Origin: Bacteroidaceae bacterium
GTDB taxonomy: Bacteria; Bacteroidota; Bacteroidia; Bacteroidales; Bacteroidaceae
NCBI GenBank assembly: GCA_017428785.1
Contig: JAFRQD010000030.1
Location: 120,598 to 184,597, forward strand
DNA length: 64,000 bases
Direction: 5' to 3'
Shown: one piece after another, positions 1 to 64,000 of the stretch
Layout of the letters: each line of letters opens with the position of its first letter
Numbering within the stretch: position 1 is the first letter of the stretch
Notes under the pieces: generated by a model
Told to the model about the DNA's origin: nothing
The model's database searches: none
Seen by the model: only the letters and a program-made list of their open reading frames with translations
Program-made: the position numbers and the translations under genes

Positions 1-1
1 C

Positions 2-370
2 CGCACCTCAACCGATGCCGACGACCTCTATGCAAGGATTTCCAGCTCGGGCATCAAGTTCCAGGGCACATACGCTCCCATTGCTGCAGGCGAATGGAAT
101 GCAAGCGGCACTGTCTATGGTGTGACCACCACCGGCTACATCCAGAAGGCTGGCGAAAATGCAAGCATCAAGGGCTTCCGCGCTTACTTCGATGTAACCG
201 ACGCATCGGAAGTCAAGGCAATCAACTTCGAGGGCAATGATGCCACAGGCATCGCCAACCTTAAAGACCTTAAGGACGCCGACGACCTTATTTACAATAT
301 AGCCGGTCAGCGCCTGCAGAAGATGCAAAAGGGTATCAACATTATTAACGGCAAAAAGGTATTGAAGTAA
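2..370 (+). CDS. C-terminal part of a large secreted surface protein (5' end outside window)
   Basis: The frame is open from the window edge to a TAA at 368-370, so only the last 122 residues are present. The visible part resembles the end of the 1119-residue protein at 59936-63295: both have an F-x-GTYAP segment, a short stretch ending in GFRAY or AFRAY, and a tail of the form IYNIAGQRLQKMQKGINI followed by NGKK. This tail recurs in five proteins here and is typical of exported Prevotella/Bacteroides proteins; it resembles the C-terminal sorting domains of type IX secretion cargo, but that link is inference. The stop codon overlaps the ATG of the next small gene by one base, so the two are probably translationally coupled. 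The function of the missing N-terminal part cannot be inferred. Confidence 0.8.
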   Translation, partial: RTSTDADDLYARISSSGIKFQGTYAPIAAGEWNASGTVYGVTTTGYIQKAGENASIKGFRAYFDVTDASEVKAINFEGNDATGIANLKDLKDADDLIYNIAGQRLQKMQKGINIINGKKVLK

Positions 371-552
371 TGAAAAAGGCATATATCACACCACAGGAGA
401 CTGTTGTACATATACAATGCACGAAGCTGGTGGCAGCCAGTGCATCAGACAGATTCAACCAGAACCTGAACGAGCAGGACATCTTTTTTACCGATGATGA
501 GTTCGACGGAGAGTTCTCCGTAAAGGAATTCTCCTTCGACGACAGCTTCTGA
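370..552 (+). CDS. Small peptide of the MKKxYIxP type, 60 aa
   Basis: Sixty codons, starting on the last base of the upstream stop. The peptide begins MKKAYITPQETVVHI, passes an AASAS segment and ends in an acidic, Phe/Asp-rich tail (DEFDGEF...FDDSF). A 59-residue peptide at 63338-63517 has the same layout (MKKTYIIP..., a central AAS, acidic tail ending DNEW) and also follows a large secreted protein. There is no convincing membrane segment and no known domain. Repetition of the pair in one window makes it likely to be a real gene. Possible roles include a secreted peptide, a precursor peptide or a partner of the upstream surface protein; none is shown by sequence. Confidence 0.65.
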   Translation: MKKAYITPQETVVHIQCTKLVAASASDRFNQNLNEQDIFFTDDEFDGEFSVKEFSFDDSF

Positions 553-578
553 AGACTGCTTCTGAAGCAGACCAGCCA

Positions 579-614
579 CAATCCCGCGTTGTTCGTAAGA
601 ATGGCGCGGGATTG
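579..614 (+). terminator. GC-rich hairpin after the small peptide gene
   Basis: Perfect 10-bp inverted repeat CAATCCCGCG / CGCGGGATTG with a 16-base loop, 27 bases after the stop at 552. No clear T-run follows, so it may be a weak terminator or a transcript-stabilising hairpin. Confidence 0.45.
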
Positions 615-699
615 TCGTATCCTGCGGAGCGACCGCCCTCGGCACGCCCTATCGCCCGCCACGACACGCCTCGCGCCTCATCGTCGCCTGTCTGGTTCA

Positions 700-765
700 T
701 TGATTTATCATGATGCAGCAATTGATTATTCATGATGCAGCAATTGATTATTCATGATGCAGCAA
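700..765 (+). repeat. Three tandem copies of a 22-bp unit
   Basis: Copies at 700-721, 722-743 and 744-765. The shared core is CATGATGCAGCAATTGATT. The last two copies are identical; the first differs at a few bases (TGATTTAT instead of TGATTATT). Confidence 0.85.
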
Positions 766-1150
766 CGAACTCCGCATGCGGCGTTTTGCAACACAGGCGG
801 CCAGGCGGAGCAACGCCGACTGAGATATTGACTATTTTGACCTGCGATGCTGACTTTTGTTTATTGCTGTCCGGTAAAAAATCTGCCTCGGGCTTCCCCC
901 ACTCCCCTCCCATTCCCTGAAGGGGAGGGGAAGAGCGAAGCGAGGGGTGGGGCTGGAATGGAAGCTTTTAATGCACGGAGCAGGCCTTTTTACCAGACAA
1001 CAATGACTTTTTTGCACGACATACTGACTTTTTGGGCATGAAATGACAAGTTTCCCGGTCTGAGATACTGACTTTTTTGGCCTGCGGCGTTTTTTGTACA
1101 AGGACATGATAATTTTCAATTATCAATTTTCAATTATCAATTAAAAGTCG

Positions 1151-1159
1151 TACCTTTGC
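1151..1159 (+). promoter_or_regulatory. Bacteroidota -7 box upstream of cysE
   Basis: TACCTTTGC matches the TAnnTTTG -7 element, 31 bases before the ATG. No exact TTTG box is present 19-21 bases upstream; TTTT at 1127-1130 is the nearest. Confidence 0.5.
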
Positions 1160-1189
1160 ACCATTATTTATTGTAAAGCACTCAAAGCC

Positions 1190-2119
1190 ATGAGTCCAAA
1201 CGAACTCAACGAGCAGCTGAAGCAGACCGTCAGCCAGCTCTCGGAGCCCGAATCGCTGCACGGCCTTTTCCGCGAAGTCAGCGAGGGCGACCCACTTCCA
1301 TCAGCCCCTGCACTGGCTGAAATTATCGACCTTTGCCGTGCCATCATTTTCCCCGGCTTCTACGGCAAGTCCCTCCTCAGTCGTGAAACACTCCCCTATC
1401 ACATCGGCGTCAGTCTGGACCGCCTTAGCCACCTGCTCACGCAACAGGTTTTGGCAGGCCTCTGTTTCCAAAGAACCGAGCCGGTGGAGACGTGCAAACT
1501 CACCGAAAAGGCACAGACGATTACCGGCGAGTTCATCGCTTGGCTGCCAGAACTGCGCCAGATACTGGCCACCGATGTCGAAGCAGCCTACAACGGCGAC
1601 CCGGCTGCCGATTCGTATGGTGAGATTATCAGTTGCTATCCTGTCATCAAGGCACTTACCTGCTACCGGATTGCCCATGAGTTATTGCTCTTGGACGTGC
1701 CCTTGATACCTCGCATCATTACCGAAATGGCACACAGCGAAACGGGCATCGACATCCATCCGGGTGCCAAGATCGGTCATCACTTTACCATCGACCACGG
1801 AACCGGCGTGGTGATCGGAGCGACTTGCATCATCGGGAACTATGTCAAACTGTATCAGGGTGTTACACTTGGTGCGAAGAGCTTCACGCTCGACGACAAC
1901 GGGCATCCCGTCAAAGGCATTCCCCGTCACCCAATCCTCGAGGACAATGTCATCGTCTACAGTAATGCGACGGTGCTCGGCCGCATCACCCTGGCCAAAG
2001 GCACCGTGATAGGCGGCAACGTCTGGGTAACCGAAAGCACCAAGCCAGGCGAGCAAATCGTCCAAGCCAAAAAGCGAAAGAGCCAGCTGGTGCGTCCCGA
2101 AGACTGGGGATGCCTGTAG
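1190..2119 (+). CDS. cysE: Serine O-acetyltransferase, long N-terminal form
   Basis: 309 residues. The enzyme makes O-acetylserine from serine and acetyl-CoA, the first step of cysteine synthesis, in the cytoplasm. The N-terminal half is helical, as in the family. From about residue 180 the chain is a left-handed beta-helix of hexapeptide repeats (GIDIHPGAKIG, DHGTGVVIG, YQGVTLGA). Asp188 and His203 sit in the two positions, 15 residues apart, that match the catalytic Asp and His of E. coli CysE. It is slightly longer than E. coli CysE, as is usual for the Bacteroidota/plant-like form. It is preceded by its own -7 box and followed after 50 bases by the RNA methyltransferase gene. Confidence 0.93.
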   Translation: MSPNELNEQLKQTVSQLSEPESLHGLFREVSEGDPLPSAPALAEIIDLCRAIIFPGFYGKSLLSRETLPYHIGVSLDRLSHLLTQQVLAGLCFQRTEPVETCKLTEKAQTITGEFIAWLPELRQILATDVEAAYNGDPAADSYGEIISCYPVIKALTCYRIAHELLLLDVPLIPRIITEMAHSETGIDIHPGAKIGHHFTIDHGTGVVIGATCIIGNYVKLYQGVTLGAKSFTLDDNGHPVKGIPRHPILEDNVIVYSNATVLGRITLAKGTVIGGNVWVTESTKPGEQIVQAKKRKSQLVRPEDWGCL

Positions 2120-2169
2120 GAGAATTGAAAGTTGAAAATTGAAAATTGAAAGTTATATAACGCCAAACA
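2120..2169 (+). repeat. Heptad-type simple repeat between cysE and the methyltransferase gene
   Basis: The spacer contains repeated seven-base steps of the type TTGAAAA / TTGAAAG. Similar 7-10 bp simple repeats occupy other junctions in this window (1105-1142, 30060-30217, 31757-31806, 33121-33165, 50650-50715). Confidence 0.6.
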
Positions 2170-3591
2170 ATGGAAAACCCTAAGTGGAAGACTCCCGCGA
2201 CAAATGCCGGAGAAGAGTTCGAGATGATAGCCAAGACCTTCCAAGGCCTTGAGACAGTGCTGGCTACGGAGCTGATAGACCTCGGCGCCAACAACATCCA
2301 GATAGGACGCCGCATGGTCAGCTTCACCGGCAACAAGGAGATGCTCTATCGCGCAAACTTCCAACTGCGCACAGCCATCAAGGTGCTGAAACCCATCAAG
2401 CACTTCCGAGCCACCTCTGCCGACGAGGTGTATGAGGCAGTGCAGCAGATTGACTGGACCGAGTTCCTGACCAACGAGACAACCTTCGCCGTGGACAGCG
2501 TGGTCTTCAGCCAAGAGTTCCGCCACTCCAAGTTTGTGGCCTATAAGGTCAAGGACGCCATTGTGGACCAGATGCGGGAGCGGACAGGAAGCAGGCCGAA
2601 CATCCGCGTCACCAACCCCGACCTGCAGCTCCACATCCACATCGCAGAGTACGACTGCACGCTCTCGCTCGACAGCAGCGGAGAGAGCCTGCATCGTCGC
2701 GGCTACAGGCAAGAGACGGTGGAGGCGCCGCTGAACGAAGTGCTGGCGGCCGGCATCATCATGCTGACAGGCTGGAAGGGCGACTGCGACCTCATCGACC
2801 CGATGTGCGGCAGCGGCACCATACCCATCGAGGCAGCCCTTATAGCCAGGGGCATCGCTCCCGGCGTCTATCGCAAGGAATATGCCTTCGAGAAATGGCC
2901 CGACTTCGACAAGGAACTCTTCGACAGCATATACGAGGATGACTCACGAGAGCACGACTTCGAGCACCACATCTATGGCTACGATATCAACCACAACGCG
3001 GTCAGCATAGCCACAACAAACGTCAAGGCAGCCGGTCTGAGCAAGGAAATCAGCATCCAGCAGCAGGACTTCGCCAACTTCAAGCAGCCCGCAGAGAAGA
3101 GCATCATCATCACCAATCCCCCCTACGGCGAGCGCATCTCGGCGCCCGACCTGCTCGGCCTCTACAAGATGATAGGCAGCAAGTTCAAACACGAGTTCAC
3201 GGGAGGCGACGCGTGGGTGCTCAGCTATCGCGAGGAATGCTTCGACCAGATAGGACTCAAGCCGTCGCTCCGCACACCGCTCTACAACGGAAGCCTCGAG
3301 TGCGAACTCCGCAAGTACCAGATGTTCAGCGGGAAGTTCAACGACTTGCGTGCCGGAGGCGGCGACATCAAGACCGCTCAGGAGCGCCGCATGATGGCCG
3401 ACCGCAAGAGATTCAAGCAGCACCGCGACTTCAAGGACAAGCTCGAGGACGACCCCCGCGAGCGCTTCACCCGAAAGAAGGACAGGGAAGACTATCGCAA
3501 AGAGAACAAGCGGGGCGACTTCCGCAAGCCCTTCGACAAGAATAAACCAGGAAAGAAATATGGCAAGAAACGCTACGATGATGAAGACTAA
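2170..3591 (+). CDS. THUMP-domain class I rRNA methyltransferase, RlmL N-terminal-half type
   Basis: 473 residues. Family: SAM-dependent N2-guanine methyltransferase of 23S rRNA (RlmL/UPF0020). A THUMP RNA-binding region lies at about residues 20-180. The methyltransferase core follows, with the SAM motif DPMCGSGTIPIEAAL near residue 210 and the catalytic NPPYGERI near residue 315. The last 80 residues are a very basic tail rich in Arg, Lys and Asp, common in Bacteroidota homologues. The ATG at 2170 is taken as start; an in-frame ATG at 2224, just before AKTFQGLE, is an alternative. The end overlaps the start of the peptidase gene. Confidence 0.88.
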   Translation: MENPKWKTPATNAGEEFEMIAKTFQGLETVLATELIDLGANNIQIGRRMVSFTGNKEMLYRANFQLRTAIKVLKPIKHFRATSADEVYEAVQQIDWTEFLTNETTFAVDSVVFSQEFRHSKFVAYKVKDAIVDQMRERTGSRPNIRVTNPDLQLHIHIAEYDCTLSLDSSGESLHRRGYRQETVEAPLNEVLAAGIIMLTGWKGDCDLIDPMCGSGTIPIEAALIARGIAPGVYRKEYAFEKWPDFDKELFDSIYEDDSREHDFEHHIYGYDINHNAVSIATTNVKAAGLSKEISIQQQDFANFKQPAEKSIIITNPPYGERISAPDLLGLYKMIGSKFKHEFTGGDAWVLSYREECFDQIGLKPSLRTPLYNGSLECELRKYQMFSGKFNDLRAGGGDIKTAQERRMMADRKRFKQHRDFKDKLEDDPRERFTRKKDREDYRKENKRGDFRKPFDKNKPGKKYGKKRYDDED

Positions 3592-5596
3592 ACACCTCAT
3601 ACTGTCGCTCCTCATGCTCACCACAACAGGTTCACTCTTCGCCCAAAAGCTCTTCACACTCGAAGAACTCAACTTCGGCGGCAAGAATGCCTCGCAGTTC
3701 ACGCCCGAACGATGGAAGCTGCGCTGGGACGGCGACCGTCTCCTCGATGCCGACGAGAAACCGGCTATCGTCATAGACCGCGTCACAGGCAAGACTATCG
3801 AAGGCGATACAGTGGACCTCGACGCACAGAAGCGCTCGCCGCACGATGGCGAACTGGAGTACTGCAAGGCTTCCGGCGCCGTCGCCTTCCTCCGCAACAG
3901 CAATCTCTGGGTCGCTTCGGCAGAAGGAAAGGAATATCAGCTGTCGAGCGACGGCTCACGCGAAATAGTGTACGGACAAAGGGTGCATCGCGACGAGTTC
4001 GGCATCTACAAGGGCACCTTCTGGAGCCCCGACGGGCAGCAGCTCGCCTTCTATCGCATGGACCAAAGCATGGTGGCCGATTATCCGCAGGTCAACACGT
4101 TCGAGCGCGAGGCGACACTCGCTCCGGACAAATACCCGATGGCCGGCATGACCTCGCACAAAGTGACGGTCGGCATCTTCTCGCTCGTGACAGAAAAGAC
4201 CATCTACCTCGACCTCGGCGACCCCACCGACCGATACTTCACGAACCTGGCTTGGGCGCCGGACGGCAAGACACTCTATCTCTACGAACTCAACCGCGAC
4301 CAGGACCAGACTTACCTCGACGCCTACGATACTGCAACAGGCCGCAAAGTCCGCACCCTCCGCGAGGAGTTCTCGGACAAGTACGTCGAACCGCTCCACC
4401 CCATCACCTTCCTGCCCTGGGACGACAGCAAGTTCATCTATTGGAGCTGGAAGGACGGCTATAAGCACCTGTACCTCATGAACACAGATGGCAAGGAGCT
4501 CGGGCAACTGACCAGCGGCAAGTGGGTAGTCAAGGAGCTCGTCGGCTTCTGTCCCGCCACAAAGAGCGCCATCATCATCACAAAGGAAGCAGGCGACTTG
4601 CAACGCAACATCTACCGCCTCGACCTGAAGACAAAGAAGCGCACGCTGCTCGACAACGGCCGCGGCTGCCACTCCGCACAGCTCTCCGCCGACGGGCAAT
4701 ACCTCATCGACACTTGGCAGGAACCGACCGTGCCGCGTGCCTGCGCCGTGACCGACACAAGAACCGGCAAACAGAGCTTGCTTCGGACAGCAAAGGACCC
4801 GTGGGAAGGTTGGTATCAGCCCATATTCGAACAGGGCACCATCCTCGCTGCAGATGGCGAGACAACACTCTACTGGCGCATGGTCAAGCCGATGGACTTC
4901 GACGCGTCGAAGAAGTACCCGACCGTCGTCTATGTCTATGGCGGCCCGCACGCCCACAACGTCGAGGCCTCGTGGCATTGGGGCTCGCGTTCCTGGGAAA
5001 CCTATATGGCCCAGAAAGGCTACATCCTCTTCATCCTCGACAACAGGGGAAGCGAGGACAGGGGCAGGGACTTCGAGCAGGTCACCTTCCGCCATCTCGG
5101 TCAGGAAGAGATGAAAGACCAGATGCAGGGCGTGGCGTTCCTGAAGTCGCTGCCCTATGTGGACAGCAACAGGCTGGGCGTACATGGCTGGAGCTACGGC
5201 GGCTTCATGACCACATCGCTCATGACCACCTATCCCGACGCCTTCAAGGTGGGCGTAGCAGGCGGCCCGGTCATCGACTGGAAGTGGTACGAGGTGATGT
5301 ACGGCGAGCGATACATGGACACGCCGCAGCAGAACCCCGAAGGCTACGAGCAGACAAGCTGCATCAATAAAGCCAAGAACCTGAAGGGCAAGCTGCAGAT
5401 CATCATCGGCATGAACGACCCGACCTGCGTTCCCCAGCACTCCCTGCAGTTCCTCAACGCTTGCGCAGAGGCCGGCACACAGCCCGACTTCTTCGTCTAT
5501 CCAGGCGAGGGCCACAACATGGCAGGCCATAAGAGCGTCCATCTGCACGAAAGGATTACACAATACTTTGAGGATTACCTGAAGCCCCTCCCTTAG
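3581..5596 (+). CDS. Secreted S9-family prolyl (dipeptidyl) peptidase, DPP-IV type
   Basis: The preferred start is ATG 3581 (or 3578), which gives a clean signal peptide (MKTKHLILSLLMLTTTGSLF, cleavage near AQ); the longer frame from 3560 adds NATMM-type residues that would spoil it. About 671 residues: an N-terminal beta-propeller with repeated SPDGQQ/APDGKT-like blades, then an alpha/beta-hydrolase domain. The nucleophile lies in GWSYGGF (about Ser538 from this start), the Asp in GMNDPT and the His in GEGHNM, so the triad is complete. Family members remove X-Pro dipeptides from peptides in the periplasm. It overlaps the end of the methyltransferase gene by 11-14 bases. Exact specificity is not determined. 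Confidence 0.88.
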   Translation: MKTKHLILSLLMLTTTGSLFAQKLFTLEELNFGGKNASQFTPERWKLRWDGDRLLDADEKPAIVIDRVTGKTIEGDTVDLDAQKRSPHDGELEYCKASGAVAFLRNSNLWVASAEGKEYQLSSDGSREIVYGQRVHRDEFGIYKGTFWSPDGQQLAFYRMDQSMVADYPQVNTFEREATLAPDKYPMAGMTSHKVTVGIFSLVTEKTIYLDLGDPTDRYFTNLAWAPDGKTLYLYELNRDQDQTYLDAYDTATGRKVRTLREEFSDKYVEPLHPITFLPWDDSKFIYWSWKDGYKHLYLMNTDGKELGQLTSGKWVVKELVGFCPATKSAIIITKEAGDLQRNIYRLDLKTKKRTLLDNGRGCHSAQLSADGQYLIDTWQEPTVPRACAVTDTRTGKQSLLRTAKDPWEGWYQPIFEQGTILAADGETTLYWRMVKPMDFDASKKYPTVVYVYGGPHAHNVEASWHWGSRSWETYMAQKGYILFILDNRGSEDRGRDFEQVTFRHLGQEEMKDQMQGVAFLKSLPYVDSNRLGVHGWSYGGFMTTSLMTTYPDAFKVGVAGGPVIDWKWYEVMYGERYMDTPQQNPEGYEQTSCINKAKNLKGKLQIIIGMNDPTCVPQHSLQFLNACAEAGTQPDFFVYPGEGHNMAGHKSVHLHERITQYFEDYLKPLP

Positions 5597-5633
5597 TTCA
5601 AAATTCATAATACACAATTTATAATTCATAGTC

Positions 5634-6926
5634 ATGCGAATCCTTCTTTTAGGCAGCGGCGGGCGCGAACATGCGCTGGCCTGGAAAATAAGCCAAAGTC
5701 CGAAATGTGAGAAGCTATACATCGCCCCTGGCAATGCCGGCACGGCGAGTGTGGGCGAGAACATCAACATAAAGGTCAACGACTTCGAGGGCATCAAGAT
5801 GCTCGTCTTGAGGAACAGGATACAAATGGTCGTGGTAGGTCCGGAAGACCCCTTGGTGAACGGCATTTACGACTTCTTCAAGAGCGATGCCGAGCTGAGG
5901 GAGATCCCCGTCATCGGCCCAAGCAAGGCTGGAGCGATGCTGGAGGGCAGCAAGGACTTCGCGAAGGGCTTCATGCAGCGGCACGGCATCCCAACAGCCG
6001 CCTACCGCACTTTCACCGCAGCCACTGTGGAGGAAGGTTTCTCCTTCCTCGAATCCCTGCAGCCACCCTATGTCCTGAAGGCCGACGGCCTGTGCGCCGG
6101 CAAGGGCGTCCTCATCCTGCCCACGCTCGAGGAGGCGAAGAAGGAGCTCAAGGAGATGCTGGGCGGCATGTTCGGTGGCGCCAGCAGTCGTGTGGTCATC
6201 GAGGAGTTCCTGGACGGCATCGAGTGCAGCGTCTTCGTCCTGACCGACGGCAAAAGCTACAAGATACTGCCCGAAGCGAAGGACTACAAGCGCATCGGCG
6301 AGGGCGACACCGGCCTGAACACCGGCGGAATGGGTAGCGTGAGTCCTGTCCCCTTTGCCGACAAGGAATGGATGCAGAAGGTGGAGGACCGCATCATACG
6401 CCCGACGGTGGAAGGCCTCAAAGAGGAGGGGCTCGACTACAAAGGCTTCATCTTCTTCGGCCTCATCAACGCAAAGACAATGGTCGACGGGCAATGGTCG
6501 ATGGAGCCCAAGGTCATCGAGTACAACGTACGCATGGGCGACCCCGAGACTGAGACCGTCATGCTTCGCCTCAAGAGCGACCTGGTGGACCTGCTCGAAG
6601 GCGTTGCCACCGGCACACTCTCAGAGCGGAAGGTTGAGTTCGACGAACGAGCAGCCGTCTGCATCATGCTGGTCAGCGGCGGCTACCCGGGCTCGTACGA
6701 GAAAGGCTTCGAAATCACGGGCGTTGACGACGTCTGGGGGAGCATCGTCTTCCATGCCGGAACAGCCATGAAGGACGGTCAGCTCGTCACCAACGGCGGG
6801 CGTGTGATAGCCGTCAGCAGTTATGGAAAAGACAAGGAGGAGGCCTTGCAGAAGAGCTTTGCCAACGCCAAGCTGATAGCGTTCGAGGGCAAGAATTTCC
6901 GCCGAGACATAGGAGCCGACCTGTAG
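5634..6926 (+). CDS. purD: Phosphoribosylamine--glycine ligase (GAR synthetase)
   Basis: 430 residues, normal length. It joins glycine to phosphoribosylamine with ATP in the second step of purine synthesis. The chain begins [17 protein letters not shown], the classic N-terminal motif, with the expected GPEDPL segment. The ATP-grasp domain shows [12 protein letters not shown] and [12 protein letters not shown]. It starts 37 bases after the peptidase gene; the spacer carries A/T-rich short repeats. The two genes have no obvious metabolic link. Confidence 0.95.
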
Positions 6927-6955
6927 GCTCTCCAGACCCCCCTAAGGGGCACTTG

Positions 6956-7042
6956 AAAACGCCGCGTGCGGGGATTGCCAACGCCGCACGCGGAAATGGT
7001 CATCGCCGCACGCGGAAATTGCAATCGCCGCAGGCGGCGTTT
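6956..7042. repeat. Family A element: 22-bp GC-rich palindromic array (copy 1, inverted orientation)
   Basis: Four units of 22 bp, each with a CCGCACGCGG-like core, bounded by AAACGCCGCGTGCGG on the left and GCCGCAGGCGGCGTTT on the right. The reverse complement aligns unit by unit with the copies at 24066 and 31015. A CCCCCCTAAGGGG palindrome precedes it. Confidence 0.85.
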
Positions 7043-7089
7043 GACGACACCACACGCGCCTTGATAATCAACGACTTAGAAAAACCGAA

Positions 7090-8061
7090 ATGGCCTTAGG
7101 CAACAGATTCCATAACAAAATAGCGGGAAGCGTCTTCACACTTCCCGTCTGTGCTGTGTTGGCTGTCGCCTTGTGGTGGTTGCCGCAGCGGGCCTTTACC
7201 ATTCCCCACGCTCTGGGACTGGCGCTCTGTCTGCTGACCACCTACATCGTCATGGAGACGAACGGCCGCCTGCACATCATCCGCATCCGCTCGCGCATGA
7301 TGTCGTGCGTCTGGCTCATCCTGGCTGCAAGTCTCTCCTTCATGCATCCCCTGGCGGAGCCTATCGTGGCAGCCGCATTCCTCTGCGTGAGCTACCTTCT
7401 GCTCTTTCGATGCTATCAGAAGCACCGCCCTCAGAAGTACGTCTTCCACGCCTTCCTCATGCTCAGCCTCGGCAGCTTCGTCGCCCCCGTCATGCTGGCG
7501 ATGGCCATTCCCTTCTTCCTCTACCTCGCCATCTTCTTGCGCACCCTGCCGGCAAAGGCGTTCTGGGCAGGCGTGCTCGGCCTCATCGTACCCTTTTGGT
7601 GCTATGCCGCCGGATGTTTCATAACAGGGAACATACAGGTTTTCGTGGCTCGGCTGGCCGAGATGGCTCAGTACGAAATGCCATCCGTGGAGGGCGTCAT
7701 GTCGATGCCGCTCGCCGAACAAGTGTCCGCAGGCATCGTCGCCTTGCTCAGCCTCGTCAGCATCGTGCATTATCTCCGCACCAACTACGACGACATGATA
7801 CGCGTGCGCATGATACTATATATATATGTATCGCAAACCCTCCTGCTGATGGCGTTCCTTTTGCTTCAGCCCGCGACTTACGAGACCACGATGGCATTGC
7901 TCATAGCCAGTGCCAGCCCGCTCATCGCACACTACTTCGCACTCAGCAAAAGCATATTCTGCGCCATCTTCTTCCTGCTCTCGCTGTTGCTCGTAGCAGG
8001 CATGGCGACGCTGAACCTCGTCCCTGAAACCCAGGAACTCCTCAGCCTCTTAGTCTTTTAA
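7090..8061 (+). CDS. Polytopic inner-membrane protein of unknown function
   Basis: 323 residues, mostly hydrophobic. About eight to ten membrane segments can be counted, for example VCAVLAVALWWLP, AFLCVSYLLLF and AIFFLLSLLLVAGMA, joined by short loops; positively charged loops (RIRSRMM, RCYQKHRPQK) lie between early segments. No transporter signature, catalytic motif or known domain is visible. It follows purD after a 163-base spacer holding a family A repeat, and converges on the fasciclin gene 54 bases downstream. Confidence 0.75.
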   Translation: MALGNRFHNKIAGSVFTLPVCAVLAVALWWLPQRAFTIPHALGLALCLLTTYIVMETNGRLHIIRIRSRMMSCVWLILAASLSFMHPLAEPIVAAAFLCVSYLLLFRCYQKHRPQKYVFHAFLMLSLGSFVAPVMLAMAIPFFLYLAIFLRTLPAKAFWAGVLGLIVPFWCYAAGCFITGNIQVFVARLAEMAQYEMPSVEGVMSMPLAEQVSAGIVALLSLVSIVHYLRTNYDDMIRVRMILYIYVSQTLLLMAFLLLQPATYETTMALLIASASPLIAHYFALSKSIFCAIFFLLSLLLVAGMATLNLVPETQELLSLLVF

Positions 8062-8115
8062 GCCTTAGGGAATTAACCTTTCCGCTGCTTCAACCTTACA
8101 GCCCTTCACGCCCTC

Positions 8116-10293
8116 CTACCAGATGTCCTCTGCCTCCTCGGGATTGTCATAGACCTCCTTGGACACATACTCGAAGTAGTCCATGTAGAACTCCCTCGCC
8201 TCCTTGTCGAGCACCGACTGGAATCTGATGTAATAATTCTGGAAGGGATACAGATAAGCGTTGACCATGATGCGTCGCGTCATGTAGTGGAACGTGCGGA
8301 TCGACGTGCTGCTGCCCAGCTGATTCGACCAGGAATTGGGAGCTTTCATGAAGCCCTTCGTTCGCATCGACTTCTCTACACGGTCGTTATACTCGTCGTC
8401 CTTGGTATCGGCCTCCCATCCGACATTCGACGGCGTAGTCACATCTCCGTCTCTCCGCTCCAGGCCACCCAAACGGAGGTCCATGGGGATACCGGCCGCC
8501 GGCATGTGCTCCACATCGGATCCGAAATAGACTTGTGCCATCGAACGTACGCGGGAACCCGTGGCCACACCAAAGCGCACCTCATACTGCCCTGCTCGCG
8601 GCACAGGCGGCAACTTCAGGGTGAAGTCGTAGCGGCCGATGATGTTGAACTCATCACCCTGCAGGTTATGATAGTTCGACATGTATCCCTGAAGATAGTA
8701 GAAGAGGGTGCCTTCGCGAATCTGCACGCTTTCAAGGTACGGGTAGTTGGTTGGTATGGCCCGCACGTTGACGGCGCCAAAATTATAGTAGGCGCGTTGT
8801 GCCCTCACGTCGTTGTTCATCAGTTCCGGCATGAGGGAAGCCGACTCGACGCGTATGCGCTGAGTGCCCATCTGGTTGCAGACATTCTCTGTGCACACGA
8901 GGAGGTTGTCGATGGGATAGATGATACCGTTGGCGATGTTGGTGTCGTCGGTACCTGCCTCTGCATAGGTCAGCACACGCACGCCTTGGTTCTCGTCGGG
9001 CCATGCGCTCTTGCCTTTAAGCGTCGGGAACTGTCCGCTCTCATGATAGTCGTTGATGTTCTCTTTGGTGGGGCCGAACTGTCCGCGTCCGTTACGCAGT
9101 TTTGGGAATCGGTTCAGGTAGATGCCGTCACTCTCGCGGCTCTCGTATGTTTTCAGCAAGCGAGGCAAGCCCATCGTCTGGTAGTAGTCCATGATGGGGA
9201 TGGTGGGGCCCTTATTATTGTTGTAGTTGTAGCCCAGCTCATTATAGTGGATGACCAGCTTGTCCCTGCCTATGCGCTGAGGCAGCAGGTGATAGGTGAC
9301 AAACTGGTTCAGCACGTTCCTCTCGCTGGTGTAGTCCTCGTCGTAGGTCGTTCCGGGTATATGGTCGAAGAGTCCCGACTCGCGGAGGAAGTTGCAGACG
9401 TCCTCGACGGTAATCTCGTCCACACCCTTGCCGAGCGTTTCCTCCCAGAAGTGGTCGGTTTCGGCGAAGAGGGTGAAGCCATAGTAGCGATGCGGGGGTA
9501 TGGTGCCTACCTGCCCTACTGAGGTATGGTTGGGCAGGTCCTTCACTTCGCCCGTCAGGTAGAGCATCTCCCACTTCTCGTCGCGGAAGGCATTGAGCGT
9601 GTCCAGCAGTCCGCAGGCGAGGACGAGCTTCGACATCACACTGTAGCCGCTTCCCGAAGTGCGTGCCCATTGGTACATGAAGTCGCCCAGGCGGTCGTTG
9701 CTCGGCGCTATCACGCCTTCCACCTGATGCACATAGCCGTTGGAGAGGACGATGTCGCGGTTTGTCTTCGACAGCATCGCCTGTCCGTTGATAGAGATGC
9801 TGTCTCGGTCATATTCCCCGATGAAAACGCGCAATTTGCGGTTGTACATGTTCGTAATCCCGAACTCATGTTCGCTTTCGGGGAAGGCTGTGACGGTAAA
9901 TGCCTCCTGGTCGCCGCTGTCGAGGATGCTGTTATAGACAATAACCTTCTTGATGCTGTCCAGGTCCGACTCGTTGGTGAAGCCTTTCCAGGAAGGCTCG
10001 GTGATGAGTCCCTTGTGGAAGAGCGTGTCCAGATAGTCTTGGATGGCGGCGTTCGTAGGCGCGAAGACCGTATAGTGTCCGCGTGCCGAAAGCAGCTGCT
10101 TCAGTGTGGTCTCAGAGACGGCGCTTACGGGCATCTCGCCGAGCAGGCGGATGTAGTCGCTATAGTACTCCTTGCCTTCCAGGTACTCGGCAATGGTCTT
10201 TTGCGTAAAGACGTACCGGTCCGACGTATCTATATGCTCTGTGCATCCTATCAAGGTAACAAAAAGGACTGCTGCCAGGAAAAGTTTTTTCAT
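8116..10293 (-). CDS. Fasciclin-domain lipoprotein, 725 aa
   Basis: The ATG at 10293 is preferred because it starts a lipoprotein signal (MKKLFLAAVLFVTLIGC); the open frame to 10368 only adds 25 unrelated residues. A fasciclin-like domain follows, visible as KQLLSARGHYTVFAPTNAAIQDYL and later SNGYVHQVEGVIAPS. A second fasciclin-like region (EDVCNFLRESGLF...YHLLPQRI) lies near residues 290-370, and the C-terminal third is predicted beta-rich. Fasciclin domains mediate adhesion. In Bacteroidota such lipoproteins are often surface-exposed and sit near SusC/SusD pairs, but no such pair is here. It has its own promoter-like sequence. Confidence 0.85.
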   Translation of the reverse strand: MKKLFLAAVLFVTLIGCTEHIDTSDRYVFTQKTIAEYLEGKEYYSDYIRLLGEMPVSAVSETTLKQLLSARGHYTVFAPTNAAIQDYLDTLFHKGLITEPSWKGFTNESDLDSIKKVIVYNSILDSGDQEAFTVTAFPESEHEFGITNMYNRKLRVFIGEYDRDSISINGQAMLSKTNRDIVLSNGYVHQVEGVIAPSNDRLGDFMYQWARTSGSGYSVMSKLVLACGLLDTLNAFRDEKWEMLYLTGEVKDLPNHTSVGQVGTIPPHRYYGFTLFAETDHFWEETLGKGVDEITVEDVCNFLRESGLFDHIPGTTYDEDYTSERNVLNQFVTYHLLPQRIGRDKLVIHYNELGYNYNNNKGPTIPIMDYYQTMGLPRLLKTYESRESDGIYLNRFPKLRNGRGQFGPTKENINDYHESGQFPTLKGKSAWPDENQGVRVLTYAEAGTDDTNIANGIIYPIDNLLVCTENVCNQMGTQRIRVESASLMPELMNNDVRAQRAYYNFGAVNVRAIPTNYPYLESVQIREGTLFYYLQGYMSNYHNLQGDEFNIIGRYDFTLKLPPVPRAGQYEVRFGVATGSRVRSMAQVYFGSDVEHMPAAGIPMDLRLGGLERRDGDVTTPSNVGWEADTKDDEYNDRVEKSMRTKGFMKAPNSWSNQLGSSTSIRTFHYMTRRIMVNAYLYPFQNYYIRFQSVLDKEAREFYMDYFEYVSKEVYDNPEEAEDIW

Positions 10294-10406
10294 TCGACGG
10301 TAATTCTTTTTCGAAACCCCGGTTAAGGGGGTTTCTCGGGTTAATAGGGCTGTTTGTTTTAGCGGCATAGTGCAGCTGCCGGTTCACGACTTTGTACACT
10401 AGGTGT

Positions 10407-10415
10407 GCAAAGTTA
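10407..10415 (-). promoter_or_regulatory. -7 box for the fasciclin lipoprotein gene
   Basis: Read on the minus strand it is TAACTTTGC, a TAnnTTTGC match, about 115 bases before the ATG. No exact -33 TTTG box is visible. Confidence 0.4.
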
Positions 10416-10526
10416 AGATTTTTTACGATATGTTGTACGATTCCACCCCGTTTATTTCGCATTTATATGTGCAATAGGCGAGAAAATGTGCTTTATCGTA
10501 TCCGAATCACCCCTTCCGGCAGCCGG

Positions 10527-10628
10527 ATTCTTGCTACGAAGGCTGCGTATGAAGCGTTGCAGGCTGCGTTTCGGCAAGCGCAAATTGCATTTCTGCATAC
10601 GCAGGTTGCGTTTCAAGGTTTCTGAAGT
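10527..10628. repeat. Family B element: 21-bp array (copy 1)
   Basis: Four units of exactly 21 bp (10542-10562, 10563-10583, 10584-10604, 10605-10625), each beginning GCTGCGT or a close variant. It is preceded by GATTCTTGCTACG, a lead-in shared in form with copies 2-4. It lies between two divergent genes. Confidence 0.85.
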
Positions 10629-10768
10629 GTGCGATGGAGAATCCTGCAGCGTCGGAATGACTTTTCCGAACGCCATAAACGGAATTCTTTCGGGGCGAAA
10701 ATCCACTTTTTGAGATGTGTAACTGCACATATTCCATGAAAGATGCGTCTTTTTATAGAAAAAAATCG

Positions 10769-10777
10769 TAAATTTGC
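10769..10777 (+). promoter_or_regulatory. -7 box immediately before the first glycosyltransferase ATG
   Basis: TAAATTTGC ends five bases before ATG 10782. If used, transcription would start at or next to the start codon, giving a leaderless or nearly leaderless message. No exact -33 box is seen. Confidence 0.3.
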
Positions 10778-10781
10778 AGGC

Positions 10782-11804
10782 ATGAAACCCTATCTTGTCG
10801 ATATTCCGGTGCTCATCCTGTTCTTCAACAGGCCGCAACAGCTGGGGCAAGTCTTCGAACAAGTGCGTAAGGCTCGTCCGTCCAGGCTGTTCCTCTATCA
10901 GGACGGCCCCCGCTCGGAAGCAGACCTGCCGGGCATCATGGCTTGCCGCGAGGTCGTGGCACAAGTGGATTGGGAATGCCGCGTCGAGACATTCTACCAA
11001 GAGAAGAACTTCGGTTGCGACCCTTCGGAATACATCTCCCAGAAATGGGCTTTCAGCCATGTTGACAAGTGTGTGGTATTGGAGGACGACGATGTGCCGG
11101 CCGTCAGCTTCTTCACCTTCTGCAAGGAGATGCTGGAACGCTATGCCGACGACGAGCGCATCACGATGATCAGCGGCTTCAACGTGGAGGAACAAACCAC
11201 GGATGCTGAGGGCGACTACTTCTTCTCCACGAACTTCAGCATCTGGGGCTGGGCTTCCTGGCGGCGCGTCGTGGACCAATGGGACGAGCACTACACTTGG
11301 CTCGACAACCCCGTCGCCGTGCGCCAGCTGGAGGAGCTGATACGCGAACGGGGCTATCGCGACGACTTCCTGCCCATGTGCCGCAAGCATCGCCAGCAGG
11401 GCAAAGCCTTCTACGAGACCATCTTCTGGTCGCACATGCTCCTGTCCGGCGGCCTCGCCATCGTGCCCGTCAAGAACATGATAAACAATCTGGGCGCAAC
11501 GGCAGACAGCACACATTTCGGCGGCTCGCTCAAGACAATGCCCCGCGGCTACCGGCGCATCTTCACCATGAAACGCTATGAGCTGCCCGATGGTCACACA
11601 CTCGTTCATCCGCCCTACACTATCGAACACGTTGTCTATCGGCATCGGGCCTACCGCATCATGGGATGGATGTGCCCGATGGTAAAAACAGGCCGTTCCA
11701 TCGAGGAATTGTGCCTTAACCTGCGCTACGGCAACTTCCGCTTCATACTCACATCCATCCGTAACCGCATCAAAAAATGGCTGGGCAAGGAGGCTTACCG
11801 ATGA
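10782..11804 (+). CDS. GT-A-fold glycosyltransferase (GNT-I/family 2-like)
   Basis: The start at 10782 (MKPYLVDIPVLILFFNRP) is preferred over 10743 because the nucleotide-sugar-binding strand begins there. 340 residues. The LILFFNRP...LFLYQDGP opening and the acidic LEDDDVPA segment (metal-binding DxD type) define a GT-A domain; NFSIWGWASWRR is typical of bacterial proteins annotated as GNT-I-like transferases. It would transfer a sugar in the cytoplasm to a lipid-linked or surface glycan; donor and acceptor are unknown. Its stop overlaps the next start as ATGA, so the transferase genes form an operon. Confidence 0.78.
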   Translation: MKPYLVDIPVLILFFNRPQQLGQVFEQVRKARPSRLFLYQDGPRSEADLPGIMACREVVAQVDWECRVETFYQEKNFGCDPSEYISQKWAFSHVDKCVVLEDDDVPAVSFFTFCKEMLERYADDERITMISGFNVEEQTTDAEGDYFFSTNFSIWGWASWRRVVDQWDEHYTWLDNPVAVRQLEELIRERGYRDDFLPMCRKHRQQGKAFYETIFWSHMLLSGGLAIVPVKNMINNLGATADSTHFGGSLKTMPRGYRRIFTMKRYELPDGHTLVHPPYTIEHVVYRHRAYRIMGWMCPMVKTGRSIEELCLNLRYGNFRFILTSIRNRIKKWLGKEAYR

Positions 11805-13000
11805 AGGTCTTGCTGATTAGTACCTGCGAACGAAGCGGCGGCGGCGCCATTGCTGCGCACCGCCTCATGGATGCCCTCAACAAGAACGGCGTTGAGGCAA
11901 GGATGATAGTGCGCGACAAGCAAAGCGACGACCCCGCCGTCGTCAAGGTAGGCAACAAGCTGCCGAAACTCATGGAACGCCTCACAGTCCTGCCCCGTTG
12001 CAGCTTCCGGCGCTCGAGGCTCTGGCAAGTGGACATCGCCAATACAGGCATCGACATAACCCGCACCGCAGCCTTCGAGGAGGCAGACGTCATACACCTC
12101 CACTGGGTCAACCAAGGCATGATTTCTCTCGATGGAATGGGCAAAATTATGAGCAGCGGCAAGCGCGTGGTCTGGACACTGCACGACGAATGGCCCTACC
12201 TGGGCGTGTGCCACTATCGGGCTGGCTGCGAAGAGAGACTCTGCCAAAACTGTCCCCTGCTCTACGGCTCCCTACCTTTTATTGTACGCGCGCACAAACA
12301 GGCGCTCTTCCATCGCTGGCACCCGACTTTCGTGGGCTGCAGCCAATGGATCACCGACGAGGCCCGGCGAGTCATGCCTCGGCTACAGGTCGTGCACATC
12401 AACAACTGCATTCCCTCCTCCCTCTTCCATCCCACAGACATGCAGCAGGCACGCAAGGCGCTCTCTTTGCCGCAAGACAAGCGACTGCTCCTCTTCTGCA
12501 GCCAGAAGGTGACAGACGAGCGCAAAGGCATCGCCTTCCTGACAGAAGCCCTGCAGCAACTTTACAGAGACGACCTGCATCTGGCCATCGTAGGCAAGAA
12601 CGCAGAGAAGATTCCCCTGCCCGACGGCATAGAAGCCACCTGCTTCGGCTCAGTCGGAGAGCAGATGATGCCAGCGCTCTACAACGCCGCCGACGTCTTC
12701 CTCACGCCAAGCCTGCAGGACAACCTGCCTAACACGATTGCCGAGGCCATGAGCTGCGGTACACCTTGCGTGGGCTTCAATGTGGGAGGCATTCCCGAGA
12801 TGATAGACCACAAGGAGAACGGCTATGTGGCTCGCTACCGCGATGCTGCCGACCTGGCAGAGGGCATCCTGTACGTCCTCGGCCACGACCTTCGGGAAGC
12901 CGCACGCCTAAAAGCCGCAGAGGCTTACGACGAAACACGCATCGCACAGCAATACATCCAGCTATACACCCAATCGGAATACCCAGAATACTCAGAATAA
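11801..13000 (+). CDS. GT-B glycosyltransferase, family 4 type
   Basis: The ATG at 11801 overlaps the preceding TGA by four bases (ATGA), which fixes the start; the in-frame ATG at 11777 adds eight residues inside the upstream gene. 399 residues. The N-terminal Rossmann domain contains CERSGGGAIAAHRL, a gap-rich Cys segment (CHYRAGCEERLCQNCPL), and the C-terminal donor-binding domain shows LFCSQKVTDERKG and PNTIAEAMSCGTPCVGFNVG, the GT4 E-x7-E-like region. The last codons (QSEYPEYSE) are encoded by a nine-base repeat that continues past the stop, so the C-terminus appears to have grown out of a simple repeat. Confidence 0.85.
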   Translation: MKVLLISTCERSGGGAIAAHRLMDALNKNGVEARMIVRDKQSDDPAVVKVGNKLPKLMERLTVLPRCSFRRSRLWQVDIANTGIDITRTAAFEEADVIHLHWVNQGMISLDGMGKIMSSGKRVVWTLHDEWPYLGVCHYRAGCEERLCQNCPLLYGSLPFIVRAHKQALFHRWHPTFVGCSQWITDEARRVMPRLQVVHINNCIPSSLFHPTDMQQARKALSLPQDKRLLLFCSQKVTDERKGIAFLTEALQQLYRDDLHLAIVGKNAEKIPLPDGIEATCFGSVGEQMMPALYNAADVFLTPSLQDNLPNTIAEAMSCGTPCVGFNVGGIPEMIDHKENGYVARYRDAADLAEGILYVLGHDLREAARLKAAEAYDETRIAQQYIQLYTQSEYPEYSE

Positions 13001-13023
13001 TCCGACTCCTCCGAACAAGAACG

Positions 13024-13803
13024 ATGAAGCCGCTCATCACCATAGCAACCGTCACCTACAACGCCGAGACAACCCTCGAGCGCACGCTCAAAAGCGTTGC
13101 CTCGCAGGACTATGACCGCATAGAGCATCTCATCATCGACGGCTGCTCAAAAGACCATACGCTCTCCCTCGTGCAGCGCTACGTCGAGGAGAACCAGGCT
13201 CGACACAACATACGCCTCGTCTGCGAACCCGACAACGGGCTCTACGATGCCATGAACAAGGCCATACTCTATGCCACAGGCGACTACATCGTCTTCCTCA
13301 ATTCGGGCGACTGCCTGCACAGCACCGACACCATCTCTGCCTTGGCCAAGCAAGCCAACTGGACAAAGGGGGAACATCGGCACCCTGCCATCCTCTATGG
13401 CGACACACACATCGTGGACAATGACGGCACCTTCCTGCGCCGCCGCCGACTCACGCCGCCGGAAGTGCTCACACAAGACAGCTTCCGCAACGGCATGCTC
13501 GTCTGCCACCAATCGTTCTATGTGCGCACCGACCTGGCCAAACAGGAACTCTACAACCTCAGCTACCGATACTCCGCCGACTTCGACTGGTGCATACGCC
13601 TCATGCGCCGCGCCACACGACGCCGCCTACGGATGGTCAACACCCACCTCGTCCTGACCGACTACCTCAACGAAGGCATGACGACACGCAACCATCAGGC
13701 ATCGCTTCGGGAGCGCTTCCGCATCATGGCACACTACTACGGCTGGCCGTCAACCATCATGCGGCACTTCTGGTTCATCGTCAGAGCAATAATAAAGAAG
13801 TAA
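13024..13803 (+). CDS. Family 2 glycosyltransferase (WcaA-like)
   Basis: 259 residues, starting [20 protein letters not shown], the standard GT2 opening. The [11 protein letters not shown] segment and YDAMNKAI...[13 protein letters not shown] place the nucleotide-binding and catalytic acidic residues. There is no C-terminal membrane anchor, so the enzyme is probably soluble and cytoplasmic. It is the third transferase in the operon, 23 bases after the GT4 gene. The three likely build part of a surface polysaccharide or protein glycan, but no polymerase or flippase is nearby, so this is not a full capsule locus. Confidence 0.88.
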
Positions 13804-13849
13804 GATAAGAACAACTGCCTTCCCCTCCGGGGGACCTCGAGGAGACTAT

Positions 13850-14458
13850 ATGCTACGACCCTTTTACCATAAAGATGTCATCGAAGCCGGCTGCGACGAA
13901 GCAGGACGCGGCTGTCTGGCAGGACCGGTCTATGCAGCAGCCGTCATCTTGCCGCCCGACTTCAAGAGCGACCTCCTCAACGACTCGAAACAACTCAGCG
14001 AGAAGAAACGCTATGCCCTGCGCGAGGTCATAGAACGCGAAGCACTGGCCTGGGCCGTGGGCATCGTAAGCAATGAAGAGATAGACCGCATCAACATCCT
14101 CCGCGCCAGCATCCTCGCCATGCACCGCGCCCTCGACGGGCTCAAGCTGCGGCCAGAGGAAATCATCGTCGACGGCAACCGCTTCACTCCCTACAACGGC
14201 CTGCCCTATACCACCATCGTCAAGGGCGACGGCAAGTACATGAGCATCGCCGCCGCAAGCATCCTGGCAAAGACATACAGGGACGACTGCATGTGCAGCC
14301 TTCACAAGGAATATCCCGTCTATCACTGGGACACAAACAAAGGCTACCCTGCCCCCGCTCATCGGCAGGCAATACGCGAACACGGCACAACCCCCTACCA
14401 TCGCATGACCTTCAACCTGCTCGGCTCACCTCAACTGGAATTCAACTTCGACCAATAA
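13850..14458 (+). CDS. rnhB: Ribonuclease HII
   Basis: 202 residues, normal length. It cuts RNA in RNA-DNA hybrids and at single ribonucleotides in DNA. The signature [13 protein letters not shown] carries the first two catalytic acids (Asp16, Glu17). The [10 protein letters not shown] motif, the IIVDGNRF strand and [12 protein letters not shown] are all present. It lies 46 bases after the GT2 gene with no linked function, a common arrangement at the end of an operon. Confidence 0.95.
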
Positions 14459-14486
14459 CACATAGCTAGATTAAAACAAATACCGT

Positions 14487-16559
14487 ATGAAACGACAACT
14501 GTTACGATTAGCCTTTGTGCTGATGGGCATCTTGGCGGCACAAGCCCAAGAGCTCACTGTGTGTACCTACAACGTCAGGTACAAGAACTCGGGTGACACC
14601 GATGCCGGCAACGGCTGGAACACCAGGCGCACCTACCTCATCAACTTTGTCAACTTCCAGATGCCCGACTTGCTGGGCGTGCAGGAAGCAGTAAAGGCTC
14701 AAATGGACGACATGGCAAACGGGCTGAAGGGCTATGCCTACATCGGCGTAGGACGTACCGACGGCGGCACAAGCGGTGAGTACTCTGCCATCTTCTATCG
14801 CAAGGACCGCTTGGTGGTTCTCGACCACGGCGACTTCTGGCTGAGCGACACACCGTGGAAACCGTCGAAAGGCTTCCCGAGTCAAGGCGGCAGCGAGCAG
14901 TACTATCGCATCTGCACATGGGGAAAGTTCTTCGACAAAGCAACAGGCACGGTCATCTATCACTTCAACACTCACCTGGACCTTGACGAGACAAACCGCC
15001 AGCAGTCGTACTATCTCATAAAGCAGAAGATTATGGAGGTTGCCAGCACGAGTGCTCCCGTCATCATCTCGGGCGACTACAATGCCGTGCAGACAGGGGA
15101 GGCATACAAGCTCTTCTATGAGTCCGGCTTCCTCTACGACTGCTTTCTCAAAGCCAAGCAGAAGTTCATAACGAATGGCACCTGCGCGGGTTTCAATGCA
15201 TGCAACTACAACACGGTCAACGGAGAGTTCAGGCGTATCGACCACATCTTTGTGACGAAGGCTTTCACCATCGACCGATATGCCGCCCTCAACCCCTGCT
15301 ACTATTCTACCGACGGAACGGCGGACTATCCCTTGAAGGCGTATTCTGACCACAGCCCGGTGATTGTGAAGCTGACCATCAAGAACCCTGAGATGTCTGA
15401 ACTCAACACGACTCCGCCGCCTGCCGTTGACGGTGTTTACCAGATATCGAATCTTGAAGAGCTGAAGGCCTTCTCATACATTGTCAACGGCATCGAGGGA
15501 TACACCAAGAACGCTAAAGCAAAGGCTGTCCTGCTGAACGACATCGACATGACTGGGGTATCTTTCTGGAGGCCCATTGGGATGGGCGGCACTCAGTTCC
15601 AGGGCACATTCGACGGGCAGGGCCATCACATCTCCAACTTCTCGATGACAAAGATTTCGGGAGACAAGAACGGTTTGTTCGGCAACGTGAAGAACGCCAC
15701 CATACAGAACTTCAGCATCAGCGGAAAGCTTTCCTTCCTCTATGGCGGTTCGGGAGCCGGTGTCATCGGCTGGGCAGAAGGCTCCACCATCCGCAATGTC
15801 CACTCCATGCTCAACATCACAACGACAAGATCCGACATCCATCATGTCGGTGGCGTCTGCGGCAGTCTGCGTGTGGGAAGCACGGCGAGCGGCTGTTCGT
15901 TCAGTGGCACGCTGAAGGACACAGGGAACAATGACGACTGCTTCGGAGGAATAGGCGGATACTCCAACGAGAAATGTCTCTACGAGAACTGCGCCAACTA
16001 TGGCACCATACTCTTCTCGAGTCCTACCTGCTATGCAGGCGGCATCCTCGGATACATCAACAACACTGCTTTCTATGGTGTGAAGAACTGCCTCAACGTG
16101 GGGACTGTGAAGATGACCACAGACTCGCAGCCCACTTACGGCGGTGCGCTCATAGGTCGCGCAAGAGGCCTCACAGTGTCCAACAATCAGAACAACTACT
16201 GGCTTGAAGGCAGCGGCAACGGAGCATGCGCCGGAGAAAATCCCTCATCCGCCGGTGCCGTCACTGCAGAGCAGCTGAAGAGCGGCAGTATATGCTATGC
16301 CCTGAACGGCAACCAGGCTGTAATCAACTGGTTCCAGACGCTTGCCACGGACGACTATCCTGTGCTCGACTCCACTCATCTGCAGGTCTTCCTCAGCGAA
16401 GAGGGTGCGTACTTCAACGACGACCCCAACGGCATCACAGACCTCAAAGAAGCCGACGACCTCAGGAACAGCGTCATCTATAACATCGCTGGTCAGAGGC
16501 TTGCTAAGCCGATGGAGGGCATCAACATTATTAACGGAAAGAAATACATAAGAAAATGA
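14487..16559 (+). CDS. Secreted endonuclease/exonuclease/phosphatase-fold protein with beta-repeat module and C-terminal sorting-like tail
   Basis: 690 residues with signal peptide (MKRQLLRLAFVLMGILAAQA). Residues 22-300 are an EEP domain with all key residues visible: Asn29, Glu67 (GVQEA), His163 (FNTHLDLD), Asp197 and Asn199 (SGDYNA), Asp252-His253 and Asp288-His289 (SDHSP). The substrate could be a nucleic acid, phospholipid or sugar phosphate. Residues 305-635 form a repeat module rich in GGI-GY-N and NC-N-GT turns, like modules in the 18354 protein, including the closing WFQTL...YPVL. The tail IYNIAGQRLAKPMEGINI suggests surface export. The stop overlaps the ATG of the next gene (ATGA), implying coupled translation. 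Confidence 0.85.
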   Translation: MKRQLLRLAFVLMGILAAQAQELTVCTYNVRYKNSGDTDAGNGWNTRRTYLINFVNFQMPDLLGVQEAVKAQMDDMANGLKGYAYIGVGRTDGGTSGEYSAIFYRKDRLVVLDHGDFWLSDTPWKPSKGFPSQGGSEQYYRICTWGKFFDKATGTVIYHFNTHLDLDETNRQQSYYLIKQKIMEVASTSAPVIISGDYNAVQTGEAYKLFYESGFLYDCFLKAKQKFITNGTCAGFNACNYNTVNGEFRRIDHIFVTKAFTIDRYAALNPCYYSTDGTADYPLKAYSDHSPVIVKLTIKNPEMSELNTTPPPAVDGVYQISNLEELKAFSYIVNGIEGYTKNAKAKAVLLNDIDMTGVSFWRPIGMGGTQFQGTFDGQGHHISNFSMTKISGDKNGLFGNVKNATIQNFSISGKLSFLYGGSGAGVIGWAEGSTIRNVHSMLNITTTRSDIHHVGGVCGSLRVGSTASGCSFSGTLKDTGNNDDCFGGIGGYSNEKCLYENCANYGTILFSSPTCYAGGILGYINNTAFYGVKNCLNVGTVKMTTDSQPTYGGALIGRARGLTVSNNQNNYWLEGSGNGACAGENPSSAGAVTAEQLKSGSICYALNGNQAVINWFQTLATDDYPVLDSTHLQVFLSEEGAYFNDDPNGITDLKEADDLRNSVIYNIAGQRLAKPMEGINIINGKKYIRK

Positions 16560-17332
16560 AAAGGACTTTATCATACATCATCATATCGATGATAGCGTTC
16601 TGCGCTGCGGCTCAGGACCTCTACATCGGCAGCTTCTATGTCACCTCAACCAACGACGAAAGCAGCTTTGGTGACGGCAATGACAAGTGGACGTCGCGCC
16701 GCACCCACATCTATAACATGTTCAAGTTCGAGCTGCCCGATGTGCTGGGACTGCAAGGCCTGACTTCAGCACAGCTTTCCCAGATGAGAATCAACATGGG
16801 GTATAATGGCGCCGGCGACATCCTCTACAACAAGTCCCTCGAGCTCGACACATGCGGGACTGTCACCGATATGCCGGAAGGCAACACCTGCTCCTGGGCA
16901 AGACTGAAGAAGGACGGGACTGCCTTCTACGTCTTCAACTTCTGCTTCACCCCCGACAGCGCCCTGGTTTCGACGATGCGACTGCGCACCGCCGCAGGCG
17001 AAATCAACACAGAGAACCTGCCGAGCTTTGCCGTGGGATACCTCGGTGCGAAACAGACCACGACGGCTTACAGCAGGCTGACGGCGAAATTCATCGACTG
17101 CTACACTAAGGCTACGATAAAGAGTGCAGAGTTCGGCACCATCAACAACTTCGACCTCGAGAACAACCACGGGACAGACCGCTACGACTTCGTGATGGCC
17201 TCCGCGGGCATCAGCGTCAAAGCATACGGGCAGCTGCAGTACGGCTACTTTACCCTGGAGGCCGACAACAGCCACAAGCGCCGCCAGCTCTCCACCCACT
17301 TCCCCGTCATGGCGAAAGTGACGCTCCCTTAG
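16556..17332 (+). CDS. Secreted EEP-fold pseudoenzyme coupled to the upstream EEP protein
   Basis: 258 residues with a signal peptide (MKRTLSYIIISMIAFCAAAQ). It aligns along its full length with the EEP domain just upstream (LPDVLGLQGL vs MPDLLGVQEA; LSTHFPVMAKVTL vs YSDHSPVIVKLTI). The catalytic positions have changed: Asn29 to Tyr, Glu67 to Gly, His163 to Cys, Asp197 to Tyr, Asn199 to Gly, His253 to Phe and Asp288 to Thr. Only the Asp252 and final His equivalents remain. It should be inactive as a phosphoesterase. Its frame is intact and its start overlaps the upstream stop, so it is probably a maintained partner or binding protein, not a decaying pseudogene. It lacks the repeat module and sorting tail. 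Confidence 0.8.
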   Translation: MKRTLSYIIISMIAFCAAAQDLYIGSFYVTSTNDESSFGDGNDKWTSRRTHIYNMFKFELPDVLGLQGLTSAQLSQMRINMGYNGAGDILYNKSLELDTCGTVTDMPEGNTCSWARLKKDGTAFYVFNFCFTPDSALVSTMRLRTAAGEINTENLPSFAVGYLGAKQTTTAYSRLTAKFIDCYTKATIKSAEFGTINNFDLENNHGTDRYDFVMASAGISVKAYGQLQYGYFTLEADNSHKRRQLSTHFPVMAKVTLP

Positions 17333-17350
17333 GGCAGGCAGAACACATCA

Positions 17351-17512
17351 GGCATAGGACGCCCCGAAGGGGCAGAAAGTTGTCAGCCCAGGGCAGCGCC
17401 CTGGGTACAAGCACATATGTGTGTAAATCACGCCCCGAAGGGGCAAAAGCACTAAACCACATCGCTTTTGCCCCTTTAGGGCGCTTTCTATTTCCGCTTC
17501 ATAAACTTTGGG
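17351..17512. repeat. Family C element (copy 1)
   Basis: It contains ACGCCCCGAAGGGGCAGAAA, then the palindrome CCCAGGGCAGCGCCCTGGG, then a second GCCCCGAAGGGGCAAAAGCA and a closing TTTTGCCCCTTTAGGGCG. The copy at 63852 has the same blocks in the same order. Confidence 0.8.
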
Positions 17513-17634
17513 TTGCAATGTGTTCACCCCACCCCTGCCCCTCCCCGTAAATGGGAGGAGAGAATAGGTAACCGATGTTTCAGGGGCAATGTCCTGCCCT
17601 TCTGCGGACAAAGACACGGACCAGAACGAATTGA

Positions 17635-17672
17635 CAAAGTGTAAGCAAATCAGCCGATTTGCTTACACTTTG
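17635..17672. repeat. Perfect 17-bp inverted repeat with a 4-base loop
   Basis: Arms CAAAGTGTAAGCAAATC (17635-17651) and GATTTGCTTACACTTTG (17656-17672) around AGCC. It would form a very stable hairpin. T-richness after it is weak, so a terminator role is uncertain. Confidence 0.8.
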
Positions 17673-17689
17673 GCTTTTAGGCAAACCGC

Positions 17690-18060
17690 CGAGAATCGCA
17701 TGAAATCATCTCGGTGGCACTTTTGTACCCTTTTTCAATTTGACGCGCTTAGAACGCGACAATTTCATAACTGCATGATTCACAAGGGGCATTTTCTAGT
17801 GGTCAATGGCCAACGGGCAACAGAAAATGGCCGGATTGACAACTCCAGATAGCAAAAGCACCCCATTTCATCGCAAAAAACGCCATTTTCGGCTGTAGAA
17901 ATCCGCCGACTTCCGCAGGCGGAAAAACAATCGCCGCCTGCGGCGTTGGCCATCGCCGCAGGCAGAGTGTGCAATCCCCGCAGGCGGCGATGGAAAACAC
18001 AGCGTGCCAAGCCCTCTTTTTCCCCCTGTTTTGAACAGCCCCGAAACTGACAAAAGAAAA
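17690..18060. repeat. Duplicated intergenic module (copy 1), contains a family A array
   Basis: Shared blocks with 40050-40430 include CGCGCTTAGAACGCGA, CATTTCATAACTG or ATTTCATAACTG, GCATTTTCTAGTGGTCAATGG-like sequence, CCCATTTCATCGCA, and then a 22-bp GC-rich array (here 17903-17997). Order and spacing are kept. Confidence 0.7.
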
Positions 18061-18353
18061 GAGAAAAGCCCGTTTCGCTTACTTTTTGACAATTCGACGT
18101 TCAGCGTTTTCCCTTTTGGGGGCCATTATTCCACAATCTTAACACATTCACCCCCGACTTTTGCACCCTTTCTGTTAATCTGTGTTAATTTTTTACATTA
18201 AATATTGTATGCACGCACGCGTGTACCTTAAAAAATATAAATTTACACAGGATTTCGGACAAAAAGGAGCGAAATCGACGGTTCCCGACCTCGTTCAGAG
18301 GAAAAATGACGATATTGAGTTCCATATATTATTAACACTAAAACTAAACTATC

Positions 18354-21300
18354 ATGAAAAAGAAATTCTACTCTCTACTCCTGACTTCCATACTTGGCTT
18401 GTTGGGAATGCAAGTAGGGGCGCAAGAGTTGACCACTACGGAGATCGACGGCGTCAGCTACTACGAGATTAAGACTGGCGATGACCTCAAAGTCTTTGCG
18501 GACATGGTGAACGCCGGCACTTTCGATGCCAATGCCGTGCTGACAGCCGACAATGGCATAATCGATATGACGGGCGTTGAGATGGAAGTAATCGGCAACA
18601 GTCCCGATAATGCATATCAAGGCACTTTCAACGGGAACAACCAGACGATTACCAACTACTCATTGAACGTTGACAACTTTGAAGCCAGCTTCGGCTACGG
18701 CATGTTTGGTAACACAAACGGTGCAACCATCAAGGACTTCACCATCGATGGTAACATTATATTTGACGGTCCGGCTGCTAACAGCGACTACGGCTGCGGC
18801 CTGATCGGATGGCCCGACGGAGGAACCCTCATTCAGAACATCAAGAGCACAGTTAATATAGAAGGAAAGGTTTACAGACATGTCGGCGGTATAGTCGGCT
18901 CCCTGCGTACTGCCACAATCGACCGGTGCGAATATGCAGGAACCCTCAATGGCTACGAATCCAACAACGGTGTTGCCGGCATAGCTGCATACACCAACAC
19001 CGGGACTATCACCAACTGTATCTTCTCGGGCACAATTACAGGTAATGGCTCAGGATACTTTGCAGGCATTTTGGGTTATGTGAATAACACAAACGCAACA
19101 GTCAAGAACTGCCTTTCATACGGACAGATCGACAATACCGGCTCTTCAAAATACCAGGGCGTCCTGGTGGCTCGCCTGCGTAACATTGGCACATACAGCA
19201 ATAACTACTACAAAAATGGTGATGAGGGTATAACGGGTGAAGTCGCAACTAATGCCTCAAATATATCCAACACCACAAAAGTTACCGACGAACAGCTGGC
19301 AAGCGGTGAGGTAACATACAAATTGAACGGTGACCAAAGCGACATTAACTTCTACCAAACTCTCCCGGACGACATAACTCCGACTCTCGACGCCACACAC
19401 GGAACAGTCTATGGAGAGGGCACTGTTTGCATCGGCACAGGTGCTCCCCAAAATGTTACATACAGCAACACGCCGGGAACCGGAATTGTCGAGAGCGACC
19501 ATGTCTTCGTGGACGGCTTCTGCTGCTATTGCGGCCTCTTCGACGTGACCTACATGACACCCGACGAGAACGGCTACTACCAGATAGGCACACCCGCCCA
19601 ACTCATCTGGTTCGCCTATAGGGTTAACACCGGCATGTACGACGCCAACGCAATGCTCACTGCCGACATCGACATGGAGGGTGCCGACATCAGCCGCTTC
19701 CCCATCGGAAGCACCACAGATGCCACAGGCGGACGCTACGAGGGCACCTTCGACGGACAAGGCCACAAGTTCAGCAACTTCAAGCTGATCAGGCCGGATG
19801 CCCCGAAGAACTTCGGCCTGTTCAACACCAACACAGGCGTAGTCCTCAAGAACTTCTGGTTCGACGAGACCTGCGAGATAGAAGGCACCGAGGTTACAGG
19901 CCTCATCGGTCGCCACGACGGCGGCGGCTACTTCGAAGGCTTGGGCAACTTCGCCAACGTCACCGGCAAGAACAACAACATCGGCGGCCTCTTCGGAGCC
20001 ATCTTCGGCAATTCGTCAGACAAGAAGCAGGTAACCATAAAGAACTGCTGGTCTGCCGGAACAGTCCTCTCCACGAACACCTCAGCAACGAACTACACGG
20101 ACTGCGGCGCACTCAGCGGCTGGTTCAACAATGCCAACATCACCATAGAAGGCTTCTGGACAATAGCAGAAGTGGTGAACCCAAGAGGCGATGACAAGTA
20201 TGTGTTCCGCAACGGCTCAGGCGCCAAGTTCACCATCAAGAATTGCTTCAGCATGTACGGCGCTCAGTCCAACTTCCCCAACTTCTCCGAAAACCAGCTG
20301 ACAAGCGGCGAGATATGCTGGAAGCTGAACGGAGAGTCGTTCATCGACGCCGCATGGCACCAGACCTTGGGACAAGACCAATATCCCCTGCCGTACGGCA
20401 CAGAGCCTATCGTCTATATGACAAGCACCGGAGACTATGAGAACATCAGCAATGACTCAGACCCGAACGAGATAACCGACTTCATCAACAAGATTATCGA
20501 AAGCGAGACAACGTTCCTCGAGGACATGGTGGCTTATCAGGCACTGATCGACCAATACAAGGCCGCCATCGAGTCGTGGAGCGACATCGAAGGCCTCGAC
20601 GAGTTCTTAGAGAAATATAAGGCCGACCTTGAGCTGAAGGAAAGCGTCAAGACATCCGCCGCCAACTATCAGGCTTATGCCGATGCTTGCGATGCTGCCC
20701 TCACTTACCTGAATGAGAACCCGGGCGAAGGCGAGTGGTATGACCTCATCACGGCTTATCTCCAGAATGAGGTAGAGCCAGGCAACGACTATCCTAATGG
20801 CAGCTACTCCTACATCATGGAGAACCTCTCCCTGGACGACGAGGCCATCACAAAGGAGATAGACTTCATGAACCAGATGCTGCAGAATGCCATCGCAGGC
20901 GGCATCACGGCAGGAACCGAGGTAACTCGCCTGCTCAACAATCCCGCCTTTGCAGAAGGCTTTGAAGGATGGACCAGGGAAGCCGCCGACGGCATGACCC
21001 TCGCTTCTGGCGGCACAGCAAGCATCATGCCTATCCTTCGCGGACTTGGAAACGGCACATTCAATGTCACACAGTCCTTCACCGAAATACCTAACGGCAT
21101 ATACATGATGTCACTCAACGGCATGTACCGTCCCGGAGCAGATGTCACCTACAAGCTGCATGCCGGACAGCTCTACATGAACGACACATACAACTTCGTC
21201 ATGACTCCCGGCGAGGATGTTATCGCAGAGGGAGATGCCGAACCTGGTGTGAACTGCCTCGGCGAAGGCAGCGATGCCCTGTATGACGACGGCGACATCA

Positions 21301-23975
21301 TAGGATGGGTGCCCAACGCAATGACCGGTTCTTCCGTAGCATTCAAGGCAGGCCGCTACCAGAACTTCTGCGCAACAGAGGTTACCGACGGTGTGCTTGC
21401 CGTTGGCGTGCGCAACCTCAGCTCAGGCCTGGATAGCCAATGGCTGCCTTTCGGCAATCTGCACGTCTACTATCTTGGCACGGCAGAGGAAGCTGACGAA
21501 GACCTCTCACAGGTTCTCGAAGGCTACAAGGCTCGCGCTCAGGTTATCTTGGATTTCGAACACAGTGACAGCAATGACGACTTCTTCGTTTATCCCAACA
21601 TGTACAAGGGCCTGAAGGAGCAGATTGCATTCACCGTTGAACAGGCCGACACTCTGCTGACTGGCGGCACCTTAATAAAAGGCGAGGACAAGATGGCAAT
21701 CATCAACACCTTCTCCGCCCTCTTCAACGAGGTATATGCCTGCCGCAAGGCTTACATCGCAATGCATGAGGCAGCCAACAAGCTGTCCGACATCATTGAA
21801 AGCCTGTTGGATGCAGGACTCATTGAAGAAGAAGCGTATAACTTGTGGAACCAAGAAATAGAGGACGCACGGAACCACTACAGTAATGACGACGGTGAAG
21901 GAGATGTCACGACTGAAGAGGCAATCGCCATCGCCGAGAAGCTGAACGGATGTGATTTGATGATAAAGCCAGTGGACGGCGTTTACCAGCTTGCCAACGC
22001 AAGAGACGTAATGCTCTTCTCCTTGATTGTGAACACACGTGAGTCGGACGCCAAGGCTGTCCTTACGGAAGACATCGATATGGGAGAAGCTGTCACAGAG
22101 CATGGCTACGAGCCTATCGGTACCCCAGACCATCCTTTCAAAGGCGAGTTCGACGGACAGAACCACAAGATAACCAACTTCGGCCATTATGTCGTGGAGG
22201 AAGAAGGAGAGGCAGGCTACTATGACTTCTCGCTTAGCGGCGACGCTAAGGGCTTCATAGGCTATGCTTCTGGCGCAACCATCAAGAACTTCAGCATTGA
22301 AGGTGCCTTCGAGTATAACGGCGGCACAGGCGTTGGTGCTATCGGTTGGGCAACAGGCACTAGCCTCAGCAACATCCATTCTTCACTCAACATTGCAGTT
22401 CCTGATGTTTCACATCACATCGGTGGCGTCTGCGGTCACCTGAGTGAGAACAGCTCAGCCACGAACTGCTCGTTCAGCGGTAGCATCTATGACAAGGCAG
22501 GCAGCCATGACTGCATTGGCGGCATTGGCGCTTACTCAAACAACGGCGTCAAGTACACCAACTGCGCAAACTACGGCACTATCACCTACACGGCAGCCAA
22601 CGCCTACGCTGGCGGCATCTGCGGTTATGTGAACAACAACAACTTCACCGGCGTCTTCAACTGCCTCAATGTAGGCAAGGTTGGCATGGAAAACGGCACT
22701 CCCACTTACGGTGGTGCATTCGTCGGACGTCTTCGCGACCACGCCAATTCCAAGTTCGAGAACAACTTCTGGCTCAACGACAGCGCTCCCAATGCCAGCG
22801 GAGAGAACGGCATCTCTGCCACCACCGTCTCTGCCGAGCAGCTGGCAAGCGGCGAAGTCTGCTTCAAGTTGAATGTAAGCCAAAGCGAAGAAGTCGACTG
22901 GTATCAGACGCTGGGCGAGGATGAGTATCCGCTCCTCTTCGACACGCACAAGATTGTCTATCTCGCCGACGACGGTTCCTACACCAACGAGAAGCCTTCC
23001 ACTTCGCCTCTCGGCTCTAAGGACAACCCGTTCGTAGTGAAGACGGCTGCCGACCTTTCCGGTCTGCTCAACCTGCTTGTATCAGGCCGCACGAACTATA
23101 TTGTGATGCAGGACGATGTCGATATGGCTGGCGTAACAGACTGGACGCCTCTCTTCAACATCCCCGACCAGTCGAACGGCTATCCCTTCATCGATTTCGA
23201 CGGTCAGGGCCACGTCATCCGCAACCTGACGTCCAACACGACCGGCTCGTATGACTATTGCGGTCTCTTCGGCGTGCTTTGCGGAAATGTGCGCAACCTC
23301 GGTGTGGAGAACGCTACCGTAGAATGTGCAGGCGGCACGGGCATCCTGGCCGGCTACCTCGGTCACTCCACCTACGGCCGTCCTTGCTACATCGAGAATG
23401 TCTGGGTAACCGGTAAGGTAACAGCGAACGGCTACTGCGGCGGCATGTTCGGCAACATTGCCGACGAGAGCCACATCACCAACTGCTATGCTAATGTGGA
23501 AGTCAACGGCACGAGCGACTACACGGGCGGCATCATCGGACGTGTACGCAACAAGGTCGTGATGAACAATGTCTATGCAGCCGGCTCCTCCAACCACGGA
23601 GGCATCATCGGCGGCGGCTTCCAGACTGCAACGCCCGCAGGCTCGTACACGAACGTAGCTGTATGGAACAATACGGTAAAGAACTTCGGTCCTGTTCGCG
23701 ACACAGATGAAATGAGCGGCATCCTCTACTACGACGGCAACAACTTTGCCGACCTGCAGAGTCAGGTTGTGGCATGGGATCCCAGGGTATGGTCTTGCGA
23801 CATGGAGCCGGGCAGCTATCCCATCCTGGCCGACTTCGATCCCGTCGGCATCAAGGGTGTGACGGCAAGCGAAAGCATCCAGACCATCGGCATCTACAAC
23901 CTGGCAGGCCAGCGCCTGAGCAAGCCAGCTAAGGGCATCAACATCGTGGACGGCAAGAAGATTCTTGTTAAGTAA
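18354..23975 (+). CDS. Giant secreted repeat protein (1873 aa) with sorting-like C-terminus
   Basis: Signal peptide MKKKFYSLLLTSILGLLGMQ...GAQ. Four related beta-repeat modules lie at about residues 35-345, 400-690, 1202-1536 and 1549-1829. Typical lines are GTFDGQGHKFSNF, GLFG...ATIKNF and GGICGYVNN, resembling GLUG-type beta-helices; modules 1-3 close with a QLASGEV...LN...YQTL pattern. Between modules 2 and 3 are two helical stretches (about 700-860 and 1050-1200) flanking a beta-sandwich of carbohydrate-binding type (LLNNPAFAEGFEGWTRE...QNFCATEVTDGVLAVGV). The tail is IYNLAGQRLSKPAKGINIV plus DGKK. It is probably a surface adhesin or glycan-binding protein. No catalytic motif is seen. Confidence 0.82.
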   Translation: MKKKFYSLLLTSILGLLGMQVGAQELTTTEIDGVSYYEIKTGDDLKVFADMVNAGTFDANAVLTADNGIIDMTGVEMEVIGNSPDNAYQGTFNGNNQTITNYSLNVDNFEASFGYGMFGNTNGATIKDFTIDGNIIFDGPAANSDYGCGLIGWPDGGTLIQNIKSTVNIEGKVYRHVGGIVGSLRTATIDRCEYAGTLNGYESNNGVAGIAAYTNTGTITNCIFSGTITGNGSGYFAGILGYVNNTNATVKNCLSYGQIDNTGSSKYQGVLVARLRNIGTYSNNYYKNGDEGITGEVATNASNISNTTKVTDEQLASGEVTYKLNGDQSDINFYQTLPDDITPTLDATHGTVYGEGTVCIGTGAPQNVTYSNTPGTGIVESDHVFVDGFCCYCGLFDVTYMTPDENGYYQIGTPAQLIWFAYRVNTGMYDANAMLTADIDMEGADISRFPIGSTTDATGGRYEGTFDGQGHKFSNFKLIRPDAPKNFGLFNTNTGVVLKNFWFDETCEIEGTEVTGLIGRHDGGGYFEGLGNFANVTGKNNNIGGLFGAIFGNSSDKKQVTIKNCWSAGTVLSTNTSATNYTDCGALSGWFNNANITIEGFWTIAEVVNPRGDDKYVFRNGSGAKFTIKNCFSMYGAQSNFPNFSENQLTSGEICWKLNGESFIDAAWHQTLGQDQYPLPYGTEPIVYMTSTGDYENISNDSDPNEITDFINKIIESETTFLEDMVAYQALIDQYKAAIESWSDIEGLDEFLEKYKADLELKESVKTSAANYQAYADACDAALTYLNENPGEGEWYDLITAYLQNEVEPGNDYPNGSYSYIMENLSLDDEAITKEIDFMNQMLQNAIAGGITAGTEVTRLLNNPAFAEGFEGWTREAADGMTLASGGTASIMPILRGLGNGTFNVTQSFTEIPNGIYMMSLNGMYRPGADVTYKLHAGQLYMNDTYNFVMTPGEDVIAEGDAEPGVNCLGEGSDALYDDGDIIGWVPNAMTGSSVAFKAGRYQNFCATEVTDGVLAVGVRNLSSGLDSQWLPFGNLHVYYLGTAEEADEDLSQVLEGYKARAQVILDFEHSDSNDDFFVYPNMYKGLKEQIAFTVEQADTLLTGGTLIKGEDKMAIINTFSALFNEVYACRKAYIAMHEAANKLSDIIESLLDAGLIEEEAYNLWNQEIEDARNHYSNDDGEGDVTTEEAIAIAEKLNGCDLMIKPVDGVYQLANARDVMLFSLIVNTRESDAKAVLTEDIDMGEAVTEHGYEPIGTPDHPFKGEFDGQNHKITNFGHYVVEEEGEAGYYDFSLSGDAKGFIGYASGATIKNFSIEGAFEYNGGTGVGAIGWATGTSLSNIHSSLNIAVPDVSHHIGGVCGHLSENSSATNCSFSGSIYDKAGSHDCIGGIGAYSNNGVKYTNCANYGTITYTAANAYAGGICGYVNNNNFTGVFNCLNVGKVGMENGTPTYGGAFVGRLRDHANSKFENNFWLNDSAPNASGENGISATTVSAEQLASGEVCFKLNVSQSEEVDWYQTLGEDEYPLLFDTHKIVYLADDGSYTNEKPSTSPLGSKDNPFVVKTAADLSGLLNLLVSGRTNYIVMQDDVDMAGVTDWTPLFNIPDQSNGYPFIDFDGQGHVIRNLTSNTTGSYDYCGLFGVLCGNVRNLGVENATVECAGGTGILAGYLGHSTYGRPCYIENVWVTGKVTANGYCGGMFGNIADESHITNCYANVEVNGTSDYTGGIIGRVRNKVVMNNVYAAGSSNHGGIIGGGFQTATPAGSYTNVAVWNNTVKNFGPVRDTDEMSGILYYDGNNFADLQSQVVAWDPRVWSCDMEPGSYPILADFDPVGIKGVTASESIQTIGIYNLAGQRLSKPAKGINIVDGKKILVK

Positions 23976-24023
23976 ACCCTCTCCCAACCCCTCCTCCAAA
24001 GGGAGGGAAAGGCAGAACAAAAC
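23976..24023. repeat. Short C/G palindrome after the giant gene
   Basis: CCCCTCCTCCAAAGGGAGGG lies a few bases after the stop and resembles the palindrome arms that invade birA at 25448-25533. Confidence 0.5.
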
Positions 24024-24060
24024 AAGCCCGCCTGTGCATCTCCGCATAGGCGGGCTTTAT
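24024..24060 (+). terminator. Intrinsic terminator after the giant surface-protein gene
   Basis: Perfect stem AAGCCCGCCT / AGGCGGGCTT around a 14-base loop, followed by a short TTTAT, 48 bases after the stop. Confidence 0.7.
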
Positions 24061-24065
24061 GTGTA

Positions 24066-24153
24066 AAAACGCCGCGTGCGGCGATTGCAATCCCCGGCTG
24101 CGGCGATGACCATTTCCGCGTGCGGCGTTGGCAATCCCCGCACGCGGCGTTTT
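24066..24153. repeat. Family A element (copy 3)
   Basis: Four 22-bp units bounded by AAAACGCCGCGTGCGG and CCGCACGCGGCGTTTT, which are inverted copies of each other. A CCCCCTCACAAGGGGG palindrome follows directly. It sits between the convergent surface-protein gene and pyrH. Confidence 0.88.
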
Positions 24154-24243
24154 CAACCCCCTCACAAGGGGGTTTTGAGAGGTCTGAAAAAAGTCTGTGG
24201 AAACGCCCAAAAAGGGCAGGATTGTGCCCGCCCGATGTGAGCC

Positions 24244-24951
24244 TTAGTTGTGAACCAAAGTGCCTATCTCCTCTCCGTCGAGCACGCGCTTCAGGTTGCC
24301 CACAATGTCCATGTTGAAGACATAGATGGGCAGGTTGTTCTGCATGCACATGGCGGTTGCGGTGATGTCCATCACTTTCAGGCCGCGGGCAATGACTTCC
24401 TCATAGGTGATGTCGTGGAACTTCGTGGCAGTCGGGTCTTTCTCCGGGTCGGCCGTATAGATGCCGTCCACACGCGTGCCTTTTAGCATCACGTCGGCCT
24501 CTATCTCTATGCCGCGCAGCGATGAGCCGGTGTCGGTGGTGAAGTAAGGGCTGCCTGTGCCGGCGCTGAAGATGACCACCTCGCCCCTGTTCATGGCCTC
24601 GATGGCCTTCCATTTGCCGTAGAACTCGCCGATGGGCTCCATGCGGATGGCTGTCATCACCCTGTTCTTCTGGCCCACAGCGTCCAGCGCGCTGCTCAGC
24701 GCCAGCGAGTTGATGACGGTGGCACACATGCCCATCTGGTCGCCCTTCACTCGGTCGAAGCCCTTGCCGGCCCCCGACAAACCACGGAAGATGTTGCCGC
24801 CGCCGATGACGATGCCAATCTGCACGCCCATGCCGGCGGCCTCTTTAATCTGCTGGGCATACTCGTTCAGACGTTTCACGTCGATGCCGTAGCCCTGTTC
24901 GCCTTGCAGGCTCTCGCCCGAAAGCTTAAGAAGAATGCGTTTGAATCTCAT
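24244..24951 (-). CDS. pyrH: UMP kinase (uridylate kinase)
   Basis: 235 residues, normal length. It makes UDP from UMP and ATP for pyrimidine nucleotide supply. The amino acid kinase fold begins RILLKLSGESLQG, with GIVIGGGNIFRG, the GTGSPYFTTDT substrate loop and KGTRVDGIYTADPEKD all present. The start ATG at 24951 leads directly into the canonical sequence. It is transcribed with birA upstream of it (38-base gap) on the minus strand. Confidence 0.96.
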   Translation of the reverse strand: MRFKRILLKLSGESLQGEQGYGIDVKRLNEYAQQIKEAAGMGVQIGIVIGGGNIFRGLSGAGKGFDRVKGDQMGMCATVINSLALSSALDAVGQKNRVMTAIRMEPIGEFYGKWKAIEAMNRGEVVIFSAGTGSPYFTTDTGSSLRGIEIEADVMLKGTRVDGIYTADPEKDPTATKFHDITYEEVIARGLKVMDITATAMCMQNNLPIYVFNMDIVGNLKRVLDGEEIGTLVHN

Positions 24952-24989
24952 GTCTTTGTTTTATATTTGGTATAGTGGATAGTGTCGGA

Positions 24990-25832
24990 CTATAGGACAA
25001 ACCTGACCTCCTTGAACTCATAGCGGCGCAGCTTGCCCTCCGAATCCTGCAGGACGAGGTGGCCGGAAGGCTCCACATCGACGAGCTTGGCGCAAAAAGT
25101 GCCCATTTCATCGACATATTTGTGCTCCTCGCCGCGGCGGTAGAGGTGCGTCTTGTAGTGCTCGTGAAGGGCATCGAGGGCAGCGTCTTTGCCATCGTCT
25201 ATGAGGTTCATGTAATGCGAGAAGCGTTCCATAAACCGCTCCAGCACGATGCGGCGGTCGATGTCGTGCCCCACGATGTCTGCCAAAGAGCGCGGATTAG
25301 GCGCATCGCTCAGGAAACGCCGCTGGTTGACATTGATGCCGATGCCGATGACAGAACTTCGCACCAAGGCTCCCTGCAGGTCGTTCTCGATGAGCATGCC
25401 CACCACCTTGCTGTCCTCGAAGTAGATGTCGTTCGGCCATTTAATGACAGCCTCCCCCGTCCCCTCCAAAGGAGGGGGGATTTGTTCGCTGCTACGCCGT
25501 TCACCCCTCCTTTGGAGGGGACGGGGGAGGCTGAAGCTGTCTAGCGTTTCCTTCAATGCCAGCGCTGTGGCTTCCGAAAGGGCGAACATCCGTCGGACCG
25601 GCAGGTTGGAGGGCATCACGCGAAGGCTGAAGAGGAGGTTTTCTCCTCTCGCCGACTCCCAATGGTTCTCGCCAGAACCTCTGCCGGCACTCTGGAACTC
25701 AGCCGTCACGAGCGTCGTCCTTTGGTCGCCCCTCATGTCGAGGTGCCGCAGGAAGCTGTTCGTGGAATCCACCTCGTCGAGCGCTATCATGCGGAACGTC
25801 GGCGAGTCGTCCAGGATGGAATGCTTCTCCAT
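24990..25832 (-). CDS. birA: Biotin--[acetyl-CoA-carboxylase] ligase with an in-frame palindrome insertion
   Basis: The ATG at 25832 is preferred: MEKHSILDDSPTFRMIALDE leads into the family start DEVDSTNSFLRHL. The frame continues to 26135 but those residues are unlike the family. 280 residues, with no DNA-binding N-terminal domain. The biotin-binding AEFQSAGRGSGENHWESARG and the KWPNDIYFEDSKVVG motif are intact. Residues about 100-128, between the ALALKETL helix and KWPND, are an extra Arg/Pro/Glu-rich loop encoded by a perfect 30-bp inverted repeat (25448-25533). The enzyme links biotin to acyl-CoA carboxylase carriers. The loop should be surface exposed, so activity is plausible. Confidence 0.88.
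   Translation of the reverse strand: MEKHSILDDSPTFRMIALDEVDSTNSFLRHLDMRGDQRTTLVTAEFQSAGRGSGENHWESARGENLLFSLRVMPSNLPVRRMFALSEATALALKETLDSFSLPRPLQRRGERRSSEQIPPPLEGTGEAVIKWPNDIYFEDSKVVGMLIENDLQGALVRSSVIGIGINVNQRRFLSDAPNPRSLADIVGHDIDRRIVLERFMERFSHYMNLIDDGKDAALDALHEHYKTHLYRRGEEHKYVDEMGTFCAKLVDVEPSGHLVLQDSEGKLRRYEFKEVRFVL
25448..25533. repeat. Perfect 30-bp inverted repeat inserted inside birA
   Basis: Left arm 25448-25477, right arm 25504-25533, loop of 26 bases. The arms contain CCTCCCCCGTCCCCTCC and its complement. Similar CCCCTCC/GGAGGGG palindromes are intergenic elsewhere (about 905-930, 17530-17560, 23985-24007). Confidence 0.92.
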
Positions 25833-25851
25833 TGTTTTCTTCAAATGTAAT

Positions 25852-25860
25852 GCAAAGTTA
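25852..25860 (-). promoter_or_regulatory. -7 box for birA-pyrH
   Basis: TAACTTTGC on the minus strand, 20 bases before the birA ATG. This supports the start at 25832 over longer frames. Confidence 0.5.
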
Positions 25861-25955
25861 GCAAACTTTTCCTTTCCAGAGGCATCGCAAGGAGAAAAAG
25901 AACAAATTAACACAAGTTTTTCGACACGAGGCTCAGTATTATGCAAACTTTTCCC

Positions 25956-25964
25956 TATCTTTGC
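25956..25964 (+). promoter_or_regulatory. -7 box upstream of the GH2 gene
   Basis: TATCTTTGC, a good TAnnTTTGC match. No exact -33 TTTG box at 19-21 bases. Confidence 0.4.
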
Positions 25965-26157
25965 ATGAAATAAGCCCTGAAATGAGATGAAACGGCATCT
26001 TACGGCTACCATTGTATGCGGCGGTCCGTCTGTCAACCCGCCCCTATACATTATATAATATATATTAAAGATGTGAACGACGACTATCACGGCCCGACGC
26101 CACACCTGCGGCTCGAGGCAGCACTGTTGGAACATAAACTCAATTAAACCATATCAC

Positions 26158-28845
26158 ATGAAACACACGCTCTTATCCTTAATGACATTCTTTGTGATGC
26201 TGTATGCCTCGGCAAGCGACAGGCACAACTACATCAGCCTCGACTCCCGTCTTCAGCACGGCGGCAATACGACGTGGTACATGATGCGCGACGGGGAGAC
26301 GAAGGCTACGGGCAGAGAAATCTCTATGCCCGGCTTCAACACAAGAGGCTGGAAGGAAGCCATTGTGCCCGCTACCGTCTTGACAAACCTCGTCGAGCAA
26401 AAGGTCTACCCCGAGCCGTACTACGGGCAAACCAACAAGCTCTCGAACGACCTCATCCCCGACATCGCAAAGGTGGGCCGCGAGTTCTACACCTACTGGT
26501 TCCGCACGGAGTTCGTCGTGCCCATAGAGTACAAGGGCAAACGCATCTGGCTCGAACCGATGGGCATCAACTATCGGGCCGAGATATGGGTGAACGGCTA
26601 CATGATCGGCACGATGGCAGGTATGTTCAACAGCCAGCCGTTCGACATCACCGACCGCGCCGTGCAACCCGGCCAGAAAGCAGCCCTCGCCATCCGCGTC
26701 TTCCCCGTCGACATCCCCGGCACATCAACACCGAAGACTTGGGGAGCGGGCGACGAATGGCACAACGGCGGCGACGGCTGGATCGGACAGAACGTCACAC
26801 ATCTCATGTCGGTGGGATGGGACTTTACCTTCGTGGACGGCGTCCGCGACCGCAACACCGGCATCTGGCGCCCGATACGGCTCTATGCCACAGGCCTCCA
26901 GCAGATGCGCAACCCCTATATCTCGTCGGAGCTCTCTCACCCGAACTACGACGAGGCACGGGAGACAGTGAGCGTAGAGATATGGAACCCGAACATCGGC
27001 AGCGGCGAGTGCTCCGTCAAAGGAGAGATAGACGGGACAGGCATCACCTTCAAGTCGAAGAAGATAAAGCTGCAACGCGGCGAACACACGACCGTTACTT
27101 TCTCGCCCAAGGACTATCCCCAGCTTGTCATGAAGCGCCCCCGTCTCTGGTGGCCGAAGAACAAAGGCGAACAGTTCTTCTACACCTTGCGACTGATGCT
27201 GCTCGACGACAAAGACAATCTCCTGGACACGCTCTCCACACGCTTCGGCATCCGCGAAGTCATCGCTTCCCGCGAAACACCCGACAAGTCGAAGGTCTTC
27301 ATCGTGAACGGCCACAAGGTCTTCGTTCGCGGCAGCAACTGGATACCCGAGGCTATGCTCCGCACCAACAACCAACGCATGGAAACAGAACTCGCCTACA
27401 CTGACCAGTCAGGCATCAACCTGCTTCGCCTTTGGGGAGGCGGCATAGCAGAGAGCGACCGCTTCTACGAGCTGTGCGACGAGTTAGGCATCATGGTCTG
27501 GCAAGAGTTCTGGATGACAGGTGACACGAAGCACCCGATGGACGAAGAACTCTACCTTGCCAATGTGGAGAACACCATGAAGCGCATCCGCAACCATCCA
27601 AGCATCGTCTTCTATGTCTCGAGCAACGAGAGCACTGCTGTATCCGGTGCCGAGGAACTCATCAAGAGCCTGGCGCCAGAGGTGCCTTACCAGATGCAGA
27701 GCGAGTGCGACGGCATACACGACGGCAGCCCTTACAAGCAAGTGAACCCCATGCGCCATTACGAGAACACCGGTTCGGACAGAGGCAGCCGCGTGGACGG
27801 CTTCAACCCTGAGTACGGGGCGCCAACGCTTCCCATCGTCGAGAGCCTCTACGACATGATGCCTCGGGAAGACCTCTGGCCTGTCAACAACCCCACATGG
27901 AACTATATGGAAGGCTCCGGCTTCTACCTCATGACCACCGTCTACAAGGACATGATAAACCAATACGGCGAGTCGCACAACATCGAGGAGTTCGCCCGCA
28001 GGGGGCAGATGGTGGGCGCCATCAACTCGAAGAGCATCTGGGAGGTGTGGAACGAGAACAAGCTGCAGTACGGCGACCGCTGGTGCTCGGGCCTGCTCTT
28101 CTGGTACCACAACAGCCCGAACTGGCAGGTGTGTGCAAGGATGTGGGACTGGTTCTTGGAGCCGACCGCTTCCCTCTACCACACCATGCATGCCCTCGAG
28201 CCTGTCCACATTCAATACGACTATATAAAGGGCACTGTCAGTGTTTACAACGACTTGCTCACAGAGCAGAGAGGACTCAAGGCTAAGGCTGAACTCTATG
28301 ACATGCAGAGCCACAGGATAAATTCTGTGACAGAAAATATCGATGTGCCTGCCGACGGCGTGGCAAACGACATCATCTTCGTTGACATTCCCACTGACAT
28401 ATCTCCGGTTCACTTCATCGCTCTGGAGCTGACCGATTCCCGAGGCAATGTCGTGAGCCGCAACTTCTATTGGCGCTCGACGAGCAGGTACGAAGGCAAG
28501 AACACGTTGACCGGCCCCTGCACCGGCGGCTTCGAACCGCTTGCCTTCCTGCCCGAAGCAAAGCCTGCCGTGACCTCGCGCCGCCTTCCCGACAAGGACG
28601 GGAGCCTCGTGTGGGAGGTGACAATCAAGAACAACAGTCCGCGCATCGCCTTCTTCTGCCAGCTGCTCCTGACGGACATACAAGACAGACCCATACACGG
28701 CACCTTCTACAGCGACAACTTCTTCTCCATGCTGCCAGGCGAGACGCAGGTCATCACCATCCGCACAAGCAACCGCGACAAAGCCGACTTCCGCCTGCGC
28801 TTCAACGAGAACATGGGAGCAAGGCAGAACATCGCACTAAGATAG
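26158..28845 (+). CDS. Secreted GH2 hydrolase, beta-mannosidase/exo-beta-glucosaminidase clade
   Basis: 895 residues with a signal peptide (MKHTLLSLMTFFVMLYASAS). The sugar-binding beta-sandwich (FRTEFVVP...GINYRAEIWVNG) occupies roughly residues 60-240 and an Ig-like domain 250-370. The TIM barrel follows, with GSNWIPE, LLRLWGGGIAE and the acid/base Glu491 in YVSSNES and probable nucleophile Glu552 in FNPEYGAP. This motif set fits the branch with endo-beta-mannosidase and exo-beta-D-glucosaminidase, so a beta-mannoside or glucosaminide substrate is likely; substrate is inferred. Further Ig-like domains follow. It precedes a sugar kinase and nucleotidyltransferase in the same direction. Confidence 0.85.
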   Translation: MKHTLLSLMTFFVMLYASASDRHNYISLDSRLQHGGNTTWYMMRDGETKATGREISMPGFNTRGWKEAIVPATVLTNLVEQKVYPEPYYGQTNKLSNDLIPDIAKVGREFYTYWFRTEFVVPIEYKGKRIWLEPMGINYRAEIWVNGYMIGTMAGMFNSQPFDITDRAVQPGQKAALAIRVFPVDIPGTSTPKTWGAGDEWHNGGDGWIGQNVTHLMSVGWDFTFVDGVRDRNTGIWRPIRLYATGLQQMRNPYISSELSHPNYDEARETVSVEIWNPNIGSGECSVKGEIDGTGITFKSKKIKLQRGEHTTVTFSPKDYPQLVMKRPRLWWPKNKGEQFFYTLRLMLLDDKDNLLDTLSTRFGIREVIASRETPDKSKVFIVNGHKVFVRGSNWIPEAMLRTNNQRMETELAYTDQSGINLLRLWGGGIAESDRFYELCDELGIMVWQEFWMTGDTKHPMDEELYLANVENTMKRIRNHPSIVFYVSSNESTAVSGAEELIKSLAPEVPYQMQSECDGIHDGSPYKQVNPMRHYENTGSDRGSRVDGFNPEYGAPTLPIVESLYDMMPREDLWPVNNPTWNYMEGSGFYLMTTVYKDMINQYGESHNIEEFARRGQMVGAINSKSIWEVWNENKLQYGDRWCSGLLFWYHNSPNWQVCARMWDWFLEPTASLYHTMHALEPVHIQYDYIKGTVSVYNDLLTEQRGLKAKAELYDMQSHRINSVTENIDVPADGVANDIIFVDIPTDISPVHFIALELTDSRGNVVSRNFYWRSTSRYEGKNTLTGPCTGGFEPLAFLPEAKPAVTSRRLPDKDGSLVWEVTIKNNSPRIAFFCQLLLTDIQDRPIHGTFYSDNFFSMLPGETQVITIRTSNRDKADFRLRFNENMGARQNIALR

Positions 28846-28889
28846 ATTTCCCGAACACACAGATTATTCACTTTATACAGACAGAAAAC

Positions 28890-30059
28890 ATGAAATGCCA
28901 AGAAAGATTCCAAGAGATATATAAGCGCGAGCCGGAGGCTCTTGCCTTCTGTCCCTACCGTGTCTGCCCGCTTGGTGCTCACAGCGATGCCAACCTCGGC
29001 AAGATTACCGGCTTCGCCATCGACAAGGGCATCCATATCGCCTACAGTCCGAAGCACAATGGCGTGGTGGAGCTCTGCTCCTTGCAGTTCGACAAGCGTG
29101 CGCAGTTCCATGTCCGCGACGTGCCTCGCCTGAAGTGCGACGACTGGGCCGACTACCTTCGCGGCGCCACCATCAAGCTTGCCGAGCACTATCCTCTGTC
29201 ATGCGGCTTGAGCGGCGTCATCGAGGGGAGCCTTCCCATCGGCGGCCTCTCGTCGTCGGCAGCAGTGGCTCTCGTCTTCCTCAAGGCGCTCTGCAAAGTC
29301 AACGACATCCAGCCGACGCCTTTGGAGCTCATCCTCATCTCGATGGCAGCCGAGAACGAATACGTGGGCGTGAACAGCGGCAAGCTCGACCAGAGCTGCG
29401 AGGTCTATTCCAAGAAGAACCACTTGCTCTACCTCGACACGAAGACCGACGAGTATGAGCTCATCCCGACGCATCCGTCGATGAAGCCGTATCGCATCGC
29501 CGTCTTCTTCAGCGGCATCGAGAGGACGCTGGCCGGCAGCAAGTTCAACATGCGAGTCGATGAAGCCCGCAGTGCCGCCTACGCCCTGATGGCATACGCC
29601 GGCATGGAGTACGGCAAGTTCCCCGAGGCCAACCTGAGGGCCGTGCCTCGCGAGATATACGAGCAGTACAAGGAACGCCTGCCGGAGACTTGGCGGCGCC
29701 GAGCCGAGCACTGGTACACGGAGTTCGACCGCGTGGAGCAAGGCGTAGAGGCCTGGCGCCGAGGGGACCTCGAGACATACGGCCGCCTCAGTTTCGAGAG
29801 CGGACAGAGCAGCATCTCCAACTGGGAGACCGGTTCGCCGGAACTGAAGATGCTCTACGACATCATGCGCCACACCGACGGCATCTACGGCGGACGCTTC
29901 AGCGGCGCAGGCTTCAAAGGCTGCTGCATGGCCCTCATCGACCCGACCTTCGAGGCAAGCATCGCGGAGCACGTCACAAGAGAATACCTCAAGGCCTTCC
30001 CTCACCTCGAGGGCAAATACAGCGTCCACATCTGCGACAGCGCCGACGGACTTTTGTAA
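28890..30059 (+). CDS. GHMP sugar kinase, galacturonokinase/galactokinase family
   Basis: 389 residues, starting at ATG 28890, 44 bases after the GH2 stop; the longer frame from 28470 overlaps that gene and is rejected. The N-terminal signature is PYRVCPLGAHSDANLG, closer to the PLGAH form of plant galacturonokinases than to the GEHTDY form of galactokinases. The ATP motif GLSSSAAV and the C-terminal FSGAGFKGCC are present. It would phosphorylate the anomeric carbon of galacturonate or a related sugar in the cytoplasm. The next gene encodes a sugar-1-phosphate nucleotidyltransferase, consistent with a two-step salvage route to a nucleotide sugar. Sugar identity is inference. Confidence 0.82.
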   Translation: MKCQERFQEIYKREPEALAFCPYRVCPLGAHSDANLGKITGFAIDKGIHIAYSPKHNGVVELCSLQFDKRAQFHVRDVPRLKCDDWADYLRGATIKLAEHYPLSCGLSGVIEGSLPIGGLSSSAAVALVFLKALCKVNDIQPTPLELILISMAAENEYVGVNSGKLDQSCEVYSKKNHLLYLDTKTDEYELIPTHPSMKPYRIAVFFSGIERTLAGSKFNMRVDEARSAAYALMAYAGMEYGKFPEANLRAVPREIYEQYKERLPETWRRRAEHWYTEFDRVEQGVEAWRRGDLETYGRLSFESGQSSISNWETGSPELKMLYDIMRHTDGIYGGRFSGAGFKGCCMALIDPTFEASIAEHVTREYLKAFPHLEGKYSVHICDSADGLL

Positions 30060-30217
30060 AAAGTGAAAAGTGAATAGTGAATAGTGAAAAATAAGAGTTA
30101 CTGACGCTTCAGGGCTCCTTTTGAAGAAGACATTTCTGTTTTTCACTATTCACTTTTCTCTTTTCACTTAAACAGATACTTTTATTTTTCACTTTTCACT
30201 ATTCACTTTTCACTTAA
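30060..30217. repeat. Heptad simple repeats forming an inverted pair
   Basis: AGTGAAAAGTGAATAGTGAA-type steps on the left and their complement (TTCACTATTCACTTTTC) on the right, repeated again just before the next gene. It fills the kinase-nucleotidyltransferase spacer. Confidence 0.7.
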
Positions 30218-30220
30218 ACA

Positions 30221-30958
30221 ATGAAGTGCCTTATCCTTGCGGCGGGCTATGCCACCCGCCTCTATCCCCTCACAGAGAACTTCCCGAAGCCGCTCCTCAA
30301 GGTGGGCGGAAAAGCCATCCTCGACTGGCTCATCGACGACATCGACGGTGCAGGCCTGGTCGACGAGTACATCGTCATCTCCAACCACAAGTTCGCCCAT
30401 CACTTCCTCGACTGGGCCGGGACGAAGACACAGAAGGTGACGGTCGTTGACGACGGCACGGAGAGCAACGAGACGCGCCTCGGAGCCGTCTGCGACATAC
30501 AGTTCGCCATCGACAAGCTTGCCCTGGACGACGACATGCTGGTCATCGCAGGCGACAACCTGCTGGACTTCAGCCTGCAACGCTTCGTCCGCTATGCCCA
30601 CCATAAGCAGACCTCCTGCATCATGCGCTTCTGGGAACAGGACGACAAGAAACTCCTGAAATGCGGCATCGTGACCGTCGATGCCGACGACCGCGTGCTC
30701 CGCATGACGGAGAAGTCGTCCACACCCGAAACGCACTGGGCCTGCCCGCCCTTCTACTACTACACGAAGCAGGACGCGCGCCTCGTCAGCAAAGGCATCG
30801 AGAGCGGCTGCGGCACAGATGCCCCGGGCAGCTACATCGCCTGGCTCTGCACGCAGACCGCCGTCCACGCCATGGAGATGCCCGGCCGCCGCTACGACAT
30901 CGGCAACCTGCAAAGCTACGAACAGGTGCAGCAGGAGTACCGCGGCATCACCGTCTGA
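30221..30958 (+). CDS. Sugar-1-phosphate nucleotidyltransferase
   Basis: 245 residues. It begins MKCLILAAGYATRLYPLTEN, the nucleotidyltransferase signature, followed by FPKPLLKVGGKAILDW; the metal/nucleotide region is VIAGDNLLDFSL and a later PFYYYTKQ segment is typical of the family. It would transfer a nucleotide onto a sugar 1-phosphate. Placement directly after the GHMP kinase suggests it uses that product. The base transferred cannot be read from sequence. A long repeat-filled spacer of 161 bases separates it from the kinase. Confidence 0.85.
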   Translation: MKCLILAAGYATRLYPLTENFPKPLLKVGGKAILDWLIDDIDGAGLVDEYIVISNHKFAHHFLDWAGTKTQKVTVVDDGTESNETRLGAVCDIQFAIDKLALDDDMLVIAGDNLLDFSLQRFVRYAHHKQTSCIMRFWEQDDKKLLKCGIVTVDADDRVLRMTEKSSTPETHWACPPFYYYTKQDARLVSKGIESGCGTDAPGSYIAWLCTQTAVHAMEMPGRRYDIGNLQSYEQVQQEYRGITV

Positions 30959-31014
30959 ACCCCGAAAAACAGGGGGCTCCACAAGGCATTTCCCACCCCC
31001 CTGAAAGGGCCTTG

Positions 31015-31102
31015 AAAACGCCGCGTGCGGCGATGGCAATCCCCGCGTGCGGCGATGACCATTTCCGCGTGCGGCGTTGGCAATTTCCGCACGCGGCGTT
31101 TT
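31015..31102. repeat. Family A element (copy 4, clearest)
   Basis: Three direct 22-bp units with CCGCGTGCGGCG cores at 31018-31083, then a reversed unit CCGCACGCGGCG; ends are AAAACGCCGCGTGCGG and CCGCACGCGGCGTTTT. Confidence 0.9.
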
Positions 31103-31181
31103 TCACCCCCTCACAAGGGGCATGAAAAGGCCGTTCCTGCAAACAAAATTCCCGCCTTTTCGCCATTTTTCTTCCTAATTA

Positions 31182-31214
31182 TTTGCAGGTTTCGCAGAAA
31201 TACCATACCTTTGC
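31182..31214 (+). promoter_or_regulatory. Promoter of the rimP-nusA-infB operon
   Basis: TTTG at 31182-31185, 20-base spacer, TACCTTTGC at 31206-31214: an exact match to the Bacteroidota housekeeping promoter. Transcription should start near 31220. Confidence 0.8.
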
Positions 31215-31223
31215 ACACGAAAA

Positions 31224-31266
31224 GATGAAAGTGAGGGGCTCGAGAGTTCCTCACTTTTCTTTAATA
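31224..31266 (+). promoter_or_regulatory. Leader hairpin followed by U-rich tract before rimP
   Basis: Stem AAAGTGAGG / CCTCACTTT with a 12-base loop (GGCTCGAGAGTT), then TTCTTTAATAA. It lies at the start of the predicted transcript and could act as an attenuator or a stabilising hairpin for this translation/transcription-factor operon. Confidence 0.5.
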
Positions 31267-31288
31267 ACCTAAAAAACACTTAAGACAA

Positions 31289-31756
31289 ATGATCAGCAAA
31301 AGTGCAGTGCAGAAAGCCGTAGAAGAATGGCTTGAAGGCAAAGAGTATTTCCTCGTTGACATCAACATCAGCCCAGATGACCGCATCGTCGTGGAGATAG
31401 ACCATCAGGACGGCGTGTGGATAGAAGACTGTGCCGACCTGAGCCGTCACATCGAGTCGCGCCTGAGCCGTGACGAAGAAGACTACGAGCTCGAGGTGGG
31501 CAGCGCAGGCCTCGGACAACCCTTCCGCGTGCGCCGTCAGTACGAGATACACATCGGACAGGAAGTAGAGACACAACTCCACGACGGCCACAAGTTCCAC
31601 GGCACACTGCTCAGCGTAGGCGACGACGGCTTCCAGCTCGGCATCATGCAAAAGGTCAAGGAAGAAGGCAAGAAACGCCCCGTCACGATGGAGGTCCCCA
31701 CAGACTTCCGCTTCAGCGACGTAGCCTACACGAAATACCTCATCAAGGTGAAATAG
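31289..31756 (+). CDS. rimP: Ribosome maturation factor RimP
   Basis: 155 residues, normal length. It is needed for 30S subunit maturation. The N-terminal alpha/beta domain contains YFLVDINISPDDRIVVEID and CADLSRHIESRL; the central EDYELEVGSAGLGQPFR is the family hallmark, followed by the small C-terminal SH3-like barrel. It is first in the conserved rimP-nusA-infB order, which supports the call. A 9-10 bp repeated CCTAGGAAGA tract (31757-31806) fills the spacer before nusA. Confidence 0.95.
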   Translation: MISKSAVQKAVEEWLEGKEYFLVDINISPDDRIVVEIDHQDGVWIEDCADLSRHIESRLSRDEEDYELEVGSAGLGQPFRVRRQYEIHIGQEVETQLHDGHKFHGTLLSVGDDGFQLGIMQKVKEEGKKRPVTMEVPTDFRFSDVAYTKYLIKVK

Positions 31757-31840
31757 CCTAGAAAAACCTAGGAAGACCTAGGAAAACCCAGGAAGACCTA
31801 GGAAATCCCCCTAAAACAGAAAGAAACAAAACAAATCATA

Positions 31841-33103
31841 ATGGCAAAGACAACTAAATCAAAGGACTCGGTGAACATGATAGAAGTGTTCGCCGACTTC
31901 AAAGAGAAAAACAACATCGACCGCGCCACACTGGTCAGCGTGCTGGAGGAATGCTTCCGCAACGTCATCGCCAAGATGTACGGCTCAGATGAAAACTACG
32001 ACATCATCGTCAATCCCGACAAGGGCGACTTCGAAATCTACCACAACCGCGTCGTCGTGCCGGATGGCGAAGTGAACGACACAAACAAGGAAATCTCGCT
32101 GAGCGATGCACAACAAATCGAGGACGACTACGAGATAGGCGAGGAAGTAAGCCAGCGCGTCGAGATGTCCGAATTCGGGCGCCGCGCCATCCTGCAACTC
32201 CGCCAGACCCTCGCCAGCCGCATCATGGAGCTGGAGTATGACTCGCTCTACAACGAATACAAAGAGCGCGAAGGCGAAGTCATCAGCGCCGAAGTGTATC
32301 AGACCTGGAAGCGCGAGACAATGCTCATGGACGAGGAAGGCAACGAACTGCTCCTCCCCCGCCAGGAAATGATACCGGGCGACTTCTTCCGCAAAGGCGA
32401 AAGCACCCGCGCCGTCATCCTCCGCGTGGAGAACACCGGCGGCAAGCCCCGCATCATCCTGAGCCGCACCGCACCCGAATTCCTGCAACGCATGCTCGAA
32501 GCCGAAGTGCCCGAGATACAGGACGGACTCATCACCATCCACAAGATAGCACGCATCCCGGGCGAACGCGCCAAGATTGCCGTGGAAAGCTACGACGACC
32601 GCATCGACCCCGTAGGAGCCTGCGTCGGCGTGAAAGGCAGCCGACTGCGTGGCATCGTACACGAACTGAGAGGCGAGAACATTGACGTAGTGACATGGAC
32701 CTCCAACACACAGCTCATGATCACCCGCGCCCTCAACCCCGCTCGCGTCAACAGCGTCTCCATCAACGAAGAAGAGCACACGGCAGAAGTCTATCTCGAC
32801 CCCGACCAGGTTTCCCTCGCCATAGGTAAAGGCGGACTCAACGTCAAGCTCGCCAGCATGCTCGTGGGCTACACCATCGACGTCTTCCGCGAACTCGACA
32901 ACGACGAAGACAACGACGACGTCAGCCTCGACGAATTCACCGATGCCATCGAGCCCTGGATCATCGACGAGCTTAAGAAGATCGGCTTCCAGACAGCAAA
33001 AGGCGTGCTGGGCGCACAGCGAGAGATGATCATACAGAACGCCGACCTCGAAGAGGAAACCGTCGACGAAGTGCTGCGCATCTTGCAAGCCGAGTTCGAA
33101 TAA
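31841..33103 (+). CDS. nusA: Transcription termination/antitermination factor NusA
   Basis: 420 residues. The N-terminal RNA-polymerase-binding domain begins MIEVFADFKEKNNIDRATLV. It is followed by an S1 domain (EGEVISAEVYQ) and two KH domains (DPVGACVGVKGSRLRGIV; LAIGKGGLNVKLASMLVGY). It lacks the C-terminal acidic repeats of E. coli NusA, as usual in Bacteroidota. It controls pausing and termination together with RNA polymerase. It is second in the operon. Confidence 0.96.
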   Translation: MAKTTKSKDSVNMIEVFADFKEKNNIDRATLVSVLEECFRNVIAKMYGSDENYDIIVNPDKGDFEIYHNRVVVPDGEVNDTNKEISLSDAQQIEDDYEIGEEVSQRVEMSEFGRRAILQLRQTLASRIMELEYDSLYNEYKEREGEVISAEVYQTWKRETMLMDEEGNELLLPRQEMIPGDFFRKGESTRAVILRVENTGGKPRIILSRTAPEFLQRMLEAEVPEIQDGLITIHKIARIPGERAKIAVESYDDRIDPVGACVGVKGSRLRGIVHELRGENIDVVTWTSNTQLMITRALNPARVNSVSINEEEHTAEVYLDPDQVSLAIGKGGLNVKLASMLVGYTIDVFRELDNDEDNDDVSLDEFTDAIEPWIIDELKKIGFQTAKGVLGAQREMIIQNADLEEETVDEVLRILQAEFE

Positions 33104-33189
33104 CACTCCATAAGACCACCCTTAGCCTATTAAACCCATTAAGCCCATTAGACCCATTTAACCATTCAAGGAAGAAGCCGGAATAATAT

Positions 33190-35946
33190 ATGAGCATCAG
33201 ATTAAACAAAGTAACCAAGGAATTCAACATCGGACTGCAGACGGCCGTTGACTTCCTGCAGAAGAAAGGCTTCAGTGAGGTTGAGGCCAATCCCAACTAC
33301 AAGATTACTGAAGAGCAATACGCCCAGCTGCAAAGCGAATTCAGCTCTGACAAAGGACTGCGCAATGAGGCGACACAGCTCATTCAGCAACACAGCGGCG
33401 GGACCAAGAAGGAGCGCAAGGAAGCACCCAAGCCAAAGCCTGTGGAAGAAGTGCAGATTGAGGCACCCAAGATGGAAGGCCCCAAGATTCTGGGACGCAT
33501 CGACTTGAACAAAGGACGCGCCGAAGCATCGAAATCGGAGAAGGCTCCAGCCGAAAAGCCAAAGGCAAAGCATGCCGAAGAGAAGAAGAAGAAAGCAGAA
33601 GCGCCCAAGCCCGCTCCAAAGGAAACCCCTGCCCAGCCCGTGCAACCAGAGAAGCCTGTTGCTCCGACAGAGGCGCCTGCAGAACCCGCTCCTGTTGAGA
33701 AGAAAGAGGAAGAAATCTTCCGCCTCACACCGGCTGCCAGCGCGGCTCCTTCTTTTACCATCAAAGGCAAGATTGACCTCGACAGCCTGAACCAGACAAC
33801 GCGCCCCAAGAAAAAGACTCACGAGGAACGCCGCCGCGAACGCCTTGAGGCTCAAGGTGGAGACAAGAAGAAGCGCCTCCGTGTAGGCAAGGAGCGTGTC
33901 GATGTCAATGCCGTTGCCAATCAGCCGCAAGCCGGACAGAAGAAGAACAGCAGCAACCAGCAGCAACAACAGAACAGCGGCGGTGGCAAGAAGAAGCAGA
34001 AGAACCAGCCCAAGCAATCTCCCCTGCAGCCTGAGGTAAGCGACGAAGAGGTGGCAAAGCAAGTTCGTGAGACGCTTGCCCGCCTCACAAGCAAGGGCAC
34101 GAAGATGGGCAAGGGCGCCAAGTACCGCCGCGAGAAGCGCGAGGCCATCCGCCAAGGCATGGAGGAAGAGCTGGCCAACGAGGCAGCAGAGAGCAAGGTG
34201 CTCAAGCTGACCGAGTTCGTGACGGCCAACGAGCTTGCCACGATGATGAACGTGCCCGTCACGAAGATCATCGCCACTTGCATGAGCATCGGCATCATGG
34301 TCAGCATCAACCAGAGAATGGATGCCGAGACCATTAACCTTATCGCCGAGGAGTTCGGCTTTACCACAGAATACGTTAGTGCAGAGGTCAGTGCTGCAGT
34401 CAGCGAGGAAGAGGACGACGAGGCAGATCTCGTGCCACGCGCTCCCATCGTTACCGTCATGGGCCATGTCGATCATGGTAAGACGTCCCTGCTCGACTAC
34501 ATCCGGCAGACGAATGTCATTGCGGGTGAGGCAGGCGGCATCACACAGCACATCGGTGCCTACAATGTGACGCTCGACGACGGACGCCACGTCACCTTCC
34601 TCGACACTCCCGGCCACGAGGCTTTTACCGCCATGCGTGCCCGCGGTGCTCAGGTCACCGACATCGCCATCATCATCATTGCTGCCGACGACGACATCAT
34701 GCCGCAGACGAAGGAGGCCATTGCGCATGCCACAGCTGCCAATGTGCCCATCGTCTTCGCCATCAACAAGATAGATAAGCCGGGCGCTAACCCCGACAAG
34801 ATAAAGGAAGGCCTTGCTGCCATGAACTTCCTCGTGGAGGAATGGGGCGGCAAGTACCAGAGCCAGGACATCAGCGCCAAGAAGGGAATCGGCGTAGAAG
34901 ACCTCTTGGAGAAGGTGCTGCTGGAGGCTGAGATGCTCGACCTCAAGGCAAATCCCAACCGCAAGGCAGCGGGCTCCATCATCGAGTCCAGTCTGGACAA
35001 AGGCCGCGGCTATGTGGCTACGGTGCTCGTCAGCAACGGCACATTGCATGTGGGCGACATCATACTGGCCGGCACCAACTACGGTCGCGTGAAGGCTATG
35101 CTCAACGAACGCGGACAGCGCGTTGAGGCTATCGGCCCGTCGCAGGCTGCAACGGTTCTCGGCCTCAACGGTGCTCCGCAGGCTGGCGATGCTTTCCATG
35201 TCATGGACTCCGACCAGGAGGCCCGCGAGATAGCCAGCAAGCGCGAACAGCTGGCTCGCGAACAGGGCCTGCGCACCATGAAGCGTCGCGGCTTGGAAGA
35301 GTTGGCCCACAACATCGCTCTCGGCGGTGTGCAGGAGCTTAACCTCATCGTCAAAGGCGACGTGGACGGCTCCATCGAGGCCCTCAGCGACTCTCTCATC
35401 AAGCTCTCTACGGAGAAGGTGCAGGTCAATGTCATCTACAAGGCAGTGGGCCAGATCAGCGAGAGCGACGTCAATATGGCAGCCGCAGCAGACAACTGCT
35501 TCATCGTAGGCTTCCAGGTGCGTCCCTCTGCCGCTGCACGCAAACTGGCCGAGCAGATGGATGTCGATATCCGCCTCTACAGCGTCATCTACGATGCCAT
35601 CGAGGAGGTGAAGGACGCCATGGAGGGCATGTTGTCGCCCGAAATCAAGGAAGAAGTCACAGCACAGGTCGAGGTCCGACAGGTTTACCACATCACGAAG
35701 GTGGGCACCGTGGCAGGTGCATACGTCGTGGACGGCAAGGTCAGCCGAAGCAACAAGGCACGCGTCATTCGCGACGGCATCGTGGTCTTCACGGGAGCCA
35801 TCAACGCCCTGAAGCGCTTCAAGGACGACGTGAAGGAGGTATCGACGAACTTCGAGTGCGGCATCTCCCTCGTAGGCTACAACGACCTGCGTGAAGGCGA
35901 CATGATTGAGACATTCCAGGAGATCGAGATCAAGGCTACGCTCTGA
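33190..35946 (+). CDS. infB: Translation initiation factor IF-2
   Basis: 918 residues. After a short N-terminal domain ([20 protein letters not shown]) comes a long Lys/Ala/Pro- and Gln-rich linker (about residues 70-290). The IF2 core starts with the switch-like [15 protein letters not shown] and the G domain [15 protein letters not shown] (G1 at residues 425-432), DTPGHEAF and INKIDKPGA. It delivers initiator tRNA to the 30S subunit. The spacer before it (33104-33189) contains a 9-10 bp simple repeat. No problem is seen in the frame. Confidence 0.96.
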
Positions 35947-36246
35947 ACGAGCCTGAAATCTCTGTCCCCCGACGCTTAAATGTCAGGTTCGGCAGCCAGC
36001 ATTCAGTCACCGGACATCCCCGATTCTTCCGACGCAAGCTGCGTACGGAGAGACGGAGGCTGCGAACGGACCGTTGCAGGCTGTGTCTTTAGAGACGCAG
36101 GCTGCGTATGAAGAAACCGGCAAACGAAAAAGAGCATGCCCTCTGCGGCAACGACTCTTTTCCGTGTGCCGCGATAGATGGCGACGGCGGCTGCCTGTCC
36201 CGTCCTGGAGGCAGACTACACATAACTAACAACTGAACAACCATAC
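35947..36246. other. 300-bp spacer between infB and cvpA
   Basis: It contains one family B 21-bp array (36021-36115); the rest shows no gene. No terminator with a T-run is visible, so cvpA could be cotranscribed with infB. Confidence 0.5.
36021..36116. repeat. Family B element (copy 2)
   Basis: Units of 21 bp at 36038-36058, 36059-36079, 36080-36100 and 36101 onward, each beginning GCTGCG or GCTGTG; the lead-in is GATTCTTCCGACG. Confidence 0.85.
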
Positions 36247-36747
36247 ATGGACATCCTTCTGCTCATCCTTTTAGGAGTCGGCTTCGTCAGCGGACTCTTC
36301 TCGGGAGCCGTCAAGCAGCTCGTCTCGCTTGTGGCTTTCGCGGTAGGTTTTGTCATTGCCTGCCTTTACTATCAGGAACTGGCAAAGGTGCTGACAGGCT
36401 TCCTGTCGATGCCTACCCTCTGTGAGGTAGTGTCATTCATATTGCTTTGGGTCATCGTGCCTCTTGTCGCGAACCTCGTCGGTTCCCTGGTCTCCTCGCT
36501 GATGAACCATCTGCCCGTCATAGGGCTGCTCAACAGACTGCTGGGCGGCATAATATGTCTGGCGAAGTATGCCCTCGTGCTGGGAACGCTCATCTGGTTC
36601 TTCTCGTCCATAAAACTCCTCAAGGAAGAGACGATGGAGAAATCCCGACTCTGCAAACCCCTCAAGGCGCTGCCCGAATATGTCTATAAAACACTGAAAG
36701 CCCCCTCCCTACCCTGCGACGCAGAGAAGGAAGAGGGCCTCCGATAA
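36247..36747 (+). CDS. CvpA-family inner-membrane protein
   Basis: 166 residues with four membrane segments (ILLLILLGVGFVSGLFSGAVKQ, LVAFAVGFVIACLYY, VVSFILLWVIVPLVANLVGSL, YALVLGTLIWFFSSI). This matches the CvpA/colicin V production family, whose general role is poorly defined. It follows infB, as in related genomes, but is followed by a glycan hydrolase gene instead of suf genes. The last ten residues (PSLPCDAEKEEGLR) are encoded by a CCCCTCCC...GAAGAGGG imperfect palindrome, suggesting that repeat DNA supplies the C-terminus. Confidence 0.85.
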   Translation: MDILLLILLGVGFVSGLFSGAVKQLVSLVAFAVGFVIACLYYQELAKVLTGFLSMPTLCEVVSFILLWVIVPLVANLVGSLVSSLMNHLPVIGLLNRLLGGIICLAKYALVLGTLIWFFSSIKLLKEETMEKSRLCKPLKALPEYVYKTLKAPSLPCDAEKEEGLR

Positions 36748-36774
36748 TTCTAATCCCATAACACTATTTCCTTT

Positions 36775-39120
36775 ATGAAAGCAAAGCTCATAATTTTCCT
36801 GGCGGTACTGATCCCGATGGGGGCTGTGGCGCAAAGTGACGAAACGATGTCGCAAGTGATAGAACGCGGCCTGCAAAGGGCTACCAGCCAGTCGCTGCTA
36901 ATGGCCAACACATTGAAGGACAAAAAGGACGCGCTGCCACGCACCTACGAGAAGGGGCAGCTGCAGACCTGCCGCTACGACAATTGGGTGTCGGGCTTCT
37001 TCCCGGGTGTCCTGTGGCTGCTCTATGAGAACAACAGCGACGAACAGTTGCGACACTTTGCCGAGCTCTTTACCGACCGTGTGGAGCCTGCCAAGAAACT
37101 CACCGACACACACGACCTGGGCTTCATGCTGTACTGCAGTTTCGGTCAGGGCTACCGGCTCACGGGCAACAAGCACTATCTGGATGTCATCAACGAAGGC
37201 ACACAGAGCCTGCTCACGCGGTGGAACCCTAAACTGGGCGTCATTCGCTCTTGGGACTTCGGCAAGCAATGGCAGTATCCCGTCATCATCGACAACATGA
37301 TGAACCTCGAGATGCTTTGCTTCATGACACACGAGTTCTCCGACCGACGCTATGTGAAAGTAGCGGAGACACACGCCAAAACCACCATGAAGAACCACTT
37401 CCGCGAAGACTACAGCACATACCATGTGGTATCATACGACACCATAACCGGTCAGCCTCACGCCAAGAACACAGCTCAGGGCTATGCCGACGGCAGTGCC
37501 TGGGCACGCGGTCAGGCATGGGGACTGTATGGCTACACAATGATGTACCGCGAGACGCGGAATCCCATCTTCCTGGAGCAGGCCCGCAACATCGGGAAAT
37601 TCCTGCTGAGCCACCCCAGACTGCCAGCCGACGGAGTGCCCTATTGGGACTATGACGCCCCCGACATACCAAATGCGAAGCGTGACGCATCGGCTGCCGC
37701 CGTCATGGCCTCCGCTCTGATAGAGCTGAGTCAGCTCGACCCGGGTGAGATGGCACCGAAGTGGCTGGCCATGGCTGAGAAACAGCTGCGCTCGCTCAGT
37801 TCGCCCGCATACCTCGCAGAGGAAGGAGAGCAAGGCGGCTTTATCCTGAAGCACGGCCTGGGCCACATGCCCGAGAAGAGGGAAATCGACGTTCCCCTCA
37901 CCTACGGCGACTACTATTACATAGAGGCATTGATGCGCATGAAGAAGCTGTTGGGAAAGCCGACAGGCATGGACAACCGGCGCCTGTGGGTGCAGGAAAT
38001 GACCCGCATTGCGCGTCCGGTCCTGGAGAACTTGGCAGCAGGAACGCTGAAGCAGAAAATGCCATTCGAGTCACTCTCCGACGACCCTTTGCGCCGCGAG
38101 GTGTCGTACCTCGAGGCTGTGGGGCGCACCATCTGCGGCATCGCCCCGTGGCTGGAGCTCGGCCCGGACAAGAATGATGAAGAGGGGCAACTGCGTGCGC
38201 AGTACATCGAGCTTGTCGTGAAGGGACTCAAGAACGCCGTCAACCCCAGCTCGCCCGACCATCTCATGTTCGACAACCGGCACACCCAGCCGCTGGTGGA
38301 TGCTGCTTTCCTGGCCGAAGGTCTCTTGCGGGCACCGACGCAAATATGGGGGAAGCTGGACAAAAAGACTCGCAGCTGGCTCGTGAACGAGTGGAAGACC
38401 TCGCGGAGCATCAAGCCCTACGAGAGCAACTGGCTGCTTTTCGCCTCCATCGTCGAGGCTGCCCTGCTGGAGTTCACAGGAGAATACGATGCGGAACGCC
38501 TGAACTACGGCGTCAGGAAGTTCCGCGAAGAGTGGTACAAGGGAGATGGCTGGTACGGGGACGGCAACGCCTTCCATCTGGACTTTTATAACAGCCTTGT
38601 CATCCATCCGATGTTCACCGAGGTGCTTCGCATCATGAAGAAGCACAACCTGGCCGGCGCCGACTTCCTGCCCACTCAGGAGAAGCGGCACGGACGGCTG
38701 GCAGCGTCGCTGGAGCGTATGATTTCGCCCGAAGGCGCCTATCCCGTCACAGGCCGCTCCATCACTTATCGCTTCGGAGCCTTCCATGCCCTCTCGGATG
38801 CCGCGCTGCTGCACCTGCTTCCGACGGACGTCAGCCCAGCCGCTGTGCGTTGTGCCCTCACCGCCGTTATCCAGCGCCAGCTGAGCCAACCGCTCACTTT
38901 CGACAAGGACGGCTGGCTTCGCATAGGCTATACCGGCAGCCAGATACACATGGCTGAGGAATACATCAACACGGGAAGCATCTATCTCTGCATGGCAGTC
39001 TTCCTGCCCCTCGGCCTTCCCGCCGATGACCCGTTCTGGGCAAGTCCCGCCACCGACTGGACGTCGCTCAACGCCTGGAACGGCGTCGATGTCGGGGCTG
39101 ACCACGCTATTGGGAACTAA
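36775..39120 (+). CDS. Secreted GH88/GH105-type hydrolase fused to a DUF2264 domain
   Basis: 781 residues; signal peptide MKAKLIIFLAVLIPMGAVAQ. Residues about 25-395 form a six-hairpin barrel of unsaturated glucuronyl/galacturonyl hydrolase type: Asp114 in THDLGF and Asp173 in IIDNMMN match the catalytic pair, and ARGQAWGLYG is present. Residues about 400-780 match DUF2264 (GSQIHMAEEYINTG near the end), a family linked in recent work to uronic acid-containing glycans. A fusion would combine cleavage of an unsaturated uronic acid with a second activity on the same substrate in the periplasm. It begins 27 bases after cvpA, where related genomes place sufB. Its end overlaps the convergent gene by four bases. 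Confidence 0.82.
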   Translation: MKAKLIIFLAVLIPMGAVAQSDETMSQVIERGLQRATSQSLLMANTLKDKKDALPRTYEKGQLQTCRYDNWVSGFFPGVLWLLYENNSDEQLRHFAELFTDRVEPAKKLTDTHDLGFMLYCSFGQGYRLTGNKHYLDVINEGTQSLLTRWNPKLGVIRSWDFGKQWQYPVIIDNMMNLEMLCFMTHEFSDRRYVKVAETHAKTTMKNHFREDYSTYHVVSYDTITGQPHAKNTAQGYADGSAWARGQAWGLYGYTMMYRETRNPIFLEQARNIGKFLLSHPRLPADGVPYWDYDAPDIPNAKRDASAAAVMASALIELSQLDPGEMAPKWLAMAEKQLRSLSSPAYLAEEGEQGGFILKHGLGHMPEKREIDVPLTYGDYYYIEALMRMKKLLGKPTGMDNRRLWVQEMTRIARPVLENLAAGTLKQKMPFESLSDDPLRREVSYLEAVGRTICGIAPWLELGPDKNDEEGQLRAQYIELVVKGLKNAVNPSSPDHLMFDNRHTQPLVDAAFLAEGLLRAPTQIWGKLDKKTRSWLVNEWKTSRSIKPYESNWLLFASIVEAALLEFTGEYDAERLNYGVRKFREEWYKGDGWYGDGNAFHLDFYNSLVIHPMFTEVLRIMKKHNLAGADFLPTQEKRHGRLAASLERMISPEGAYPVTGRSITYRFGAFHALSDAALLHLLPTDVSPAAVRCALTAVIQRQLSQPLTFDKDGWLRIGYTGSQIHMAEEYINTGSIYLCMAVFLPLGLPADDPFWASPATDWTSLNAWNGVDVGADHAIGN

Positions 39121-39761
39121 GCCCAATCATCTGTCATACCGCTGAGGTCTTCTTGCAACACCGGCTGGCTGTCGTTCCAATAGTCGAAGAAGTCCTGAGG
39201 TTGAGGGGCGCAGTCGTTCTGCGCCTCAAGGAGGAGTAGTTCCCTTTGCTGGCGGTCGCGCATCTCGCGGGCCATAGCGACGAAGTATTCCCGCGTATCC
39301 TGCCAATCACAGTCGTACATCTCGTACCAGAGCGCGTCGTACCAGCCATCGCCAGCCCGATACGCCCAGCTGTCGCGTCCATGAGCGTCGGACAGCCCCA
39401 CGCGACGCTCCACATCATCGATGCGACGGCCTAGCATCTCGCAGACGCCGTCGGAGATGACGTCCCTGAGCCGCACATATTCCGGACGGAAATGCACGTC
39501 GATCCAATCGTTGTAGTCCTTCATGTGGATTTGTCTGAGCGTGTATTTCCAGACCTTCAGCGCCCACATCAGATGCCCGGCTTCCGCACAGAGGTCGCCC
39601 AGCAGGAGCCCTTTCTGCGCTTTGCGGGCACAGACCGAAGCCGCCCTGACCACGCGTATGCCTTTGTTCACGATGGCATTCAACATCCTGGCTTCCAGGT
39701 ACACAACTCCCTCGTTGGGCGTACATCTGCACACCCAATCATGATTGAAATGTTTTCTCAC
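39117..39761 (-). CDS. Conserved-looking protein of unknown function
   Basis: 214 residues if the GTG at 39761 is used; an ATG at 39686 (MLNAIVNKG...) is an alternative start. No signal peptide. The chain is helical and charged, with Cys residues near the start (WVCRC) and many Trp/Asp/Tyr residues in the second half (GWYDALWYEMYDCDW). No family is recognised. Its end overlaps the hydrolase gene on the other strand by four bases. A 90-base hairpin cluster with a 12-bp closing stem lies only 15 bases upstream of its start. Confidence 0.55.
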   Translation of the reverse strand: MRKHFNHDWVCRCTPNEGVVYLEARMLNAIVNKGIRVVRAASVCARKAQKGLLLGDLCAEAGHLMWALKVWKYTLRQIHMKDYNDWIDVHFRPEYVRLRDVISDGVCEMLGRRIDDVERRVGLSDAHGRDSWAYRAGDGWYDALWYEMYDCDWQDTREYFVAMAREMRDRQQRELLLLEAQNDCAPQPQDFFDYWNDSQPVLQEDLSGMTDDWA

Positions 39762-39775
39762 GATTAAACGGTTTT

Positions 39776-39865
39776 AGTGTAACAACAATAAATAAAAGAA
39801 CACGCTGCACACCCTTCTTCCGAAGGGCGGCATTCAGGTTCCTGAGAACCATCTGTTGTTACACT
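39776..39865 (-). ncRNA. Candidate structured RNA: two hairpins inside a 12-bp closing stem
   Basis: Perfect arms AGTGTAACAACA (39776-39787) and TGTTGTTACACT (39854-39865) enclose CCCTTC-TTCC-GAAGGG (39812-39827) and GGTTC-CTGA-GAACC (39837-39850). On the minus strand it would form part of the 5' leader of the gene at 39117-39761. It could instead be a short mobile element with 12-bp ends. Confidence 0.5.
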
Positions 39866-39916
39866 TGCCGGCTGGCGATATGGGCTATCCAGTCATCATA
39901 CCGTTCAAAAACGGCT

Positions 39917-39925
39917 GCAAAGATA
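39917..39925 (-). promoter_or_regulatory. -7 box for the gene at 39117-39761
   Basis: TATCTTTGC on the minus strand. It would start a transcript near 39911 running through the hairpin cluster. No exact -33 box is seen. Confidence 0.4.
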
Positions 39926-40049
39926 CGAAGAATATTTCATAATCGGCAATGCTTCCTCCGGAAATATTTTCCCTAACCTCTTGTTTTGCTGTTTTCCGAA
40001 TTTGACAAATTGATACTTTTCGGGCGATTTTACTTACATTCGCATTTTA

Positions 40050-40430
40050 CGGAAACGCTCTAGAATCGCCGAAAATCCATTTACCCTTACTTATCCACCC
40101 TTTTTCCGTTTTTCGCGCTTAGAACGCGAACATTTCATAACTGTTTGATTTACAAGTGGCGTTTTCTAATGGCCGATGGCCAATCTGGATTGTTCAATGG
40201 TCAGATTGCCAACTCCAACTTACAAAACAGCCCATTTCATCGCATTTTTGCACACTTTTCCGCCTGTGGAATCCACAATCGCCGCATGGGGAAAATACAA
40301 ACGCCGCACGCGGCGTTGACCAACTTCGCGTGCGGCGTTTGGAATCCCTCCACCCGGCGCCACCAAATCCGGCGTTTTGCGCTCCCTTTTTCCCCACTTT
40401 ACAGCGTGTGCAATAACTGACACTTTGCTA
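40050..40430. repeat. Duplicated intergenic module (copy 2), contains a family A array
   Basis: Same block order as 17690-18060: CGCGCTTAGAACGCGA, CATTTCATAACTG, GGCGTTTTCTAATGGC, CCCATTTCATCGCA, then 22-bp GC units (40279-40376). Confidence 0.7.
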
Positions 40431-40557
40431 CGGAAACGCCTGCCTTAGGCTACATTTTGATTTCCGAGAAAACAGTCAGGCACACTCCTTCCGAGCAATG
40501 GACATCAGCGCCGAACAGGATAATAAATGTTAAAATAAAGATATTCTCGACGAAAAG

Positions 40558-40590
40558 TTTGGTGCTATTGCGTTTTTGGTGTACCTTTGC
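40558..40590 (+). promoter_or_regulatory. Promoter of the AAA+ gene leader
   Basis: TTTG 40558-40561, 20-base spacer, TACCTTTGC 40582-40590: a full consensus match. Start expected near 40597, leaving about 320 bases before the AAA+ ATG. Confidence 0.78.
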
Positions 40591-40596
40591 CCCCAG

Positions 40597-40874
40597 TTTT
40601 GAAAACTATCACACAACATTTCATTTAGGTACATGAAGAAAAACATCAGTGGATTGACCAGCTGCAGGGCTGTCCTGTCGCACAGTTAATGCTGTGCCAT
40701 AGAACTCGCATCACCCATGCAGGACTGTATCCTGATGTGCGCTCTTTGACTTATTGTACCCATCCTGTGTTTGTGTGATAGGGAAATCATCCAATGAAAT
40801 CTCTATGGTAACCGCGGGCATCTGCTTCGGCATTTGCCCTAAAACTCTTGTGCCCTTTACTGAAAGGGTTTTTT
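40597..40874 (+). ncRNA. Structured leader or small RNA with its own terminator
   Basis: The region runs from the predicted start to a terminator. A long-range 10-bp helix can form between CTATCACACA (40606-40615) and TGTGTGATAG (40772-40781), enclosing hairpins GCACAG/CTGTGC and CAGGA/TCCTG. A further hairpin GGGCA...TTCG...TGCCC (40816-40839) and the terminator follow. An 18-codon ORF (MKKNISGLTSCRAVLSHS, 40633-40689) lies inside. It may be an attenuation leader for the AAA+ gene or a free small RNA. It does not match any RNA class I recognise. Confidence 0.5.
40853..40874 (+). terminator. Intrinsic terminator inside the AAA+ gene leader
   Basis: CCCTTT / AAAGGG stem with a 4-base loop, followed directly by six T residues (40869-40874), 45 bases before the ATG. 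Confidence 0.7.
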
Positions 40875-40918
40875 CCTTATTGTTTTATTATGATTATCAT
40901 TAAACAAAAGAGATTATT

Positions 40919-42562
40919 ATGACTGGAAACAAACTTATAACTGAATTCAAGAAACAGAACAGGGACACTATCTGGCAGCACCTCGAATCGCTTGCAACGA
41001 ACCGCAAGGTCTATTCCGATAGCATGAAGGGCATCCATCCTTACCTGCGAAACAATACATTATTTATATATGCCGCTCATAAGAGTCTGGTGGTGGTCTG
41101 CCTGGACAACTGTCCGCCGAAGGAAGAACTGGCCGACGAGGCGCCCTTCAACCTGGAGGACCCACTCTATTTCAGCGAGAACAGCCACCGCGTCAGCCCC
41201 GTCTGGCAGCTGTCCGAGACAATCAACCTCATCAGAAAGAAGATGGCAGAGGGCCGCAACGACTGGCCCATCCTGGGCGTACTGCTTACGGAAAGCACGA
41301 TCATCAACGCCAAAGACATGCAGGATGTCTGGGACGAGATGGATGTCAAAGTCATCGACCGTGCGGACCTCGACGTCGAGCAAACCTTCGCCACACATCC
41401 CGACGAGGAGCTCACCTTCGGCACGATGATTATGAACTTACTCCGGGAGCTCGACGAAGAAAAGCGCCCCAAGGAGTCGTCCATCGGAAAGGAAGAGGAT
41501 GAGTTCGCCGCCATGCTCGAGAAGTTCCTCAACGACGACTCGGGAAACAAGAAAAAGGAGGGGGAGAAAGATGAGGGAGAAGACGATGACGAGGAGGATG
41601 AGATGGAGGAAAAGGAGACGCCCTTCGGAAGCGTCGGCTCCGACGTCGGCCTGCCGTCGGGCATCATCGAGCAGAACAACAATGTAAGCGTGAAGGTAAA
41701 AGTCCTGCCTCCCTTGGCCAATCCCCGAAAGGAGCTGGACAAACTGGTGGGCTGTCAGGAGATAAAGAAACGCATGGACGAGCTGTTGGCACTCACCCGC
41801 TACAACAAGATGGTGCACGATGCCTTCCCCAACGCCAAACAGCACGAGGTTTCGCTCCACAGCATCTTCTTCGGACGGCCCGGAACAGGCAAAACCACCG
41901 TCTGCAAGATATTCGGTTCGCTGCTCCACGAGGCAGGCGCCCTGTCGAAGGGGCATGTGTTGGTCACCGACCGCGGCACCTTCATCGGGACACTGTGGGG
42001 CGACGAGGAACGCAGCGTCCGACAGGTGTTGGAGATGGCTCAAGGAGGGGTGCTCATGATAGACGAGGCTTACCTCCTCAACAGCAAGCACGAGAACGAC
42101 CCGGGGCGAATAGCCATACAGATGCTGATGGAAGTGCTGGCCGACGAGAAGCAGCGCGACATTGCCGTCGTGCTGTGTGGCTATAAGGAGCCAATGATGC
42201 AACTGCTCGACACCAACCCCGGACTCCACTCCCGCTTCCCAAACCGCTTCGAATTCAACGACTTCACGGTTGACGAGCTGATGGAGATTACGCGTCGCCG
42301 CATCGGAGAATACCAATACCGCCTTACCCGTCAGGCATGGCAGAAGTACAAAGAAATGCTCACGGCAGCCTATCAGATGCGCGACCCCCAGTCGTGGGGC
42401 AATGCCCGCTTCGTGAGCAATCAACTGGAACGCATCTTCATCCGGCATGCCCAGCGCTGCGTGAAGCAACAACCTGCCGACGGACAGCGACTGCTCACCA
42501 TTACGCCAGCCGACATCACGCCCATCGATGTGCCACGCCCCAAGCCCCGAATCGGATTCTGA
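40919..42562 (+). CDS. AAA+ ATPase of the CbxX/SpoVK type with an acidic linker
   Basis: 547 residues. Residues 1-185 form an N-terminal domain without a recognised family. Residues about 200-240 are a Lys/Glu/Asp-rich linker. The AAA+ core starts near residue 280 (LDKLVGCQEIKKRMDELLAL); Walker A is FGRPGTGKTTVC, Walker B GGVLMIDEAYLLNS, and sensor and arginine-finger-like residues lie in RFPNRFEFND. In bacteria CbxX/SpoVK ATPases act as remodelling machines. The substrate is unknown and no RuBisCO or sporulation context is present. It has no cotranscribed partner here and sits behind the long structured leader. Confidence 0.82.
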   Translation: MTGNKLITEFKKQNRDTIWQHLESLATNRKVYSDSMKGIHPYLRNNTLFIYAAHKSLVVVCLDNCPPKEELADEAPFNLEDPLYFSENSHRVSPVWQLSETINLIRKKMAEGRNDWPILGVLLTESTIINAKDMQDVWDEMDVKVIDRADLDVEQTFATHPDEELTFGTMIMNLLRELDEEKRPKESSIGKEEDEFAAMLEKFLNDDSGNKKKEGEKDEGEDDDEEDEMEEKETPFGSVGSDVGLPSGIIEQNNNVSVKVKVLPPLANPRKELDKLVGCQEIKKRMDELLALTRYNKMVHDAFPNAKQHEVSLHSIFFGRPGTGKTTVCKIFGSLLHEAGALSKGHVLVTDRGTFIGTLWGDEERSVRQVLEMAQGGVLMIDEAYLLNSKHENDPGRIAIQMLMEVLADEKQRDIAVVLCGYKEPMMQLLDTNPGLHSRFPNRFEFNDFTVDELMEITRRRIGEYQYRLTRQAWQKYKEMLTAAYQMRDPQSWGNARFVSNQLERIFIRHAQRCVKQQPADGQRLLTITPADITPIDVPRPKPRIGF

Positions 42563-42621
42563 AGCCGTCAAGACAGCTCGGAGCGAGCGACACTATCTGC
42601 CTTCGCCTGGACAGACGGACA

Positions 42622-43086
42622 TCAGGCCTTCACCTTGATTATGGCCTTGCGCAGGCCCGTCGGAGTGATGGCAGGAGCGTGTCCGTCTTCCGGGAAGAAG
42701 ATGGCAAACTGCCCCGGGTGCAACTTGAAATAAGTGGTAGCCACATCCTCGGGCGTCTTAGGCGCTGCCGGGTCGTGAAGCGTCATGTCGATGGCCTCGT
42801 CATAAGGGGCGTCGGGCAACAGAGAGGCCGGCGCCCAGCCATACTCCTCGCTGTCGTTGAAAGGCACCTGTATGTCGATCATGCGCCGATGCGTCTCGAA
42901 GCGAGCTTCCTTGCGCGTCTTCGCAGGCGCCTCCTGTACGTTGATGAAGAGGTCGTCGCCCTGAATCTTCGTGATACCTGTAGGGAGAGAGTTGAGGTCC
43001 GTCGTGCGCAGAAACTCTGCCACAGCAGGGAAAAGCGGGTTCAGGCCGAGATAACGGTCGAACGCCTGAATGCTGTCAATAATCAT
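42622..43086 (-). CDS. YhcH/YjgK/YiaL-family protein
   Basis: 154 residues from ATG 43086; the frame to 43134 adds 16 unrelated residues. The family is a cupin-like fold, with proposed sugar-anomer or sialic-acid-related roles. Motifs are GDDLFINVQE, ARFETHRRMIDIQVPFND and the HPGQFAIFFPEDGHAPAI segment, with His residues positioned for metal binding. It converges on the AAA+ gene from the other strand with a 59-base gap, and its own -7 box lies at 43121-43129. Confidence 0.85.
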   Translation of the reverse strand: MIIDSIQAFDRYLGLNPLFPAVAEFLRTTDLNSLPTGITKIQGDDLFINVQEAPAKTRKEARFETHRRMIDIQVPFNDSEEYGWAPASLLPDAPYDEAIDMTLHDPAAPKTPEDVATTYFKLHPGQFAIFFPEDGHAPAITPTGLRKAIIKVKA

Positions 43087-43120
43087 AGCTGTCGATTCTT
43101 TATATTTCGGTGTTTTGCAT

Positions 43121-43129
43121 GCAAAGATA
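43121..43129 (-). promoter_or_regulatory. -7 box for the YhcH-family gene
   Basis: TATCTTTGC on the minus strand, 34 bases before the ATG at 43086. Confidence 0.5.
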
Positions 43130-43226
43130 CACAAATAAGTGGAATACTACGCGAGCAGTCATATTAAAATATACCTTCTTTGGAAACATTTTTCACTTCA
43201 GCAGGTCTTTATTTACAAAAAAGGTA

Positions 43227-43235
43227 TAATTTTGC
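43227..43235 (+). promoter_or_regulatory. -7 box for the second GH2 gene
   Basis: TAATTTTGC fits TAnnTTTG, 30 bases before the ATG at 43266. No exact TTTG box 19-21 bases upstream. Confidence 0.4.
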
Positions 43236-43265
43236 ATTGCATACACTTAAAAACAGACGACCTTT

Positions 43266-46088
43266 ATGCTTTCTTTGATTGGACTTCTCGCCGCAATGCT
43301 TCTTTCCCTCACGACGACCGAAGGGGGAAACGAGCGAATAGACCTGTCTGGCAGGTGGCAGTTTGGCATGGGCGACAAAGAACACTACGACGACCACATC
43401 CAGCTGCCCGGTTCTATGCTGACAAACGGGAAGGGCTACGATGTGGACATTCACACGCAGTGGACGGGCTCGCTCTACGACTCGAGCTATTTCTTCAATC
43501 CCTACATGGAGCCCTACCGACGGCTGGGGCAGATGAAGTTCCCTTTCTTCTTGACGCCTGAGAAACACTACGTGGGCAATGCCTGGTACAAGCGTACCGT
43601 AATGGTGCCGATGGAATGGAGCGGCAGGAATGTGACGCTCTTCCTGGAGCGTCCCCATATAGAGACAACTGTCTTTGTGAACGGGGAGGAAGTCGGGCAT
43701 CAGATGTCGCTATCAGTCCCGCACTGCTATGATGTGACGCGACACGTGAAGTGGGGCGAACAGAACGAGATAGCCATCCGCATATACAACGGCATAGAGA
43801 ATGTCTGCGTAGGCCAGGATTCACATTCCGTGACAGACCAGACACAAGGGAACTGGAACGGCATTGTGGGGCGCATGGAGCTGCAGGCTATGCCCATCAT
43901 CTGGAGGAAAAAGGTCATACCGCATCTGGAGGAGAAGAAGGTGGAGATAGTTGTCAACGAGCAGGCCTACCTTCTGGATTTAGGCGAGGAGGCCGAACTA
44001 TGGGACGAGTTTAGCCCGCATCTTTACACGCGGACTGTGGACTATCAGGGCATGAAGGTGCCTGTGACGTTCGGTCTGCGGGAGATTAAGATAGAGGGGC
44101 GGCAGTTCTACATCAACGGCCGGCCTTTATTCCTGCGGGGAACGGTGGAGAACTGCTGCTTTCCCGAGACGGGTTATGCGCCGATGGACGAGGCGGAGTG
44201 GCTGCGCGTGTTCCGGAAGTGCAAGGAGTACGGCCTGAATCATGTGCGCTTCCATAGTTTTTGCCCACCGGAGGCGGCCTTTGCTGCTGCCGACAAGGTG
44301 GGAATCTATCTGCAGCCAGAGGGTCCTTCGTGGCCTAATCATGGAGTGAAACTGCGCAGAGGGCAGAAGATCGACGCCTATCTTCTGGAGGAATCGAAGC
44401 GCATCGTCGACACCTATGGCCACCATCCTTCGTTTGTGATGATGGCGGCAGGCAACGAACCTGCCGGCGACTGGGTGAGCTACTGCAACGACTGGGTGAA
44501 GCAGATGCATGCCTACGATGCCACGAAGGTGTATTGCGGAGCGTCCGTCGGCGGCGGATGGGCGTGGGACAATGAATCGGAGTATCATGTGAAAGGCGGT
44601 GCTCGAGGCCTGGACTGGACAAGCAAAGCTCCCCAGTCGCAAGACAACCATTACGATGGCATACTGCGTCCGAGGAGTTATACGGGAGAAGGCGACAATC
44701 AGTCTCCCGTCATCGCCCATGAGCAGGGGCAGTGGTGTGCCTTCCCCGACTTCAAGGAGATAACGCAGTATTCAGGGGTTTACAAGGCCCGCAACTTCGA
44801 GATATTCCGCGACCTGCTGCGCGACAACGGGATGGAGGCAATGGCCGAGAAGTTCCTGATGGCCAGCGGAAAGCTCCAGACGCTGTGCTATAAATATGAT
44901 ATCGAGCGGAACCTGCGGACGAAGGACTATGCAGGCTTCCAGCTCCTGGCCTTGAATGACTACAGCGGTCAGGGCACAGCACTCGTCGGGCCGCTGAACG
45001 TGCATTGGAGGGAGAAGGGTTATGTCACAGCCCAGCAGTGGCGAGAGTTCTGCAGTCCCGTCGTGCTGCTGGCCCGCTTCCCGAAGTTCGTCTTTGAGAA
45101 CGACGAGACGCTGCGCATTCCCATCGAATGTATGAATGCCAGCGACAAGGAGGTGAAGGGCCAGCCCTTGATTTATGAGATATGGCAGGACGACAGGCGC
45201 ATGGTGGCCTGCGACACGCTGTTTGCAGGAAGCATCGCCGTGGGCAAGAACCACGAAACAGGTATTGTCAGCCTGCAGCTCGACCAGATACATGAGCCGT
45301 CGAAGATGACGCTGCGTGCAAGGCTGGGCAACCTGACGCAGAACCATTGGGACTTCTGGGTGTATCAGAAGGGACAACAGACAACAGACAACGGACAACA
45401 GACAAGCTTTAGCTCGACGAAGTCAACGGACAACAGACAAGCTTTAGCTCGACGAAGTCAACAGACAACGGACAATGGTCAACGGTCAATATACATCGCC
45501 GACTCTCTGGACGCTCAGGCGCTTAAAGTCCTGAAGAAGGGAGGCAAAGTGCTCCTCACCGCAGCAGGAAGGGTGAAACTGGGCAGCGATGTGGTGCAGC
45601 ACTATTTGCCTGTGTTCTGGAACACATCGTGGTTCAAAATGCGTCCGCCTCACACAACTGGTGCCTACATCGACACAAAGCATCCGCTCTTCAGGCATGG
45701 ATTCCCAACTGACGACTGGAGCAACCTGAACTGGTGGGAGTTGCTGAACAAGGCGCAGGTGATGAACCTGGCGGAACTGCCAAAGGACTACCAGTCGCCC
45801 ATACAGCCCATCGACACTTGGCATGTGTCGAGGAAGCTGGGTATGATGGTGGAAGCACGCGTGCTGAAAGGCAAACTGCTGATGACCACGATGGACATCG
45901 TGAGCAACCTGGAGCGGCGAATCGTGGCCCGACAGATGCGAAAGGCAATCCTCGACTATATGGAGAGCAGCGACTTCAAGCCGGAGCTGATGCTCGATGT
46001 CCAAATCATCCGCGACTTCTACACGAAACAGGCATCAGGAGTCAACATGTTCACAAAAGACTCGCCCGACGAGCTGAAACAGAAATAA
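43266..46088 (+). CDS. Secreted GH2 hydrolase (beta-galactosidase/glucuronidase-like) with a repeat insertion
   Basis: 940 residues with a short signal peptide. Opening RIDLSGRWQFGMGDKEHYDD is typical of this GH2 subfamily. Catalytic residues are the acid/base Glu398 (MMAAGNEPAGDW) and probable nucleophile Glu486 (IAHEQGQWCAFPDF), the latter in the HE-GQW-PD form common in Bacteroidota GH2 enzymes acting on plant glycans. Residues about 702-742 (QQTTDNGQQT...DNGQR) are low-complexity and encoded by simple repeats, including two perfect 35-bp tandem copies (45393-45462). The downstream 200 residues look like ordinary family sequence, so the frame is restored. A one-copy change would shift the frame and truncate the C-terminus. 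Confidence 0.82.
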   Translation: MLSLIGLLAAMLLSLTTTEGGNERIDLSGRWQFGMGDKEHYDDHIQLPGSMLTNGKGYDVDIHTQWTGSLYDSSYFFNPYMEPYRRLGQMKFPFFLTPEKHYVGNAWYKRTVMVPMEWSGRNVTLFLERPHIETTVFVNGEEVGHQMSLSVPHCYDVTRHVKWGEQNEIAIRIYNGIENVCVGQDSHSVTDQTQGNWNGIVGRMELQAMPIIWRKKVIPHLEEKKVEIVVNEQAYLLDLGEEAELWDEFSPHLYTRTVDYQGMKVPVTFGLREIKIEGRQFYINGRPLFLRGTVENCCFPETGYAPMDEAEWLRVFRKCKEYGLNHVRFHSFCPPEAAFAAADKVGIYLQPEGPSWPNHGVKLRRGQKIDAYLLEESKRIVDTYGHHPSFVMMAAGNEPAGDWVSYCNDWVKQMHAYDATKVYCGASVGGGWAWDNESEYHVKGGARGLDWTSKAPQSQDNHYDGILRPRSYTGEGDNQSPVIAHEQGQWCAFPDFKEITQYSGVYKARNFEIFRDLLRDNGMEAMAEKFLMASGKLQTLCYKYDIERNLRTKDYAGFQLLALNDYSGQGTALVGPLNVHWREKGYVTAQQWREFCSPVVLLARFPKFVFENDETLRIPIECMNASDKEVKGQPLIYEIWQDDRRMVACDTLFAGSIAVGKNHETGIVSLQLDQIHEPSKMTLRARLGNLTQNHWDFWVYQKGQQTTDNGQQTSFSSTKSTDNRQALARRSQQTTDNGQRSIYIADSLDAQALKVLKKGGKVLLTAAGRVKLGSDVVQHYLPVFWNTSWFKMRPPHTTGAYIDTKHPLFRHGFPTDDWSNLNWWELLNKAQVMNLAELPKDYQSPIQPIDTWHVSRKLGMMVEARVLKGKLLMTTMDIVSNLERRIVARQMRKAILDYMESSDFKPELMLDVQIIRDFYTKQASGVNMFTKDSPDELKQK
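45393..45462 (+). repeat. Perfect tandem 35-bp duplication inside the GH2 coding sequence
   Basis: Copies at 45393-45427 and 45428-45462, both beginning GGACAACAGACAAGCTTT. They are read in different frames (TSFSSTKSTDN, then QALARRSQQ) because 35 is not a multiple of three. ACAACAGACAACGG-type heptad repeats flank them. Confidence 0.92.
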
Positions 46089-46201
46089 GGGCCATTCCCC
46101 GGGAAGCGGCACAAAGATACAGATACGGCATACCTCCAAAGCTCGCTCAGAGTGAGGAAAAAGCCCTCAGATGCTGCGGAAAAGCCTCGCTTGGGGCATC
46201 A

Positions 46202-46296
46202 GATTCTTGATATGCAGCTTGCGTATGTCGGAACGCAGCTTGCGCATGTCCGTCCGCAGTCCCCGTCTCTGCATTTGCAGCCTGCGAATGAAGCAT
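46202..46296. repeat. Family B element (copy 3)
   Basis: Units at 46217-46237, 46238-46258, 46259-46279 and 46280 onward, lead-in GATTCTTGATATGCA, ending GCGAATGAAGCAT. Confidence 0.85.
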
Positions 46297-46415
46297 TTAA
46301 TATGGCCGGAGTAAAAAGCCAGCGTCACACGGTTAGTTTGCAAGCGTCATACGTTTAGTTTGCAAACAGAGCAGGCCGAATTTTGCAGGCAGCAATATTT
46401 CTTTCTCTGCTTTAT

Positions 46416-46447
46416 TTTGTTTTGTGCCAACTTATTCGTACCTTTGC
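46416..46447 (+). promoter_or_regulatory. Promoter of sufB
   Basis: TTTG at 46416-46419, 19-base spacer, TACCTTTGC at 46439-46447. This supports the ATG at 46468 rather than the longer frame from 46360. Confidence 0.75.
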
Positions 46448-46467
46448 ACTCTCAAAAAAGGGGAAGC

Positions 46468-47919
46468 ATGGAAGAGAAGAACAGCTTTGTGCGCGAAGTG
46501 GCGGAGAAGAAGTATGAGTACGGCTTCTCTACCGAAGTGCAGACCGACATCATCGAGAAGGGACTCTCGGAGGATGTGGTGCGCCTCATCTCCAAGAAGA
46601 AGGGAGAGCCTGAGTGGCTCCTGGAATTCCGCCTGAACGCCTTCCGACACTGGCTCACGATGGAACAACCCTCTTGGGGACACCTCAAGATGCCGCCCAT
46701 CGACTATCAGGACATCAGCTACTATGCCGACCCGACCAGCAAGGGGCAAGAGGCAGGGAGCAAGGGGCAAGAGATTGACCCTGAGCTCGTCAAGACCTTC
46801 GACAAGCTGGGCATCCCTCTGGAAGAGCGCATGGCACTGGCAGGAACAGCTGTCGATGCCGTGATGGACTCCGTGAGCGTCAAGACGACGTTCCGCGACA
46901 AACTCAAGGAGAAAGGCATCATCTTCTGCTCCATCAGCGAGGCAGTGCGCGAACATCCCGACTTGGTGCGCGAGTATCTGGGCAGCGTCGTCCCCTATCG
47001 CGACAACTTCTTTGCGGCGCTCAACTCAGCTGTCTTCAGCGACGGCTCCTTCGTCTATATCCCAAAAGGCGTGCGATGCCCCATGGAGCTCAGCACCTAC
47101 TTCCGCATCAATGCCCGAGGCACAGGGCAGTTCGAAAGGACGCTCATCGTGTGCGACGACGATGCCTACGTCTCCTACCTCGAGGGCTGCACTGCTCCCA
47201 TGCGCGACGAGAACCAGCTCCACGCGGCTATCGTGGAGATTGTGGTGAAGGAACGGGCAGAGGTCAAGTACAGCACGGTGCAGAACTGGTACCCGGGCGA
47301 CAGCGAGGGCAAGGGCGGAGTGCTCAACCTCGTCACGAAGCGAGGGCATCTGCGCGGCAAGGACAGCCGACTCTCCTGGACACAAGTGGAGACGGGCAGC
47401 GCCATCACATGGAAGTACCCCAGCTGCGTCCTCTCGGGCGACGGCAGCCAGGCAGAGTTCTACAGCGTGGCGCTCACCAACAACTACCAGCAGGCCGACA
47501 CGGGCACCAAGATGATTCACATCGGCCGCAACACCAAGAGCACCATCATCTCGAAAGGCATCAGCGCCGGCAAGAGCCAGAACGCCTACCGAGGCCTCGT
47601 CAAGGTGGCATCCACAGCCGAAGGCGCCCGCAACTACAGCAGCTGCGACTCATTGCTCCTGGGCAGCCATTGCGGCGCCCACACCTTCCCTTATATGGAT
47701 GTGCACAACGAGACGGCTGTCGTGGAGCATGAGGCAACGACAAGCAAGATAAGCGAAGACCAGCTCTTCTACTGCAACCAGCGCGGCATCTCGACCGAGG
47801 AAGCCGTCTCGCTCATCGTGAACGGATACGCCAAGGAAGTCATCAACAAGCTCCCCATGGAGTTTGCCGTCGAAGCGCAAAAGCTCCTTGGTGTCAGCCT
47901 CGAAGGCGCAGTAGGATAA
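46468..47919 (+). CDS. sufB: Fe-S cluster assembly scaffold SufB, with a repeat-encoded loop
   Basis: 483 residues from ATG 46468. It is the SufB subunit of the SufBCD scaffold that builds iron-sulfur clusters. It begins [20 protein letters not shown]. The core carries [25 protein letters not shown] and the C-terminal beta-helix with [19 protein letters not shown], matching the family including its conserved Cys. Residues about 90-103 ([13 protein letters not shown]) are a low-complexity loop encoded by a GGGGCAAGAG-type heptad repeat. sufC and sufD are not adjacent: the next gene, five bases on, is a leftward symporter. Sequence does not show where the partners are. Confidence 0.92.
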
Positions 47920-47924
47920 CTGGC

Positions 47925-49283
47925 TCAGTTATTCTCCATTTCCTCATCGAGGCGACCTCCCCAGAGATATTTGTCGGTTTCCCGGGCCGCTACCCCGCTC
48001 AGCAGAAGCAAGGCCACGAGATTGGGAATGGCCATGAGGGCGTTCATCGTGTCGGCAATGTTCCAAATGACATCCAGGCTGATGATGCTGCCAAAGAAGA
48101 GAGCCACGATGTAGAGGATGCGATAGAAGCGGTTGATGCGCTGGTGCTCGATGTAGTTGACGGCGCTCTCCCCATAATAGCTCCACCCGAGAATCGTGCT
48201 GAAGGCAAAGGTCAGGATGCCGAAGGTAAGCAAGGGAGCACCCACATACGGTATCTTGGAGAACGCCACTTTCGTCAGCGCCGCGCCATCTGCAAAACTG
48301 ATGTCCGGATAAGCCAGGATGCTGCTGACGAGCACCAGGCCTGTGAGGGCACAGATGATGACGGTGTCCCAGAATGTGCCTGTGCTCGACACCAGTGCCT
48401 GCCGGACAGGGTTGCGCGTCTGCGCTGCTGCTGCCACGATGGGCGCACTACCCATGCCGCTCTCATTTGAGAACAAGCCCCGGGCAATGCCGTATCGGGC
48501 AGCCATCATTACCGTTGCCCCGACAAAGCCTCCCCCCGCAGCAGTAGGATTGAAGGCCGACTCTACGATGAGCTGTACGGCTGGCCATACAAAGCTCCCG
48601 TTCATACAAAGAATCACGATGCAGCCTATCACATATAGCGCTGCCATGAAGGGCACGAGCACGGTACACACTCTGGCAATGGACTTCACGCCACCCATGA
48701 TGACAAGCCCCGTCAGCAGGCAGATGAAGATGCCCACAATCCATGTGGGTACGCCGAAGGTCTCGTTCGCCAACAGGGCAATCGAGTTGGCCTGGACTGT
48801 GCAGCCGATGCCAAAACTGGCCAAGGCGGTGAAGATGGCGAAGAGCAGTGCCAGCCATTTCATGCCAAGCCCGAGCTCCAAAGCATACATAGGGCCTCCG
48901 TAGGTTCTGCCGTCTTCACCCTTCACCCGATACTTCACTGCCAGCAATCCCTCTGCGTATTTTGTGGCCATGCCGAAGATGCCGGTCAGCCAGCACCACA
49001 GCACAGCGCCAGGTCCTCCCAGCGCCACTGCCGTTGCCACGCCGACGATGTTGCCAGTGCCAATGGTGGCAGCCAAAGCCGTAGCCAGCGCTCCGAACTG
49101 GGACACATCGCCGGTTGCTCCCTTGTCCTTCTTGACAGAAAGACGGATGCCGGTCAGCAATCGGCGTTGCGGGATGCGGAGCCGAAAGGTAAGGAACACA
49201 TGCGTGCCCAACAAAAGGATAACCATTGGCCAGCCCCAAAGCACGGAACTGAGCAAAGAGAACAGGTTGTTGATAGCGTCCAT
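47925..49283 (-). CDS. Sodium:alanine symporter (AGCS family)
   Basis: 452 residues with about ten membrane segments. AGCS hallmarks are present: GALATALAATIGTGNIVGVATAV, TKYAEGLLAVKYRVKGEDGRTYGGPMYALE, and GLFSNESGMGSAPIVAAAAQT. It imports alanine or glycine with sodium across the inner membrane. It starts 46 bases after the oxidoreductase stop in the same direction, so the two may be cotranscribed, though no substrate link is apparent. Convergent with sufB, five bases apart. Confidence 0.93.
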   Translation of the reverse strand: MDAINNLFSLLSSVLWGWPMVILLLGTHVFLTFRLRIPQRRLLTGIRLSVKKDKGATGDVSQFGALATALAATIGTGNIVGVATAVALGGPGAVLWCWLTGIFGMATKYAEGLLAVKYRVKGEDGRTYGGPMYALELGLGMKWLALLFAIFTALASFGIGCTVQANSIALLANETFGVPTWIVGIFICLLTGLVIMGGVKSIARVCTVLVPFMAALYVIGCIVILCMNGSFVWPAVQLIVESAFNPTAAGGGFVGATVMMAARYGIARGLFSNESGMGSAPIVAAAAQTRNPVRQALVSSTGTFWDTVIICALTGLVLVSSILAYPDISFADGAALTKVAFSKIPYVGAPLLTFGILTFAFSTILGWSYYGESAVNYIEHQRINRFYRILYIVALFFGSIISLDVIWNIADTMNALMAIPNLVALLLLSGVAARETDKYLWGGRLDEEMENN

Positions 49284-49329
49284 CAGGCGTCTTTGTATTT
49301 ATTACGGCCTCCACTCATCGGCTCGTCTG

Positions 49330-50637
49330 TCAGAGTTTCCAGGGCTTGCGGTAAGCAGGCATGATGAAGCGGTCGGCCTCTTTGTTGTTGAACGTGTGTT
49401 TCTTGTCGTCGTACGTGAGGGCTTCGTGGGTTCTTGCTGCAATGTTGCCGATATGGGCGTACTTCGCGCAGAAGCTGCCGTTTGTGATGGGACAAGCCGT
49501 CTGCATATCCCGCCGCTTCACGCAATCCAGGAAGTTGTTGGTGTGGTCGAGGTGATCGTTGTTTGAAGGCTTGACAAGCTTTGCCTCCACCCTGTCGCCT
49601 TGGGGAATCACTTCCCAACTCTCGCGATTGGCTATGAGGGTGCCGTTTGTCCCTTTGAACTCAAGCCCGTAGTTGCGGCCGTATGGACCGGACTCGATGG
49701 CTATGTTCGACCATTGTATAAGGTAGTCCGGGAACTGATAAGTGACGTTCAAGGTGTCGAAGGTCTCGGAAAAGTTGTTGGGATAGGCATGGTTGCCACC
49801 TGCCGCGACGACTCTTTGAGGCATTCCCTTGACATCCATCCCCCACAAGGCCATATCGAGCAGATGCACGCCCCAGTCGGTCAGCAAGCCGCCGCCATAG
49901 TCCCAGAACATGCGCCAGGAGCCGTGAAAGCGCGAGGCGTTGAAGGTGCGCTTCGGAGCAGGGCCGAGCCACATGTCGAAGTCAACGCCGTCGGGAACAG
50001 GACCGTCCTTTGCGGGGTTCAGCAGAGCGGCATACGAGAAGTTTGCCCATACATTGACGCGACCGATGTGGCCCAGCTTCCCGCTGTCGATATACTCCTT
50101 CATGCTATGCCACAGGGCAGCGCTCCGTTGTTGCTGGCCTACCTGAACGACGCGGCCGTAGCGCTGAGCGGCTGCCACCATCGCATCGCATTCTCCTATG
50201 CTGTTGGCAAGGGGTTTCTCCACATACACGTCCTTACCTGCCGAACAAGCATCGGTCGTTATCTTGCAATGCCAATGGTCGGGCGTGCCTACGACAATGA
50301 CATCCACATCGTCGCGCTCCAGAATTCTCCGGTAGTCTCCATAGAGAGCAGGCCGTTTGCCCCAGTTCTTCTCCGCTTCTGCTGCGCGGTTCGACAGGAT
50401 GCCGCTGTCTATATCGCAAAGGGCGACGCAACTTGTGCCCGGATACCTCATGATGTCCGAAAGGTCGTACCATCCCATGGAACGGCAGCCCACCAGAGCC
50501 ACATTCAGGCGGTCGCTGGCGGCTACGGTTTGTCTCGACGGCGCCCCTGCATAGAGCGAACGGGGGATGATGATGCCTGCAGCCACAGCCGTGGCCGATT
50601 GGCGAAGGAAAGCCCGCCTTGTTAGTTCATTTTTCAT
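49330..50637 (-). CDS. Tat-signal Gfo/Idh/MocA-family oxidoreductase
   Basis: 435 residues with a Tat-type leader (TRRAFLRQSATAVAAGIIIP). The Rossmann domain (LNVALVGCRSMGWYDLSDIM, then VGTPDHWHCK and VEKPLANS) binds NAD(P), as in glycosidase-like and sugar dehydrogenases of this family, including GH109-type enzymes. The following C-terminal domain has the sugar-binding half. It follows a DUF1080 gene in the same direction after 80 bases of heptad repeat; both belong to 3-keto-sugar chemistry, in which one oxidises a sugar carbon so the glycosidic bond can be cleaved by elimination. Substrate unknown. Confidence 0.85.
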   Translation of the reverse strand: MKNELTRRAFLRQSATAVAAGIIIPRSLYAGAPSRQTVAASDRLNVALVGCRSMGWYDLSDIMRYPGTSCVALCDIDSGILSNRAAEAEKNWGKRPALYGDYRRILERDDVDVIVVGTPDHWHCKITTDACSAGKDVYVEKPLANSIGECDAMVAAAQRYGRVVQVGQQQRSAALWHSMKEYIDSGKLGHIGRVNVWANFSYAALLNPAKDGPVPDGVDFDMWLGPAPKRTFNASRFHGSWRMFWDYGGGLLTDWGVHLLDMALWGMDVKGMPQRVVAAGGNHAYPNNFSETFDTLNVTYQFPDYLIQWSNIAIESGPYGRNYGLEFKGTNGTLIANRESWEVIPQGDRVEAKLVKPSNNDHLDHTNNFLDCVKRRDMQTACPITNGSFCAKYAHIGNIAARTHEALTYDDKKHTFNNKEADRFIMPAYRKPWKL

Positions 50638-50717
50638 GACTGAAAGTTATTGCAGCTTTTTCACCTTTTTACCTTTTTACCTTTTCACTTTTTCACCTTT
50701 TCTTCTTTTCACCTTTC

Positions 50718-51494
50718 CTACAGAGGCCTGATCCAGATGTTTCTGAAGCTGATGGGCTGACTGGGGTCGCCATGCGACTGCAAGCGTATCGGGCCGTCGC
50801 CATGCTTCACGGTCCGCGGGAAACCGATATATTCCGTAGTGCCCTGTATCTCGGTATGGTTCTGGAGGACGATGCCGTTCTGTATGACGGTCACGAAAGG
50901 CTTATAGAGGTATGTGCCATCTTCCTTGAAGACAGGAGCCGTGTAGATGATGTCATAGACATTCCATTCGCCAGGCTTGCGCATCGCATTCACCAGCGGT
51001 GGCGTCTGCTTATAGACGCTTCCCGTCATGCCGTTCACGTATGTCTCGTTGCCGTAGCAGTCCAGAATCTGCACCTCGTACATATCCTGCATATAGACGC
51101 CGCTGTTGCCTCGAGCCTGGCTCTCGCCGCTGATGTCCTTGGGCACGCACCATTCCAGATGCAGCTGGTAGCTGCCGAACTTCTGGCGAGTCACGATGTC
51201 GCCTTTCGACTTGTCGACGGTCACCACGCCGTTCTTCACCGTCCATCCCGCATCCCCGCCGTTGGGGTTCATCCATGCGGAAAGGTCTTTCCCGTCGAAG
51301 AGCACGATGGCGTCGCTCGGAGCGGAATTGGTCTTGATGTCGCCCGGGCTGACCACCTTTGGCTGGGGTGTCCAGTACTCCGACATTCCGGGACGCATGG
51401 CCTCGGGCTGCGGATAGTTTTTCTTCTCCTGAGCTTGTGTTGATGCACAAAAAACGGCAATCGTCAATGTTGCCAGCGAAAATAGTCTTTTCAT
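50718..51494 (-). CDS. Secreted DUF1080 (3-keto-disaccharide hydrolase-type) protein
   Basis: The ATG at 51494 gives a signal peptide (MKRLFSLATLTIAVFCASTQ); the frame to 51566 is rejected. 258 residues. The concanavalin-like DUF1080 fold appears as IVLFDGKDLSAWMNPNGGDAGW, FGSYQLHLEWCVP, GNSGVYMQDMYEVQILD and GPIRLQSHG...FRNIWIRPL. Members act on 3-keto-glycosides or bind them in the periplasm. It precedes the oxidoreductase and a symporter in a probable three-gene operon, with an exact promoter at 51541-51572. Confidence 0.85.
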   Translation of the reverse strand: MKRLFSLATLTIAVFCASTQAQEKKNYPQPEAMRPGMSEYWTPQPKVVSPGDIKTNSAPSDAIVLFDGKDLSAWMNPNGGDAGWTVKNGVVTVDKSKGDIVTRQKFGSYQLHLEWCVPKDISGESQARGNSGVYMQDMYEVQILDCYGNETYVNGMTGSVYKQTPPLVNAMRKPGEWNVYDIIYTAPVFKEDGTYLYKPFVTVIQNGIVLQNHTEIQGTTEYIGFPRTVKHGDGPIRLQSHGDPSQPISFRNIWIRPL

Positions 51495-51540
51495 AGTTGT
51501 TGATATTTTATTGAGGTAATGATTCCTATCTGTTTCTGCT

Positions 51541-51572
51541 GCAAAGGTACGAATAAGCGAGCACAATACAAA
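51541..51572 (-). promoter_or_regulatory. Promoter of the DUF1080-oxidoreductase operon
   Basis: On the minus strand: TTTG (51569-51572), 19-base spacer, TACCTTTGC (51541-51549). A second TACCTTTGA lies at 51627-51635. Confidence 0.75.
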
Positions 51573-51709
51573 AGGAAAACCGAAGTTTTTCTTTTCATTG
51601 TCGAGCGGAAGTACCTTCGACGCAAGTCAAAGGTACGAATAAAGAGGAGACAGAGGAGCGAAACATTCAGAATTATAAAAAGAAAAGAGAAAAAAGAGGA
51701 ACAACGCCG

Positions 51710-52345
51710 CTATTCGCGCAAAGCGTATATGCGATGGCTGCCGCGACCATGGAAGGACAGCAGGGCATCGGCTCCCATGCTCCAGGAGCGCAGTTCCTTA
51801 CAGGCAGCCGTGTGTGGCATTGATGTGAGGGCCGCATACTTACGGCCGCCGATGAAGGGCGTTTCAGCCAGATAATCCAAGAGCCTTGCCCGTCGCTGCG
51901 CCTCTGTATAGGGAGAGGCATTGGGGCGGATGATGTCCCTGGAGGGCGAGCGCTGCAGGTCGATGTTGCTGTCGATGCTGCACACCAATTCCCTGTCGGG
52001 ACGGAAATTGACGCCTCCCACACAGATGCTCCTTGCATTGCGATGGCTCATGTCCTCCGAGCCGTCCTCCTGTTCCGAGTCTCTCTTCATGGAGAGTCTG
52101 GGACTGAAGATGCCCAAACCGTTGATATGCAACGAGGCGCCCTCGCTGCCCATCAGCTCTCCAATACACTCCACCACCTGTATCAACACGCCTTCCACGA
52201 TGCCTCGCTCAAAACCGCTGTGGCGGCTGACGTGACTTACCAGATACTCGTGCGACAAAGCCCGCAGGCCTATCAGCCTGGGAAAGAGTCGCTCCCTGCC
52301 ATCCCTGTGCGGGATGTTCATTTCTTCCATTACATAGTGTGCCAT
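51710..52345 (-). CDS. HU-like DNA-binding protein of the Bacteroidota type
   Basis: 211 residues. The N-terminal half resembles the HU/IHF-like domain found in Bacteroidota (LSHEYLVSHVSRHSGF...EGVLIQVVECIGELM...SLHINGLGIFSPRL), with the beta-arm region GGVNFRPDRELV. The C-terminal half (DYLAETPFIGGRKYAALTSM) adds a short second helix-turn-helix-like segment. Such proteins bind DNA and may act in nucleoid structure or mobile-element control. It lies just upstream of the DUF1080 operon promoter on the same strand. No clear promoter was identified for it. Confidence 0.8.
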   Translation of the reverse strand: MAHYVMEEMNIPHRDGRERLFPRLIGLRALSHEYLVSHVSRHSGFERGIVEGVLIQVVECIGELMGSEGASLHINGLGIFSPRLSMKRDSEQEDGSEDMSHRNARSICVGGVNFRPDRELVCSIDSNIDLQRSPSRDIIRPNASPYTEAQRRARLLDYLAETPFIGGRKYAALTSMPHTAACKELRSWSMGADALLSFHGRGSHRIYALRE

Positions 52346-52370
52346 AGTTCTTTTTGTTTTTATTATTATT

Positions 52371-52394
52371 TGGTGTCCGGTAGAATTATTTCAT
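52371..52394. repeat. TGTCCGGTA-type short repeat (copy 2)
   Basis: TGGTGTCCGGTAGAATTATT and the next four bases; matches 63771-63795 at most positions. A shorter match (TGTCCGGTAAAAAA) lies near 868. Confidence 0.65.
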
Positions 52395-52471
52395 AAACAT
52401 CAGCACCCTCGATTACATAAGCATTCATAATGAATAGCTCTTGTCAGGGGTTGGAAATGCAATGATGTAAA

Positions 52472-52668
52472 TAAAGCCTGGAAGGCTTCACTGTTAGTAA
52501 CCGGGGGCGAAGCCCTCGGACAGAACATAGAGAGCACCTCCCCGCTCCTGCCTGGAAGGCAGTACACTGGCCTCTCATAGTACTGCCCTCCAGGCAGCGA
52601 GGAGCAAGTTATCCGTTGATTCCGAGGGCTTTGCCCCCGGTTACTCATAGTATAGCCCTACAGGCTTA
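52472..52668. repeat. Family D: nested long inverted repeat
   Basis: Outer arms: 52472-52520 contains AACCGGGGGCGAAGCCCTCG and 52621-52668 is its approximate reverse complement. Inner arms: CTCCTGCCTGGAAGGCAGTAC-like sequence near 52545 and GTACTGCCCTCCAGGCAG near 52580. The whole can fold into one long imperfect hairpin. Confidence 0.82.
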
Positions 52669-52842
52669 ATATGCAAACTGACTTTACTCAGTAGTAAAGC
52701 AGTCAGCACGATTTATTCCGGACAGCAATATTTTATTATAAGTTCCGAGGGCTGAATTCCTTCCCAACCCCTGCATATATTATATACGCCGGAAGAGGGA
52801 ATTGTTAACCCCGAACAGCAAGTTTTTTCCTCCCGCGAGCTT

Positions 52843-52935
52843 GATTCTTCATACACAGCCTGCAAATGCAGCCACGCAGCCTGCATCCGCAGCGCCGCAA
52901 ACTGCGTCCGTCCATACGCAGCCTCCAAACACTCT
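52843..52935. repeat. Family B element (copy 4)
   Basis: Units at 52858-52878, 52879-52899, 52900-52920 and onward; lead-in GATTCTTCATACACA, cores GCCTGCAAATG, GCCTGCATCCG, AACTGCGTCCG. Confidence 0.85.
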
Positions 52936-53027
52936 TTTTCGAAGCCCGGAAGCAGTAATCCTGCTGCGCTGGGGGACGATTCCGGCTGGAATAAAAAAGA
53001 AATAAGGGCATTAAAGAAGGGAAATGT

Positions 53028-53058
53028 TTTGTACTTTAATTAAAAACATGTACTTTTG
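53028..53058 (+). promoter_or_regulatory. Promoter of the DUF6057-type operon
   Basis: TTTG 53028-53031, 19-base spacer, TACTTTTG 53051-53058. Its predicted start (about 53065) lies upstream of ATG 53080 but downstream of ATG 53056, which decides the start. Confidence 0.72.
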
Positions 53059-53079
53059 TACGAACTAACCCCGTTTTGG

Positions 53080-54903
53080 ATGTCGGAAAGATTAAAACAC
53101 CTGCCTCTATTCCTGCTCGCCGTGGCATTGGTCGCGGCGGCTGGGTGTCTGCTCCGCTTCGAGAGCAACTTGCTGTGGAAGGTGCAGGAGCTGAACCTGC
53201 ACTTGGACACGGCCCTCTTCTTCAGGCAACAGATGGTGGTGGCAGGCGGATGGCTGACCTGGCTGGGGACGCTCTTCACCGAGTTCTTCTATCATGCCTG
53301 GCTGGGCGTGCTCCTGCTGTGCGCCTGGTGGGCTCTGCTCATGTGGTTGACTGCCAAGGCTTTCCGCATCTCAAGGAAATGGGCGGTGCTCCTGCTGGTG
53401 CCCGTGGCTCTGCTGCTGGCATCCGATGTGCAGCTGGGCTACTGGATATACTGCCTGAAGTTGCGCGGCTATTTCTTTGTGGCCACGTCGGGCTTGACGG
53501 TGGCAATGGCCAGCGTGTGGGGGTATCGCCGCTTGCCAGCGTGGCTCTGCCCTGCGGCCGTCGTGCTGGGCGGCATCGTGCTCTATCCCCTCCTGGGCGC
53601 CTATGGGCTCCTGGCCGTAGCGCTGATGGGCTTGCTGTCGTGGCAACGAAGCGATATGAAATGGCCGCTAAAAGCCGCTAACCTCGTGCTGGCTCTGCTG
53701 ACCGTCGGGCTGGTACCCGTCGCCTTTTATTGGAAGGTCTATCATCAGACGAATTACGACTACATCTACAGGGCCGCTCTGCCCGTTTTCGAGCTCGACA
53801 AGCCCTATCCCCAGTACTATGTGCCCTTCCTTCTGATAGGGCTCTTCTACCTGGCGATGGCTTTGCCCGTCCCCGAGAAATGGCGGCAAGCGGCAGGAAA
53901 GACGAGGAACTGGATGATGTGCCAGGCTGTCCTTCTGGCGGCTTTGGCATGGGGCGTGCATCACTATTGGTACCACGACTATAACTTCGAGAAGGAGCTG
54001 GAGATGCGTCGTGCCCTTGAGCAAAGCGATTGGGAAGGCGTGCTGCGTGCTGCCTCCCGCCTGAAGGAAGAGCCCACGCGTGCCATCGTGATGATGAAGA
54101 ACCTGGCGCTCTTCCGGTTGGGACGGCAGGGCGACGAGATGTACCACTACCGGACGGGCTCCAAGGCCGTCAATGCACCCATGAAGGTCAGGATGACACA
54201 AGTGGTGGGCTGTGCCGTCTATTATAACTACGGCCTGATGAACTATTGCTACAGGTGGTGCCTGGAGGATGGCGTGGAATATGGGTGGAGAGCCGAGTAC
54301 CTGAAGCACATGACGCGCTGCGCCTTGGTGACCGGCGAGACGGAGGTGGCGAAGAAATACATCCGGCTCCTGAAACATACCCGTTTCCACAAGAAATGGG
54401 CAGAGGCTCAGGAGCAATATGCCGACCATCCCGAAGCAATGAACGACAACCAGGACTATGCCCTCGCGAAACGCCTGCTGATAAAAGAGGACCGCCTGGC
54501 TTCGGATAACGGATTGGCGGAATTGTTCCTGATGAACGCCCTGCTCTATAACGACTCCACCGACCCTCTCGTGCAGGAACTGACCTTGCTCTCCGCCCTC
54601 TGGAAGAAGGATATCGGCATGTTTTGGCCGCGATTCTTCAACTATGCCGCTTTGCACAAGGGCGAACACATGCCCAAGCACTATCAGGAAGCGGCCTATC
54701 TGTATGGAAACCTGGAACATGAGGTGGACATCAGCAACATGCCTTTCGACGAGGATGTGGTGAGGAACTACAACGACTTCATGGCACAAGCCCAGCTGTG
54801 CGCCGGCATGACGGAAGAACAGATGCAACCCATCTTCTATCCCCGGTTCGGCCATACATTCTATTACGAATACTTCCTTATCAGAAACCAACAAGTGTAC
54901 TGA
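53080..54903 (+). CDS. Membrane protein with C-terminal helical repeats (DUF6057-like)
   Basis: 607 residues from ATG 53080. About ten membrane segments fill residues 5-300 (LFLLAVALVAAAGCLL, VLLVPVALLLASDV, YVPFLLIGLFYLAMALP). The remaining 300 residues are soluble helical pairs reminiscent of TPR repeats (ALEQSDWEGVLRAASRL, GETEVAKKYIRLLKHT). I associate this layout with the Bacteroidota DUF6057 group, without certainty. Role unknown. Its stop overlaps the next ATG (TGATG), so it is coupled to the lipoprotein gene. Confidence 0.72.
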   Translation: MSERLKHLPLFLLAVALVAAAGCLLRFESNLLWKVQELNLHLDTALFFRQQMVVAGGWLTWLGTLFTEFFYHAWLGVLLLCAWWALLMWLTAKAFRISRKWAVLLLVPVALLLASDVQLGYWIYCLKLRGYFFVATSGLTVAMASVWGYRRLPAWLCPAAVVLGGIVLYPLLGAYGLLAVALMGLLSWQRSDMKWPLKAANLVLALLTVGLVPVAFYWKVYHQTNYDYIYRAALPVFELDKPYPQYYVPFLLIGLFYLAMALPVPEKWRQAAGKTRNWMMCQAVLLAALAWGVHHYWYHDYNFEKELEMRRALEQSDWEGVLRAASRLKEEPTRAIVMMKNLALFRLGRQGDEMYHYRTGSKAVNAPMKVRMTQVVGCAVYYNYGLMNYCYRWCLEDGVEYGWRAEYLKHMTRCALVTGETEVAKKYIRLLKHTRFHKKWAEAQEQYADHPEAMNDNQDYALAKRLLIKEDRLASDNGLAELFLMNALLYNDSTDPLVQELTLLSALWKKDIGMFWPRFFNYAALHKGEHMPKHYQEAAYLYGNLEHEVDISNMPFDEDVVRNYNDFMAQAQLCAGMTEEQMQPIFYPRFGHTFYYEYFLIRNQQVY

Positions 54904-56411
54904 TGCATTTACGCTTTACGACATATATTTGTATCCTCTCGGTTCTGCTGCTCTCGGCCTGCCATTCCGCCGGCGTGCCCGAGAAGTACACGAAATCCGA
55001 CAGACTGCCGGACATCTATCCCGACTATATCGACGTCACCATTCCCGTGAACATCGCCCCCCTGACATTCATGATGAACAGCGAAGCCGACGAGATGGTG
55101 GCTCGCCTCACCTTCGCCAATGAGGAAATGGTGCTGGGAGGCGACAGGATTCAGCCCGATGTGGACGACTGGCACAACTTGCTCCAGCAGGCTCGCGGAG
55201 GAGACATTGCCGTCGAGGTCTTTGCCCGTCGGGACGGCCAATGGACAGGCTACAAACCCTTCGCCCTGCATGTCTCCACGGACAGCATCGACCCTTGGCT
55301 CAGCTATCGCCTCATCTCCCCATCCTATGTAGCATACGAGGAACTGACGCTCAACCAAAGATGCCTCGAAAACTTCGACGAACGAGTTATGGTGGACAAT
55401 ATGCTGTGCAGCACCGAAAAGGACGGCCAATGCGTGAACTGCCACAGCTACCAGCAGTACAACCCCGACCGCATGCTCTTTCACGCCCGTCAGAACATGG
55501 GCGGCACTATCATCGCCTACGACGGCAACCTCATGAAAATCAACATGTCGAACGACTCCATTCTCTCCTCGGGCGTCTATCCGGCATGGCACCCCTGGCT
55601 GCCGCTTGTCGTCTTCTCGTCAAACAAGACAGGGCAGAACTTCCATACCGCCAACCAAAATAAAGTGGAGGTGTTCGATACCGCCAGCGACCTCATTGCA
55701 TACCACATAGAGACGGGCCGCGTGACCAATATAGAGAACGGCCCCGAGGAGTTCGAAACCTATCCCGCATGGGCTCCCGACGGTAAGACGCTCTACTACA
55801 GCAGCGCCCATTTCGTCTATAACGACTCGCTGGAGCAGGAAGCAGATGTCATTTCGAGAAGCAAAGAGTTCAAATACTGCATTTACAAAAAGAGCTTTGA
55901 CCCCGAGACCATGACCTTCGGCCAACGGCAAATGGTGTTCAACGCTGATTCGCTGGACAAGAGCGCCACTCTGCCACGTGTTTCGCCCGACGGACGAATG
56001 CTCGTCTTCACGCTGGCCTCCTACGGCTGCTTCCACATCTGGCACCACGATGCCGATCTATGGCTCACCGACCTGCAGACGGGCGAGAGCAACAGGATGC
56101 AAGGCATCAATTCCCAAGACACTGAAAGCTACCACTCGTGGTCGTCCAGCGGCCGATGGCTCGTGGTAAGCAGCCGCCGCGAGGATGGCAACTACACCCG
56201 CCCCTTCTTCGCCCATATCGACGGGCAGGGGCACAGCTCCAAGCCCTTCGTCCTGCCGCAAGCCAATCCCGAGCACAACCGACTGTTCATGAAAAGCTAT
56301 AACATCCCCGAGTTCATGCGAGGCCCCGTCAATTTCAGCCCGCAAGACTTTGCACGGGCTCTGCGCAAAGAAGAAGGGCAGACCGCAAAATATGTGCGGG
56401 ACTTCAAATAA
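54903..56411 (+). CDS. Lipoprotein with beta-propeller (TolB/PD40-like) repeats and a CxxCH motif
   Basis: 502 residues; the lipobox LLLSAC lies near residue 19. Residues about 175-190 contain QCVNCHSYQQ, with Cys177, Cys180 and His181 forming a c-type heme-binding CxxCH motif. PD40/TolB-like strands follow (AWAPDGKTLYYSS, PRVSPDGRMLVFT, SSSGRWLVVSSRR). It would sit on the outer side of a membrane. It starts on the stop of the membrane protein and precedes a GH128-like gene by 29 bases. A redox or sensing role is inference; the motif alone does not prove heme attachment. Confidence 0.78.
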   Translation: MHLRFTTYICILSVLLLSACHSAGVPEKYTKSDRLPDIYPDYIDVTIPVNIAPLTFMMNSEADEMVARLTFANEEMVLGGDRIQPDVDDWHNLLQQARGGDIAVEVFARRDGQWTGYKPFALHVSTDSIDPWLSYRLISPSYVAYEELTLNQRCLENFDERVMVDNMLCSTEKDGQCVNCHSYQQYNPDRMLFHARQNMGGTIIAYDGNLMKINMSNDSILSSGVYPAWHPWLPLVVFSSNKTGQNFHTANQNKVEVFDTASDLIAYHIETGRVTNIENGPEEFETYPAWAPDGKTLYYSSAHFVYNDSLEQEADVISRSKEFKYCIYKKSFDPETMTFGQRQMVFNADSLDKSATLPRVSPDGRMLVFTLASYGCFHIWHHDADLWLTDLQTGESNRMQGINSQDTESYHSWSSSGRWLVVSSRREDGNYTRPFFAHIDGQGHSSKPFVLPQANPEHNRLFMKSYNIPEFMRGPVNFSPQDFARALRKEEGQTAKYVRDFK

Positions 56412-56440
56412 GACTTTAACACCTAACAACTACTTTAAAC

Positions 56441-59400
56441 ATGAAACGACATCTCCTTTTTCTCTTCCTGCTTCTGGCTGTCGGCACAACCCGTGCGGCG
56501 CTGGTCAGCGGAACGGAATACTTCATCTGGCTGAATATCTACGAGAAACTGCTTGGCAGCACTGCCGACGGGAGCAGTCCGGCACTATCGGCTTGGGGCA
56601 CCAACTCTTCCACCGACAGCTATGTGTTTGTGGCCGAAAGCAGCGGCAAAAGCGGCTACGTGCTGCTCAAACAAAAGAGCAGCGGAAAGTATCTGGCTGC
56701 CAGCAGTTCCAACGCATGGAGCATCGTCTTCGAAAGCAACCGCTCGACCGATGACCGTTTTTGCTGGAGCGGCGAAGAGGGGACGTATGTCTATCTGACG
56801 AACAAGAAGAATACGGGAGCTTATATGGGCGTTGACGGGGCCAACAAAGGCAGCGCTTTCGTGAGCGTCTATTACGACAAGCCCAAGGGCAGCTACTCGC
56901 AAATGACCATCATACCGACAACAGCAGGGGACTACAATACCGACCGTCGGGCTTTCGAGAGCGCAGAATACACCAATGCCCAAGGGGTGCGGGAGATTGA
57001 CTACATTCAGCTGGCAAGCAAGAACATCAGTCGCGGCGATGCCATAGACATCCACCTCACGGCCAACGAAAGCCCCATTATCGGCTCCTCGACGGTTGAC
57101 CTGGGCAGTGACCGAACATGGCTCATATTCGACAACATTGTGCCGTCGAAAGTGAAATCGGACTTCCTGAAATATGTTCGCATCAATGGATCGATAGCCA
57201 GGGTGAACGTGAACTGCAGGGTAGAGATTTACCTGAACGGTGCCGCCGTGATTCCCATTCCGCAGACCATCTTCACGGCCGACGGTTCGGGCTCGTTCAC
57301 GCTGGGAAAAGGCAACCATACCGACCTTGGGGAGCACAGCAACTGCATGACGAGCTTTACATTGCGACGCGGCTATATGGCAACTCTGGCTACGGGACGC
57401 AACGGCGGGGGCTACAGCAGGGTGTATGTGGCAGACCATAGCGACCTCAACATCACGCTTCCCTCCGCTCTCTCGAAGCGCGTCACTTCGGTGAACATCA
57501 AGCCCTGGCCGTATCTTTCAAAGAAAGGATGGGGCAACACGGCAGGCTCTTCTGGCGGTCCCGGACTGCGGGCTACTTGGTTTTGGGCGTGGAATGCGAG
57601 CTATTCGTCAACAACGGATATGGAGTATGTGCCCTGCCGTCAGCACCTTTATTGGCCGAGCGTCGAGGAGGTGAACAGCCATACCTCGACGGCTGCCCTC
57701 TCGTTAAACGAACCGGAACATGCCGAGCAGCACACCAGCAACAAGTGCTCCTGTGGCGGGACAATCTATGAATGGAATGCGTACCTCCTGACGAAGGACT
57801 TCCGTGCAGGAGGCGGTCGCGTCGGCTCTCCACAGCCCACAGATTTCGACTATCTGACGAAATACTTCAAATACGTTGACCAAAACGATAATGAGACGCG
57901 ATGCGACTTCGCCGTCACCCATGCCTATTGGTATGTGAGCGGCAGGTCCGCATCTTCATACGCCAGTTGGTTCGTTAACCAATGCAAAAGCATCTACAAC
58001 AATACGGGACGTCCGGTTTGGCTCACGGAAATGGAAATCAGCTCCTCATGGAACAAGAACAATAAGGACAATAGCGACTGGCTTGATGGCGACTGGAGCT
58101 ACAGCAATATCGCAAAATACCTGCAGGTTCTGTTGCAGAAAATCGACGAATGTCCGTGGATAGAACGCTACGCCATCTATGGGACAGACTGGTATATAAC
58201 ATATATGTACTACGAGGCGAACCCCAACAAAGGCTTGACGCCTGCCGGAGAAGTCTATCGCGACCACCGCGCCACCTTCGCCTATAATGCTGCCTACACA
58301 AAGGAACCCGTATGGTGGACGCCAGGAGTAAAGAAGCCATCGCTATCGGCAACATACGATTCTGCCACGAAAGCGCTGACCTTCAACATCACAAACGAGA
58401 ATGCCGACGCCACCGACCGCCTCGAATTGGAGCGCTTCAACGGCTCCTCTTGGGAAACCCTGACGACATTCGACAACCGTCAGCAACTGGAAGACAAGTC
58501 GCTAAGCACAACGCTCCCGAATTTCGCTTCGTCACAAGGCAGCAGGTTTCGCGTAAAAGTATATACCCTCTACGGAGGCACCAGCACAAGCGATGAGATG
58601 GAGATAGGAGGGATAAAGAATGGCACCATCGTCGCCAACTCAAAAACGGACATCCCGGGATGGACATGCGTTCGCAGCGCTAACAACGGCTTCACCAAAG
58701 GAAGCTCCGGCGACACTTATTTTGAAGTTTGGCATCCTACGGCTCAAGGCATAAGCTTCAACTATTGGCAGGACATCACGGGACTGGAGGATGGCATCTA
58801 CAAGCTCACGGCCAACGTGTTCCAGTCGGGAGCTGCTGATGGAGCCGTTGCGCTCTACGGACAGACAACAGAACAGCTGTGGACGGCACCTGTTATGACC
58901 GATGGCACGATAACCGACTCGTCTGTCAGCATCGAGAGTATTGCAATAACTGATGGAAAACTGCGCGTTGGAGTGCGCAACATCGCTCCCATGAAAGCGC
59001 GTTGGGCAGGTGCCGACAATTTCGTGCTGACACGTGTTGGCGACGCTCCTTCCTCCAATTATGAACTGCGCGAACTCATGGATGAATACGACAACATCCT
59101 CATGGCAGTCTGGCCGCTCAGTGGTGAAGAAACCCGCGATGCATCGGGCATGATTATCAATCCGCAGGCAACGGGAGAACGAATGGACGGCTGGACGGTA
59201 CAGAACGTCGACATTAGTAAAGGCGAGGCACACGATAGCGACGCCTCGAATCCATACTTCAACTACTGGTCGCCCAACTCCTATACTTCATCCATGAGGC
59301 AAGCGATTAGCGGTTTGCCTTCAGGACAGTACTCCCTTTCAGCCATGCTTCGAGGCAGCTCGAAAGTATCCCTGACACTTGCTGCATCGACAAGCGATGA

Positions 59401-59749
59401 CAGTCAGCAGACCAACTTCACCGGCACAGGAACCACAGCAACCGGCAGCTTGCCAATGGGATGGCAGAGAGTGACATTGCCGGCCATAAATGTGAGAAAA
59501 GGCGACGAACTGACCATCAGCCTCACGGCAACGGGGTCATCATGGTGGAGTGCCGACAACTTCCAGCTAACATTTGAGCCAGAAGACCCCACCGCAATAG
59601 ATGCCCCGCCCGTCTTTAAGGAAAGCTACAAGCAATGGATCTATGACCTCAGCGGTCGCAAAGTTCATAGTTCCTTCGGCGACTACAGATTGCCCAATGG
59701 ATTGAAGAAGGGCATTTATATCGTAAACGGGAGAAAGCTTCTTCGTTAA
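56441..59749 (+). CDS. Secreted GH128-like glycosidase with carbohydrate-binding and sorting-like domains
   Basis: 1102 residues with signal peptide (MKRHLLFLFLLLAVGTTRAA). Residues about 20-170 look like a ricin/fascin-type beta-trefoil (YFIWLNIYEKLLG...KYLAAS). A catalytic TIM-like barrel of glycosyl hydrolase core type runs about 350-640, with Glu424 in SLNEPEH and Glu530 in WLTEMEIS, about 106 residues apart as in beta-1,3-glucan-acting GH128. Two beta-sandwich domains follow (IPGWTCVRSANNGF; ERMDGWTVQNVDISKG). The tail WIYDLSGRKV...GIYIVNGRK is the sorting-like motif. It belongs to the operon starting at 53080. Confidence 0.78.
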   Translation: MKRHLLFLFLLLAVGTTRAALVSGTEYFIWLNIYEKLLGSTADGSSPALSAWGTNSSTDSYVFVAESSGKSGYVLLKQKSSGKYLAASSSNAWSIVFESNRSTDDRFCWSGEEGTYVYLTNKKNTGAYMGVDGANKGSAFVSVYYDKPKGSYSQMTIIPTTAGDYNTDRRAFESAEYTNAQGVREIDYIQLASKNISRGDAIDIHLTANESPIIGSSTVDLGSDRTWLIFDNIVPSKVKSDFLKYVRINGSIARVNVNCRVEIYLNGAAVIPIPQTIFTADGSGSFTLGKGNHTDLGEHSNCMTSFTLRRGYMATLATGRNGGGYSRVYVADHSDLNITLPSALSKRVTSVNIKPWPYLSKKGWGNTAGSSGGPGLRATWFWAWNASYSSTTDMEYVPCRQHLYWPSVEEVNSHTSTAALSLNEPEHAEQHTSNKCSCGGTIYEWNAYLLTKDFRAGGGRVGSPQPTDFDYLTKYFKYVDQNDNETRCDFAVTHAYWYVSGRSASSYASWFVNQCKSIYNNTGRPVWLTEMEISSSWNKNNKDNSDWLDGDWSYSNIAKYLQVLLQKIDECPWIERYAIYGTDWYITYMYYEANPNKGLTPAGEVYRDHRATFAYNAAYTKEPVWWTPGVKKPSLSATYDSATKALTFNITNENADATDRLELERFNGSSWETLTTFDNRQQLEDKSLSTTLPNFASSQGSRFRVKVYTLYGGTSTSDEMEIGGIKNGTIVANSKTDIPGWTCVRSANNGFTKGSSGDTYFEVWHPTAQGISFNYWQDITGLEDGIYKLTANVFQSGAADGAVALYGQTTEQLWTAPVMTDGTITDSSVSIESIAITDGKLRVGVRNIAPMKARWAGADNFVLTRVGDAPSSNYELRELMDEYDNILMAVWPLSGEETRDASGMIINPQATGERMDGWTVQNVDISKGEAHDSDASNPYFNYWSPNSYTSSMRQAISGLPSGQYSLSAMLRGSSKVSLTLAASTSDDSQQTNFTGTGTTATGSLPMGWQRVTLPAINVRKGDELTISLTATGSSWWSADNFQLTFEPEDPTAIDAPPVFKESYKQWIYDLSGRKVHSSFGDYRLPNGLKKGIYIVNGRKLLR

Positions 59750-59829
59750 CAATCGAGCGATTAAATAGGGATAAAGCACAGCCCAAATGAAGCAAAAACA
59801 GAGATTAAACAGAAAAAGACAAGCTTTTA

Positions 59830-59862
59830 TTTGGTGCTTCGCATATTTATTCATACCTTTGC
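59830..59862 (+). promoter_or_regulatory. Promoter of the large secreted protein gene at 59936
   Basis: TTTG 59830-59833, 20-base spacer, TACCTTTGC 59854-59862; a run of TATATA follows at 59877-59896. Leader of about 70 bases. Confidence 0.78.
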
Positions 59863-59935
59863 GGCCACTTGACTATACATATATATATATAATATATACT
59901 TTAATCTATTTAATTGTTAACTAAAAACAAATCAA

Positions 59936-62900
59936 ATGAAGAAAATCAAACTTCTTTTGGCCGCTATGGCGGCTATGGTCGGCATGAGCGTAAATGCTCA
60001 GACGTGGACAGGCAATGAGGTTGGAGCAGGTACTTTCTACCTTTACAACGTCGGCGCTCAAAAGTTTCTTAACAATGGTGACCCCCTTCAAAGCTGGGGT
60101 ACAAATGCTTACTTGCAGACCGGATTCGGTTTGGATGTGGTAATTGCTGAGGTTAGTACAGGCGTTTATACCATTGAAACGAATATTTCCAATGGTGGAA
60201 ATGATCATTTTTTGGGAAACTCAACATGGTGTGATAAACCCGCTACCAACTGGACTTTCCGTGCTGTTGATGGCGAGACCAACACTTACACTTACCAGAT
60301 TATCTCTGATGGCCAATATCTGATGGCTAATGAAGGTCTGGATGATGTGGAAATGGTTGGTGACCCTGGTAGCCGTACGACATCCACATATTGGAAGCTT
60401 GTTACCGAGGATGACTTCAAGGCTGCCATGCAGGCCAAGACTTATTCTGCTACTGACCCAATGGATGTTTCTGTATTCATCAAAGGCCGCAGCTTTGCCC
60501 GCAATGATGGCCGCAACAGCATTTGGACTACCTCACACAATGGTGGTAATTGGACATGGATTGGAGGTTCCGAAAACAAATACTATGGCAACGAGGCATG
60601 GAACAACACATTTGATGTACATCAGGAGATTGCAGGTCTGCCCGATGGCACATACGAAGTTAAGTGCTCAGGCTTTGGTACAAATGGAACAACCTACATC
60701 TATGGTAACACCAAAATGGGGCAGCTGCAGACAGACAACTCCACAAGCCATGGGAACAGCAAGGAAGCTAAGTGGAAGGCTATCCATGAAGACAATGCTT
60801 TTGCCGGCCAGACTACTGGCACATTCACACTCTCCGGCGGCAACCTGACCGTAGGTATCAAGCGCGAGACCAACAAGAGTCAGGACTGGGCAGTTTGGGA
60901 CGAATTCCGGCTATACTACTATGGACTTGACCTTTCAGAGTTCGCTGCCACACTTGCTGCTGCTGTTAATGAGGCAGAGGCTGTTCAAGGCACAGTTCCT
61001 GCAGCTGCCTACGACAACCTTGCTGCTGTTGTGACAGAACAAAACAAGACTTACACAACCGCTGCCGCATACACTGCTGCTGCAAATGCTATTGTAGAAG
61101 CAACAAATACAGCCAAGGCTATGCAGGCTAATTATAGCCGCTATCAGTCCGTTCGCGAAGCCGTGCTAGACATCAACAATGGCATTGATGTTACTGCTGC
61201 TGACACAGCCGTAGAGGCCGCTACGGACAATGATGGTATTGATGCCGCTGTTAGCACCCTCCGTAATGCATTCTCCACTTATTTGGCTGGTGCTGGCATT
61301 GCAGATAATCAAATTGACATTACCGCTGCTATGATTGATAACGCAGCTCCTTTCACAAATGCCGATTATTGGACTGTTAGTCAAACTCCTTCATTCGATG
61401 CAACAAATAGAGTAGCAGAGTTCTGGAATATAAGTGGAGCTTCTATCAAACAGACCGTTGAGAATCTGCCGACAGGTTACTATCGTCTGACTGCTATCGC
61501 ACTTGGACGCCCGAACCATAAAGGAACACTTAGCGCAAATGATTTTAGTGTTAATTTAGTAGGTCATTTTGACCAACCTAGTGGAAACACTACACAAGGA
61601 GGTAGTTGGTTCAATGATGGCAATGGTGTTAACGAACTATTATTCAATTTAGATAATTCTACTGATGTAACCATCGGTATTACTGCAGATGCGACCACTG
61701 GCGACCACTGGACATTATGGCGTAGCTTCCAGCTTGAATATCTTGGCACAAATCCCATTTCACTTATGACAGATCGTTATAATGAAGCCTTGAATGCAGC
61801 TACAGCAACTCGCGACAATGCAGATTATGTAAATGTCACAGGTTCAGAGAGAACAAATCTTCAAGCCGCCATTGATGCCACTCCTACCACAGTTGCTGAG
61901 TACGAGGCTGCTATTAAGTCCATGAATGATGCTGTTGCTGCCTTCACTGCCGCAAAGACCAACTATGACATTTATGCTAAGGAACGCGCTCTGGCCGATG
62001 CCATCAGCACAGACATCGTTGTCGCTGCTCCCACATCCGCAGAGAATGCTCTGACACAGTTCCGCGCCCTGAAGGTCGCTGAGTACAACTATGTGGCTAC
62101 TGCTTATCCCTACTCAGCCACCTCTAAGATTGGCGAGTTCACATCATGGGAACGTACGGGTACATTAAACGGTAATACCGATGTAACCTTTGAGGCTCTT
62201 ACCAGCCAGCACTGGAGCGGTGAAGCCAGAACATACTACGAGCAGCCTGCAAATGGTTGGAGTACCAATGCCAACACTACTTGGACTGCGAACTACCAGA
62301 AGGTAACCACTTTGCCCGCAGGTAGCTATGTCATCAAGGTTGCTGCCCGCGCTGCTTCCAGCACAAGCACCCAGGCCAAGATAACATGCTCCGCAGCAAC
62401 CCTCGACGGTCCTATCTTCAACTTCGGCGACACAGGTAAGGGTATCACCAAGTCTGGTGTAGCCAGCTTCGACGAAGGCGAATTCTGCAACAATGGCAAT
62501 GGCCGCGGATGGGTTTGGAACTATCTGCCCTTCACACTGACCGAGGAAACTACAGTAACAATGACCGTTGTTGCTGAGGCAAAAGGAGCATACCAATGGT
62601 TCAGCGTTTGCGACGGTGAGTTGCTCTCCATGAACGACATCGCTACTGCTGTGACTTACAACGATGCTTCCGCTAACACCATCGAGGATGTTGACGTAGC
62701 CAATGTCACCATGACCCGCAACATCAAGGCCGACTTCAACACTGTTGTCCTGCCCTTCGACTTGACAGCAAATCAGGTACAGACCGTCTTCGGTTCAGGT
62801 ACTGAGGTTTATACTTTCTCTGAGACCAGCACTGACCCCAATGATGTTACCATCAACTTCAACAAGGTTATTGCCGGTACAATCACTGCCAATGTTCCCG

Positions 62901-63295
62901 TCCTCGTGAAGGCTACACAGGCCAGCACCGAGCAGGTATTCAAAGGCGTTCAGGTTGTTGCTCCCACAGCTGAAGAAGTTAAGGTCGAAGGCACGAACTT
63001 CGACTTCGTAGGAACTTATGCTCCCATGACTGTTGCAGAAGGCGACTACTTCATTGGCAACGGCGCTCTCTACAAGAGTGCCGGCAACACCAGCCTCAAG
63101 GCCTTCCGTGCTTACATCAAGGCTAAGACCGAGGCTTCTGTCAAGATGTTCATCAACGGCGAAGAATTCGAGACCTCTATCAGCGAGATCAACGGTGTAG
63201 CCGAGAACGGTGTCATCTACAACCTCGCCGGTCAGCGCATCAGCAAGATGCAGAAGGGCATCAATATCGTGAACGGAAAGAAGGTTCTCTTCTAA
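59936..63295 (+). CDS. Large secreted multi-domain surface protein (1119 aa)
   Basis: Signal peptide MKKIKLLLAAMAAMVGMSVN ending in AQ. Three beta-sandwich domains of carbohydrate-binding appearance lie near residues 165-325 (NTFDVHQEIAGLPDGTYEV), 470-605 (KQTVENLPTGYYRLTAIAL) and 720-900 (KVTTLPAGSYVIKVAARA), separated by Ala-rich helical spacers (AYTAAANAIVEATNTAKAM). An Ig-like domain with MTRNIKADFNTVVLPFDLT follows, then the tail IYNLAGQRISKMQKGINIV plus NGKK. The last 120 residues resemble the partial protein at 2-370. The first two thirds are visibly richer in A/T than the neighbours. Probably a surface-bound glycan-binding protein. Confidence 0.8.
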   Translation: MKKIKLLLAAMAAMVGMSVNAQTWTGNEVGAGTFYLYNVGAQKFLNNGDPLQSWGTNAYLQTGFGLDVVIAEVSTGVYTIETNISNGGNDHFLGNSTWCDKPATNWTFRAVDGETNTYTYQIISDGQYLMANEGLDDVEMVGDPGSRTTSTYWKLVTEDDFKAAMQAKTYSATDPMDVSVFIKGRSFARNDGRNSIWTTSHNGGNWTWIGGSENKYYGNEAWNNTFDVHQEIAGLPDGTYEVKCSGFGTNGTTYIYGNTKMGQLQTDNSTSHGNSKEAKWKAIHEDNAFAGQTTGTFTLSGGNLTVGIKRETNKSQDWAVWDEFRLYYYGLDLSEFAATLAAAVNEAEAVQGTVPAAAYDNLAAVVTEQNKTYTTAAAYTAAANAIVEATNTAKAMQANYSRYQSVREAVLDINNGIDVTAADTAVEAATDNDGIDAAVSTLRNAFSTYLAGAGIADNQIDITAAMIDNAAPFTNADYWTVSQTPSFDATNRVAEFWNISGASIKQTVENLPTGYYRLTAIALGRPNHKGTLSANDFSVNLVGHFDQPSGNTTQGGSWFNDGNGVNELLFNLDNSTDVTIGITADATTGDHWTLWRSFQLEYLGTNPISLMTDRYNEALNAATATRDNADYVNVTGSERTNLQAAIDATPTTVAEYEAAIKSMNDAVAAFTAAKTNYDIYAKERALADAISTDIVVAAPTSAENALTQFRALKVAEYNYVATAYPYSATSKIGEFTSWERTGTLNGNTDVTFEALTSQHWSGEARTYYEQPANGWSTNANTTWTANYQKVTTLPAGSYVIKVAARAASSTSTQAKITCSAATLDGPIFNFGDTGKGITKSGVASFDEGEFCNNGNGRGWVWNYLPFTLTEETTVTMTVVAEAKGAYQWFSVCDGELLSMNDIATAVTYNDASANTIEDVDVANVTMTRNIKADFNTVVLPFDLTANQVQTVFGSGTEVYTFSETSTDPNDVTINFNKVIAGTITANVPVLVKATQASTEQVFKGVQVVAPTAEEVKVEGTNFDFVGTYAPMTVAEGDYFIGNGALYKSAGNTSLKAFRAYIKAKTEASVKMFINGEEFETSISEINGVAENGVIYNLAGQRISKMQKGINIVNGKKVLF

Positions 63296-63337
63296 TTCCT
63301 AAATCTTATCCCTTAATTCTTAAATAGGACAAAGACA

Positions 63338-63517
63338 ATGAAAAAGACATATATAATTCCTGCAATGATGGCGGTGCCTTTTGTTGCCACACAAGTGATT
63401 GCCGCCAGTATCACACATGTAGACGGTGACTCCGGACTCGACCTTGGCGAAGGCGATATCCCTGTTGAGGGCGATGTGAAGATCATCACTCCCGACCTTT
63501 GGGACAATGAATGGTAA
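63338..63517 (+). CDS. Small peptide of the MKKxYIxP type, 59 aa
   Basis: Reads MKKTYIIPAMMAVPFVATQ, then an IAASITHVDGDSGLDLGEGD segment, and ends in TPDLWDNEW. It starts 42 bases after the large secreted protein and is followed by a terminator 23 bases later. Same layout as 370-552: MKK-start, Pro at position 8, central Ala-Ala-Ser, acidic tail. The hydrophobic stretch here could be a signal peptide with cleavage near AAS. Short length and repetition beside two related surface proteins support a real gene. Function unknown. Confidence 0.68.
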   Translation: MKKTYIIPAMMAVPFVATQVIAASITHVDGDSGLDLGEGDIPVEGDVKIITPDLWDNEW

Positions 63518-63539
63518 GAGAAACCTAAACCGTTAACTG

Positions 63540-63593
63540 AAAAAAGCCCCGCTCGCAGCAGAAAAACAGACTGCGGACGGGGCTGTTTTTTTC
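63540..63593 (+). terminator. Intrinsic terminator after the small peptide gene
   Basis: Stem AGCCCCG / CGGGGCT, extended by CTCGCAG / CTGCG, followed by a run of eight T residues (63585-63592). Confidence 0.85.
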
Positions 63594-63606
63594 TTTCAGC
63601 ATTTAC

Positions 63607-63702
63607 CTTCTTCATTCGCAGGCTGCAAATGCAGGGACACAGCCTGCATCTGCCGCGCCGCAACCCGCATCCGTCCATACGCGGCTTGCAAATGAAGCAT
63701 GC
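63607..63702. repeat. Family B element (copy 5)
   Basis: Units of 21 bp from 63622 onward (GCTGCAAATGCAGGG, CCTGCATCTGCCGC, CCCGCATCCGTCC), ending GCTTGCAAATGAAGCAT; lead-in TTCTTCATTCG. Confidence 0.82.
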
Positions 63703-63770
63703 CACAGAGCCAAAAGGACATCCTCCTTGCCAAGAAGGATGAATGCCCAATGGCAAATATACATTTTCTA

Positions 63771-63795
63771 TTGGTGTCCGGTAAAAATATTTCAT
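63771..63795. repeat. TGTCCGGTA-type short repeat (copy 3)
   Basis: TTGGTGTCCGGTAAAAATAT followed by TTCAT. It matches 52371-52394 over its full length with three or fewer differences. Confidence 0.65.
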
Positions 63796-63851
63796 TATCT
63801 CTTGCCCCCTCCCAACCATCGGCATTTAGAGCAAGATGTAAGTGGCAGGGG

Positions 63852-64000
63852 CTTGGGACGCCCCAAAGGGGCAGAAAGATGTCAGCCCAGGGCAGCGCCC
63901 TGGGTATTGATATGCCGCGGCAAATGGCGCTCTGTAAGAGCAAAAGCACTAAAACCCAATCTTTTGCCCCTTTGGGGCGCAATCTACATCTGCGTCATAA
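63852..64000. repeat. Family C element (copy 2, runs to window edge)
   Basis: ACGCCCCAAAGGGGCAGAAA, CCCAGGGCAGCGCCCTGGG and TTTTGCCCCTTTGGGGCG in the same order as 17351-17512. The 3' limit cannot be judged because the window ends. Confidence 0.78.

What the first reader, a model, noticed from the sequence alone, without database searches (positions are those of the whole stretch)
40597..40918. Long structured leader with its own terminator before a CbxX/SpoVK-type AAA+ gene
An exact promoter drives a segment of about 280 bases that ends in a good intrinsic terminator 45 bases before the ATG. A 10-bp long-range helix (40606-40615 with 40772-40781) encloses two hairpins; another hairpin with a TTCG loop precedes the terminator; an 18-codon ORF (40633-40689) lies within. 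Attenuation of the ATPase gene and a free small RNA both fit. I do not recognise the class.
Basis: partly seen in the sequence, partly recalled or inferred. Interest (0 to 1): 0.72.

Follow-up and report, generated by a model that had tools for sequence, protein, structure and literature searches.

The report
Leader RNA with boxA and mini-gene
Ahead of a CbbX-like AAA+ ATPase gene in a Prevotella-type bacterium lies a conserved, folded RNA leader that contains a tiny translated gene and an rRNA-type transcription signal (boxA), which probably lets the cell tune the ATPase to the state of its ribosomes.

Summary
The leader is real and not chance. Relatives with compensating base changes sit before CbxX/CbbX-type AAA+ genes in Prevotella-type genomes; a model of its 3' domain found none (E<=0.001) in 294 further genomes of the order. 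It is not in Rfam. (2) The most conserved block, GCTCTTTGACTTATTG (40741-40756), is a boxA-like element sharing its core with 16S leaders of the genus. In the window it occurs twice, against 0.02 expected: here, and before a divergent 214-aa gene whose homologues often follow the ATPase gene elsewhere. (3) The boxA flanks pair with the start region of the mini-ORF (P2, P3); own partners fit better than permuted ones. The terminator's T-run is nearly peculiar to this window, so a terminator attenuator or a free small RNA is not the conserved function. Best reading: a ribosome-sensing cis-leader in which translation of the mini-ORF governs boxA and so Nus-dependent transcription into the ATPase gene. 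Anatomy and cis role are well supported; direction and mechanism are inferred.

The parts
40558..40589 (+). Promoter, TTTG-20 nt-TACCTTTG; transcript start inferred near 40597
   Evidence: Sequence; a TAnnTTTG box 49-74 nt before the leader ORF in all 34 leaders examined
40606..40615 (+). P1, 5' arm CTATCACACA
   Evidence: Exact complement of 40772-40781; conserved in most relatives
40628..40633 (+). P2, 5' arm GGTACA, touching the AUG of the leader ORF
   Evidence: Pairs with 40755-40760; replaced by AAUUGUAGCAA/UUGCUACAAUU or CCAAAAUAACAAU/AUUGUUAUUUUGG in relatives; permutation 0/10000
40633..40689 (+). Leader ORF, MKKNISGLTSCRAVLSHS*; conserved C-R-A-V core
   Evidence: Third-position differences 0.376 against 0.134 and 0.063 at CRAV codons; Arg, Ala and Val kept through synonymous codons in 30 leaders chosen for RAV/RVV
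40680..40697 (+). Hairpin GCACAG-UUAAUG-CUGUGC with the leader-ORF stop codon in its loop
   Evidence: a loose test flags the stop codon as unpaired within a hairpin in 20 of 34 leaders, one of them (L108) wrongly
40741..40756 (+). boxA-like element GCTCTTTGACTTATTG
   Evidence: Most conserved block; core GYTCTTTGA exact in 14 of 20 16S leaders of the genus, reversed core in 0; close to the published gamma-proteobacterial consensus GYTCTTTAANA (PMC5725501, passage)
40755..40760 (+). P2, 3' arm TGTACC, overlapping the 3' end of boxA
40772..40781 (+). P1, 3' arm TGTGTGATAG; its AUAG (40778-40781) is shared with P4
40778..40806 (+). P4 hairpin AUAGGGA / UCUCUAU, exclusive with the end of P1
   Evidence: Covariation in 38 rows: 4 of 7 pairs with changes on both sides, 91.7% of cells paired
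40816..40839 (+). P5 hairpin GGGCAUCUGC-UUCG-GCAUUUGCCC
   Evidence: Covariation, (helices 2 and 3)
40845..40875 (+). P6: conserved CUCUUGUGCCC plus hairpin and T-run (terminator-like here and in few relatives)
40919..42562 (+). Regulated gene: CbxX/SpoVK/CbbX-type AAA+ ATPase, 547 aa
   Evidence: Pfam AAA and AAA_lid_6; NCBIfam SpoVK/CbbX/EccA below their cut-offs; CbbX and EccA1 structures by sequence
39786..39801 (-). Second boxA-like element (1 mismatch), leader of the divergent 214-aa gene
   Evidence: 2 sites in the window with up to 1 mismatch, 0.02 expected
39117..39761 (-). 214-aa protein with invariant Cys; homologues lie just after the AAA+ gene in 13 of the 14 named loci that have one within reach
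   Evidence: no Pfam, NCBIfam or PADLOC match

Best explanation
It is a cis-acting leader RNA of the AAA+ gene that reads translation. Shown by sequence comparison: (a) a leader ORF with coding signature and a conserved CRAV peptide; (b) a boxA-like element 51 nt after its stop codon in the window; (c) long-range helices P1, P2 and P3 that join the region before and at the start of the leader ORF to boxA and its flanks; (d) P4, exclusive with the end of P1. Inferred: ribosomes that start on the leader ORF open P2 and P3, boxA is freed and binds NusB-S10, and the modified polymerase passes the structured leader into the ATPase gene. When initiation on the ORF fails, or a ribosome is held on the CRAV codons, the helices re-partition and elongation changes. 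I favour boxA as the ON signal, as in rrn operons; the sign is not shown.
For: Position: in the genus 24 of 139 genomes match the 3'-domain model at E<=0.001; the 20 with E<=1.3e-6 are all genomes with a close AAA+ homologue, and in 19 of these 20 a boxA lies 77-406 nt before the AAA+ start; in G032 leader and most of the gene are on different contigs. The 6 strong hits outside the genus (E<=2.6e-10) all precede an AAA+ gene or operon. Of 74 AAA+ loci from named genomes, 52 have a boxA-like site (up to 2 mismatches) within 1100 nt upstream, 37 of the 52 at 145-201 nt; 62 sites against 9 for the reversed motif in 625,504 nt. Covariation of P4 and P5: score 0.322 against 0.192, 0/500 shuffles. 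P2 own partners -9.9 kcal/mol against -7.0 permuted, 0/10000, and 0/10000 within subtypes. P3 0/5000 and 5/10000 within subtypes. A different leader family (8 loci, two of them near-identical; other genes) also pairs its mini-ORF start with boxA, 13/5000. Coding signature of the ORF. boxA core in 16S leaders: exact in 14 of 20 (reversed core 0), 19 of 20 with one mismatch (reversed 1).
Against: Predicted accessibility of boxA in 34 leaders (mean 0.34) does not differ from 19 rrn leaders (0.38; p = 0.22), so thermodynamics alone does not show gating. P3 is weak in some leaders. The P1/P4 sharing is absent in L135, and L123 and L136 lack P1', P4 and P5 although they keep the P1 5' arm. 22 of 74 AAA+ loci have no boxA-like site by the test, and 24 of the 52 with one have no RAV/RVV mini-ORF in the listing. 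Sequences are related, so permutation counts are not strict probabilities. No expression, NusB-binding or termination data are at hand.
Confidence: 0.5

Rival explanations
1. suhB-like repression: the Nus complex on boxA loops the RNA, blocks translation of the AAA+ gene and so promotes Rho-dependent termination; the leader ORF only sets how much boxA is available.
For: suhB works this way in E. coli (PMC5725501, abstract and passages). boxA precedes a protein-coding gene here, and there is no conserved intrinsic terminator.
Against: [quoted passage not shown] here it lies 145-201 nt before the ATG in 37 of 52 loci, more like an rrn leader.
Confidence: 0.2
2. Arrest-peptide sensor: the CRAV peptide stalls the ribosome in response to a ligand, antibiotic or amino-acid shortage; the stall decides between the CRAV-codon hairpin and later helices. 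boxA merely protects the leader from Rho.
For: Strong conservation of C-R-A-V near the end of the ORF; CRAV codons pair with a downstream segment, 2/5000 permutations, 29 leaders; stop codon within a hairpin in about 19 of 34. tnaC and toiL are precedents (PMC8429421 passages; PMC12121999 abstract).
Against: Peptides of other boxA leaders differ entirely (MITTRK.., MKHLHL..APPGG, MNTS..PSGEP), so one arrest motif is not the common denominator. In L113 the ORF ends before RAV.
Confidence: 0.2
3. One reading: terminator/antiterminator choice at the intrinsic terminator 40852-40875.
For: A good hairpin plus T-run in the window; the P6 hairpin itself is conserved.
Against: The T-run is missing in nearly all relatives.
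Confidence: 0.08
4. Stand-alone small RNA transcribed from the promoter and ended at 40874.
For: Own promoter and, in this strain, a terminator.
Against: The strong matches lie before AAA+ genes or operons; an ORF with coding signature inside; no conserved terminator.
Confidence: 0.02

Closest known systems
rrn leader boxA (NusB-S10 antitermination), 16S leaders of the same genus
   Same: boxA-like sequence between promoter and gene; shared core GYTCTTTGA
   Different: Precedes a protein gene; variant tail CWTATTG instead of MAGATTT; joined by long-range helices to a mini-ORF
suhB 5' UTR boxA (Baniulyte et al. 2017, PMC5725501; abstract and passages seen)
   Same: boxA regulating a protein-coding gene outside rRNA
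   Different: suhB boxA lies 6 nt before the Shine-Dalgarno sequence; no leader ORF or conserved long-range fold is described in the passages seen
tnaC leader of tnaCAB (PMC8429421 passages; the boxA/rut paper Konan and Yanofsky 2000 seen only in its reference list)
   Same: Short leader peptide, a boxA discussed with a rut site, transcription attenuation
   Different: Different peptide; here boxA comes well after the stop codon and pairs with the ORF start region
toiL uORF of topAI-yjhQ (PMC12121999; abstract and section list seen)
   Same: uORF that senses translation stress through RNA refolding
   Different: Acts on the ribosome-binding site of the gene; no boxA in the abstract

Membership tests
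boxA (NusB/S10 site) | Sequence close to GYTCTTTAANA or to the rrn boxA of the same clade | tested here: met
   GCTCTTTGAC; core GYTCTTTGA exact in 14 of 20 16S leaders of the genus, reversed core in none; one mismatch (G for A) to the gamma-proteobacterial consensus quoted in PMC5725501
boxA (NusB/S10 site) | Lies in the transcribed leader after a promoter | tested here: met
   By sequence only; transcription not measured
boxA (NusB/S10 site) | Binds NusB-S10 and changes elongation | not testable with these tools
   No experiment
Leader-peptide (uORF) regulation | Short ORF under coding selection | tested here: met
   (30 of 34 leaders, chosen for RAV/RVV)
Leader-peptide (uORF) regulation | Alternative RNA structures that depend on the ribosome | tested here: inconclusive
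   Alternative helices exist (P1/P4; CRAV hairpin); dependence on ribosomes not testable
Intrinsic-terminator attenuator | Conserved terminator hairpin with U-run before the gene | tested here: not met
   At least 6 T of 8 after the P6 hairpin only in the window and L134 among 31 leaders with the motif
Any Rfam 15 family | Match at or above the gathering score | tested here: not met
   whole window, none; E up to 10: one chance match, E 9.1
CbbX/SpoVK/EccA equivalogs (downstream gene) | NCBIfam equivalog cut-off | tested here: not met
   209.7 of 423, 168.4 of 459 and 136.2 of 467 bits: same superfamily, not an equivalog

The most novel reading that the evidence does not exclude
A translation-gated boxA: short leader ORFs whose start regions base-pair with a boxA, so that ribosome loading switches Nus-dependent transcription. 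It may be used by Prevotella-type Bacteroidales for several gene families (AAA+ paralogues, the 214-aa partner, and the small proteins behind MNTS-type leaders), as a general link between ribosome status and accessory genes.
Probability: 0.35. Interest if true: 0.85.

Novelty: new variant of a known kind. Interest (0 to 1): 0.68.

Why it matters
boxA regulation outside rRNA has been shown for few protein genes and predicted for more in gamma-proteobacteria (PMC5725501, passages); none of the passages and search listings I saw describes it for Bacteroidetes protein genes. Here is a conserved RNA family, without an Rfam match, that ties a boxA to a coding mini-ORF by helices that covary, in Prevotella-type genomes largely from rumen and gut samples. 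It makes two questions directly testable: whether Nus factors regulate protein genes in Bacteroidales, and whether ribosome loading on a leader ORF can license antitermination. It also marks a two-gene module (CbbX-like AAA+ and a 214-aa protein) that appears to share this control.

Tried and rejected
6S RNA-like fold: considered because of the long rod; no Rfam match. Intrinsic-terminator attenuator and sRNA: rejected as the conserved function (position before AAA+ genes). boxA specially buried compared with rrn: tested, not supported (p = 0.22; for the 8 MNTS-type leaders p = 0.03). A defence system: PADLOC gives five weak hits (E 6.5e-5 to 0.018) for the AAA+ protein and none for the 214-aa protein. 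Structure predictions for the AAA+ and 214-aa proteins were not obtained because the machine was busy. The RNA model covers only the 3' domain (boxA to P6); no model of the 5' domain was built. Selection and duplicates: the 34 leaders were chosen because a leader ORF near P2 could be assigned; 30 of 34 have RAV or RVV and entered the coding test (L106, L107, L110 and L113 were dropped from it); the CRAV-hairpin test used 29. A4 holds 38 rows chosen by eye for having the 3' domain; window and L020 in it are the same locus. L193 and L196 among the 8 MNTS-type leaders are near-identical.

Full report
Observation. All coordinates in the finding are right. Promoter TTTG(40558)-20-TACCTTTG(40582-40589); P1 40606-40615/40772-40781; ORF 40633-40689; hairpins at 40816-40839 and 40852-40869; AAA+ start 40919. 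The leader folds at -88.4 kcal/mol, z -4.2, 0 of 200 shuffles as good. Rfam has nothing at gathering level in the window and only a chance match at E 9.1 in the leader. The leader is single-copy in its genome.

Relatives. A DNA search of the 139 genomes of the genus found 16 with a match, among them the window's own. tblastn finds the AAA+ gene beside the leader in 14 of these 16 genomes; G032 (L012) is cut by a contig end, and G011 (L017) is a 39-nt match without the gene. MAFFT of 14 leaders shows an almost invariant block TGYGYTCTTTGAYWTRTTG and clear helices; RNAalifold finds 41 pairs, 16 with changes on both sides in at least one sequence. Of the 74, 52 have a boxA-like site (up to 2 mismatches) within 1100 nt upstream, 37 of the 52 at 145-201 nt from the assigned ATG; in all 625,504 nt there are 62 sites against 9 for the reversed motif.

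boxA. The pattern GYTCTTTGAYWTRTTG occurs 41 times in 61 genomes of the genus against 5 for the reversed pattern. In 20 16S leaders of the same genus the core GYTCTTTGA is exact within 400 nt upstream in 14 (reversed core in 0) and present with one mismatch in 19 (reversed in 1). The published gamma-proteobacterial boxA consensus is GYTCTTTAANA (PMC5725501, passage). In the window the pattern with up to one mismatch occurs twice, 0.02 expected: in this leader and at 39786-39801 (-), before the divergent 214-aa gene. Some other boxA sites in the genus precede phage-type genes (Rha/antirepressor, L053 and L072), as one may expect of antitermination sites; several others have no clear gene behind them.

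Leader ORF. In 28 of the 52 boxA-bearing AAA+ loci, plus the window and G030, an ORF before boxA encodes a peptide with RAV or RVV, usually CRAV; 27 of these 30 are 13-18 codons long. In the 30, Arg is 30/30 through CGA, AGG, CGG and CGT, Val 30/30 through four codons, Ala 29/30 through three codons; pairwise differences at CRAV codons are 0.134, 0.063 and 0.376 at positions 1, 2 and 3; the true frame scores 16.3 against 5.6 and 8.3 for the other frames. The sample was chosen by the presence of RAV/RVV, which inflates amino-acid identity but not the synonymous variety. The other 24 of the 52 have no such peptide in the listing: some have diverged (L106, L107, L110), one stops early (L113), one is cut by the contig end (L115), the rest show nothing alike.

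Helices. P2 joins the nucleotides just before the ORF start to the 3' end of boxA. It is GGUACA/UGUACC in one subtype, AAUUGUAGCAA/UUGCUACAAUU in the other and CCAAAAUAACAAU/AUUGUUAUUUUGG in L135; own partners average -9.88 kcal/mol against -7.00 permuted, 0 of 10,000, and 0 of 10,000 when permuted within subtypes (null -8.62). P3 joins the first codons to the 5' half of boxA: 0 of 5000, and 5 of 10,000 within subtypes. A different leader family (8 loci: L189, L193, L196-L198, L200, L201, L051; mini-ORFs MNTS.. or MNVP.. and variants) also pairs AUGAACACAUC-like starts with GAUGUGUUCUUUGA: 13 of 5000 (L193 and L196 are near-identical). The CRAV codons pair with a segment after the stop (2 of 5000, 29 leaders); the stop codon is flagged as lying within a hairpin in 20 of 34, L108 wrongly. 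P4 and P5 covary: 13 of 17 pairs with changes on both sides, score 0.322 against 0.192 shuffled, 0/500. P4 and P1 share AUAG; forcing P4 in the window costs 1.0 kcal/mol. Against a uniform switch: L135 separates P1 from P4, and L123 and L136 lack P1', P4 and P5. Against simple burial of boxA: predicted unpaired probability 0.34 in 34 leaders against 0.38 in 19 rrn leaders, p = 0.22.

Terminator. The P6 hairpin CUCUUGYGYCCC.. is conserved, but of the 34 leaders 31 had the motif, and only the window and L134 have at least 6 T in the 8 nt after the P6 hairpin (L135 reached 7 after another hairpin; L102, L103, L114 and L166 have 5).

Range and gene. A covariance model of the 3' domain (R1) hits 24 of 139 genomes of the genus (E<=0.001). 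The 20 with E<=1.3e-6 are genomes with a close AAA+ homologue, with boxA 77-406 nt before its start in 19 of the 20 (G032 is split over contigs). G101 is weaker (E 5.2e-5) and heads an operon of the 214-aa homologue and the AAA+ gene; for the weak hits G054, G042 and G012 no AAA+ homologue was found in the fetched loci L183, L185 and L186. In 399 genomes of the family 31 had a match at E<=0.01, most of them weak. Of the 30 loci L174-L203, 12 had an AAA+ homologue in reach and 2 more did in longer stretches; the other 16 are weak (E 6.6e-5 or worse). The 6 strong hits outside the genus all precede AAA+ genes or, in G383, an operon of a 403-aa gene and an AAA+ gene. In the order, 1 of 295 genomes (the window's own) matched at E<=0.001 with the stricter filters of large searches. 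The AAA+ protein is related to SpoVK, CbbX and EccA but under their NCBIfam cut-offs. Homologues of the 214-aa protein occur in 14 of the 74 named loci, in 13 of them right after the AAA+ gene on the same strand and in L118 on the other strand upstream, and in L024/L224 between the boxA leader and the AAA+ gene.

Interpretation. Conserved position, promoter, coding mini-ORF and covarying helices make this a cis-regulatory leader. The unusual point is that boxA is tied by P2 and P3 to the start of the mini-ORF. The most economical mechanism is that ribosome loading on the mini-ORF governs access to boxA and thus Nus-dependent elongation; the sign and the signal are inferred. Rivals are suhB-like repression and an arrest peptide. 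Literature: PMC5725501 (abstract and passages), PMC10250234 (passages), PMC8429421 (passages), PMC12121999 (abstract and section list), PMC8040213 (passages). Paper searches listed no title or abstract start that describes this leader; the library holds only open-licence papers, and supplements of PMC8040213, which reports thousands of candidate RNAs, were not seen.

Noticed in passing
39117-39925 (-): The divergent 214-aa gene has its own TATCTTTG promoter box (39925-39918), a tiny ORF (ATG ATG ACT GGA TAG from 39899) and a boxA-like site at 39786-39801; its homologue in L194 also has a tiny ORF (ATG ACC GGA TAG) and a boxA-like site, without a clear TAnnTTTG.
   Followed up: partly
L189, L193, L196, L197, L198, L200, L201, L051: A second boxA leader family with mini-ORFs such as MNTS..PSGEP or MNVP..SPQ; where a gene was read behind it (L189, L197, L201) it encodes a small protein of 120-138 aa without Pfam or NCBIfam match.
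   Followed up: partly
L061, L068, L070, L052 and L048, L049, L074: Other AAA+ paralogues have boxA leaders with different recurring mini-ORFs (MITTRKTTDRTT.. in L061 and L068, a variant in L070 and a looser relative in L052; MKHLHL..APPG.. in L048, L049 and L074).
   Followed up: partly
L012, L120, L121, L122, L123, L136, L141, L166, L167 (between ORF and boxA): Inserted hairpins carry a second boxA-like core closed on itself (for example GTTCTTTGAGACTTCGTCTCGAAGACC in L121), possibly decoys.
   Followed up: no
40300-40340: Strong GC-rich palindromes (AACGCCGCACGCGGCGTT..TTCGCGTGCGGCGTTT) between the two divergent leaders, perhaps a bidirectional terminator.
   Followed up: no
45375-45488 (inside the GH2 gene 43266-46088): Low-complexity stretch QQTTDNGQQT..QQTTDNGQRS in the glycoside hydrolase, which looks like inserted repeat DNA read in frame.
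   Followed up: no
G019, G034, G060, G088, G092, G115 and others: Open frames of about 1115-1180 aa with several tandem matches to the AAA+ domain occur in the genus.
   Followed up: no
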